A DNA stretch of 64,000 bases from Paracyclopina nana (lineage: Eukaryota > Arthropoda > Copepoda > Cyclopoida > Cyclopettidae), in the NCBI GenBank assembly GCA_019096065.1, contig JAGUCH010000003.1:8184001-8248000 (forward strand), given 5' to 3'. Position numbers and translations under genes: made by a program. The notes under the pieces are model-generated. The model saw only the letters and a list, made by a program, of their open reading frames with translations, was not told the DNA's origin and ran no database searches. Below are positions 1 through 64,000 of this stretch, in pieces (positions within the stretch are counted from its first letter, which is position 1; the number at the start of each line of letters is the position of its first letter).

Positions 1-369
1 AAAGTGAAAGAAGAAAGGAATTGCTAATAGTTTTGATCGACCCAAGAAGCTAGCTTTAGCGCAGGCCAGCCACCGAAGTATATAGTCATTTAAACAGCAG
101 CACATAGCATTGTATAGTAGCATCTGTTTCTTGGCTTTCTAAACATTCTTCTCAGAGCGAGAGTGAGAGCGCACTCAAAAAGTAGTTGAAGTGGCTGAAT
201 TTGAATTCAGTGAGTTCTATCCTCTCTCACTCGGCTGGGTTTCGCCGCTCCAGTCAAGTCACAAGTCCACTTTTCGGTTCACCCCCTTTTTTTCCTGTAC
301 TATACAGGTAAGATAGATGCTATCTCACTCTACACCCATGGGACTCATCCATGATTTGTATCATTGCAG
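1..369 (+). other. Upstream region or 5' UTR exon and intron of the troponin I-like gene
   Basis: No open coding frame is supported here. A splice donor-like site (cag/gtaaga) falls at 307/308, and two candidate acceptors precede the next exon: one ending at 369 and one ending at 381 after a pyrimidine-rich run. If 308-369 is an intron it is 62 bp, which matches the short introns of the other genes. Alternatively, the true upstream coding exons lie left of the window and splice directly to 370 or 382. Confidence 0.4.
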
Positions 370-402
370 CCCCCGCCCTAGGGCGGGAAATCCGTCCGAA
401 AA

Positions 403-1067
403 ATGACTATCCCGCCGGAAGTGGCTCAGAGAGTAGGCGAGCCTAAAGCCTTAGATGAGCTCTCGCCCGATCAACTCAAGGCTGTGCTGAAAGAATATTA
501 CGACAAGTAAGAACCCCTTACTAAATGCTTAGAAGCATTTAGCTTTTTTAGAAAGCTACACTATTCATGCATACCATTTGGGTGTAAATTACTCCGTCCA
601 GGCCAAATTTGCCTCGGCTTAGCAAAAGTGCAAAGCTAAGGCCACACAATTAATGGGAAGGTTCACCTGCTTAGACAACAAGTCCTGAGAGATTTGTGCT
701 GTAAGGTCTGCAGCTTTAAACGAGAATGATAAGAAATGTAAAAGGTGGCAATCTTATTTTTGTCACCCAAAATAAGGGACAAGCATGCTAAGAAAGAGAG
801 AAAGCTCCTAGAGCAAAGGAATCTGAAAAACGCAGCAAGATTCGGTATGCAGTGAATTCTTCTACCATAACTTGACCGCAAATAAATGTTCTTTTTTTCA
901 GGTGGGTCGAAGCTGAAAGCGCCAAATACGATGTTGAACGCGATGTTCACATCAAGGACATGCAGATCCATGACTTGGAGATGGAGGTGTCGGACATGCG
1001 CGGCAAGTTCATCCTTCCCAAGCTGAAGAAGGTGCACAACTTCAAACTCATGGGAGGTGAAGAGTAA
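403..1067 (+). CDS. Troponin I-like protein, short form (89 aa) or 3' part of a longer gene
   Basis: Exons 403-506 and 902-1067 join in frame (GACAA/gtaaga ... ttcag/GTGG) to give 89 residues. The run EYYDKWVEAESAKYDVE, then DLEMEVSDMRGKF and LPKLKKV, aligns without gaps to arthropod troponin I from the IT-arm helix through the actin-binding inhibitory segment (DLRGKF...LKKVS). Troponin I holds muscle thin filaments off at low calcium. The family is usually about 180-210 residues. Here the N-terminal troponin C/T-binding part is missing, because an in-frame TAG at 379-381 closes the frame above Met403 when the acceptor at 369 is used. The C-terminal mobile domain is also missing, as the protein stops 12 residues after LKKV. 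An acceptor at 381 would remove that stop and connect to exons off the left edge. A donor-like GTGAAG or GTAAAC near the stop could extend the 3' end, but no matching exon was found. Family assignment is strong; gene boundaries are uncertain. Confidence 0.7.
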
Positions 1068-2914
1068 ACTGAAGTCAAAGTACTACTACTCAGTCTTCTG
1101 TGATGATGATACTCCCTACTTAAAAATAATTCCACCTGAAAAAACAACAACATCATTTCTCGACCATGATGACTTCGAAAATTTAAATGCCAGTGCGATC
1201 GACATCAACAATTTGAATTTGGCGAATTTTTTTGATCAACAACAATCCCAGCAACAACAACAAAAACAGCAGCTACACCAACAGCAGATGCGTCAACAAC
1301 AATAACAACTGTCATGCAGCACAACATAAAAAAAAAACACAGCAGCAAAATTCATGCCCCAACTCTTTTTGAAGAAGAAAAAAGTTCCAATGATGCCCTC
1401 CCAATTTCAAAATTCTCAAATTGAATCTATTTTCAAAATTTCATGCAATGTCACGCTAAATAATACTTCACGTTTGTTTCGTCTCGTTTTGTAGAACAAC
1501 ATGTTAAGCTTTTTTCTAAAAAAAATCATCACTAAATTTCGGCCCTCCCAACAAATGTTGTGCCCAATTAAGCCTAGCCTGGAGCGCGCCATCTGCTGGC
1601 GATGTGGTGCAAAACTGAGCAGAATTTCTTTCACTTCTACTATTGCAAACTTCACAAGGAGATGCAGCTAGGTGTCAAGCCATGAAAATGTCCAGACTAA
1701 CAAGACAGAAAATGACCAGAGCACCCCCTTTTCTGCTGCTGACCTCAACAAGTCAGCTGAAGTGTGCGAGACATTTTCTTGGTTGGCGCCAAAATTCAAA
1801 ACTCAGCATTGGGAAGCAGAAGAGTATATTCTTACAGCAGCTACTGAAAATCCAGATGAAAGCCACCAAAACTGCCATCAAGAGTGGCCAAGAAAACTAT
1901 TGAAAGAAATGATGCTTCAATTTTGACCCTATTGCCATCTGACGGCCTACATGCAAAAAACTGAACTACTGCCAAATTTAACCAAGCCCACCTTTTGAGT
2001 TTAGAAGGTCTTTGTGGAAGAGAGACAAAATATGAAGCTACTTAGATGGACTTTAACTTGATTTGGAGCCATCAACAGTGACTAGAACGACGTCAGTGTT
2101 TGCCAAACATCATCTACTACGATATGTAAATCTACTAAAAAGCAGTGTGTAGACCAAAATCAATGAACCTTGAGCAATTTACAGCAGCAGCAACAAATAA
2201 TAACTTTTTGAGCAGTACCACAACCATCTTTCTACGATAATCATGTAATATACTTGTGTGTAAAACAACTACGACTCTCCAGCCTTCTTTTCGTCACCTT
2301 GTTGCCCTGGCCTTTTTTCCACTCTGAAGAAGAAGAACAGTTTCAAAAGAGCAAAATTAGCCATCATTTTAATGGTGGCTTTGACAGGTGCTCCGCTTCA
2401 ATATTTTACAACGCGCAGGCAGCGAGCAATTTTCAGCTGACCTTGCCAATTTCTCGAGTCAGGATTATTTCCATGATCGATGGCGTTTTTAAAAAGCACG
2501 CATGGAATTCGCTAATGATGAAAAAATCTTGCCGATGATGACCTTCCCATGCAACATTCTGATATTCGAGCAGCCTAATCTAAGGAATTTTTGTCACTCT
2601 CGTGACGTCACTTGCTGCTACTTTCTAAATCATTCCAAGAAAGCCTGAATGATGTCTGACCTCTTGGCCAGCTTTTGTCCCACAACAATTCTTGGCCTCA
2701 GGACAAACAAGACTTTCTTTTCTTCAAAAGCAGCTGTAACGACCTCAAGAGATGTACGAAAGAGTTTTTTTCAAACTTTCTCTTTCGGGATACAAAATAC
2801 AGCTAACATGCTACCCATTCATTTACTGAAGGTGTAAATTTGATTTTCCCCACAGAAGTAATAACCCATTTAAGGCTTCTCAGCAGAATGTTTTTCCTTC
2901 GAGGATCTACTTAC
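1068..2914. other. Non-coding stretch with a CAA/CAG-rich tract
   Basis: This contains the 3' flank of the troponin I-like gene and, on the other strand, the intron after the last visible SLC12A8 exon. A CAA/CAG-rich tract at about 1237-1303 makes a Gln-rich 82-residue open frame (1057-1305) that overlaps the troponin stop. It resembles no known protein and is most likely untranslated sequence. The next SLC12A8 exon expected on the minus strand was not found. Confidence 0.5.
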
Positions 2915-4673
2915 GCTGTGGCTACCGCAGCCAAGGTTCCAATCGAGATATCCTGAGAGGGATTCTTGAGATCTCCACTCATGTTGATGCCAGCCATGAC
3001 TCCTGTCATTGCAGGGAAGAAAACTCCAAAAACACTGAACCAATTATGGTGATCAGTGTAGGCCGGTTTGCTATTATTTTTCCAAACAGTCATATTCCAC
3101 CCATAGAATCCGAACTCTGGAAAAATGTCCGTTTTTGATTTAATACGGCTCAATACGAAATGCCTACCTTCGTTAGTGTGAGTGAAGCTCCCAATGCCAA
3201 AATCCAGAGCTCCAAGAATAAGGATGGACAATAGAACGAATTGAAGCCGGATCACCCATTTCACTCCAGCCAAGTTGATCAAGGTGAGCATAAGAATGAC
3301 AAATCCAGCTACGCTTCGTTCGATCCATGGATTAGGTGTCTCCGAAATTAATCCAGCAATCGATTCTCCGAATCCAGTCGCACAAAGTGCATTTCCAATA
3401 GCCTAAAAATAGAGGAGACTGTCAATTAAAACAACAACGAGAAGGTTACCGCACGTTTCGTACTTCTTTCAGTTCGTTGTTATTGTTTTGGTTGTTTACA
3501 ATCAGAGACTTATATTTTAAGAGAAGTGCTGATGAAATGTAAACATTGCAGGTAGTGGTCACGCACTAAATCGTTCTACTGTCTAGCGCTATCTATAGCG
3601 CAATTAATACCCAAAAATGCCAAAAAGACTTTAACCTTTGTTTTCAATTTCTGGTAACTATGAATCAGCCGTGAATTTTTATTAAGCTTTTTACTAATAT
3701 TGAAATTTTCAATAAGAACTTCAAAAATACTTGTAATAGAAACAATATATTTTGATCTAATTAGAATTGAGAATAAAAGCACCATTTGGGCTCAAATGAA
3801 TACTTTTGGAGATATGACGAATCAAAAGTCTGCCCTAGCCCAGATGTAGTCAGCCAGCGCCGAGGGTTTATTATTGTCTCTTTTGGAGCGTGACCACTAC
3901 GTACATAACGCACCCTATGACGTCATCACTAATGCACTTCTCTTGAAATATAAGTCTCTGTTTACAATGAGATTAGCTAGTAGCAGCGTTAATTAGAATG
4001 CTTAGTCTTTTTGTAGCCAATTTAATTTAGAAAAAGCCAAACCTGTCCAAGAACGTAGAGAATGCCGACTGCAGCTCCTCTTCTGGAGCCAAGTACGTGC
4101 GAAATGAGGAAATAGACGCCTCCGGATTGAACATGGCAACGCTCACAAATCCCTATGGCTGCTAAAACGGCGATCAAGACAAGAGCCACCGCTCCCAGAA
4201 CAATCAAGGCAGCATGGCCAATTCCAGCTTCGGCTACAATCCATCCGGATCGGAGGAATACAATCACCCCAAAGATGTTGATCAAGCATGATGTGAAGAC
4301 GCCATCCCAAGTACCAAAAAGGACCCTCTCAGAGACCAGGAAATGGGACAACCACCAAGGCTGAGCCTTCGATCCCTTGGTAAGGAAAAGTAAGCAATTT
4401 AAAGCATTTTTTCCACCATATTGTTCAATATTGATTTTCAAAACTAACTTGTTCTTAATTCCGATTTCTGAGACTTGCCTCTAAGCAGCAAGATTGTGTA
4501 TTAGATAAAGTTACCTGATCATCTGCAAAGAGCTCATTGTCATTGACAACTTGACCGCTGTATGGATCTTTGCTTCTGGCATGCTCTGTTGATGAAGAGC
4601 CTTGAGTCAGTGGCTGCCTCTCCCCATCCAGGCCAAACTTGCTCCAGTTTGGTTCCTTTGAACCATTCTTCAT
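2915..4673 (-). CDS. SLC12A8-like cation-chloride cotransporter family protein, N-terminal half
   Basis: Three minus-strand exons are clear: 4673-4515, 4375-4043 and 3402-2915, all in phase, giving about 326 residues. The first has a soluble N-terminus (53 aa). The second begins with SKAQPWW and contains [20 protein letters not shown], the N-terminal transmembrane signature that closely matches animal SLC12A8, followed by the [12 protein letters not shown] re-entrant region. The third has [22 protein letters not shown] and [15 protein letters not shown], again SLC12A8-like. SLC12A8 belongs to the amino acid-polyamine-cation superfamily; chloride-cotransporter and nicotinamide mononucleotide transport roles have been proposed for mammals, the latter disputed. 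The last exon ends at a good donor (GC/GTAAGT) after about five membrane segments. No exon for the remaining segments and C-terminus is visible down to base 1. The gene therefore either continues off the window across the opposite-strand troponin I-like gene or is truncated. The middle intron (3403-4042) holds a hAT-like element. Confidence 0.88.
3503..3960. mobile_element. Non-autonomous hAT-like DNA transposon (458 bp) with 8-bp target duplication
   Basis: The element sits inside an intron of the SLC12A8-like gene. It starts CAGAGACTTATATTTTAAG and ends with the inverted complement (CTTGAAATATAAGTCTCTG); the first 28 bases match with two differences. It is flanked by identical 8-bp direct repeats TTTACAAT at 3495-3502 and 3961-3968. 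Subterminal inverted copies of GTAGTGGTCACGC lie near 3553 and 3885. An 8-bp duplication and CAG-type ends are typical of hAT transposons. No transposase frame is present. A relative with the same ends lies at 55523-56741 in the opposite internal orientation. Confidence 0.88.
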
Positions 4674-7200
4674 GTTTCTCTACCTGTTGGAGGCTCAGAT
4701 GTCCATATTGTTTTGGTTTTGTTCCATATGGATTCTACACCACTTGCGTGGGAGCTCATTCAGCTGAGAGCTTTCACTTTTACGAGAGTAGTAGAGACTT
4801 TCTCTCTCTCTCTCCCTTACTCCACACTTTTAGTTAGAGATATAACCACTACGCACTAGATTGCTATTTGTAAACTTTTTATCTCTCCTGAAAATAAGCA
4901 AATATCACACATATGCACTTTCAGAGTTATTAAGCAACGAGGTCTTGTTTCTTTCTTTTACAATTCTGGTGTTTAAGTCATTTTTGTCAGTGGAAATGTA
5001 AATCAATCTAATTAAATTAGTGCAATTACTGGATAAGACATTTTTTATCCAAAAGCAAGATAATTATTACGTGTTTGCCCATGAGATGGCGTTGCATGGA
5101 ATTTAGTTTCTATGTACCAATGCGAAAAAGTCATGAGCTTTCTTTTTACCAAGAGCTTTCTAATTTGTTGCGCGCACCGTCCTACGCGCACGTTTCTGTA
5201 CTTTCAGCTGACCAACGAAAATCCTCAAGTGCTTCCAAAAACCGGAAAAGCGGAGCTGGAATTTGCCTTCTGGATGTCATATCAAGCTCATTTGGATACC
5301 TGAGTGTCTTTGGTAAGTACCTCATATCTCTAATTTGATCTCTTGGAAAGACCCTTAACTTGTTATTTGTCATCGAATTACTAAGAAATGTTTAACCTTT
5401 CTAACTATGCTATGTAATGAGCTTTGATTTACAATTCTTCATTACAAATTCCTTATAAGAGGAACCTTGACTAATTCTCTTAATGAATTAAGCTTTATTA
5501 AAATATTTTAGTGATGAGCTTCATGATGACCAATATTTACTTTATTCTTAGCACTATCATTAAGAGCTGATTTGCTTTCTAAAGAAGCAACTTGCAAAAA
5601 TCTGTATCAAGTTAAAGTTGATATTTTGAAATTCCGGGCTTGGGTGAAATCGATTGCGAAATGCGCCGCAAAGGGCATGCATGCACTCTGGACCAACCGG
5701 TCTCTCGCGTTGCTTCCAACTCTCATTCATCCTCCAGCTTTCTTAGTGAAAGCAGCCTTAGTGAAGCCTAATATCTGATTTACCTCGCGCCAATCTATCG
5801 AACAGACACATAAAAGTTCGAATAAGTGCAGCCATTACCATACAAAGTGCATTGTGTTTGCATTCGTCCGAGCCGAAAACTTTGCCTGCATCATTGATAT
5901 TGCTAGCAAAGAAGAAATTGGCAAATTCCCTAATTCAATATGGTGGCAATATTTTCCAAGCTCTCCTCAGTTTCGTTTTGTATTTTGGCAAATGGTACTG
6001 TATTGATTTCAAGTCAAGTTTCATTAATTAAGCATACGAACTTTTTTGCCTCTGAAGGTTTCCCAGGCACATGCAAGGCCAGTTCTTGTTTGTAATTCGG
6101 GAACTTTTCTTAAGCACCTTGGTTTTTTTTACTGGCCACCTGGCAGCCTCTTTCAAAAACATGCTCCTTTTGCTTGATAGCAGAGGTTCACTGCCTATTA
6201 TCATTTATTCTCTCTGTTCAGTTGCCAAGTGCATTGCGAGCCAAGTAATCTTTGTCCCTTTGTGACCAAAGCACAATTTTGGCCACGAAATGGCCAGTAA
6301 GCAGGGTCCAGGTGTGTCCACAACTGCCCCCTTTCCCATCGCAGCCCAGCCTCTAAATCGGCACACTTTTGTTCAATTAAATATTCATAGGGGGTGTGCG
6401 CGCGCGATGTTTTTCATGGTATAAGATTTACGCAATGCAAATTTGATAATCGGAAAGCCAATGGAAATGTCGAGCTTGTGCATGTCTTGGTAAAAATATT
6501 CTCACCATGTTCCTTGAGAGCTAGAGAGCTACCGTATATATCCCAATGTGAATTCCATGCAAAGTGATATGAAGGCGTTTGACTCCAAACGAAAGTATTT
6601 GCTTTCCAAACAACCAAATGGCTCACACACCACTTGCCAAAGTTAAAATGTTTCCAGAGGACTAATAAGCTCATACTCAACTGCTACTTTGATTGATGAA
6701 GTCAAACTAACCTAGAGAACAGCATGACTTTTCCGTAAGTATACTACTCAATTGCTTACTTAAGCAATAGTCAAGTTGAGTGGAAAAAGTGCTTTCTATG
6801 GCAGAAAAAGCTCCCTTTTGAGGAAATTGGCTTTTTTTAAACTCGTGTGCATTTGAATGGCATCAAACCATCTTCCTTTGATGGTAGCTCATAACCAAGT
6901 TTACCTAAACTGAGATATAATGGCATCCTTTGCGAGAGCTAGGGGATGAGCCATTAATGGCTGAGCTATGTATTGATGTACGAAATAGCCAACCAGCTTC
7001 AAGTTGAGTAAATAATCTGCTTGGTCTAGTTTCAGTGTATCCTTGAATCTAGGCAACTCCTTCAGCCAAGCAGAAGGCTTTCTGAAGCAAACATTTTCCT
7101 AATATAATTTCTCGAAAGAAAAAATTAACTACGCAGTCCATGCTAGCTGAGCACTACCTTGTAAGGGTAAGGAAAAATCTCTAGTGAATTTGATGATATG
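4674..7200. other. Intergenic stretch, no supported gene
   Basis: The 5' flank of the SLC12A8-like gene includes a CT/GA run at about 4801-4822. A possible isolated plus-strand exon at about 5209-5311 (acceptor ctttcag, donor gtaagt) encodes a short unrecognised peptide and was not called. The rest shows no convincing coding or RNA feature. Confidence 0.5.
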
Positions 7201-7208
7201 GTAATGTG

Positions 7209-8110
7209 CGGTGGCAAAGAAACACAGAAATACGGCCTGACGGAAAATACGGAAAAAGCATCATTTCTTCTCACTTCACACCTATAATAAAAATTACACC
7301 TCGGCGTGATTCCGTGAAATCTAAATTCAAATAACACGGACATGGAGTAAACTTCAGATGAAAAACACGGACAGAAAAAATACTTAAAATAGTTAAAACA
7401 ATGAAAACTAAGTTAATTGTATAAACTATGTTAGTTGAGTAAATATTAAATTAAGTTTTGCGATCAGTTCTCGGTACATAAGCTTGTTCTCATGAAACTT
7501 AGTATATAAGGCAGGCGGTAAAATTGTTTTAAGACAAACAAAAAGAAAAAAAGGGGTCAATTTTAAGACTATTGAAAAATGTTCAATTTCAGTGCCAAAC
7601 TGGTTGCTTCTGAATCAATATGCATCACACAAATTCCTTTAAACCAACTCAAAAATTGCAGAGTTATTACAAGTAAGATACAGCTGAAATGATCAAAGCC
7701 ACTAAAACATAAATAAGTAAAATTTCTCCAAGAATGAATTTTTTGAGACAATATGCATACAGCATCCATAGTCTGCACAGTTCTGGAAACTCCAAAGTTT
7801 TTATAAGTACATTTAGCAGCCTAAAAGAGTATTTTCAATCCCTAACATTGCTTTGGACAGTTCATAATTGAACAAATAGTTCATCAAGGCTAGTTGAGCC
7901 AAGTTGGCAAAATAAATCCTACTTTGATTATTCATGTTCAGCCATTTCCGTGTAATTCCAATCAAGCTTATATCTATTTAATCAGCGTCCGTGTTATTTA
8001 AATTCTAATTTCACAGAATCGCGAAAAGGTATGATTATAATTGGAGGGGTCAAATGAGGTCATTTCCGCATTTCCGTGTTTCTGTGCGTCCGTAATATTA
8101 GGGGACCCTG
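7209..8110. mobile_element. hAT-like non-autonomous element (902 bp) with long degenerate inverted repeats
   Basis: The ends are flanked by identical 8-bp direct repeats GTAATGTG (7201-7208 and 8111-8118). The right terminus reads GGGGACCCTG, i.e. CAGGGTCCCC inverted, a classic hAT-type end; the left terminus is a diverged version. Inside the ends, about 110-140 bp on the left (ACAGAAATACGG ... AAATAACACGGACA near 7333) are the imperfect inverted complement of the right arm (about 7975-8100). Both arms are rich in CGGAAA/TTTCCG words. There is no transposase frame. It belongs to a different family from the CAGAGACTT elements. Confidence 0.8.
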
Positions 8111-8118
8111 GTAATGTG

Positions 8119-11100
8119 TCTCGTCTCTGGACCATTAGGGGTGTCCTGATGGCTTTAAGATGGCAGCCTCCTAGAAAGCAGGGAAGTTAATGCTCCAAAA
8201 AAGATCATCTATTACCCTAATTATATGGGCTCTTTTCTTCGGGAGCCTGTAATAAGATCGAATTTTCAAGAATTGTGAGGTACGTTATTGAGTGCCACAA
8301 TTTGTGAAATAGTTTTGGAACCGTAATATTTGTAACTGGTCTGATTTAAAGAATTTCTCTATTTTGTTCCCCATCTATGGACAACATTTTACGTTCTTAT
8401 TACCTATATTTTTTACAGCTTGGCCTGAAAACACTTAGCTGTATATCTTTCTTCAAGCAAAAAGCTTGAAATGGATAATTACTTTCGATCTATAACGTAG
8501 ACCTTATTATAGTTTCCCGGGTTTTTTTACTACAAGCCTATCCCTGAGCTGAGCTTTTGCTTTACTTTATCATGCCTCCAAAATCCCCTGTCATCGTAAT
8601 CGTATTAAAACACCCTCAACACACTGCTATTGTAGCGTAGTTTGATTAAAAATCCTGTTTTTCTCCTAGCTGCAATCGTGGAGTGATTTATGCTGCAAGG
8701 GTCTGCTGTTTACCTCCTCGTTTTGTCGCTGCTTTTCCAGAGTGTAGCTATATAGATTTTTTAATTCAGCCCTGTGTTGACAGCTTTGCTTCTCCCCTGC
8801 AATTTATAACGATGATAAAACGTAGTACAAACTATTGCATCCAATGTTTTATGGCACCAAAGTTGCTGTATACACTGCGAAAGTACCATTTCATATCTCC
8901 TTTTTTATTTTACACCCAGTCCCTGAAAGAGAAATACTTTTTATCTCCGCACTTTTTTCAGCCTATAAGCGATTCTCTTGCTGCCAACTGATTCCAATCT
9001 TTCATTGTGCGTGAGTTTTGCTACTGATCTACTATACATGATGAAAAGTCCAAGACCATCGTTTTGTGCAAAAATGTTGGCAAAACTTTTTCCTCATGGT
9101 TTGTCTGCTCTGGAGAAACAGCAAACGGAAAGAAATGATGTGTTCTTACAATGGGGTTGATGCCTTGCTCTCTCCCTATATCTGCATCAAAATCAGGGAT
9201 GCACAAAAATCAAGCTTTATTGATCAAAGTCAGCAAGTACAGTTATACACAGCTAGTGCTGATTATATCAGTAAGCATAAATGGCATGATATTGTACAAC
9301 GACTAAAAATTTTCGGTTTCGCGAGCATGTAAATCAACACACACGTTCTAGAGCTACCATACTCACGCGCAGTGCTGCAAAACTTTTGCTGAGAAAATGT
9401 CGCAGTCTACATGGTGTACAGCTATTTGAAGGGCTTCAGCAACTAGCAGTGCAGAATCTTCAGTATTACGTAAACAGTGCGGTGAAAATAAAGCATCAAA
9501 AGCTGTTGACGAAATGAGCAAACTTTGAACGTTCCCATGGGACCTCAAAGGGATTTTCTTTCCTGGCAGAAAATCTCTGCTGCAATTAAGGCCTAATGAT
9601 GCGTTCATTTACACTAGCAAAACAGTGCTTTTGCGATATGTGGTACTGCTAGTATCTCTGAAAGCAGTGAGCAAATTGCTCATCAAAAGTAATCATAAAA
9701 CAAGTGAAAGCCAATGAGCCTTGAGTTGCTCACAGTCATCATGCTTGTTATTTCTACAATGGCACAACATCCACTCACTTATGTACTTCTATTTATATTT
9801 GGCATCTCAAAAGGATCCTAATCAGAGCAAGCAGAGGGAGGAAGTGACCATATTTCCTTCTAGAGCCAAATCCATTGTTGCCAAGTGTTGGGACTAACTT
9901 GGAGCCATGCCCAACCTACGATTGATTAGCAAAAGCACATTTCAGCCTTGTTGTAGAAGCTTGACTGAGTAGAGAGTGCTTATTTGTTTACATCATGGAT
10001 TGCTGCTTTTTGGCTGGCAACTTTCTTTTAAAAACCAGCCTCTCTTCGGTCATCTTTCTGGCTGGTTAGGCATCCCACGGTGCGCCTCGGATAGTTTATT
10101 GCCAAAACTCTTTGGGAGTCTTCTTTTGAGAGAGATATCAATACATCATGTTACATAACAACTGTGCTACATGGTACTCTACTACCATCTTTTTCTCCAT
10201 TTTGTACCTGATTGGTCTAGGTATAAGATTTATGAGAAATATTGTAGGAGCGTTAATTTTTTACAACCTTATTTAGGAGATTTGCTGCTGCAGCATTGCA
10301 GCTAGCTCCTTCAGGACAATTGCTTAGGAGAGAAGAGGCTGTGGAACTAATTCTGAAAATTGCTGCAACATTGGCACCAGCACAAACTAGCCTTTTCCTT
10401 GCCAAGAAACAATTAAAGTTGCATGGTGAGAAATTAGGCTGCCAACTTTTCACAACTGAAAGCCTACCACTAGTCTGGGGGAAGAAGGCGCTGGAAATTA
10501 GCATTTCTGATATCCTATGTTCATTAGTAGTTCAGCCGGGTTCCTTTTTTCGCGCTTGCCCTTTTTCTTTGAGGTCCCAGCGGGAAAATGGTCGCAAAAT
10601 GTCCTCATTTCTGTCTCTAGACATTTTCCTCACTTCCAAATGCGCACTCCAGCCATAAATAGGGTTTCTTCTTCATCAGAAAAAACGCCTTTTATAATTC
10701 CTTCAACAATCTTACAATCTTATTTTTTGAGATACTATAAAACTTTACTCACTATTGTCGAGAAGGGAAAGCGCAAATAGCGTGCTCGTAAACAATATAA
10801 ATTATACCAGCAGCTTTCTTAGACAGCGAAAAAACTCCGGTAGTTGTAATCATTAAGATAAGCGTTGTCACGAGATGCAAGCTGGACTTGGAGCTTGGCT
10901 CCCTACCGGAATCTGATGATGATTTCTCTGATAATCATCCCTATAGTTACTGGCTATCAGATGAATAGCCCTACGCAGAAATGGTGCAATAAAAGAGAGC
11001 TGAAGACGGAATAACTCTACAGCAATATAAAGCTAGCTTTACTTTTATGCCGTTTCTGCTTGGTTTATGGGTAATTGGGATTTTTCATCACTTTTCCGAA

Positions 11101-11526
11101 TTGACCTTTTCACTTGATTGGCAATGTAGAAGCGTGATTCCAAGCATTGGGAAAATCTCTAAAAATGGATGATGCTTGAGCTTCCTTGTAATTTTCTGTA
11201 GGGATGACCGAGATTGTCAAAAGTTTTTCGGATGCACTCTTCTGCCTCCGTGAATCCTCTGAAGAAATTGCTTTGTGAAAAAAACTGTGATATTTTGAAC
11301 ATATCTTGCTCGCATAAAGGAGAAAGCCTGATTCTGGCCTGGTGTTGATTATGTGCGGACCCTTATTACACTCATCATTCGTATAATTGCTGTGGTATAA
11401 ATAAGTAAAAGCCAATTATGCCCGACGCTGCATCAATAAAGCAATACAGACCAATTAAGCTAAAAATCAGTTTTGCTTTCTTTTGTACCATCACAATAAA
11501 GCATGATGTATTTTTGCAGGTGGAAA
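8119..11526. other. Intergenic stretch, no supported gene
   Basis: Open frames near 8683-8991, 9363-9608 and 10258-10540 exist, but none has a recognisable domain, good splice context or a family match. At 11511-11519 an acceptor (tttttgcag) immediately precedes the fucosyltransferase start, so a 5' untranslated exon of that gene probably lies in this stretch. Confidence 0.45.
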
Positions 11527-13544
11527 ATGATTTACCGCAACGCCCCTCTGATATTCATCGCCGTATGCGGCCTCATTTTGTTCATTTTTTACACGGCCGA
11601 CGATCAAAGTCCATCCGCTAGCCAACAAGGCTCCAATGTGGCTCCACAGGCTCTGAAAGGCCGCAAGCCATTTTTATTGACCAATAATGATAAGAACAAA
11701 ACCCAACTGAAGACCATTTTGTACTGGAACGAGTTCTACGGCCGCTACGACACGTACGATTTTGGCTTTGGCCACGAGGCCTTCATTGAGAAGAATTGCG
11801 CCTACTCCAACTGTTTTGCTACCAAGGATCGCAATTTGCTCCCCTCACTCGACCAATTTGACGCCATTATAATCCACATACGAGGCCTGCCCAATGATTG
11901 GCCCACCCTGAGGTCAAAAGACCAGAGATACATCATGCTGTCGATAGATGCGCCCATCAAGTTGTACGAATACCGCCATCTTGAAAAGCTGGCCTTCAAT
12001 TGGACCATGACATATCGCATGGATTCCGACTTTCCCATTCCGTATGCTTGGGTGGATCGAATACTTCCGCTGCCGGCCCCTCAAGGCTCAACATTGCTCC
12101 AGAGGTTCATAGCAAGCCATGGGAAAAAGGCCGTGAGCCAAGGCCCGAATTTGGCGGAAAACAAGGTTCGTATTTCTCACTTATAGTGCAGTATGACTCC
12201 TCGGATTACAGACAAAAACAGCCAGGTTTTTCGTCCTCAAGAAAATAACTTTCTCATTTTCCATCACAAATAGAAAACGAAGAGATTGTTTTCGTGTCAG
12301 ATAGAGAGGGGAAAAAGAAAGCTGTGGAATTTCTGCATTATTATTCTCAATATCATTTTGGGAAACCACGTGCTTTCACATTTATGATGGAACATAACAA
12401 GAAATGTTCAAGCTAGGAAAAAATTGGTCATGGGTCGTAACCAGATAGGGCAGAATTGAATTTTGTGGAACGAGGCCGTTTCCGGCCTTTTTCTTCCCCC
12501 TTTGTTGATGATGGACTTTATGGCCTTCTCGTGTGTGGAAGCTTTTATTGGAGCTGCTTAGAGTTGATACTTTTTTTCTTCAGGTCGGCATCGCTGTCCA
12601 ATTTGTGTCCAATTGCCATTCCTCTTCTAAACGCGAGGCCTATGTGCGAGAGCTCAGACGCTTCATTCCTGTCGACATCTATGGAAAATGTGGTGAATTT
12701 AAATGTCCCAAGGAGCGAGGTTGGCAGTGCTACAAAGAGGCTGAGGCCAAATACAAATTCTACTTGGCATTTGAAAATGCTGTGTAAGCAGCCAAACCAG
12801 AGTTATAATGCACTTTCTTGGCCTAAATTATGCTTTCGCAATTTTCAGCTGTCAGGATTACGTGACGGAGCAGTTCTTCAACATGTACAACCTCAACATG
12901 ATTCCGGTGGTCTTTGGAGGGGCCAACTACACAGCAATCGCTCCGCAGCACTCCTACATAGATGCGGCAGATTTCCCCAAGTAAGGAAAAATTGCCATTT
13001 TTAGCTTTATAATCTACCACATTCGCTATTAACAATAACATTGTACATTTTGAAGATGTTTTCACTATTTTTCCTGGTCAGCTGGCCTTAATACTTTATC
13101 TTCAACGACAAAGATGCACTTGCACGTTTTTTGGAAGATACATTATGAAGCTTGAGTGAGCATGAAGGACGAAGAATATTTTGCTTTTCCTCTCATATAT
13201 ATACACTATATACGTAGAAGAAGAAGATTCTCTCTGAAAAGCCATGTTAAAAAGATAATTTCATGTCGTTTAGCTACAATTGGCACGTTTCTCCTCCTTT
13301 CAGCCCCAAAGCTTTGGCCCATTACCTCAAGCTCTTGGATGCGGACGATGCCAAATTCAATGAGTACTTTTGGTGGCGAGATTTCTACACGCGCAAGTTT
13401 CGCCATCACCAAGCGCTATGTGATGTTTGCGAAAAACTGCATACAGACAAGGAGCCCAAAAGCTACCCAAATATGCAAGAATGGTGGGTCAATCAGGCCA
13501 AGTGTAGGTCCAATCACATCATTAGCCAGGATGACATGATCTAA
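11527..13544 (+). CDS. Alpha-1,3-fucosyltransferase (glycosyltransferase family 10)
   Basis: Exons 11527-12165, 12584-12783, 12849-12980 and 13304-13544 join in frame to 403 residues. The enzyme would move fucose from GDP-fucose onto N-acetylglucosamine of glycans in the Golgi. A short cytosolic N-terminus and a membrane anchor (about residues 7-23, APLIFIAVCGLILFIFY) give the expected type II topology. The catalytic block runs from NCHSSSKREAYVREL and IPVDIYGKCG to ENAVCQDYVTEQFFN (residues 277-291), then IPVVFGGANY, IAPQHSYIDAADF. The usual motif has TEK; here it is TEQ. The C-terminus has paired Trp (FWW) and a CDVC pair typical of invertebrate members. Start choice: an acceptor ending at 11519 makes Met11527 the first ATG of the exon. 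Whether it makes core or Lewis-type linkages cannot be told. A polyadenylation signal follows 105 bp downstream. Confidence 0.93.
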
Positions 13545-13648
13545 AAAAACACCGTGGCCAAGTCTGCAAAAAAGGCTGTGATCATTTGGTTGCTTTTGAT
13601 TGATTCCAAAATGCTTCCATTCATTACTCTAAAACTGCACTATATGCC

Positions 13649-13654
13649 AATAAA
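13649..13654 (+). terminator. Polyadenylation signal AATAAA of the fucosyltransferase gene
   Basis: A canonical AATAAA lies 105 bp after the fucosyltransferase stop codon and before the tRNA-Thr gene. Confidence 0.6.
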
Positions 13655-13837
13655 AATTTCACAAAACTACTTGAAAACAGCTATTTTACACGAATTATCA
13701 AAGTTTCATCTTGCATTAACTCAATTGACTCATGGAGTTCGATTTTGGGTGATCATAGTGCATTTGAGGAGAATTTTGCAGGAAATTATTTCGCCCGGAT
13801 ATTTTGTTCCACTATTTCGGTCGCGTTGCCCAGCTAC

Positions 13838-13910
13838 GCCTCCATAGCTCAGCGGTTAGAGCACTGGTCTTGTAAACCAGGGGTCGGGAGTTCGATTCTC
13901 CCTGGGGGCT
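13838..13910 (+). tRNA. tRNA-Thr (anticodon TGT)
   Basis: The 73-nt cloverleaf folds cleanly. The acceptor stem GCCTCCA pairs with TGGGGGC (one G-T pair). The D arm contains the A box TAGCTCAGCGGTTAGAGCA. The anticodon stem CTGGT/ACCAG frames the loop CTTGTAA with anticodon TGT at 13871-13873. The T arm GGGAG/CTCCC has the loop TTCGATT. There is no intron, and the gene is intact. Confidence 0.95.
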
Positions 13911-14116
13911 GAGTGGGCTTGAAATCCTTTTTTATTCTCAAGATTTTGTAATCACTACAAATTATTTTCTAATCACTACAAATTAAGCTAATAATTGAAT
14001 ATGATTGGAAAGTATGCTACTACTAGAAAGTACATGTTTTGTTTTGAAGAAAGCAACTTTCTAAAAAAGGGAAGACGACAAGTGCTGCATGCTTTTTACC
14101 AAAAGGCTGCTGCACT

Positions 14117-14535
14117 GTAAGCTTAGCTTAATTAACTCGAAAAGCTAAAGAACGGCGGACACCAAAAAACTGAGAAATGTTTTGAAATCACTCTTACTAC
14201 GTCTGGTACTTTTTCAAAACAGTTCTATGAATTTAAGGCGTATGGATTAGGGAAAATTAAGATTGCTTGCATGCATAATCATTTTGATGTCTTATAACGT
14301 CCACAGAAAATCTATTTTGAATTATAAAACCAAAATAAAGAGAAGCTTCAGAGAAACTGACACAAAAATCCAGCCGAAGTGTGCACATGAGAGTTCTGGC
14401 AGAAAAAGTCAAATGAACAATGATTTGAATTTTACCGCCTTTAATGGTTAGGTTGCGTGAATCAAAGTACCAAGCAGGTTTTGTGATTGTTGTCCGCCAC
14501 TCTTTAGTTTTTCGAGTTAATTAGCTTAGCTCAAA
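14117..14535. mobile_element. Inverted-repeat (MITE-like) element about 0.4 kb
   Basis: The left arm (about 14119-14162, containing AATTAACTCGAAAA then CTAAAG and GGCGGACA) is the near-complete inverted complement of the right arm (about 14490-14533). The core carries no coding frame. The ends are AT-rich with TTAA words, so the exact borders and target duplication could not be fixed. Just right of it, a unit of about 42 bp starting TAGCTTAGCTCAA is repeated in tandem (about 14522-14605). Confidence 0.65.
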
Positions 14536-15456
14536 TTCTGAAAAGTACAGATCTATAAAAAATAGCTTAGCTCAACTTTTTATTAGTGCAGATGTATGAA
14601 AAAGTAGGTACTTCATTCCAGTGAAAATTTTTGATAAATATTTTACTATGCTTCTATCAAATAGTGTTGCAACCCTTTTGATAAGATTTAAAATGAAGAA
14701 TGGGGAAGGTGAAACTTCATGATTTGCCTCATGGGAGTGGCTTGATTTAGAAGAGATTACAACGAATATTTCAATCGCAGATAGTTACACCTACGAGCAA
14801 GTTGCCTTAAAGTTCTCAATGTATTTTTCATCTTAATGATAAGCGATTCTATCTGGCGGCAATTGCATCACATTGAAGGCATGCGCAAAATTGTACTTTT
14901 TCGGGCTGCATTTTTACTTTCAGATTGTGACATTGTACCTACTTATTCTGTTTATTACTCAAGTATTAAGCATTTGCATAAAACAAAGTTATTTCAACCA
15001 TGCAGCAAGATGTAATGCATTTCTTCCTTATTGTTTACTACATGTAGGTAACCGAAACGCTAGCATGAAATTGTAAATCCAGTTTTATGTTACACAAAAC
15101 ATGCAACAGCTATGAGTATTTGCTATGTTGTCAGTCAGCCGCAGTGCTGCTAGATTGATGAAAAAACTCCACTTTTCAGCATGAAAAATTAATTGCAAGC
15201 AAAAAATACTGCCTTTTCTATGTTCTCACTTACATTTGTAATAAGAGGCATGCTCGTTTTGCTTGCAGATTCGCTCACAATAGATGGAAATATCTAATTA
15301 CTTGGTATCTCATGTGAAGACAAATGGTTCAGTGGCTTAATTCAAACCATATATACTAATGTCGTAAATTATTATTTATAAAATATATGTCAATGTGGCT
15401 TGATGATGATATACCTCAGTTACAAAATACGCTATATCAGGCCTTGGCTGATGCCA

Positions 15457-15547
15457 TCCCCAGTGGCGCAATCGGTTAGCGCACGGTACTTATAGACAGT
15501 ATTATTGAGTTATGCCGGGGTTGTGAGTTCGAGCCTCACCTGGGGAA
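15457..15547 (+). tRNA. tRNA-Ile (anticodon TAT) with a 17-nt intron
   Basis: The acceptor stem TCCCCAG pairs perfectly with CTGGGGA, with discriminator A at 15547. The A box is TGGCGCAATCGGTTAGCGC and the B box GGTTGTGAGTTCGAGCCTC region is intact. The anticodon stem CGGTA/TGCCG frames TAT at 15491-15493; a 17-nt intron (15495-15511) sits one base 3' of the anticodon, the standard eukaryotic position. tRNA-Ile(TAT) is an intron-containing isotype in many animals, which supports the call. Confidence 0.93.
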
Positions 15548-16240
15548 TTACCTTTTATTCCCCTTTTTTTATTATAGATGGCGCTGCTGTAGTTGACGGA
15601 ACCAGAAAGCGTTTTTTGAGGCTAATCCTGAATAACAATTGGCAGCAACTATCAATTAGTTTTTATACTATTTCGTTTGGAACTTAAAAAAAATACATGA
15701 GAATATTTCATCATCTTTGCATCTACTTTTTTTTGCCGAAAAGTAATAAAAAGTCATGGGATTTCGCTGACGAAATTGGGATCGGGCTAGGATTTTGCAG
15801 ACATAGTGGTTCCGAACCGATCATTGTTTCTAAGGCGATTTTTCGTCAAATTGCAGTATGTTTTAGTGCATTATTTTTGTGCGTCAAATCACCATGGGTA
15901 ATTTTGATATTTGAAAAGTAAACAAACTTTATCATTATTGCGCCTCAAAGTGGTCATGAAGTGAGAAAAACAGGCAAGAGTGGTAGATTTCGATCTGGCA
16001 AATCCAGATTGTCCCAGCTGGCTAACTCAGTCGTGTGTTTTGTCGGGCTCGGGCAGAAAATAGTCTAGTTTGGTGTGTCCTCCGAGGCTGCAGAGGCCGC
16101 TTTTCTGCTTTCTTTTTGCTCCTTAGTTGCGGCGGAGTCCCATTCAGTGTCTTGAGAGTGTAGTGAAAATCATGTGAAGAAATGAACAGAGTGTCAAAAA
16201 CGAAATCCCCCTGCTAGCTTTTGGGGCCGAGGTCGCCAAA

Positions 16241-30545
<14,305 letters not shown>

Positions 30546-31084
30546 CTGCGTGTGTATACCACTACTACTACAACATATTGAATTTATGATGTGCCTTTGA
30601 ATCCCCCTCAAAAAAGCTGTTGTTTCGGCTGCAATTGCTGTGCCCAATTTTTAAGGAGTTATTATTTTTGTGGAAAATCTCTCGAGCTTCTGCTTTTCTT
30701 TCTTATTCAATTATTTTTCTGATGAGAAATGACAGTTACCAAACATCAACAGCCTCTTAGCTCAAGATTGCAAATTCTAAGTAGCAAATTCAAATTGGTG
30801 CTTTGCGACAAATTGAACATTTCCCCCAACTATAAAGAATGAAAATTATTACACACGAGGAAAAAAATACCAAGAAATTTTATTGGGTCCCCTTTCAAAA
30901 AACAAAAACCTGCTCAAAAAGTGTCCATCATGCATGAATGCAGAGTTACAACTTACATACTACAACTACTACTATATACAACACACATTGCTTAAAACTT
31001 GTTGGTTATTATCCATTGTCTTCATATGCCAGAGTATAATTTGCAACAAAATAAATCTAAACTATACACACATGACAATGGCTT
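30546..31084. other. 3' flank of the MAP4K-like gene
   Basis: Non-coding and AT-rich; probably 3' UTR. No gene is supported before the synthetase remnant on the other strand. Confidence 0.5.
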
Positions 31085-32010
31085 CTTCTAAATAGGGTAA
31101 CGAAAGTCTCACTACTTGTGCAGTTGATGCAAACAGCTGTCTGATTCTCAGGTTGCTCAAAGGGGATGCATAAACTTTTTGCACCCATGCCAGGACAGAC
31201 CACTTTGTTCTCCATCATCTCTACCAAAAAATTGGTTGGCACAATTTAGGAATTTACTTGCTCTTTACCAATATCTCATATCTTAACAAGAGCACTGCAA
31301 ATTGGTGCCAGCAAAACATTTTCCTCTCCAGACTCTGGATAAAGTCTGCCCATTTGTCAACTAGCTTGGTCAACACTTTGATCAAGAAGTGCAATGAAAT
31401 GTCAGCCAATAATATTGTGCCAAATCAACTTGTTCTTTTGCATATCTTTTCAAAATATTCCTTCCACCGAACTGCCAAACTCTTCAATCCCTTGCTCTAT
31501 TCAATTTCATTATTCCATGCAGCTACTTGATTACTTTTCATAGGGGGCGAACTTAAAAAAAGCAATTTCAAATTGTGTAGGTACACCAGCTCTATGTGCT
31601 CGCAAGTCACTAAGCTCTCAATGATTGAATTTCCAACCAGGGGCTGTAATTTTCTCGTAAGTCTCCATTCACTCGAACTGCTTTTTTTCGGCACCTCCTT
31701 TTCCAACGTTTTACAATGGGCATAGAGGGCTTTTCGATCAATTTGGCTCCTGCTCGCGCTGATTCCTCTGGGAACAATCGCCACCTAAAAAAGGGGAAGG
31801 ATGTAAAACCTGCCGCATTCTGCTGCATATACCGATCCTTTTTTATTTGACCCATTTTTGAAATCAACTGAGCCATGCTCAAAACTCCAATTACCCATAT
31901 GGTGATTTTTGGGTGATGCAATTTTTTGGTGTGGTTTCATGGTAATCAATGTCGAATATCTTGGAAAAGTTCCTTCACAAGTGGCGTAAAGTGGCGCCCT
32001 TTTAAGAAGT
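31085..32010 (-). pseudogene. Decayed prolyl-tRNA synthetase domain of a bifunctional EPRS copy
   Basis: On the minus strand several short collinear blocks match the C-terminal ProRS part of animal glutamyl-prolyl-tRNA synthetase, in the right order but in different frames. About 32000-31950 reads KGATLRHL then RNFSKIFDID (family: QGATSHHLGQNFSKMFEI). About 31795-31745 reads AIVPRGI ... RKALYAHCK (family: IIPCGIT ... ALIAKC). About 31665-31635 reads VRVNGDLRENYSP then GWKFNH followed by a stop where the family has Trp. About 31525 has MKSNQVA. The last block, 31188-31090, reads GMGAKSLCIPF ... TLFRRS, the conserved C-terminus. Frame changes and stops between blocks rule out a working gene. 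An intron-like acceptor survives before the AIVPRGI block, so this is probably a decayed genomic duplicate and not a processed copy. The functional EPRS gene must lie elsewhere. Confidence 0.8.
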
Positions 32011-32421
32011 TAAACATTGCATCATGATATGTAATAATATATGCGACAATGCAGCAAGCGTTCGCAAAGATCAAAGAAAAACAGGCTGGGCACATTTTTA
32101 TGCACGAATATAAAAAAATACCATGATTTGCAAGGGGTTTCCCCGCAATTGTTATGACACGTACCCAGTTGTTTTTCATCATCGTTGTTAAAACAAATAG
32201 CTTCAAAAGGAACTGGAAATTTATAGGGTGAGCATGGATAAATGTACTCAAACACACCATAGTCATCAGTAACGAATTGTCAATATTTACCCAAGGTAGA
32301 ATTTACTATCGGTCGGTCATATGTGAGACTTTTCAGTTGAATTGAGCTCTTATCATATCGTATAGCTGTAACGTTGCTGCCCGCTTTTTGCAAAAATACA
32401 AAGCTCATAGACTAATTCAGT

Positions 32422-35400
32422 ATGTCTGCCTCGACTGACGATAAAAGTGTAGTTGATTCTTCAGAAGCGACCAGTGCAGAAGAAGAGGATAAACTGATTC
32501 GGTTGGAATTTGGCAATTTGAAAGGCATCGACTCTAACTCACCCTTGAGAAAAATGAAGTGCAAAAAGAAAGTGAGCAAGTCACAAAAAGGCACAAATGA
32601 AGATATCATAGCACAACTTCACATTGCTCTCTGGCCCAAAAATGACCTCGACCTTTTTGTAAAACTGCTAGAAGAGAATCCTTTTGCGAGAAGTAGCAAA
32701 TTCGGTATGTGCAAAGATACCCTTTTGCACAGGTATGCAGCATAATCAGTTGAAATTACATAAAACTGGTGATTATCAGTTACATCATTTTTCCAGAGCT
32801 TCGCGTTATGGCAAAACTGAAGCTGTGCGAATCCTGCTTGATTACGGGGCAGAAGTGGACGAGCCCAATGTGAATGGCCAAACTCCGTTGCATTTGGCCT
32901 GCTTGGGAAAGGCTCCAAAAGTGGTGGAATTGTTGCTTGAAGCAGGAGCTGATTATTTATCAAGAAATATCGAAGGAGACTGCTCTACTCACTTGGCAGT
33001 CAAAGTAAGAATCCATTATAACTAATTAAATGTTAACTTGAGATGCCTAAAAAAATAGGGAGGATCTTTGGAATGCCTGCAGTTGATCTTGGACAAGTTC
33101 AAGAACTGCAATGCCCTGAAATGCAAGGGTGCATTTGGCAACAGTGGTCTTCACTACTCTGCTCAATGTGGACGAGTGGCAATGACCAAGTTTTTCATAG
33201 AAAAAGGTTTTGACGTCAACGATACCAACGAGCTGACGGAAACGCCATTACACTTAGCTGCAGGCGGATACTTTAACGGTAAAGTGCTTAGAATACGGCA
33301 TGAAATTTCTTTTTATCTGCATAAAACACTCCCTAGAAAATGGCACTGAAATCGTCCAGCTACTGCTGAATGCTGGGGCTGTTTTAAATGCAACCACAGC
33401 CTGGGGAGATACTGCAGCTCACTACGCAGCAGCCTCTGGAACCTACGACAATTTGGTGTATTTGGTGGAGGCTGGCTGCTCTGTGGCCAAGAGCAAGGCA
33501 CTCGCCATTGAAGGTTGGAAATTGTGCCAAAAATTCAATCTCTCCAAGGACTTTGAGGACTGCACCAAATACAACATTCTGCAAAAAGTAGCCAGGTCCT
33601 CATGCATCAACAAGTCGACCTACTTGCTTGACAAAATGATGAAAGCTCGCATCAAAATTGGCTCCAACTCGTGCAAGCCGTACATCGGGAAAATAGGTCG
33701 GGAACTGGCCTTTTATCAGCAAGAGCTGAACCAGCAGGAAACCGAGTTTTTCCTGCTCTCCAAGGAATTCCACAAGGAGATGAACAACCCTGACTCAGCC
33801 CTGAAATTGTTTCTTAATTACACCCCAGATGCTTTGGAGCATCTCTTCGACCTGTGCATCTCCTCCTTTTGCGATTCTGAGCAGGTGCAGGGCAAAGTCT
33901 TCTTTGACTTTTTCCTCTTCTGCTCTCCAGACGAAACGAAGGGTTTGCTCAAAGAAGGAACTGGTGAGCTGGCACTGCCCCAGATTCTCATCTCTAATGG
34001 CAAAAGTCACTATCTCCTGCACCCCGTTTTTGAAACATTCATGAAAGTAAGCTACAGCGCTTTTATTTTGCGAAGGCTATACTAAATAAGGCTCTCTCTC
34101 TTGCTTTCCAGCTCAAATGGCTGAGAACGTACAAAGTATTCCTCGTCTTTTTGTTCGCCTACATTCTATACGTGCTGTCAGTGGTTGGCTTTTCACTGGC
34201 TCATTTTGGTCAATACGAGGGCTTCCACGGCTCAGGCTATGATGTGTGGTGGATATTTCTGTGCGTCATGTCCACGTGGTGGTCGTTTGCCCTGGTCAAA
34301 GTGATGGTCGAAATAATTCTCTTTGTCAAGGCTCAAAAGGAAGACGTCTCCAGGGACAAAACGTGGAAGTTTATGACCAAGTCCAACATCTTTTTCGCCA
34401 TCGCGGGCATCTTCAAGAAGATTTTGCTCGCAGTTTTCCCCTTCGTGCTCCTATATACGAGTACGAGCCACGATGCGAAACGATACATCGCAGCACTTAA
34501 CGTGGTCCTCGCCTGCTTTGAGCTCATGCTCACCTTCAGCAAATTGCCAGATGTGGGCATTTACATTTTCATGCTGCAGAAAGTCACGCTGAGCATCCTC
34601 CGATTCTTTGCCACGTATGTTTGGCACTTTTTGGGATACGCCATCGCCTTTCACATCATCATGCCCAAAAATGGCGCCTTTCACAGCATCCAAGACTCTC
34701 TAATTAAGGTGGGAAAAAGTTGGATATTTTTCAGGGGAAATATGACTTTTCTATCTTTTTTGTATGTAGGTTCTGACCATGCTCATGGGTGAATACGACT
34801 TCACCGACAATTTTGTCAACGACGACATTTTTTGGCTGAATAAGGTTCTTTTTGTGGTGTTTGTTATCGACATGTCGATCGTGCTGATGAACCTGGTCAT
34901 TGGCTTGGCTGTCAGTGATGTTGAGGCCATTCGAAGAGACTCGAATGTGCAACGATTGATGCACGAGACTTTTACAGTTATTTACCTCGAGAAGGTAAGC
35001 AATCCTCAAAGCCATATTTTAATATGCATAATTTTTGGATTTAATGTTAGGTGTACCAATCATTGAATAGTCTGCCCCTGATTGGAAAGTACTTCGATGG
35101 CGTCAGGTTGATCAACCAGAAAACGTGCAATTTCAAACACGTGGTCTACTTGGACTTGGTTGACGTTGCTGACAACACTGAAAACTCAATCATTATGGAC
35201 GATGGTCCATGCGGGATCAATGAGAAACACCCATGCCCCAAAACGATCATGAAAAGTGTCGTTGCTGTTCTCAAGAAACGTATTCAGGGCAACACCATCA
35301 AAAGAGATCCAATCTCTGAGGAAATCATCAATGAGCTCAAGTCACAAAATGAGGCGTTGCAAAAACACTTGGGAGACATGGACGACCAAATGAAGCATTT

Positions 35401-35455
35401 AATCAATCTGATCCAAGATTTGCATGCCAAAATGCCCTCAGCTACTCAGACCTAG
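32422..35455 (+). CDS. TRPA-family cation channel (painless/pyrexia-like)
   Basis: Seven exons join in frame: 32422-32732, 32797-33004, 33059-33278, 33337-34046, 34112-34708, 34770-34994 and 35051-35455 (891 aa). A polar N-terminus is followed by about five ankyrin repeats (residues about 105-300: NGQTPLHLACLGKAPKVVELL, LTETPLHLAAGGY, WGDTAAHYAAASG). The membrane domain begins near residue 488, with segments such as YKVFLVFLFAYILYVLSVVG and VWWIFLCVMSTWWSFALVK. The pore loop is SLIKVLTMLMGEYDFTDNF with Gly689-Glu690 and an acidic residue at 692, the pattern of TRPA channels, followed by S6 (VLFVVFVIDMSIVLMNLVIGLAV). A coiled-coil-like C-terminus (NELKSQNEALQKHLGDMDDQ) ends the protein. Length and repeat number resemble insect painless more than TRPA1, which has about 16 repeats. 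Such channels sense noxious heat, chemicals or mechanical stimuli; the stimulus here is unknown. Introns are 54-65 bp. The 3' end overlaps an antisense gene. Confidence 0.92.
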
Positions 35456-36977
35456 CTCCGACCGCCGACGGCCTTTTTATCACCACGGTGGGCTTTTGGC
35501 TCTCAACTGGAGTCAATGGGAGGTTGGGCAAAGATCCTCCAGTCGTCAGATGCCTGAGGATTCTTCTCAGATCGTTGAAATAAATGACTTCGCCAGGCTT
35601 GGACAAGTGCTTGAAGATTTTCGCTGGTGTCTTGATATCTTGCAAAATGTAGCTACGCACGAGCTCAAGAATGCCATAGTTGATATGGATGAGCAATTCG
35701 GTGTCATAAGCATTTAGGAGCAAGGTATCAAGGAGCAGCCTCGACTGGTTTTCGTTGATGCACCCAGTGAACCCAGTAGAAATCCATTCCTTGACGAAGG
35801 GAGCAATGCCAGCGTCGCCAAAAGTAATCGGTCCTTTGCTGTTCAGGTTGTCAATGAACTTGTAGGACTTGAGCTTAATTTTCTTCAACTTTCCCATTAA
35901 TTTTTCAGTTAGCTCCGGATCACACCTACAGCAATTTGTTACAACCGAACAGCATATACTGAGTTTGAGTAATTACCTTTCCAGAGTGGAGTTCACGCTC
36001 TTACAGAGCTCGTCGAGTTGGTCCATTTCACGAATGAACGCATTTTGCTGAGCAAAAATAGAAAAATAGTAGGCAGACCTCAGCACTTGCTCCTCGTCAT
36101 TTTTGCAACTGTGCAAATTGGGGAAAGAGTTGATCAATTTTGCCAGCCAAAATATGGCTCGGGGGGACTGGAAAAAGGCCACGTCCTCTTGGTGAAAAGC
36201 ACACACAACCAGGATTTGTATGAGATGCAACAACTTGTCATCAAATGACTCGAATTGCCCGTGCAGTTGGGTTTCTTCGATCAGTTGCTTCAAATGTGGG
36301 CTGTCAGTGTACAATTTCAAGAAAAGGTCAGTAATTTTCCTCTTGGTTTTCCATCCGAGGACACTCTTGATTTTTTGTGAGTGCAATTTTGTGATTATGT
36401 CGGCTTCGAATCCTCGAAGAGTCGTCATTCTTTCTCCTCGTGTGAGAAAAACGGCACCAAAAATTATAGGCCTGCATTCAGGCATAATGAAAGCCACTCT
36501 TGCCCTGAGAGTCTCCACTAAAATCTTTTGGCTAACTGGACATCCCTCAACGACTTCAGCCAAAGCATCCCCATAAAACCTCTCGTTTTGGTGAGACTCT
36601 TTGTACCCTTTTGAGACTCCAGCTTTCATAATTGAATACAGTTTGCTTCGATTCTCCTCCAAATCTCTAGCAGACGATGCTTTGCTTTCATTGGCAATGT
36701 CAATGACAATTTCCTCAATCACATTTTTCACCACCATTTCAACTGATGCTTTTTTGCTGGCAGCCAACTTCACTGGCTCAAAGTTGTGATGGGGGAAATG
36801 TTTGAGCACAAATGCCTTGCCCAAAAGGTCAAAAATGACAGTCTGCTGGTGAGGATCATCCAGCTCTGGGGTCAATTTGGAGGCTAGCTCATCACAGGTG
36901 TCATTTGTCAGCTCTATATTTTCTAGGGCTTCAGTGAAGGATTTCTTCAGCCATGGACTTTTGAGCCTTTCTGCCAT
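35442..36977 (-). CDS. Unrecognised protein, 494 aa, convergent with and overlapping the TRPA gene
   Basis: Two exons, 36977-35977 and 35925-35442, join in frame across a 51-bp intron (AAAG/GTAATT ... GCTGTAG/GTGTG). The start is the first ATG of the frame (MAERLKSPWLKK). The protein is mostly helical by composition, with no signal peptide or membrane segment. I do not recognise the family. The second exon stretch FVKEWISTGFTGCINENQSR then LLLDTLLL faintly resembles the late part of TBC (Rab-GAP) domains, but no catalytic Arg or Gln finger was seen, so this is not a call. The C-terminus is basic and proline-rich (SLPNLPLTPVESQKPTVV). Its last 14 coding bases, including the stop, are also the last coding bases of the TRPA gene on the other strand. 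Confidence 0.8.
35579..35584 (+). terminator. Candidate polyadenylation signal AATAAA of the TRPA-like gene
   Basis: AATAAA lies 124 bp after the TRPA stop, inside the coding sequence of the opposite-strand gene. If used, the two mRNAs would be complementary over more than 140 bp. Confidence 0.45.
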
Positions 36978-38837
36978 GCTTGCGAATGGCACGAGAACAA
37001 CTGGCCAAACGTTAATAGTGGGAGTATAACGCTTAATAATTTATTCATGCACACCCTTGATAGCGAAAAGTTGACCATTTTCGTAGCATGTTGAATAACT
37101 TGGGCTTCAACAAAGCAGGGCTTTAACAAAGCATTTCATGATAATTAGTACGAAGGGACATGCAATTTGGATTTTTCTGGTGAACTTATTCAAGCTTATT
37201 TCTTGACTAAATAAATATACTGAAAACTGTAATTTAATCTAGCAGCTTGAAAATGATGAGAAATGATTGTCAGTTATTGATATGTTAGTGTTTTTTTTTG
37301 CTCTTTTGAGGAGTACTCAGAAATTTAAGGCTTTCTTCATTAAATTATGCTTCAAAGATCTTGCAACTTAAAATCGATTTTCCAAGTTTCATGCAAAATA
37401 TGTCAGAATGAATAATCAATGACTTCCTTTCTTGGATTGACGACGACTTGCCTCGATGTGGGCCTCAACAGTGACATTACATAGACGCCCCAAGCGAATT
37501 TCTCAGTTTTCCTACCAGTTTCTGAAATGAGACCAAAATAGCTTGGATGACGTTCGTTTTAGGAACCATTTTTTGCTACTTGTTGTTTTCCCATCAATCA
37601 GAGCGGGCTGGATGATCAACTTGCTAAGTTTTTGCGTACTCCATATTGTGAAAAATTAATCATGTTCAATATTCAGTTGGCAGATTTTTTTTGCAAAGAG
37701 TTGGGTTCATAAATGAAAGCTTTTGGCTTCATTACAGAGGCTTCAGATTTTACCTGTTCATTTGAGCAATAACCATATAATCTCCTCTTTATCATCTTCA
37801 AAGGCCTCTGGAAACTTTTCCCTCTCGAACGTTTCTTCTACCTCACAGCTTCTTGATCCGAGCATCGAACCACTTCTGCAATTCTGCAAAACCAGTGATA
37901 TCGACTGAATTAATAAGTCTACGATATTTCATAGATGTGAAGTTGATTAAAGCATTTGAATTGCCTCCCACCAGGACTAAGCTCATAGCTTTATCGTGTT
38001 AAAATTCGATAAGCTCACTATTTGATGATTGTTTTGCGAATCCCATTCGGGAAGGTTTTCTGACTTTTCACTTCTAACCCAAGTTTTGCTTGCTTCTTAT
38101 CAACGTTTTCTGCCGGCGCCTGCTCCGATGGGCCTTTGGAAGGACAGGCCTTTTTGGCCTTTCTCCCATCTTGATTGCCCCGTTCTTTGCCAGTGTTATG
38201 GCCTTAATGCAATCCTTCCAAGTCAGCAGCTGTTATAGAGCCATGCACCCTCATCTCAAATTTTTCCGAGAAAAAATAGTTATAAGAAAAAAAATCAAAG
38301 GAGTTATTTCCCATGTGATAGATAATCGTGGTTGGATTTCTGGTTAGCATTTGTTTCAATGATCATTGATTAGATTTGTTTTACTTCACTCATGCTTTGC
38401 TTTTGAAGTCCACGCTAGAGCGCTAGATTTTGATGAGTATCTCCCACTCAACAACAGCTGAGCTTTTTTGGAAAAAATTAACTAAGGTACAGCTCAAACT
38501 ACAGCATCGATCGGAAAGAAAATATGAGGTGTTGATGGTGTCTCGGTACAAATACCAAATAAAAAATATCATAGCATAATATAATAAACGGTGGAACAAA
38601 AATGGGCAGATGTCGTGCAGCTGTAGTCAGGCCAGCCACCTTTAGGATGATTTTTGGAACTGAGTTTTGAGAACGATCTACTCTTCAAAATCTACTGTTC
38701 TGCTCCAAGCAACTCAAGAAAACTGAGCTGATAAAATTTTCGTGAGAAAAATGAAAGGAAAAGCCGCAAGATGGCACCTCCTGGAGTTTCTCTGACAGAA
38801 ATGTACCACAAAGTGCGTGATTTGTATTTGGACATTA
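36978..38837. other. Intergenic stretch, no supported gene
   Basis: Only short open frames without resemblance. Sequence at about 38436-38507 reappears inverted at about 58954-59031 (dispersed repeat). Confidence 0.5.
38436..38507 (+). repeat. Dispersed repeat copy 1 (inverted partner near 59 kb)
   Basis: The stretch containing CAACAGCTGA, a T-run/A-run and CAGCTCAAACTACAGC is the diverged inverted complement of about 58954-59031 (GCTGTAGTTTGAGCTC ... TTTTTTCCAAAAAAA ... CAGCTGCTGTTGAG). Family and borders are unknown. Confidence 0.6.
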
Positions 38838-40327
38838 TCAAATTATGTTACAGTCTGGCACATTGTAGGGCCAGTCACATGTGAGGGAATTAGGGTTAAA
38901 AACTAGTCCAGGTTGACAGCATTCATGTCCATGGATGATTCCTCCATCACATAAATAAAAGCACTGGCAGTTTTCAGGATCTTGCACATCATCTTGGTTG
39001 GGATTATTCAAGTCTTCACAAACATTTGGGCCAGGCCAGGGCATATCAGTATCTATATCAAAAGATTTAAGCCTAACTTCTCATTTAGTATATATTTGTG
39101 AGCCATACTTGGGCAGCTTTCCATCAATTGGACAAAGTCCCAATCATTGGAGGTGATAACTGGGCCAATTTCATTAGGGCATAAAACATTATCCTCACCA
39201 ACTAGGCCCAAGTATTGCTTCATGCCAAACATCCTTGCATCTTTGTAGAGCCATGCTATATCACAATTTTGACAAGTTGATACTCTTGCCTGCCCATTTG
39301 TGGAATTGAAAAGATCTTGAAAAAAAAATATTTTTTGAATTGAAGAAGAACATTTCTGAAAATGCTTACCAAAGTGGCCTTTGTCAAAATGCGTTTTGAG
39401 CATGATTCTGAAGACATCCTCAGGAAAATCTGAAGTTGCAATGTAGAGTCCATTCCACAGCTCACCTCCTTCCACATTTCCGAATGCATTCGGAAGTAAC
39501 ATCAAGTTTTCTATGGGACTATCTGGGTCCTTGGAAGAAATGTGCAAATCCTTGGGCAATTTGGACTTGGTGTAGAATCCATTGGTTTGAACGACCAAAT
39601 TGTCACCAGAACCAATTAGGTACAGCGCTTTCAGTCCTGTGGCAGATAAAAAAGCATATGGCTCAATAACTTCCAATTTCTCATTATAGCTCAAGTCGAT
39701 GGAGTGCAACTTTTCAGGCCAAATGATATCAGTAGGTATCTTCCATAGGCCACTTCCAGTAATAGAGAACTCATGGAGTCCTCTAAATTGTTGCATATAC
39801 AAAAATGAAAAGTCCCTGTAAATGATTTAAATGGAGCATTAGCCTTAAAATCATAGCACCACGTTCGAATTCTAGGTAAGCAAATATTTATAATATGAAG
39901 TAGTCATCCTTGTGCGTAAGAATTATCATGAATAGTTTGCTTACGTCAAAATGGGATTATTCTCAACTTTGAAAACACGAATTTTGTCAGGTGACCCACC
40001 AAGAAATCCAAACTCGATGGATTTGAGGTAATCATTTTCTGCCAACGTGAACTCATTTGAGGATATCCCCCTGAAGCAATCTGGAGTCAGCCTTGTGAAA
40101 TTATTGGAAACGAAAATGGCTTCGTCATAGTGGCCGGCATAACCAGTAAGTGGCAAGTCTGCATCAGTCAAATCCTCACAAATGAGCTGCTGTCTTCCCC
40201 CCTAATTAACTGAGACTAGTCAATGAAAAAAATTAAAATAACTAATAAAACTCACGTGGACCTCGCATTTTGAGGCGAAAGAAAAAGCAAATAAATTAGC
40301 AATGCTAATCGACAAGAATATGAACAT
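38838..40327 (-). CDS. Secreted leucine-rich-repeat protein with C-terminal chitin-binding (CBM14) domain
   Basis: Five exons, 40327-40256, 40201-39945, 39815-39370, 39315-39109 and 39052-38838, join in frame to 398 residues. A signal peptide (MFIFLSISIANLFAFSFAS) is followed by diverged leucine-rich repeats (NNFTRLTPDCFRGISSNEF; LHSIDLSYNEKLEVIEPYAF; GLKALYLIGSGDNLVV). A Cys-containing linker (STCQNCDIAWLYKD) is typical of this group. From about residue 334 there is a type 2 chitin-binding domain with six spaced cysteines (VCEDLNNP ... ENCQCFYLCDGG ... ECCQPGLVFN ... LTCDWPYNVPDC). The LRR-then-CBM14 layout and the phrases LPNAFGN and IATSDFPEDVF fit the large crustacean family annotated as oplophorus-luciferin 2-monooxygenase non-catalytic subunit-like. 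That name comes from shrimp luciferase; bioluminescence is not implied. It probably acts outside the cell, on cuticle, peritrophic matrix or in immunity (inference). Introns are 54-56 bp except one of 129 bp. Confidence 0.88.
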
Positions 40328-40876
40328 GTTGAAGGTTGGACGTTAAAAGGATCATGGAATCAAAATCAAAGCTTTATTTACGCAACTGCCATTATCTCGT
40401 GATTTCGCACAATTCAATTCATCTATGATAAGAAGTGTTTGATCAACGACTCAACTGCGGGCGCCAAAGTGTAATTATGTCACATGAAAGTGAATTGATG
40501 CAATAAAAATGCCCTTGCAATCTTCATTTTTCTCTAGATGATTCCAGAAATATTTTGGTTGAACCTGGGACTTTCCCAAGTTGCAGTGACCGCGCTCCAA
40601 TTCTGTTGCTAAGCCAAAATTCGTCAATTACGATCTTTGGTTGGTGGTCATCTACCAGACTGAATTTTCTGAAGAAAATGGTCACAATAAATCCAAATGA
40701 CATTTCACAAAAGCCGCATTCGCACACAATTGACAGATGACCAGAGCTCGCGTTGACCAGTTTTACCCAGTTGGAACGTTGACGTTTTGACCGGCGCGTT
40801 GACCAGCAGCTATCTCAGCTGTTGACCTGGCTCTCAAGTTGAGGCATTTGAGTCAGTTTTATTTGGGGCTCTAACA

Positions 40877-43532
40877 ATGAGGGTCGCAGGCGTAATTTTA
40901 GGGGCTCTTTTCGCCTCCACTTTGGTATCCGCAATAAATATCAGGTGAGTAAATACATAAAATACAGATAATTTGGAGGCCTTTTCTTTGAGATCTTTGC
41001 TTCCTTGCCCACACCATCATTTGCTATAAATACTCTTAATCAATCGTGGCACTATTTTTAACTGTGGGCCTGCAAATTGTGGATTATCCGCACCTGAAAT
41101 TAATTGGATTTTGAATAATAGGCCCAGAAGCAATACTGCTGAGACTCTTGCTCGCACTCGCAGGTCTCCCCAATTCTATCAATCGTTCGCACCAGGAGTT
41201 TTAAATACGAATTGTGACTCTGGAAATTGCTCGACTTTCATCACTCCGGGACCAGTAGACAATGACAAGGTTATTGTGGCTCCTCCGCAAGAACCAGCTC
41301 AAACCTCTGAAAATGGAGGCTGCCTATGCAACCCTCAGAGGTCTCCCAAGCAGTTCTACCAATTTTTTGCGTCCAAGCCAATAACTGTACCCTTTGATAA
41401 CCAATCAAACACATCAGGCACTTTGGTATGCACTCATGAAGGAGAAGTGCAGAAATGCCAGTGCATCTGCAGCCCTGTTACCATTTATCGTCCAAGGCCC
41501 ATTTCCCCACCATGGCCTTTCACGACTTGGCCTTTTTACTGGCCATTTTATGGACTTTACCCAAGCAGCCCCCAAAAGATCTCAACGTAGGCTACATGCA
41601 AATCATCTCCATAAGGGATTTTTAATAACTAGCTACTTTTTTTTTATAGCCACAAGGTCAAGCGATTTTCGCAATTTAACCAGAATTACCTGCCAGGATC
41701 TCAGAGCCAGAATTTCAACTGCCAATTCGGCGGTTGTGGCAATATTCCTGGCATGCAGCAATTTCATGGTGCCAACGTCTTCAACAGTGGATCTTCTTTT
41801 GGTCAGAACTACTTTGGTGGCAGCTCAGCCATGAACTTTGGCAGAAGGAAAAGGCGATCATACATTGAAAAGGAGTATGTTTAACAATTTTTACACTTTT
41901 CAATTTTTTAACCATTATTTCATTTTTAGGGCTCCCAAAGATACATCTGTTAAATCAACAAGCAAGACTATGGACGTAATTGTGACTATGGAGAAGTTTG
42001 ACGAGCCAACGAAAACTGCCAAGAGATCTGCTCAGTTCATGCAAACCTACCAGCCAGGATCTCAGAGCCAGAATTTCAACTGCCAATTCGGGGGTTGCGG
42101 CAATATTCCGGGCATGCAACAATTTCATGGCGGCAATGTTCACAATGTTGGATCTACTTTTGGTCAGAACTACTTTGGTGGTAGCTCCGCTACTAATTTC
42201 GCTGGAAGGAAGAAACGATCAGCCCAGTTCAACCAGAATTACCTGCCAGGGTCACAGAGCCAGAATTTCAACTGCCAATTCGGTGGTTGTGGAAATATTC
42301 CTGGCATGCAGCAGTATCATGGTGCTAATGTTTACAACAGTGGACCAGCATTTGGCCAAAACTACTTTGGTGGCAGCACAGCCACAAACTTTGGAAGACG
42401 TAAGAGGTCTGAACCTGAGAAGGAAACTACTACTACCACCGTTATTAAGCCCTATGGAGATTTGGATGCCTTTTTGAGAACCACCGAGTTGACTGAGATT
42501 GATGGCTTTAAAGAGTGCATTTGCTCTGTAGGCAGGATCACCAACCACGGTACCACAGTTTGCGTTGAGAAGGAAGATGCAGCTCCTGTCTGCCGATGCA
42601 CTTGCTCTCCTTTTTCGATCATCCAGACCCCACCAGTTCCTACCATGCCTGTTGTTCCATTCATGATGCCTACTCCATATGGAATGCGTAAGAGGTCCAT
42701 TGATCCGGAAGTCAACGAAAAAATGCCTATGGAACCTACAGATGTGGAGCTTTCACGAGCCATCATGGATTTTGAGGAGGACCAAGAAGATGAATCTGAT
42801 ATGTCTCCTGATGTTGCCCCTGATGCCAGGAGTGATGAGGTTGTTGCTGATGAGGCTGTTAAAGCTACCATCATCAAGGAAGAAGAGAGATTTTTTGTGG
42901 ACTCTGAAAACGAGGATTGTTTCTGCCCAACAAAAGCTGGCTTTCCAAAGATGCCTGGCACAGTTATGTGCAACATGGAGCTGAAGAAGACTTGCAAGTG
43001 CACCTGCGAAACATTCACAATCTTAGGTGCTTATGCACCTATCATACTTAGAAATGCACCTGAACTGATGCTTGGCCCAAATCCTCAACCAATCCCACTG
43101 ATGTTGAATAGGCCTATCATTGACCCTTACTTGAGGATGAGGCGTTCAGCACAATTTTACCAAAGCTTCAATCCAGGATCCTCAAACATCAATTGTGGAA
43201 TAACTGGATGCGTTGGCCAGATGACTCCGGGAGGAGTGCCTAATATGGGCATTCCTAACCAGACTATGCACATGGGACCACAAATGGGCATGCCTATGGG
43301 GTACCCATACTTTATGCAGCATCCGGCAGCTTATGCGCCCCAGATGACAATGAACCCATATCATCCTCAACAATTTCATCCCCAGCCCCAGCCTCAACCT
43401 CAAGCACCTAGGCCTTCTGCTCCGGCTAATAATCCAACTTCCGGAGCTTCTGGAACCATTGATCAATCTATGCCCAATACTGCCAACCCTACTGAGGTCA
43501 GAAGACCGATCGCAACTGCACCTCACCAATAA
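40877..43532 (+). CDS. Secreted repetitive precursor with two alternating cysteine modules
   Basis: Exons 40877-40944, 41122-41586, 41650-41874 and 41930-43532 join in frame to 786 residues. Exon 1 is a signal peptide (MRVAGVILGALFASTLVSA). I do not recognise the family. Module A occurs five times: a basic pair or Arg, then a (S/P)xQFxQxxxPG stretch and a two-Cys core (NCDSGNC, NCQFGGC three times, NCGITGC), at about 41158, 41667, 42025, 42216 and 43140. The three middle copies extend to about 60 residues ending NYFGGSxAxNF and a basic cluster (RRKRR, RKKR, RRKR). Module B occurs three times: CxC, about 12-25 residues, GTxxC or similar, then CxCxC with xFxI or similar (GGCLCNP ... CQCICSPVTI; ECICSVG ... 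CRCTCSPFSI; DCFCPTK ... CKCTCETFTI). An acidic spacer and a Met/Pro/Gln-rich tail complete it. Basic sites between modules suggest proprotein cleavage, but a structural or adhesive role is equally possible. Confidence 0.85.
41665..42405 (+). repeat. Three near-identical coding repeat units of about 190 bp
   Basis: Units at about 41667-41855, 42025-42213 and 42216-42405 share long identical runs such as CAGAGCCAGAATTTCAACTG and differ mostly at third positions. The first is separated from the others by an intron and spacer; the last two are directly adjacent. This points to recent internal duplication or ongoing gene conversion within the precursor gene. Confidence 0.8.
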
Positions 43533-43605
43533 TCAAATCAGTAAATGGACTTAGTTTTTCATTTCCAGAAATGAAATTTGTGAATTATTCATGGACTTTT
43601 TTAAT

Positions 43606-43611
43606 AATAAA
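43606..43611 (+). terminator. Polyadenylation signal AATAAA of the repetitive precursor gene
   Basis: AATAAA lies 74 bp after the stop and only 10 bp before the stop codon of the convergent minus-strand gene, so the two transcripts probably abut or overlap. Confidence 0.6.
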
Positions 43612-43620
43612 AAAATTGGT

Positions 43621-44954
43621 TCATTCATAATCTGTTGCCTCGTCATCAGACGGAGTGACTAGCGTGAATTTCTCCGTAGCATTGAGGTCGCTGACTAATC
43701 TGGCAAAATGCTTCTTTTTTGCTCGTTCGATTTTCTTTCTTCTGCAATACCAACATCCGATTACAGCCACAATCGTCAATGCAAATGAGCATATCAAAGC
43801 TGCCACCATAACTGCCTCGTCGTCTTTATATTTTACCTGTATAAAAAAAGAAAGAATTTTTTTCGTATCAAGCTAGTAGGAATTATTTCTAACCCAAACC
43901 GTTTTTGGCCAAGAATTTTCCAAGTTGTCAAAAATGTCCTTGGGATTGTCTTCTTCTTCCGTGTCAGTGATGTCAATATCTGGCACTGCGGTGGAATTAA
44001 CCAACTCTTGCACCTCGATTTCATCTTGTGAAATCGTGGAACTAGTGGTTGTGGAAGTACTCAGCAATTTTCTAGTTATAAGGTTGCTCTCCTCTGCACT
44101 TTTTTCCAAGTCTTCCAATGATGGTATCGGATCCGGATAGTAATCGGTCTCCTCTTCTTCATTTGAATATGAGTCACTTTGCACGTCGTAATCCGGATCG
44201 ATCATCCCACGATTTTTACGAGCATAGAAAAACTCTTCATTTAATTGGCTCGAGCTCTCGGATTCTGATTGCCTAAAATCCGGATCACGAGGGTCATTGT
44301 CAAAGTTGCTTTCATCAAGGAAAAATGAAGGTTTGAAATCCGGATCATCGCTATATTGTGACTTTCTTTCTTCATTGCTTATAGCCAATTCTGGATCAAT
44401 GGCTCTGCTATTGTAAGACTTTTTTTCCTCAGCTAACTCTGAATCATTCTTGGGTGTAGTATACAAATAATCATTGGTACTGGAACTTTCGTCAATTTTC
44501 AAGGTTGAAGACATCAGCTCTAAAAAAAATTCTTACATTTAGACCAAATAATCTAATGATAGACTATATTACCATAATCAGGGAAAATTGTGGTGTATGA
44601 TGTCTCATTGAAATCATCAAAATCGTTGGTGGCATTTGAAGTTGCATTGAAAAGATTTTCATCGTCGACTTGGAGACCAAACCAGCTTCTGCCTCTTGTT
44701 AAGGCATCCTGGATGGAACCAGGAAAGATGACTGTCCCAAAAAGCACCACCGACACAAGAGCTCCAATTGCAAGCAAGACAGTGAATATGGAGCAACATT
44801 TGCTCAATTTTCGCTGTTTCGAGCCTGTTGATCTCGATGATGGGCCCAGTACTTTGTCCAAGTCGTCTTCATCCTCTGATGAGGAATCTGGTCTCACCAA
44901 ATCCACCCTTTGGTAACGAAATTCATCTTTGACTCTTCTGGACTTGCTCGTCAT
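43621..44954 (-). CDS. Unrecognised acidic protein with two membrane segments, 407 aa
   Basis: Exons 44954-44573, 44519-43894 and 43836-43621 join in frame. The start is the ATG of MTSKSRRVKDEF; the frame stays open a few codons upstream but without another ATG. A basic/acidic cytosol-like N-terminus (SSSEDEDDLDKVLG) leads to a first membrane segment (about residues 54-77, CCSIFTVLLAIGALVSVVLF). A long Asp/Glu/Ser-rich region follows, with N-glycosylation-like NAT/NET sites and a loose repeat DPDFK, DPDFR, DPDYD, DPEL. A second membrane segment lies near the C-terminus (VMVAALICSFALTIVAVIGC), then CRRKKIERAKKK and a short tail. By charge, both ends could be cytosolic with the acidic region outside. 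No family recognised. The second donor is weak (GG/GTTAGA), so that junction is the least certain; the acceptor and phase fit. Confidence 0.78.
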
Positions 44955-46164
44955 GGTATTCACTGTATATGATATGACCAGCTGAATGTAACAGGTGTTT
45001 TTTCTTTCACTGCATGTATATTGTATCTGGAGGGTCTAGTTTTTGCTGGAAGCTTTCCTCTGTTACGGGGCAACTTTTCTTTGGATCTGATTATCTGATT
45101 TTGACTGAGTGGCAATCACTGAGGAAGGGATCCTCTTTGGCCTTTTATGAAAAGGGCCAGCTAGCAGCGAGGCCAAGAAGAAGTGTTGATGAGGAGGAAT
45201 GAGTAAGGAAAGCTTCACACCACAATACAATAAGCTGGCTGGTGCTGCGAGCACTAATCAATACTTAACCTCATCATATGGTTCACACTGGCCAAAAAGG
45301 GCTCAGCTAGCTTTATGAAATGAAAAGAGACAAAATTGCAAGACGAGCCACTTCAGGGCTCTAGGTGAATTTCTATGGAGGGATTTTGTGGGATCTGGGC
45401 CGCCATGTGACAAAACATCTGTTTTTCCGGGCTTGCCCTCTTCGCTGCACTATATATGATTGCTATACACACTTGGACGTGATGAATCAGTTATCAAAAG
45501 ACAGAAAAGGTAAACTGCGGGTACATCAGAATATTATTGCCAGTTTCCGGATTCTTGCATTTTATCTGCTATGCATTTTAAATGGATGTAAATTGAATTC
45601 TGTTTTATGGACGAAGTGAAATTTTGAAAAAGTTCTGCGTTCTCCAAGTAATATGATTCCTTCGAAATATGCAAGTACGTGACTTTTATTGTGATCGTGA
45701 CTCAAAAGTACCACGAGAGCTTGTATAGCTCCAACATCAATTAGACATCAGCTGCAACATTTCCTAACTTCTAATTTCAATTTTCCAAATTACTCTATTT
45801 TTATGTGCATTAGCAAGATGAACGCAGAGGGAGCAAACGAAAGTTTCTTTTTAAGAATTATTTGTAGAATTCAGCCTGGGCCAATGGGAATCAGCTCTTG
45901 CATATTTCCTGAAAGTTTGTCATCTTGCAGAAAAGGCACGAAACAAAGCAAAACTTTTGAGTACATATGAGCTCAAAATTATAATAAGATATTTATTTGT
46001 GTAGCACGCCTTATTTTTCGGACTATATATGAGTAGTAGAAGATATACCAATCGTATAAGTGTGGTAGTAGTATATGTTTTCGTGATTATCACCAATTAT
46101 TCTACATAGAGTAGCAATAGCACACAATATTATTCCAAATTAGTAAAAATCTTCAAAGCACCCA
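44955..46164. other. Intergenic stretch
   Basis: No coding or RNA feature is supported. The right part is the 3' flank of the SLC35F-like gene. Confidence 0.5.
45993..45998 (-). terminator. Candidate polyadenylation signal of the SLC35F-like gene
   Basis: AATAAA on the minus strand, about 170 bp past the stop codon. Confidence 0.45.
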
Positions 46165-49100
46165 TTAAGAAGCCTTTTTTGGTTTACTTGACACGTCCAG
46201 ACGGAGATCTGAGCCTTGACCCAATGTGACCAGTTCGTAAGTCAGGTGGGCCTTTTCGCTGGCCTTCAAGCTCATTTTTATTTCTTCTGCTATACCTGTA
46301 CGTGGGATAAGCGTACTTGCAGAGTCAAATACTGCATTTAGCTACTGACATTTTTATTACCTTATTATACCATGCAGGGCATCTGGCCAGTTTTCAGGGA
46401 AAAGCACAACTAGGAATCCGCAGCAAATGATGATGATTCCGGCCAACTTCATGCCATCAAAAGTGGCATTATACCAGGAAGTGTCAACGCCTGAAACAAC
46501 AGCCAAGTTAAAAGGCGCGCAAAGGGAATTCCATGTAGCTTAATTAGAACCTGCGCACAGAGGTACAGCAATGATGAGCCCGAGCGTGATGAAAGTCTCA
46601 TACGTCCAAGCCACTGAAAAATTGGCTAAAAGATTGGCACCTGAAAGAGAAAATGGCATTTTCAAATTTTGCTCTCATATGATTACGAAAGCTTGAGCTA
46701 AAACTCGTGAGGCAATTAAGATAAGTAATCTTGGAATGAAAAAGGCCTTTATGACCTTAAGGTACGAGAACAGACACAGTCCTCTACTTTCGTAATTTAC
46801 TTGACCTCAAGGGACAAAAAGGTATATATACTGACCAAGAGACAAAAGGAGTGCAGCAATCAATGAAGGCCACGGCAAAGTACTCCACGGAATGGTTTCT
46901 GCGACAAAGAGGATTAACTTGAAGGCTGCTGCAGGGTGGAATTTTGCGATGATGTAGCATATACATACCATGTCCAGACAGGTAGAAAGCAAGGAAAATT
47001 GGCCAGAGCAGAATCAAGCTACTCAGGCCAATCATGGTGAAGAAAATGGCCACTTGGCAGAATGAAACTTCTCCGAAAATCCTCCTGAAGAAAACCTTGT
47101 AAATGGCTGAGCCCGCAGCTGATGCGGCTGCGATCACGACACCCGCCAAAGTTCTCGTATCGTTGACGCCATCCATGTAAGCCAGCAGTGCAATGCCTGT
47201 ATTGCTCAAAATCACAGCAACAATCTGAAAAGATGAGGAGGAGAAAGCTAAAGTTTCTCTGTTATTATGATTGCTTTTTCATGAAGCTTGTAATTAGCAG
47301 GTTCTTCCTTTTTTGCGCTTCACACCTACCCTGATGCCAACAAATTGCTCATGGAGGACAACCCAAGACAATAGGTAGACAAAGGACACATTGGTGGCAA
47401 AGATTGAGATCATCTCTGTGCATCCAAGATTCACCAAGCCTCGTATGTACAGGAAATTTGTGAGCATCCACAGCATGCTGAACAAGCAAGTCCTCGAGAA
47501 GAATTTCCCTGCAAAATCGGAACATATTGGCTGCGGCCAGACAAGCAGCATTTTTACAACCCACCGAAAGAAAATCCCTTGCTTCTGTAGCCCTGTATGC
47601 CTTCCTTGAAGGTCGTTCTGATTTTTGAGCTTCGGGCCCCAGACAAAATTAGACAGATGAGGTAGATTGGCAGGAAAAATATCAGGCCCATCGAGCAGAA
47701 CCAGGTCGTGAAGAAGGGGGCATAAAAGATGTCCTCGGAGGCTTCCTGGGGAAAACAATACTACATCCATAGCTCAAGTCACAGGTAAGCCCTGGAGGGA
47801 TCAACCACAACACACCGAGGAGGATCCCAACAAGGCTCTGAATACGTGATTTTAGGGGCGACACGTGACTTACGACAGTGGCATTATTTTTGTACGACCA
47901 AGTTGAACCATTCGTCCTCGGAGGCGTTGTGCTTCTGATGCTCACAGTTTTATTACTGTTGTAGTTGCTGTTGGGCCTGATTCCCTGCCAGTCCACGTTG
48001 ATTCCTCCATCATACAGAGCTTTCAAGAAGTGAGTGGCACTCACCCAGGTGCTAGATACCAATAAAGAGATCACAATTCCGGCACAGAACTGAAATGGCG
48101 TCCAATGAGCATCATATAATGTGGCTATCATTTTTCCATACCTTTTTGAAAGACTTTGTGCAACATTCTTTAGCAGCCTTGAGTGGTTTGAATTCCGACT
48201 GATGTTCGGCATCTTGAGCATTTCTGTCATTTCCATTGGACAGAGGACCTGAAAGGGGACGCATTCAAAATCATTGTATCCATAACTAGTCTTTTGAAAG
48301 TGTGGCTCATTTTTCAGTTTACCATAGCTAATTTCATGAACATGCCCCTCAATCTCAAGTCAGCCATTTTTGACTCTTGAGAGAGAGAGACATCAATAGT
48401 ATGTCAAAATCCAAAATGTCCAATAGCTTGGCTATAAATAACTAAATTCACGGCCATAGCGACAACTAATCTATTTTCTAGCGACAAAATACCGAAGCTC
48501 AGGAATAGCGAAAAAATCCACTTCTAGTGATTCTTCTCCGAGATCTACGGTGGCGCCATCACAATTAGTAAAGAAAAAACCTCAGAACAACGTACTAAAA
48601 CTCTTGATCATGACGACAGTTAAAATAAGCTAAAAAAAAGGATGCAACGGATGTTTGAGGAATCTCAAGCGGAACACAAAGTTGTTGAAAGTACTTTACA
48701 GAATTTGATAGGGGCACTATCACTAAAATGATGATTCGAAATCGAATCAAGATTACTTCTTGCTTATAAATATGCAATTGAATTACTAATTATTTATGGC
48801 TGATGACCTGAACCGATTATGCTACGTATCATTTTTCCACAGCAGAAGCACGAGTGTGTTGTGTGTGTGTGTGTGTGGGCATACAAAATAGTTATTCCTC
48901 GCGTTTCATTAGATTTCCAGGGCCTTTTGTGCGTGATCTTTGTTACACAGCTCGGCCATACTCTCTTATTCTAACATTGGCATAACCAATGCCTCACCTA
49001 GCTACTATGGAAAAAATACCATATGTATTGCATTATGAATATGGCCGACACTTTTTGAAAAGGCATAGAAATCGAAGATATGGGAAGATCTCGGCTTCGT

Positions 49101-49603
49101 GGCAAAAGGAAAACAACAGTCAAGCATAAAAAGGCTCTCATGGTGAATCAATTATTACCATCACCAGCAGCCGAGCTGCTTTCACTATGGCTGAAAAGTG
49201 CAAATGCTTTCAGCCGTCCAAACAAGGATCTTCGCCGATGCGCTAAAGGCGAATCGGTGTCATTGAATTTCCCATCTGCGTTGGCCATTTCAAAGCTCGT
49301 CGCCAATGAGTGGGAATTGCCGATTATTGCGAGCCGACTGCTGCGCCCGCCATTTCTCAGCACTTTTGGGGTTGCAGGTGGCGTCTCAATTTTGGATTGC
49401 TTGAGCAGCTTGGGGCGCAGCATAATCTCAGCACTTGGGCCGGACTCGTCAGCTGACGAGCCCATTTTGCACAGGTCAGCAAACTGCTGGCCGTTTCCGC
49501 CATTTTTGCTGCTGTTGTCAGCTGTTTGCTGAGAACTGCTGCCACCTCCCGAGGATCGGAAAACTCTGGCCAGCGAGGCTCTTCTTTCTTCATTAGTAGC
49601 CAT
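46165..49603 (-). CDS. SLC35F3/F4-like solute carrier
   Basis: Ten exons join in frame: 49603-49165, 48248-48142, 48089-47874, 47745-47565, 47508-47330, 47224-46969, 46898-46836, 46640-46551, 46490-46371 and 46295-46165 (593 aa). A long polar N-terminus (about 180 aa, MATNEERRASLARVF) precedes about ten membrane segments: FCAGIVISLLVSSTWVSATH, FYAPFFTTWFCSMGLIFFLP, MLWMLTNFLYIRGL, ISIFATNVSFVYLLSWVVLH, VAVILSNTGIALLAYMDG, LAGVVIAAASAAGSAIYKVF, and so on to IIIICCGFLVVLFPENWP. These follow the animal SLC35F3/F4 pattern (SVLFCCNKAFVFLLSWIVL; GIALVVASASMSALYKVLFK; GFLLLLLPEEW). SLC35F3 is a proposed thiamine transporter; substrate here is not known. A glycosylatable loop rich in N-x-S/T (about 47880-48010) after the first segment is larger than in vertebrates. 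Exon 1 was linked by phase (G + GT) and is the least certain part. Confidence 0.9.
48854..48878 (+). repeat. GT microsatellite
   Basis: A short run of GT dinucleotides with one interruption, inside the first intron of the SLC35F-like gene. Confidence 0.85.
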
Positions 49604-52600
49604 TAAGCCCTTTTAAATTGAAGAGCAAAGCGGCTTAGAGACGGTTTCTTCCCAATCCTATTTTTTTAATGCTTGAACATGAGTTGCTTCAATTCAAAAA
49701 ATTGAAAAATTCCCCCAACTTTTGGGGTGCAAGCAAACATGTAAAAACAGCATGCAGCAAGCTTTTTGAAGGGCTCAAAAATGTGAAAGGCAAGCAAGCC
49801 ACTTTGCTCCTCATACACTGAGTTTTGAAAGAGGCTTCCACTAGACATGTTTTCTTCACCAAAGTTCATGGTTGATTATTGTGCTCTTCGCCAGCAGGAT
49901 CCCTTTGAAAAACTGAGGCATAAGGTCATAGCTACTAAACTTGCTGCACTGAAGAGCTTCTGTACGACGACTACTACTATGGCTAGTGCTTTCTTATTCT
50001 CTCTGACGTAGACGAATCTCCTTTACCCTCCTGCTTATGCCACTGCACAAGAGCAAAGCCATAGCTATAGCGCTGGCAAAAAGTGGCAAAATCACCTGCA
50101 TATGACGGTTGGCGACAGCACGATACTGTTTTTTTAAAGCGACCCACGCAATTTTCCTTTCAATTAGGGCAATCGTGTCACAATTCTAGAGGAATGTAGA
50201 GAGAAGTGACCAATTCAGGGTAGCATAAGTCCAAAATGCTTTTTTTAGCCTTATCAGGCAAAAAGGGTGGTATCTCTGGTGGTCAGTGTCTATTGTAGTG
50301 GAAAAGTGAGCGTTGGGACACTTTTTGCATGTTCTATGTAGTATTTTCCTTTTCTGGATCATTGGTGAAGTAAGCAAGTGCTATGATGGTTTGTGTCAGA
50401 GTCACAACAACCACACTGGGAACACAGCCCCAAAATTCTCGAAACAACCTTTTTTGCGTTCGGTTTCATGCTTTGACAGAATACAATTATGAGAGAAAGG
50501 TTGAGAAAATAAAGTTTTTATCACCGCGTGACGATCCAAGAAACGACGGCCTATAGCCGACGCCCATCGATTTTGATACAAAAGCAACTATTATACCTTT
50601 GCTTTTCACAAAACAAGCCTGCATTCCTATCCTGCTTATTTAATATCCATGCTTTTTTGCATTTGAATGCACCACCAGTAAATAATGCAACTAATTAGCA
50701 CCACCAGCAAGCTTACATTGGAAGTGTGCAGTCAAGTGAAAAATCAATTCAAATTCACCATTACATAACCTGGCAAATACACAGTACACAAGCACACAAT
50801 GAATGAATGCAGCTTGCATTTTGGAATGCAACGTCGTTATCTGGCCTTACATTGGCAGTATTTGCAAAGCAATTTTTGACAGTTTTGCATCAAACGGCGC
50901 AGTTCGTTTTATGCTGCTACTTCTTCTCTTCAAGCATTTTTTCCATTGTCAAATCCTTCCACAGCTGTGGAAGGAGTTCTCTGCTGGTTTGCAATTATTG
51001 GATCATCGATCAAACGCTTATTCGGGTTGTTCCGGCATTGCAACTCTTTCGCGGCTGAGGTCACAAGGCCTTTGTCTCCAGTGAAAATGACTAACCAAAT
51101 TATAGGAAAAATTGTCCGAGAAAATAATTCCAAAAACATTCTTCTTTGAAGCCTGCCGGTCAATATTTACTAATATGTTTGATTACCTAGTTTGACCATC
51201 GCGCGTAAATATAAATGAAAAGCCATAAGAGGAAAAGAGGCGGTAAAAATGGTCTAGTTAAAGCTATATATCAAAAGTTATCGAAATTAACCAGCTTAAG
51301 TAGAACGCAATTTTACAAATAGAAAAATTTTCCTTTGAATTTGAAAAATTAGTGGAAAATTGCTCGGAAAATATAGCTGCAATTTTTTTTTTAAATTACA
51401 AAACCATCTTTTGAAAAAAGAATGAAATATCATATCAGGAAAGGTGTAATTTATAGTGGCATTTTGATGCTTTTCACATGTGAAAGTAACGAAGAGGTAA
51501 CGCATAAATTCAATTACCAACTCTACTTATCATTGGAGGTTTGGAGAGTTCCTAGGAAAAAGTTACTTTTTCATGTCCAGTTTTTATTTCCTTTACTTTT
51601 CAGTTGAAATCCCTTGCTTCATCATCAAAAGGAAAAGTAAAAAGCAAAAGAATGCTAAATTATGATACTCAGGCGTGCGAGTTTCCTTAAAAACAATTTG
51701 TCTATTCAAGGACAGCCTTGCTACATGTAGGCAAGGTCAGCTCGTTCAAGTTCTCTTTTTTACGGTTTTTTTTTCAAAGCAACTTTCTCACGCCATTAGA
51801 CAGGTATGTTTTACTTAAGTAATTCGAAAACTACGGTAAGCGGTATTATTATGCATCCAAGCTTGGTTAGGAGCAAGGCCAAATTGGGTGCTGATTATTT
51901 TTTTTAGCTTTCTGCATTCCGAAGTGGAATGACCTTAATTTTGGAAAGACCACCAAAATCACACAATATCACTACTGGTATGGTGGAAATGCAGAGCTTT
52001 AGGCTTGCAACTCTCGTGGGTGTGAGCTGCTAATTTCAACAAGTCACGTTAGGTAATGAGCAAAATATGCTGGCTTACTTAGGACATCAGTTGGCGAGGC
52101 TAAGGGATTAGTGTAGTAGAGCATTGTTTTGTACCCATCGCAGCCGGCCACTAAAACTAAATGAGAATATCCGGCTGATTCTGCCATGATGATGCTTTCC
52201 AAAAAACACTTTTAACTCTCAAGAGCACTTTCCTGTCGAGAAAGCTTTCGCTACTAAACTACCTCATACACTATAGCAGATACCAGTACATGGAACTGTA
52301 TGCTACATACGGGCTCCTATCATCTATACTGCAATTAAAGTTTATCGCTGGTCATTACCACAATTTGCAGCACAAAGTTTCTTAGTGTCCCAAATTATAT
52401 TGGCACAAATTGTACCAATCCTCGGTGGTATCATAAATTCGGCCACTAACTTCATTTTGGCTGCTGTAGCAGAACCACCGCAAATGACTCGCGCGTTGCG
52501 GTGGTAACTTGAAATTGTTATTTTGGGGGATTTATGGGTGTAGCAAAAGTGGCAGATGATTTCGGCCTCGCACCCAGGAATTATTGAAGCTACAGGGGAG

Positions 52601-55514
52601 TGTGAACAAATTACGGTCCTACTGGGCATTATGAGTGAATCGATAATACATTTAGCATGCCTACGTATATAAGTGAAAACTATTGAGGATACCGCAGCAG
52701 ATCGGTTTTTTTGCTGCAATTATTGAGATGGTGGTCATCCCTTCACAGCAGATAATAAATGGCAATTCCAACATCATAAGAGCATGAGAAGCATTTTTTT
52801 TCGATCCAGTGACCAGGAAGGCCGTCATACTAAATATAAATAGCACCTTGCGTTTTGATGAAGAGGCTCATCAATAAAGAGGCCGACAAACATTGCTCGT
52901 TGTTTCATTAGGAAGAAACAATTTTCACGAGAGAGTAAAGCTAACAGACAATTTTTGTAAGGGAGTGGCCCTGAAAGGATGGTGGCCTTCAAAATCTGGC
53001 GGCGCACGCGGATGTGGTAAAAAGAATGAAAGGTGGTCATGAAATATTCCTGAGCTCGAAGTTGCTTTTTTACTACCAATATAAACTGTAAGCTACAGCC
53101 TACAAAGCTCGTATTTTGCAAAAGGCGTTAACTTATCCCAGCAATTTTCAATGATATCTACCCAGATGGGAAAAAACGACGCATGACAACGGAAAATTGC
53201 ATGCGCGAGAAGAATTGCCAATTTTCAGCCAAGCAGCCAAAAATAATCCTTTTGCCTTTTTTCGTGGAAGGTTTCGTGACTGGTAAGACTGTTTTAACGA
53301 GCCAAATCCTGATCATGTGTATAATATAGTAAATCAGATTAGCAACTGTTGGCTACGAGAGCGATTTTAGAAAGCTCTACTTTTCTACCATACCTTAGCA
53401 AAATACGTGGAATAAATGAAAGAATGACGAATGGAGTATCTTGGCCATCAATCAAGCGATCGTATTGGAAAAAACCAAGACAATTCACAGCAGTCGGCCA
53501 TATTATGTACTGGCAGTATCTCCCTGGCCTTCATTTTTTCCGTGGCAAGGTCATTGCAGAACGGGATCTCGATTTGTGTGGCAATGTGCATATTAGATGA
53601 AGTCCAATACAAACATGCACTATGTGGGAACCAAAGAAGCTCCGCCGAAAATTGCTGGCAAAACAAATTAAATTTCTGAAATGCCTCTTTTTGCAAAGGA
53701 AATTTTCAATATAGTTCTGCAGTAGGAAAATGTGTAGAAAGCTATAAGTCATAAATGTGTGAAGAACACCTTGCGGTATTGATTATGGAAATCCTGCAAA
53801 AAGTAGAGCAACAATATTGTTATGCTGCACAGCTTCTGTTAGTACAGGCCTAAAAATATATATGCCTTTTTGATACTTTCTAGCATATTGTAGCCTTGCA
53901 ATGCGTTTCCTGCCAAATGTCCTGGAAAATGCCTTTAAATTGGGTAAGCAGATGAAGATTGAGCAGATCTTACCAACAACTTTCCAACTTGGCTCAATTC
54001 ATCATCATTTGACCACTACAGCTACTGTACCAGAAATATGTGCCGTTTTCGGGAAAACACTCAAAAATGCATACATATCTAGCCTGAAAAGTTGGCTGAA
54101 ACAAACATAGTAGCTCGTAACTTTCTCAACAAGTCCAGATTGAAACCCGCAAAAGCCTCTCTTATTCATGCTTGCTTACACTACTTTGATATGTATTTCT
54201 TGTTCTGTAAGCCTTTTTGACAAGAAACATTCATTATTGTTTTATGCTATGCACGCATGTGTAGTATGTCTGTGCGTTGTGAACTGCTAATTGCGTGTCC
54301 GTTACAATATGCTATATTTAGAATAATTTTGACTTGCCTCAGTGCAAAGAGCATCAAACACACTAACGAATTAATGGCTGTCCGACAATGGCTAGAAGCT
54401 TTTTGTGCAACTTTTATTGCTGTTGCACAGCTTCAACTACAAATTAAGAGCTTAAAATTGATGAATGGCCACAAACTATCAAGACAGAATCAAGTCGTTT
54501 AATTGGAAGAAGCTTAGGGGTGGTCTTTTGAAAGATTTAAAAAAATACTCTCATCAAACAATATTTTTTACACCGATAAGAAATTCCTCCAAATCCCCAA
54601 ATTATCATTTTACAGCCAATTTTCAGCCTCAAAATCTTTTATTTGAAACAGTTTCCATGAGGGGAAACAGTAGAACAGTCAACTTTTGAATGACACCCTT
54701 TGACATTTAGCTGTTATGGCTTTTAAAAAAGGTAATCAGACCCCATTGAATAATTATTCATCAAAATTGGCTGTTGAAATGGCGGAATTGGGAGCTCTGA
54801 ATGTCAGTTTTTAGCTTTCGGTCCAGCGAAAATTACCCCTGATGATTTCGCGATTTCTTTCCCCGTGCGCGTCTAGAAAGGATTTTGTACCACTTTGTCT
54901 AGCTTTTTATAGGCAAGAATGTACGCCATCATTTCAACCACTTTTTTGAGCTAAATTAGCATGAAAAGAACATGAAGACACTCTCCTGATTTTAAAAATA
55001 GAGCCAACACTTACGACGATGTAGACCGCGCTCTCACTTTTTGCTCGCTTTACAAAAGGCCAAGGCTTATTCGTACGGCATTTTCTTCACTGAACTGGTA
55101 AAAACTGACGGAAATCACTATGCACTATATCACTACGATGATCAGCTGATATTTGTGTACGACTGTACGTCCACGTTGTTTACAGTTTGACCCCAGCTAC
55201 GCTTACAAAGCGGCCAACCGGAGATCTCAGGTAAAAGCGGTTCATCTAAATTGGGCTAATATGGGCTAATTCTTTGATCAATGCTATCAAAATATGACAA
55301 CTATCAGCTGTTCAAAAGTTTCCGCAACAATCTGTTGAGCCCCAAATTTGAAATCGCTTGGGCTAAGTTTCCTGGTCCTATATCCGATCTTGAATGCACA
55401 AATTATTCAAGAACCCTTCAGTCAAAATGTGGATTTGGGGTTTATCTATCTTGCAGACTTTGCATGACAAAACATGAGCGGAACTAATCCGCAGTTAAGA
55501 AGCAGCTTTTATTA
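49604..55514. other. Gene-poor stretch (also intron of the partial gene at 57 kb if that gene extends left)
   Basis: No gene is supported. Minus-strand frames at about 52342-53121 have a somewhat protein-like composition in several frames but no recognised family, splice continuity or start. If the minus-strand gene beginning at 57547 continues leftward, its later exons may be hidden here. Confidence 0.4.
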
Positions 55515-55522
55515 GTTTATAG

Positions 55523-56741
55523 CAGAGACTTATATAACAAGAGAAGTGCTACTGGGCGAGGCTTAAGGGGGTGCGTTTGCAGATCTGCTGCACGCTCCAA
55601 AAGAGACTACAATGGAATTTTGGTCGCGGCTGCCTGAATTTGGGCCGGGGCAGACTTTTGGTTGCTAATAACTCCTAAATGAGTCCACTTAGCCAAAATA
55701 GTCCTATTTTACGAGGTGCTCAATTTTGCTAGGGCTATCTTTTGTCTTTTATAAATATTTTCACAACTATTAGGAATTAAAAGTTGTAAAACAGAGGTGC
55801 CAGTTGGCGTTTTCCTTTCTGGATCATTGCAGCCCCCTGACTATTTTATTAGAACAGCTGACCCAAATGTTTTCAAAATCTCTAGTAGCACTTGGCGCGC
55901 GCTCGCGTGCAGTGAGAATGCAAGAAGTAGCACTTCTCTTTTTATATGATGGAAAGCAATTTTCGCATGTATAATTCAGTTTACCAATTCGTCTCAGTTC
56001 ATATTACTATACATATATAAAAGCTCTGACGTTTAACTTTATCAAGTGACACGCATTATAAAGTATTTTATAAGGTGTGTTGCTCCTCTGTTTGACCAGA
56101 GACCATGATATTGTCCAAGAAGTAAATCCCATGTTAGAAAAAAGGAGAAAAAATGCCGAGTATGGGGATCGAACCCTGATCATCTAGATTAGGAGTCCAA
56201 CACTCTACTGACTGAGCTACCAGTACAGACAGAATAATTAATGTCAGAATTCCTTCTTATTCTTATTCTCAGCTGAGCTAAGCTTAGTAGAACAGTAGAG
56301 CCTTTTCAGAGGTACCAGACAAAACTTAATCTAACACATCTTTTAGCCCCAAAAAATGCCAAATTCTAAATGCACAATTTTTTAATTGATTGATTAACGC
56401 TTTCTGTTACTCTTGCACTACTGAGGGCCTCTCAACCCTAGCCTTCAAGTAATGGATCAGGTGCTAAGTCAAGATCGCCTGGTCTGTTAATTTCATTAAC
56501 TTTTGAAAATTACTTTCCTTCATATAAAATCGTATATATATTTAAACAAATTATAAAACAGGTTTACAAAACATTTGAGCTCATTTTGCAAAGTAAAAAT
56601 CTCGTGGCATTACTTGGCTCTCGCAAGCTCGAGCCCGCAAAAATGCCACTCGATTTCTACTTTACAAAATTTGCTCAGCTATTTTATTAGCTTGTTTTAT
56701 AAATTGTTTACATATATAAATAGATACTATATAAGTCTCTG
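55523..56741. mobile_element. hAT-like element (1,219 bp) of the CAGAGACTT family with 8-bp target duplication
   Basis: The ends are CAGAGACTTATATA on the left and its exact complement TATATAAGTCTCTG on the right, flanked by identical GTTTATAG direct repeats (55515-55522 and 56742-56749). The left third matches the reversed right part of the 458-bp element at 3503-3960: GCTCCAAAAGAGAC, GGGCAGACTTTTG and the first 28 bases of the end are shared. A second, inverted AGTAGCACTTCTCTTTTTATAT block at about 55924-55948 suggests that a shorter element lies inside or that a terminus was duplicated. No transposase frame is present. It contains a tRNA-like sequence. It lies inside the presumed intron of the partial minus-strand gene. 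Confidence 0.82.
56154..56226 (-). pseudogene. tRNA-like sequence (Arg CCT-like), probably a pseudogene or SINE head
   Basis: The minus strand carries a good A box (TAGCTCAGTCAGTAGAG), an anticodon-like loop CTCCTAA and a perfect B box (GGGTTCGATCCCC), spans 73 nt and is followed directly by six T, a Pol III terminator. However, the 7-bp acceptor stem does not pair (GTACTGG against ACTCGGC) and only three T-stem pairs form. It is therefore not a sound tRNA-Arg. Its place inside a hAT-like element suggests it was carried by, or inserted into, the transposon. Confidence 0.6.
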
Positions 56742-57072
56742 GTTTATAGCAGAATTTGCGATCAGGCCTAGGTAAATTTATATCGCCAGTGGCTCTTCAA
56801 AAATGCCAAAATGAGCAATTTGCGGAAGCAAAACTTCTGGTAAATAATATACCGTGGCTCCATCTAAAGTGGATGTGAAAAAAGCCTTAATTAAATCCAT
56901 AGTTAGAGATTGTTTTTAAAAGAACCAATTTGAAAGCCCACCGCAAAGTGGCCCATTTTTTCATTGTTACGCATGTCAATTTACTTTCTAGGCAATGATG
57001 ATGCGCTGTTTTTTATATGCTTTACGAGCGCACTTTTACAAGGTTTTCAAAAAGTGTACCAGTTTATCTTAC

Positions 57073-57547
57073 CGTTGTGTATCGAAGCGAGCTCGCTAAT
57101 TCCATGGTCTAGCGTGGAATTGGAGGGAGGATCGTTGGGCAATGTGAGTAAACTTTGCACCGGAGAAGTCGGGCCTCGTGGACTACCGTTAAGGCTTGAG
57201 GCCGTAGCTATTCTCCCGATTGGCGAGGCTGACAGGGAATTAACTTTTTTCTTCATTTTCGGGAAGAAATTGTTCGTTTGAAGAGCTCGGGGCACTTGTG
57301 ATCCATCACTCGCATTAACCGTTAGCTCCACTAACTCTTGCTCAACGCTCCTCGTGGAGTTGATGGCGCTCAAAGGCCTAGTTTTGGACTGGCCTTTAAT
57401 AGTGTGAGCCTTGGCCATCACAGACGCGTCCGCGGTCTCCGGTCGTGCGTGGTTGTGCGAGTTGAGGCCGGGGCCGAAGGCCTCCGACCTCCGACCGGAG
57501 CTTGACACCGCCTCGGAGACCGTGGAGATCCGGCTCGAGGACTCCAT
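57073..57547 (-). CDS. First coding exon of an unrecognised gene (158 codons visible)
   Basis: The start is the ATG of MESSSRISTVSEAVSSS at 57547. The frame runs to a strong donor (AACG/GTAAGA) at 57073, phase 1. An acceptor-like site (CTTTCAG) about 60 bp upstream suggests a spliced 5' UTR. The encoded segment is Ser/Pro/Asn-rich and probably disordered, with SRRxS-like and SP sites (LSASPIGRIATASSLNGSPR, GPTSPVQSLLTLPNDPP) like the phosphorylated N-termini of signalling proteins. I do not recognise the family and found no following exon. The local sequence is clearly more GC-rich than its surroundings, as expected for a coding exon near a promoter. Confidence 0.6.
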
Positions 57548-60500
57548 CGTCAAGCAGTCATGGGATTAACTTGATCAACCAGTCTCCCATCACGTCAGCA
57601 CTCTCTGAAAGCAAAATAGTAAGTACTAATTAGAGCAAATGCTGAGCTAAGCTGTGATCGGAAGAAAAGTTCCATCGCTACTGTAGCGTACCGATCTCGC
57701 AACCTGAGCAACGCGCCGATTCCCAGGAGACCTCGTCAGTTCAAAACTGTAACTGATCTACAGTTACCTCAGTATTCTTAGCTTTTGTACAAGCTGTCAG
57801 CTTACCACAAAATACATCAGTTCATCAAGGTTTTTCACATCGTTTAGACGTTTATTTCAACGCTACGTTTCCAAGTTCATATCCAGGACTTGGGCTATAC
57901 TCGCGTATTAAGGAAGCTTTCCATCAACTTAGTATTGGTGAGTCACCTTCTTTTCATGGCACCCAACGTTACCAGGCCGGTGTACCCACGAGAGTCCGAA
58001 TTGGGCAACCTGGGCATAGTATAGTTGAGAAATCGAACTCATTTGCTAGTGGTCATCAGTCACACCTGTACAAGGAGTGCAGACGCTAGTATCCTGCGCT
58101 TTTGGCTGGAAAAATCCCGCCCGACGCGTTTTGTCCCCTGGCAGTCGTACAGACGCCACGCGAGGACCGTTCTAAGCGACTCTCATTTGAGTTATTCTGA
58201 AAATCACAAAACGCGCTGTACAAGCCGTTACTGGGTAATAAGATCATCACTTGAGATAGCTAATTTTTTGCAGTTGCAGGCCAATAACAACAGGCCGCAA
58301 CTCACCCCAGCCATTTGTACAGAAAAAGGGAGTAGGAAAATAACGCCGATGATGAGACGCGCTGAGAAACGGCTCCTGATTTTATTGACATCATGATCAT
58401 AACATTACACTGCCCACTTGTGATTAAGCATGGGAAGTTTTGGGTAGGGAAAGATTTCATGATCATTTTGACACCGAAAGTGTAATACTCAATTTAGGGC
58501 CTAATTAGCAAATAAGCCATTAGAGCATTAGCTGAAAAAGCTGAAAAATAAATTCAAGGATTGATTCAAAAATAAAAAGAGGATACTCTTTGTGTTCTCC
58601 TAGCTTGTGGCTCCCAAATCAGAAAATATAGTTGAATTCCATCTGGAGAGGAATAAAATTGGGCTTTTTTTCGATCCGGGCTTTTCTGTCAGAAAAAACT
58701 GAACAAAAACAGCGTTACTAAAGATTTTGATGAATTCCTCACATAGTTATTACAAAGGCCAAATTGACGATTTATTCGAAGTGACTGTACTTTTTCTGGT
58801 AGCTTTGATTCACTTTCCGGCCTACCCATTTTCGCCCTTCAAGACCTGAAGGAATCCATATGGTCAATGTTGATGTTATGATTAAGATGTCTGATTCAGT
58901 ATTCAATAATTTTGCCTGAAAAATCATGAAGATCTCAAAAAAATTTCCAATTAACGCTGTAGTTTGAGCTCTATACTTTAGTTTTTTCCAAAAAAAAGGT
59001 CAGCTGCTGTTGAGAGCTAGCTACATACTCCTCTAATTTAAATGAGCCTTCTAAGCAAAAGTTTGCAATTTCTTGTCCGATTTGCTCGCTGGATTCTCCA
59101 GAAAGGGCATTTTTAAAATACCGTTACCTGGTAACGATCAAAAGGTTGCTTAAAGAATCAGGCAAAGGATTAGCATTCGTCCTTTTAAGACACGATGGTT
59201 TCATTTCCTGATTGCCCTTTGGAATGAGCTCGAATTTTAAGCAAAAGTTACTTGCTAAAAGATAAAATTCCGTTTTCTTTATATTCATGCCTAACTCTGA
59301 GAAGAGCCAATTAATTTAAAAATTCCAAGTGCCATGCCTACAAATCAAAGACCATTTTGCCCAATTTAGGCGTACATTGATGAGTTATTGTGAATATTTA
59401 GATGCGTCAAAAATGTTTCGTGCTGCATGGCATAAGCTGTTAATGACTTTGTGAACGCGAACATTAGAGTATAGCTTACTAGAGTGATAATTCGACTCTC
59501 TCTTTATTAAGTTCCATTAATATATCGATGAGTGTATTTTCAGCCATCCTTTGAGCAAAAGACCGTCACATCAATCGTCTGCATTTTAATAATTGAAGCC
59601 ACCTTTTCAGCTAAATGAGGTCGACCTCGCGAGGCCATCATCAGATGACAAAACTTGAGGGCAGGCTCTTATGGAATTACCACGATAAATGGGGCTGCCG
59701 AAAGCAAAAGTTGGCCTACCTAAGTAGGAAAATACAGCTTTTGGCTATGATTACGAGTAGTATAGCAACCAGAGTGACTTTTCGTCATTGGTCATTATTC
59801 AATTTTCCTAGTCAGTCAGTGCTATGCTGCATGCTTTATTTGCTACTCTGTATAGATAAGTTTGAGTGCATCTACTTCACGTTAATGCAGATGTTTTGCT
59901 ATGTTTGATGACAACATCTTCTGCTGCTCATCATTCATATAGAATAGGTAAGGACTCTGCAGCAGGTCAAGATGGATGGTATCTTGAGCTGTATGTAGGA
60001 CGAATTTCTTTAGCAGCCTAGCGGGCCCAAAATTGCTTAGAACGAGAGACCAACTAATGAAATATTCAGCAGAATCATCGAGAGATCTTTTTTCGGGCCT
60101 TGGCCAGAACTGAGAGGCAAGATTGATTGAATCTATGATCGAATGCAAACACACACCTTAAAAAGCCGTACTAGTTTTCGCTTTGCTAGGACACACTTGA
60201 AAATGATTGCATATTTGCCTCTCCCCTTTTCTTTGGGGGGAAGCGTCTCGCCCATGAGACATCAGTTTTCTTCGAGTTATGGAGCCTTCATTTGCATATC
60301 TAAATTCTAAAAATAGTTGGCAAGCGTTGACGAAGTGACCTTCATTTGGAAGTTGATGATGATGGCCCTAAATTAATCTTGTCGCATTTTGAGCTCCTCA
60401 TAATCATATTTTTACACAGCACAAAATCACAAGCATCAATTCAGCTGTCTGCTGCATAAGAAATTCCTGAACACATTATGCAACATTTAGAGAAGTCTGC

Positions 60501-62750
60501 AGCAATATAAAATTCATGCTTGCCAGGTAGGCCTCCAGAATGCAATCTTTTGTCACAAATGAACATTTATGAGTCTTGCACCCTACCAAGAAGACTTGGG
60601 GAAATTTAATAACAGCTGCTGCTGCTGCCTTTCTTCACTCACTCAAATTGCTTGGTAGGGGAATCATGGAAAGTAGCCGCGCGGCGTCCCGCATCTTTTC
60701 CAAACTCAGCTCTGAGTTCAGCAAAAGTTTCCAAGGAAAGGGCACTCACTGAGCTGCCTCAAAAGGGCTACAAATGAGGAATGGGTAATATATCTGCCAT
60801 CACATCTACTGGCACAGTAGTGTAACGAGCTTTGGCGGAAAGTTAATGACCCATTGTGCATGTCAACAAAAGCAATTGTGGGCTTACCTCGCATCTCGCT
60901 GTACTAGTGTTGTTGTCTAGTTCCATCTTGAATGTAGCACGACCACAGTTTTACTACTGTGGCATAGCAGTATTTTTGCGATTGCTCTCACCGAGTCTGA
61001 GTCTTCGCTGGCTGTCATGACAACGACGGGACGAAGGTCTCCTCCTCTTTAGGCCTTCGAATCGCGAGCTGCAGCAACGGCTAAAGCAGTCACTCTATTC
61101 ACGTCATGGAATCATCTAAGAAGCCATAGCTACTTGCACACTTTTCAAGTTCATGCTTTCAAGGTCCAAAACCACTCTGTGTTCTCTTTCCAGTCGAAAT
61201 CGATCTAGTACTATGCTGAGCACTGAATTATATCCCTCGAAATTATTAGTTCACTTTTTGAAAATAGTTAACTCAAGTAGCTTAATTTTTTTTGTACCTT
61301 TATCAACGTCTAAATTCTAGCTTACACGCTTTGCTTGCATAAAATACCGCCTATAGTACATACATGCATGTCAAAATCGAGGTAGAACTAGACTTTCTAA
61401 GCTCTTTTTCGGCAGAAAATCTTGTTTTCATAGCAGCTCATTGTTATGTCATGATTTGGCTAAACAAAATTGAAGCTGCTTTTCATGCGTCGTAATGCTA
61501 TAAGAATTATCCAGGAATTTTTCCAGTCGAGCCCTTTCAGGCTTGTGTAATGCATTTGTTGGCTATTGAGCTTCATTGAGCAGCTACTATCATTTTTCCA
61601 TGTTGCGGGCCCCCCTTCAAGATCATCGCCAAAAGGCCGAAATCTCATGCAATCATCGGCCTGGCCTTTACAAATCACTTCTCTTTTGTGGAAAGGAAAG
61701 AAGCCATGTAGACTTTTAAAGATGGCTCATTAAACTCCAGCTCGATTTCTTTACCTCCAAAGCTTCCTTCTTTTAAAAATAGCCCACACATGTGAAAATA
61801 CGTATATGCTGCTGTATTTTTAGAATTGGAGATTTGTTAGGTGGTAATAAAACCATGCATAAAGTCATGCATTGGGCCAGCCTATCGTAAAACAAAAGGA
61901 ATTGCTAAGCAAAGATGATCTTCATTCGCTGCTTCTGCAGTCAATCTGCTACATCTACAAACGTAGAAAAGGTAATATTTGGTGATGATACTACCACTCT
62001 GATCTTGGGAATACCAAAGCACGTTTTGAGTAATTGGATCGTTTTTCTCCATTCTCACTCAACGCGTGCAGCTGAGAATGGTACAAGATTTCCTCCTTAT
62101 TCTCCAGGACAAATTCTTGTTGTATATAGCTCTTTTTACCTTTTTTCCTTATAGAAGTAGAAAAGCCAAAAGAGAGGATTGATTGCTGCAATGATGTCAG
62201 TTTGGCTGCTGTCAGGAAGTGATTCCATCCGGCTTCGGTAAAAACAGATGTGGCGAGGAAAAAATCCGAACGGAATGTACCAATGTCCCATGAAGTCGTT
62301 TTGCTCCATTTGCCATTGCTGCCATAGTTAGCCCTGCCATTACTACTAGGCTTCTTTTCGCCAAAAATGAGCCATCACCTCAGCGCAGAGATGAAAGCTA
62401 CAAAATAGCGAGAGTAGCGTGCAAAAGTAGCTAGATAGCAGCAACAAGCAGCTAAATAATTCACTCAAAAATCGCACTCCTAAAGTGTCTTGGTTTAGCC
62501 AATCCAACAAATGTGCCAGGTTGGAAAACGCATACATTTTTAGCCCCAAGGACAGTACAATTATTGCCACATGATTCCAGTCTTTTTTTCAGGGGAAATC
62601 AATCAGTTTTTTCGACTTGATTGAGACGCCTTGGGATATCGAGGGTATTTTGTTCTGCTTCCCAGAGCCCCACAAACCAAATCAAGTGTATTTTATCCCG
62701 ATTAATTCCATTCGGAAATTCAATCATGGCCAAACAGATTAATTTTGATA
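57548..62750. other. Gene-poor stretch
   Basis: About 57.6-58.3 kb is relatively GC-rich and may hold the promoter of the partial minus-strand gene. A plus-strand frame at 58025-58396 is not recognised. About 58954-59031 is an inverted copy of sequence at about 38436-38507. No gene or RNA is supported in the rest. Confidence 0.4.
58954..59031 (-). repeat. Dispersed repeat copy 2 (inverted partner near 38.4 kb)
   Basis: Inverted, diverged partner of about 38436-38507. Similarity fades on both sides, so these are probably fragments of an uncharacterised interspersed repeat. Confidence 0.6.
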
Positions 62751-64000
62751 TACATCAATTCACCTATGTCCATTGATTACTCACATGTTTTTTTTTTCAC
62801 TCTATCATAATTAGTCTTTAAGATATTCAATTTTAAAATATTTGAAATGGCAACAATTTGACACACTCAAAGTGTTTAAAATATTTTCATCAATCTTTAA
62901 TTTTCGAATTGATATGACTTTTACAGCATATAATTTAATCATTCATCAATATTTTTTTTTAATTTTCTAAAAATCAATGTCCCTATTTAATTACAATTAA
63001 TTGCCTATTTAATTGATTCAATTTGGATTAAGTTTACTCGTATTTTTATCCCATCTGATAAGCCAACATTTCACTGAAAATTGTTTGAATGAAATGTATA
63101 CTAATTCTATTTAATATGCTATTTTATTTGTCCATTATATTTCTACTTTATTATTTCTTATAATTGAATTTTTGTATATTTAATGCTCTCTAACTCCCAA
63201 CTGTTGTGGTTTCGTAGGTAACTATTTTATTAGGACTTTGCCTCTTTTCAAATTAGCAAATCAATCCCATCTAAATTGCCACAAAAGCCATTAATGGGTA
63301 CAGCCTATCAGTCAATTTCCATGATTTCCAACTAAGCACAAAGTGTAGATTTTATCACTTTTTAATCCCCACTCTCCTGATTTAGTAGGTACCTATTTCA
63401 TTTGGACTTTGCTTTTTTGGCAGTAGTAAAATGATCCCATCTATATTACCACTAAATACATTTAGGACTTAACAGAAATTGTGTATTTATTCCATATTTT
63501 TAAGAAATTTCAAATCTAACTTAGTAAACTGTTCAGAGATGGCTCTGCTTGCAATTCAATTATTTGTGAAATTGTTGTTATCAATAACTTTGAATGGTTT
63601 TAGGATTTGAAAAATCATCATTAATAGATGTTGTTTGGAGCAACATTAAAACTGAGTTAGCAAGTATTATTCCTCTTATTTTCAAACAAAAACTGAGATT
63701 TTTAGAATATTTCAATATTTTATTCTATGTAAAACAATCACAAAAAACCACTCTATTTCTTCAATGACAGAACTCTTCATGACTTCAAGATTTATGCTTG
63801 AAATGAGTCATTACTCATTATTGTGGAGTGAGCCTATAAATTTCAGGCTTGCAGAATAAATTATTATTTTTAGTATGTGTATTAATTATGAGAAGTGGTC
63901 CTGACAAAAATAGGCAAAAAAGATGTAATTTAGTATGAAGTTCATGTATGACTTAAAGGTAATTTATATTAGTTGGATACTAATTTTTTTTTCCAATAAA
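62750..64000. other. Strongly AT-rich right end
   Basis: From about 62.75 kb the sequence turns markedly AT-rich (many ATTTAAT/AATATTT words), without open frames of any length. It differs from the rest of the window and may be a repeat or the edge of a heterochromatic or satellite-like block. Confidence 0.5.
63195..63460 (+). repeat. Degenerate tandem duplication, unit about 171 bp
   Basis: A segment around 63214-63285 (GTAGGTAACTATTTTATTAG, GGACTTTGC, then ATCCCATCTAAATTGCCAC) recurs at about 63385-63457 (GTAGGTACCTATTTCATT, GGACTTTGC, then ATCCCATCTATATTACCAC), an offset of about 171 bp. Only two units are visible. Confidence 0.7.

What the first reader, a model, noticed from the sequence alone, without database searches (positions are those of the whole stretch)
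40877..43532. A repetitive secreted precursor made of two alternating cysteine modules with basic cleavage-like sites
The gene has a signal peptide, five A modules (QFxQ..PG..NC-x3/4-C), three B modules (CxC ... C ... CxCxC-xFxI) and basic clusters (KR, RKKR, RRKRR) exactly at module borders, plus an acidic spacer and a Met/Pro/Gln-rich tail. The architecture fits either a polyprotein releasing several near-identical disulfide-loop peptides or a cross-linked structural or adhesive secretion. I know of no described family with this pair of modules. Basis for cleavage is only the basic motifs.
Basis: partly seen in the sequence, partly recalled or inferred. Interest (0 to 1): 0.85.

Follow-up and report, generated by a model that had tools for sequence, protein, structure and literature searches.

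The report
Cleavable secreted two-module repeat protein
This gene of an arthropod-like animal encodes a secreted chain built from two repeated cysteine modules and punctuated by what look like enzyme-cutting sites, so it may be one precursor that is cut into several small disulfide-looped building blocks, probably for an extracellular material; no relative turned up in the libraries searched.

Summary
A four-exon gene (40877-43532, +, 786 residues) encodes a hydrophobic leader, five A modules and three B modules; all 28 cysteines lie in modules. The A loop is C-x4-C in 5 of 5 copies, not x3/4. Eight of ten basic clusters lie at module or segment borders. Five of 5 A modules start two residues after one (random placement reached at most 3, once in 100,000). 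Ser is at P1' in 7 of 8 border sites; 5 of 8 fit strict R-x-[KR]-R. Three long A cassettes share an identical 23-residue core although silent sites diverged heavily (dN/dS 0.04-0.11). No credible relative appeared in Pfam, NCBIfam (two segments), PDB, viral contigs or prokaryote genomes. No animal collection was available, so orthologues were not sought. Best reading: a convertase-cut polyprotein releasing uncharged, predicted-disordered A peptides and small beta-sheet B knots, most likely parts of an apical extracellular matrix. An immune-effector or peptide-hormone polyprotein is possible, less likely. Cutting, tissue and function are inferred, not shown.

The parts
40877..40944 (+). exon 1: start codon and hydrophobic leader (aa 1-22)
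   Evidence: most hydrophobic 9-aa stretches of the chain start at aa 3-6, KD 2.4-2.6
41122..41586 (+). exon 2 (465 nt, phase 2-2): propeptide with RTRR, A1, B1 and Pro/Trp/Phe-rich stretch
41153..41164 (+). border site RTRR|S
41165..41230 (+). A1 module (aa 38-59)
41321..41470 (+). B1 module (aa 90-139) with long first loop
41339..41368 (+). A-like start RSPKQFYQFF in the first loop of B1 (no ring, no basic pair before it)
41650..41874 (+). exon 3 (225 nt, phase 2-2): one A cassette with both flanking basic sites
41654..41665 (+). border site KVKR|F
41666..41842 (+). A2 cassette (aa 184-242), no D/E/K/R
41843..41857 (+). border site G-RRKRR|S
41930..43532 (+). exon 4: A3, A4, B2, acidic spacer, B3, A5, Met/Pro/Gln tail, stop
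42021..42026 (+). border site TA-KR|S
42027..42206 (+). A3 cassette (aa 286-345), no D/E/K/R
42207..42218 (+). border site G-RKKR|S
42219..42395 (+). A4 cassette (aa 350-408), no D/E/K/R
42396..42407 (+). border site G-RRKR|S
42516..42605 (+). B2 module (aa 449-478)
42687..42695 (+). border site M-RKR|S
42696..42917 (+). acidic spacer (aa 509-582)
   Evidence: composition of aa 509-658 and 509-654
42918..43007 (+). B3 module (aa 583-612)
43134..43145 (+). border site RMRR|S
43146..43211 (+). A5 module (aa 659-680)
43212..43529 (+). Met/Pro/Gln-rich tail (aa 681-786)
43606..43611 (+). AATAAA, candidate polyadenylation signal
40752..40826 (+). upstream cluster of four GTTGAC (4 of the 27 GTTGAC/GTCAAC in the window); role unknown

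Best explanation
A secreted precursor enters the secretory pathway through its leader. Its cysteines pair inside modules (2 per A, 6 per B), and a furin-type proprotein convertase cuts at up to eight border sites. The cuts would release three near-identical 59-60-residue uncharged Q/N/G/S/aromatic A peptides with one small disulfide ring, an A1-B1 unit, a B2 unit, an acidic-spacer-B3 unit, and an A5-Met/Pro/Gln tail. The acidic spacer may balance the basic clusters until cutting. The products most likely co-assemble into an apical extracellular material (cuticle, eggshell, gut lining or glandular secretion), with A as disordered, self-associating linkers and B as small beta-sheet knots, supplied in fixed ratio by one chain. 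Shown here: module anatomy, placement and context of the sites, and protein-level constraint on the three long A copies. Predicted only, from very shallow alignments: A disordered, B beta-sheet. Inferred: secretion, cutting, disulfides and the matrix role.
For: Five of 5 A modules start exactly 2 aa after a basic cluster (5 of 6 if the ringless QFYQ in B1 is counted); random placement of ten clusters gave at most 3, once in 100,000. R-x-[KR]-R occurs 6 times, two of them overlapping in RRKRR, against a shuffle mean of 0.12 and maximum 2 in 5000; 5 of 8 border sites end in it. Ser is at P1' in 7 of 8 border sites, including 3 of 3 that do not precede an A module; the two non-border clusters have Thr and Pro. 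All 28 cysteines fall in modules and each cysteine-bearing predicted product has an even number. The three long A cassettes keep an identical 23-aa core, NG86 dN/dS 0.109, 0.085 and 0.040 at dS 1.0, 0.78 and 2.5. The four longest uncharged runs of the chain (88, 60, 59 and 59 residues) each begin right after a border site. A is predicted disordered (pLDDT 48) and B2 as three beta strands (pLDDT 69). The head-to-head neighbour encodes leucine-rich repeats and a chitin-binding CBM_14 domain in one frame after a 56-nt intron is taken out, a weak hint of an apical-matrix setting.
Against: No peptide, expression or protease data. No animal relatives could be searched, so conservation of the sites across species is untested. 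Three of 8 border sites (KVKR, TAKR, MRKR) lack Arg at P4. The shuffle, placement and binomial tests treat paralogous copies as independent, so their P values are too small, and the patterns were fitted to the copies. dS is near saturation, the YN00 estimate failed, and gene conversion could also keep copies alike. Uncharged runs of 59 or more turned up in 15 of 5000 shuffles. Gly stands directly before the basic cluster in 3 of 3 long A cassettes, which would also suit C-terminal amidation of a signalling peptide. The matrix role rests on composition and one neighbour.
Confidence: 0.5

Rival explanations
1. An uncut, disulfide- and otherwise cross-linked structural or adhesive secretion in which the basic clusters are charged patches, not cutting sites.
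For: Repetitive Q/N/G/S/P/M composition and 28 cysteines suit a cross-linked material. The acidic spacer could pair with the basic clusters. Three of 8 border sites lack the strict furin pattern.
Against: Clusters sit at borders with Ser at P1' in 7 of 8 and strict R-x-[KR]-R in 5 of 8. Patches for charge pairing would not need that context.
Confidence: 0.17
2. An immune-effector polyprotein of the Baramicin kind: tandem related peptides released by furin and acting against microbes.
For: Same layout as Drosophila BaraA: tandem related peptides with furin sites between them and different end peptides (PMC8423362, passages, one of them from the abstract).
Against: The three long A peptides carry no charged residue, which I would not expect of a membrane-active peptide (general knowledge). 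No Pfam family above cut-off. No direct comparison with Baramicin was made.
Confidence: 0.14
3. A peptide-hormone or neuropeptide prohormone with multiple copies of a disulfide-ring peptide, amidated at the Gly before the basic cluster.
For: Multi-copy layout; Gly directly before the basic cluster in 3 of 3 long A cassettes; small ring C-x4-C in 5 of 5.
Against: Products of 59-60 aa made of Q/N/G/S/aromatics with no charge, fused A1-B1 and A5-tail products, and no Pfam family for the whole chain up to E 5. The Gly count comes from three paralogous, Gly-rich copies; 0 of the other 5 border sites have it.
Confidence: 0.12
4. B modules are inhibitors or metal binders of the pacifastin or metallothionein kind and A modules only linkers.
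For: Pacifastins come as multi-domain precursors with frequent dibasic sites between domains (PMC13388995, passages). B has six cysteines and a predicted small beta sheet.
Against: The cysteine order C-x-C..C..C-x-C-x-C does not fit the two pacifastin-type patterns tried, which were recalled (none found). No Pfam match above cut-off and no fold match at E <= 0.001.
Confidence: 0.07

Closest known systems
Drosophila Baramicin A (PMC8423362, passages seen, one from the abstract)
   Same: One chain with tandem related peptides separated by furin sites and distinct end peptides.
   Different: No Pfam family found here; A peptides have a predicted disulfide ring and no charge; two cysteine modules; no evidence of an immune role. 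Sequences were not compared directly.
Pacifastin multi-domain precursors (PMC13388995, passages seen)
   Same: Repeated small six-cysteine domains with dibasic sites between them.
   Different: Cysteine order differs from the recalled patterns tried and there is no Pfam match; a second, uncharged two-cysteine module is interleaved.
Convertase-cut apical-matrix proteins: C. elegans cuticle collagens and ZP proteins (PMC11304992, passages seen)
   Same: Secreted matrix proteins with furin-type sites used in maturation or assembly.
   Different: No collagen or ZP family found by Pfam in the whole chain; here there are eight candidate sites that would cut the chain into many pieces.
Cysteine-rich insect chorion proteins (PMC13409908, passages seen) and Drosophila Dec-1 (its cutting into several eggshell products is recalled, not from a call)
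   Same: Secreted eggshell proteins; moth chorion of Hyalophora is hardened by disulfides.
   Different: No Pfam match here; no direct sequence comparison made; module pair and site pattern not reported in the passages seen.
CBM_14 (peritrophin-A) proteins, as in the neighbouring gene
   Same: Six-cysteine secreted modules (recalled), adjacent locus.
   Different: A recalled CBM_14-like cysteine spacing was not found and Pfam finds CBM_14 only in the neighbour.

Membership tests
Convertase-cut secreted polyprotein (works-like class) | Signal peptide | tested here: met
   hydrophobic leader, aa 1-19, by hydrophobicity only; no signal-peptide predictor available
Convertase-cut secreted polyprotein (works-like class) | Convertase-type sites placed between repeats | tested here: met
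   8 of 10 basic clusters at borders; before 5 of 5 A modules; 5 of 8 strict R-x-[KR]-R
Convertase-cut secreted polyprotein (works-like class) | Released peptides | not testable with these tools
   needs peptidomics
Baramicin | IM24 or IM10-like sequence | not tested
   no Pfam family above cut-off, but no direct comparison with Baramicin was made
Baramicin | Immune induction, antifungal role | not testable with these tools
   no expression or infection data
Neuropeptide prohormone | Multiple peptide copies flanked by basic sites | tested here: met
Neuropeptide prohormone | Match to a known prohormone family | tested here: not met
   Pfam: 0 families up to E 5 on the whole protein; many neuropeptides are too short for Pfam, so this is weak
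Neuropeptide prohormone | Gly amidation donor before basic site | tested here: inconclusive
   3 of 3 long A cassettes, 0 of the other 5 border sites
Pacifastin | Cysteine signature C-x(9,12)-CNxCxC...C...C (recalled) | tested here: not met
   strict and loosened patterns, 0 matches
Chitin-binding cuticle or peritrophin families | Chitin_bind_4 or CBM_14 domain | tested here: not met
   0 Pfam families for the whole protein and none of these for one A and three B segments
Oxytocin/vasopressin type (ring of the same size, recalled) | Neurophysin domain | tested here: not met
   no Pfam match; all 28 cysteines are in A and B modules
Metallothionein | Family match, no secretion leader | tested here: not met
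   leader-like start present, no Pfam match above cut-off

The most novel reading that the evidence does not exclude
A 'protein operon' for a material: one chain that convertases cut into disordered uncharged disulfide-ring linkers (A) and small beta-sheet knots (B) in fixed ratio, a module pair unknown to the family libraries searched, with a symmetric exon that carries a whole A cassette plus its two cutting sites so that copy number can change without breaking the frame.
Probability: 0.28. Interest if true: 0.65.

Novelty: new variant of a known kind. Interest (0 to 1): 0.45.

Why it matters
If right, it is an animal matrix (or effector) made from a single chain cut into two kinds of small building block, with a repeat-bearing exon that could explain how the copy number evolves. 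Eight defined sites and exact product masses make it directly testable by peptidomics.

Tried and rejected
Relatives: viral contigs with the A alignment, the B alignment and one A cassette; genome contigs with A and B. Pattern matches were found (41, 19, 6, 58 and 37 stretches), none of which encoded a relative by tblastn. PDB by sequence: 0 for the whole chain, 0 for B, one chance-level match for A (tailspike, E 0.86). Fold search with the B2 model: 83 PDB and 274 BFVD rows at E <= 10, none at E <= 0.001. The best PDB row is 1xi7, a cysteine-rich domain of a polydnavirus product (E 1.9, TM 0.30); the best BFVD row has E 0.58. All were taken as chance level. The A model (pLDDT 48) was not searched. 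Weak Pfam matches of B segments (DUF3797 E 0.51, SWIM E 0.11, Fibulin-2 E 0.12, all below cut-off) were rejected. NCBIfam was scanned with one A and the B2 segment only: none.

A tblastn hit of B's end motif at 22092-22118 (E 5.6) was rejected as chance: no + strand frame of 110 aa or more covers it. An alternative acceptor that would make the intron-1 FNCGPANCG coding was rejected: no AG lies between the in-frame stop before 41030 and the motif.

Literature: ten searches, each with a capped list. One search used a malformed term and its result was not used. One search found 0 papers. One search looked for five short A-module strings anywhere in the text and found 0. The rest gave listings from which I looked into five papers by passage search (PMC8423362, PMC13409908, PMC11304992, PMC13388995, PMC4275877; the last gave nothing used). 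I saw no paper describing this module pair among those listed.

Full report
What is there. The window holds a four-exon gene on the + strand: 40877-40944, 41122-41586, 41650-41874 and 41930-43532, with GT..AG introns of 177, 63 and 55 nt, all phase 2, and an AATAAA at 43606 (coordinates rechecked). It encodes 786 residues. The start is a hydrophobic leader (no dedicated predictor was available). The source organism is not known; no whole genome is held for it.

Modules. A modules lie at aa 38-59, 184-242, 286-345, 350-408 and 659-680 (the three in the middle are given as whole cassettes), and B modules at aa 90-139, 449-478 and 583-612. Their patterns, fitted to these copies, occur in 0 of 5000 shuffles (the module patterns had wrong spacings and missed 1 of 3 B and 5 of 5 A). 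Every A loop is C-x4-C. Residues between the six B cysteines are 1-33-8-1-1, 1-12-9-1-1 and 1-14-7-1-1. The 28 cysteines are exactly five A pairs and three B sextets. Order: A1-B1-A2-spacer-A3-A4-B2-acidic spacer-B3-A5-tail. QFxQ occurs a sixth time in the long first loop of B1 (RSPKQFYQFF, close to the A1 start RRSPQFYQSF); it has no ring and no basic pair before it, and I left it out of the A count.

Cutting sites. Of ten basic clusters, eight lie at borders: RTRR|S, KVKR|F, RKRR|S, TAKR|S, RKKR|S, RRKR|S, MRKR|S and RMRR|S. Two do not: KK inside B3 (before Thr) and RR in the tail (before Pro). Five of 5 A modules (5 of 6 QFxQ) start exactly two residues after a cluster; in 100,000 random placements of ten clusters the best was three, once. 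Adjacent basic pairs number 18 against a shuffle mean of 5.6 and maximum of 14; R-x-[KR]-R occurs 6 times, two overlapping, against a mean of 0.12 and maximum of 2. Five of 8 border sites end in strict R-x-[KR]-R; KVKR, TAKR and MRKR do not. Ser is at P1' in 7 of 8 (binomial P 9e-8, too small because some sites are paralogous; the three sites that do not precede an A module are also Ser). That furin favours such contexts is recalled knowledge.

Constraint. The three long A cassettes are 78-85% identical in DNA. NG86 dN/dS is 0.109, 0.085 and 0.040 with dS 1.0, 0.78 and 2.5 (near saturation; the YN00 estimate failed). A 23-residue core around the ring has no amino-acid change in any of the three pairs (positions). 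The copies are therefore old and each is held by selection on the protein, unless gene conversion contributes.

Character of the products. If cut and trimmed, A2, A3 and A4 have 59, 60 and 59 residues (C-terminal Gly kept) with 0 charged residues, masses 6.25-6.31 kDa and 2 cysteines each. The other cysteine-bearing products are A1-B1 (142 aa, 8 Cys), B2 (93 aa, 6 Cys, pI 4.6), acidic-B3 (146 aa, 6 Cys, pI 4.2) and A5-tail (128 aa, 2 Cys). The four longest uncharged runs (88, 60, 59, 59) each begin right after a border site; on the other side, 15 of 5000 shuffles also contain a run of 59 or more. A is predicted disordered (pLDDT 48, pTM 0.12, five-row alignment). B2 is predicted as three beta strands (pLDDT 69, pTM 0.38, three-row alignment), with no fold match at E <= 0.001 among PDB chains or viral models. 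Both predictions rest on very shallow alignments.

Relatives. None in Pfam above cut-off (whole chain up to E 5; one A and three B segments), NCBIfam (two segments) or PDB sequences (one chance-level row at E 0.86). None confirmed in viral contigs or in the prokaryote genome collection. These collections are not animal collections, so absence there says little about animals. Full-text search for five short A strings found 0 papers.

Surroundings. On the minus strand a leader-like frame starts at 40327, leaving 549 bp between the two start codons. Further on lie leucine-rich repeats (LRR_8, E 1.4e-6) and a CBM_14 chitin-binding domain (E 1.2e-9). Taking out a 56-nt intron at 39053-39108 joins the LRR part and the CBM_14 part in frame, so they are probably one gene; the splice from the leader to the LRR exons was not modelled. 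Between the two genes lies a cluster of four GTTGAC within 75 bp; the window has 27 on both strands, and outside this cluster no 120-bp stretch starting at one holds more than two. No meaning is claimed for it.

Mechanism. The anatomy is that of a chain to be cut: sites at borders, mostly in convertase context, even cysteine numbers per product, and a symmetric exon 3 that carries an A cassette with both its sites. Whether the products are a material, an immune effector or a signal is open. Absence of charge, Q/N/G/S/aromatic make-up and predicted disorder favour a self-associating matrix part. The Gly before the basic cluster in 3 of 3 long cassettes fits an amidated peptide and is the best point against that reading. 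Baramicin shows that furin-cut tandem effectors exist in an insect (PMC8423362, passages). C. elegans cuticle collagens and ZP proteins show that matrix proteins use such sites (PMC11304992, passages). Pacifastins show domain precursors with dibasic sites between domains (PMC13388995, passages).

Verdict. Observation confirmed with small corrections; the polyprotein reading is well supported by sequence but untested; the matrix role is inferred at about even odds. New variant of a known kind (cut secreted polyprotein), with a module pair unknown to the libraries searched.

Noticed in passing
window 41057-41083 (+), intron 1: FNCGPANCG, in frame with exon 2, resembles the A ring. NC-x4-C occurs 13 times in the six frames of the window; NC-x4-C-G occurs 4 times: three are A2-A4 and this is the fourth. 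Possibly a decayed sixth A module, or chance.
   Followed up: partly
window 40752-40826: Four GTTGAC within 75 bp just upstream of the gene, the densest cluster in the window (4 of 27).
   Followed up: partly
window 38838-40327 (-): Head-to-head gene: leader-like frame, leucine-rich repeats and a chitin-binding CBM_14 domain; the LRR and CBM_14 parts join in frame over a 56-nt intron, the rest was not modelled.
   Followed up: partly
window 43621-45000 (-): Convergent, tail-to-tail reading frames that look like a membrane protein with acidic DPDF-like repeats; no Pfam match for two stretches tried.
   Followed up: no
window 33258-34789 (+): Ankyrin repeats followed by hydrophobic stretches without a Pfam match, looking like a TRPA-type channel (name from memory).
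   Followed up: no
window 2914-3402 (-), 11500-12183 (+), 17740-18108 (+) and 29187-29633 (+): Amino-acid permease-type transporter, fucosyltransferase N-terminal domain, protein kinase domain and CNH domain; with the ankyrin frame, 5 of 10 frames scanned had a Pfam match.
   Followed up: no
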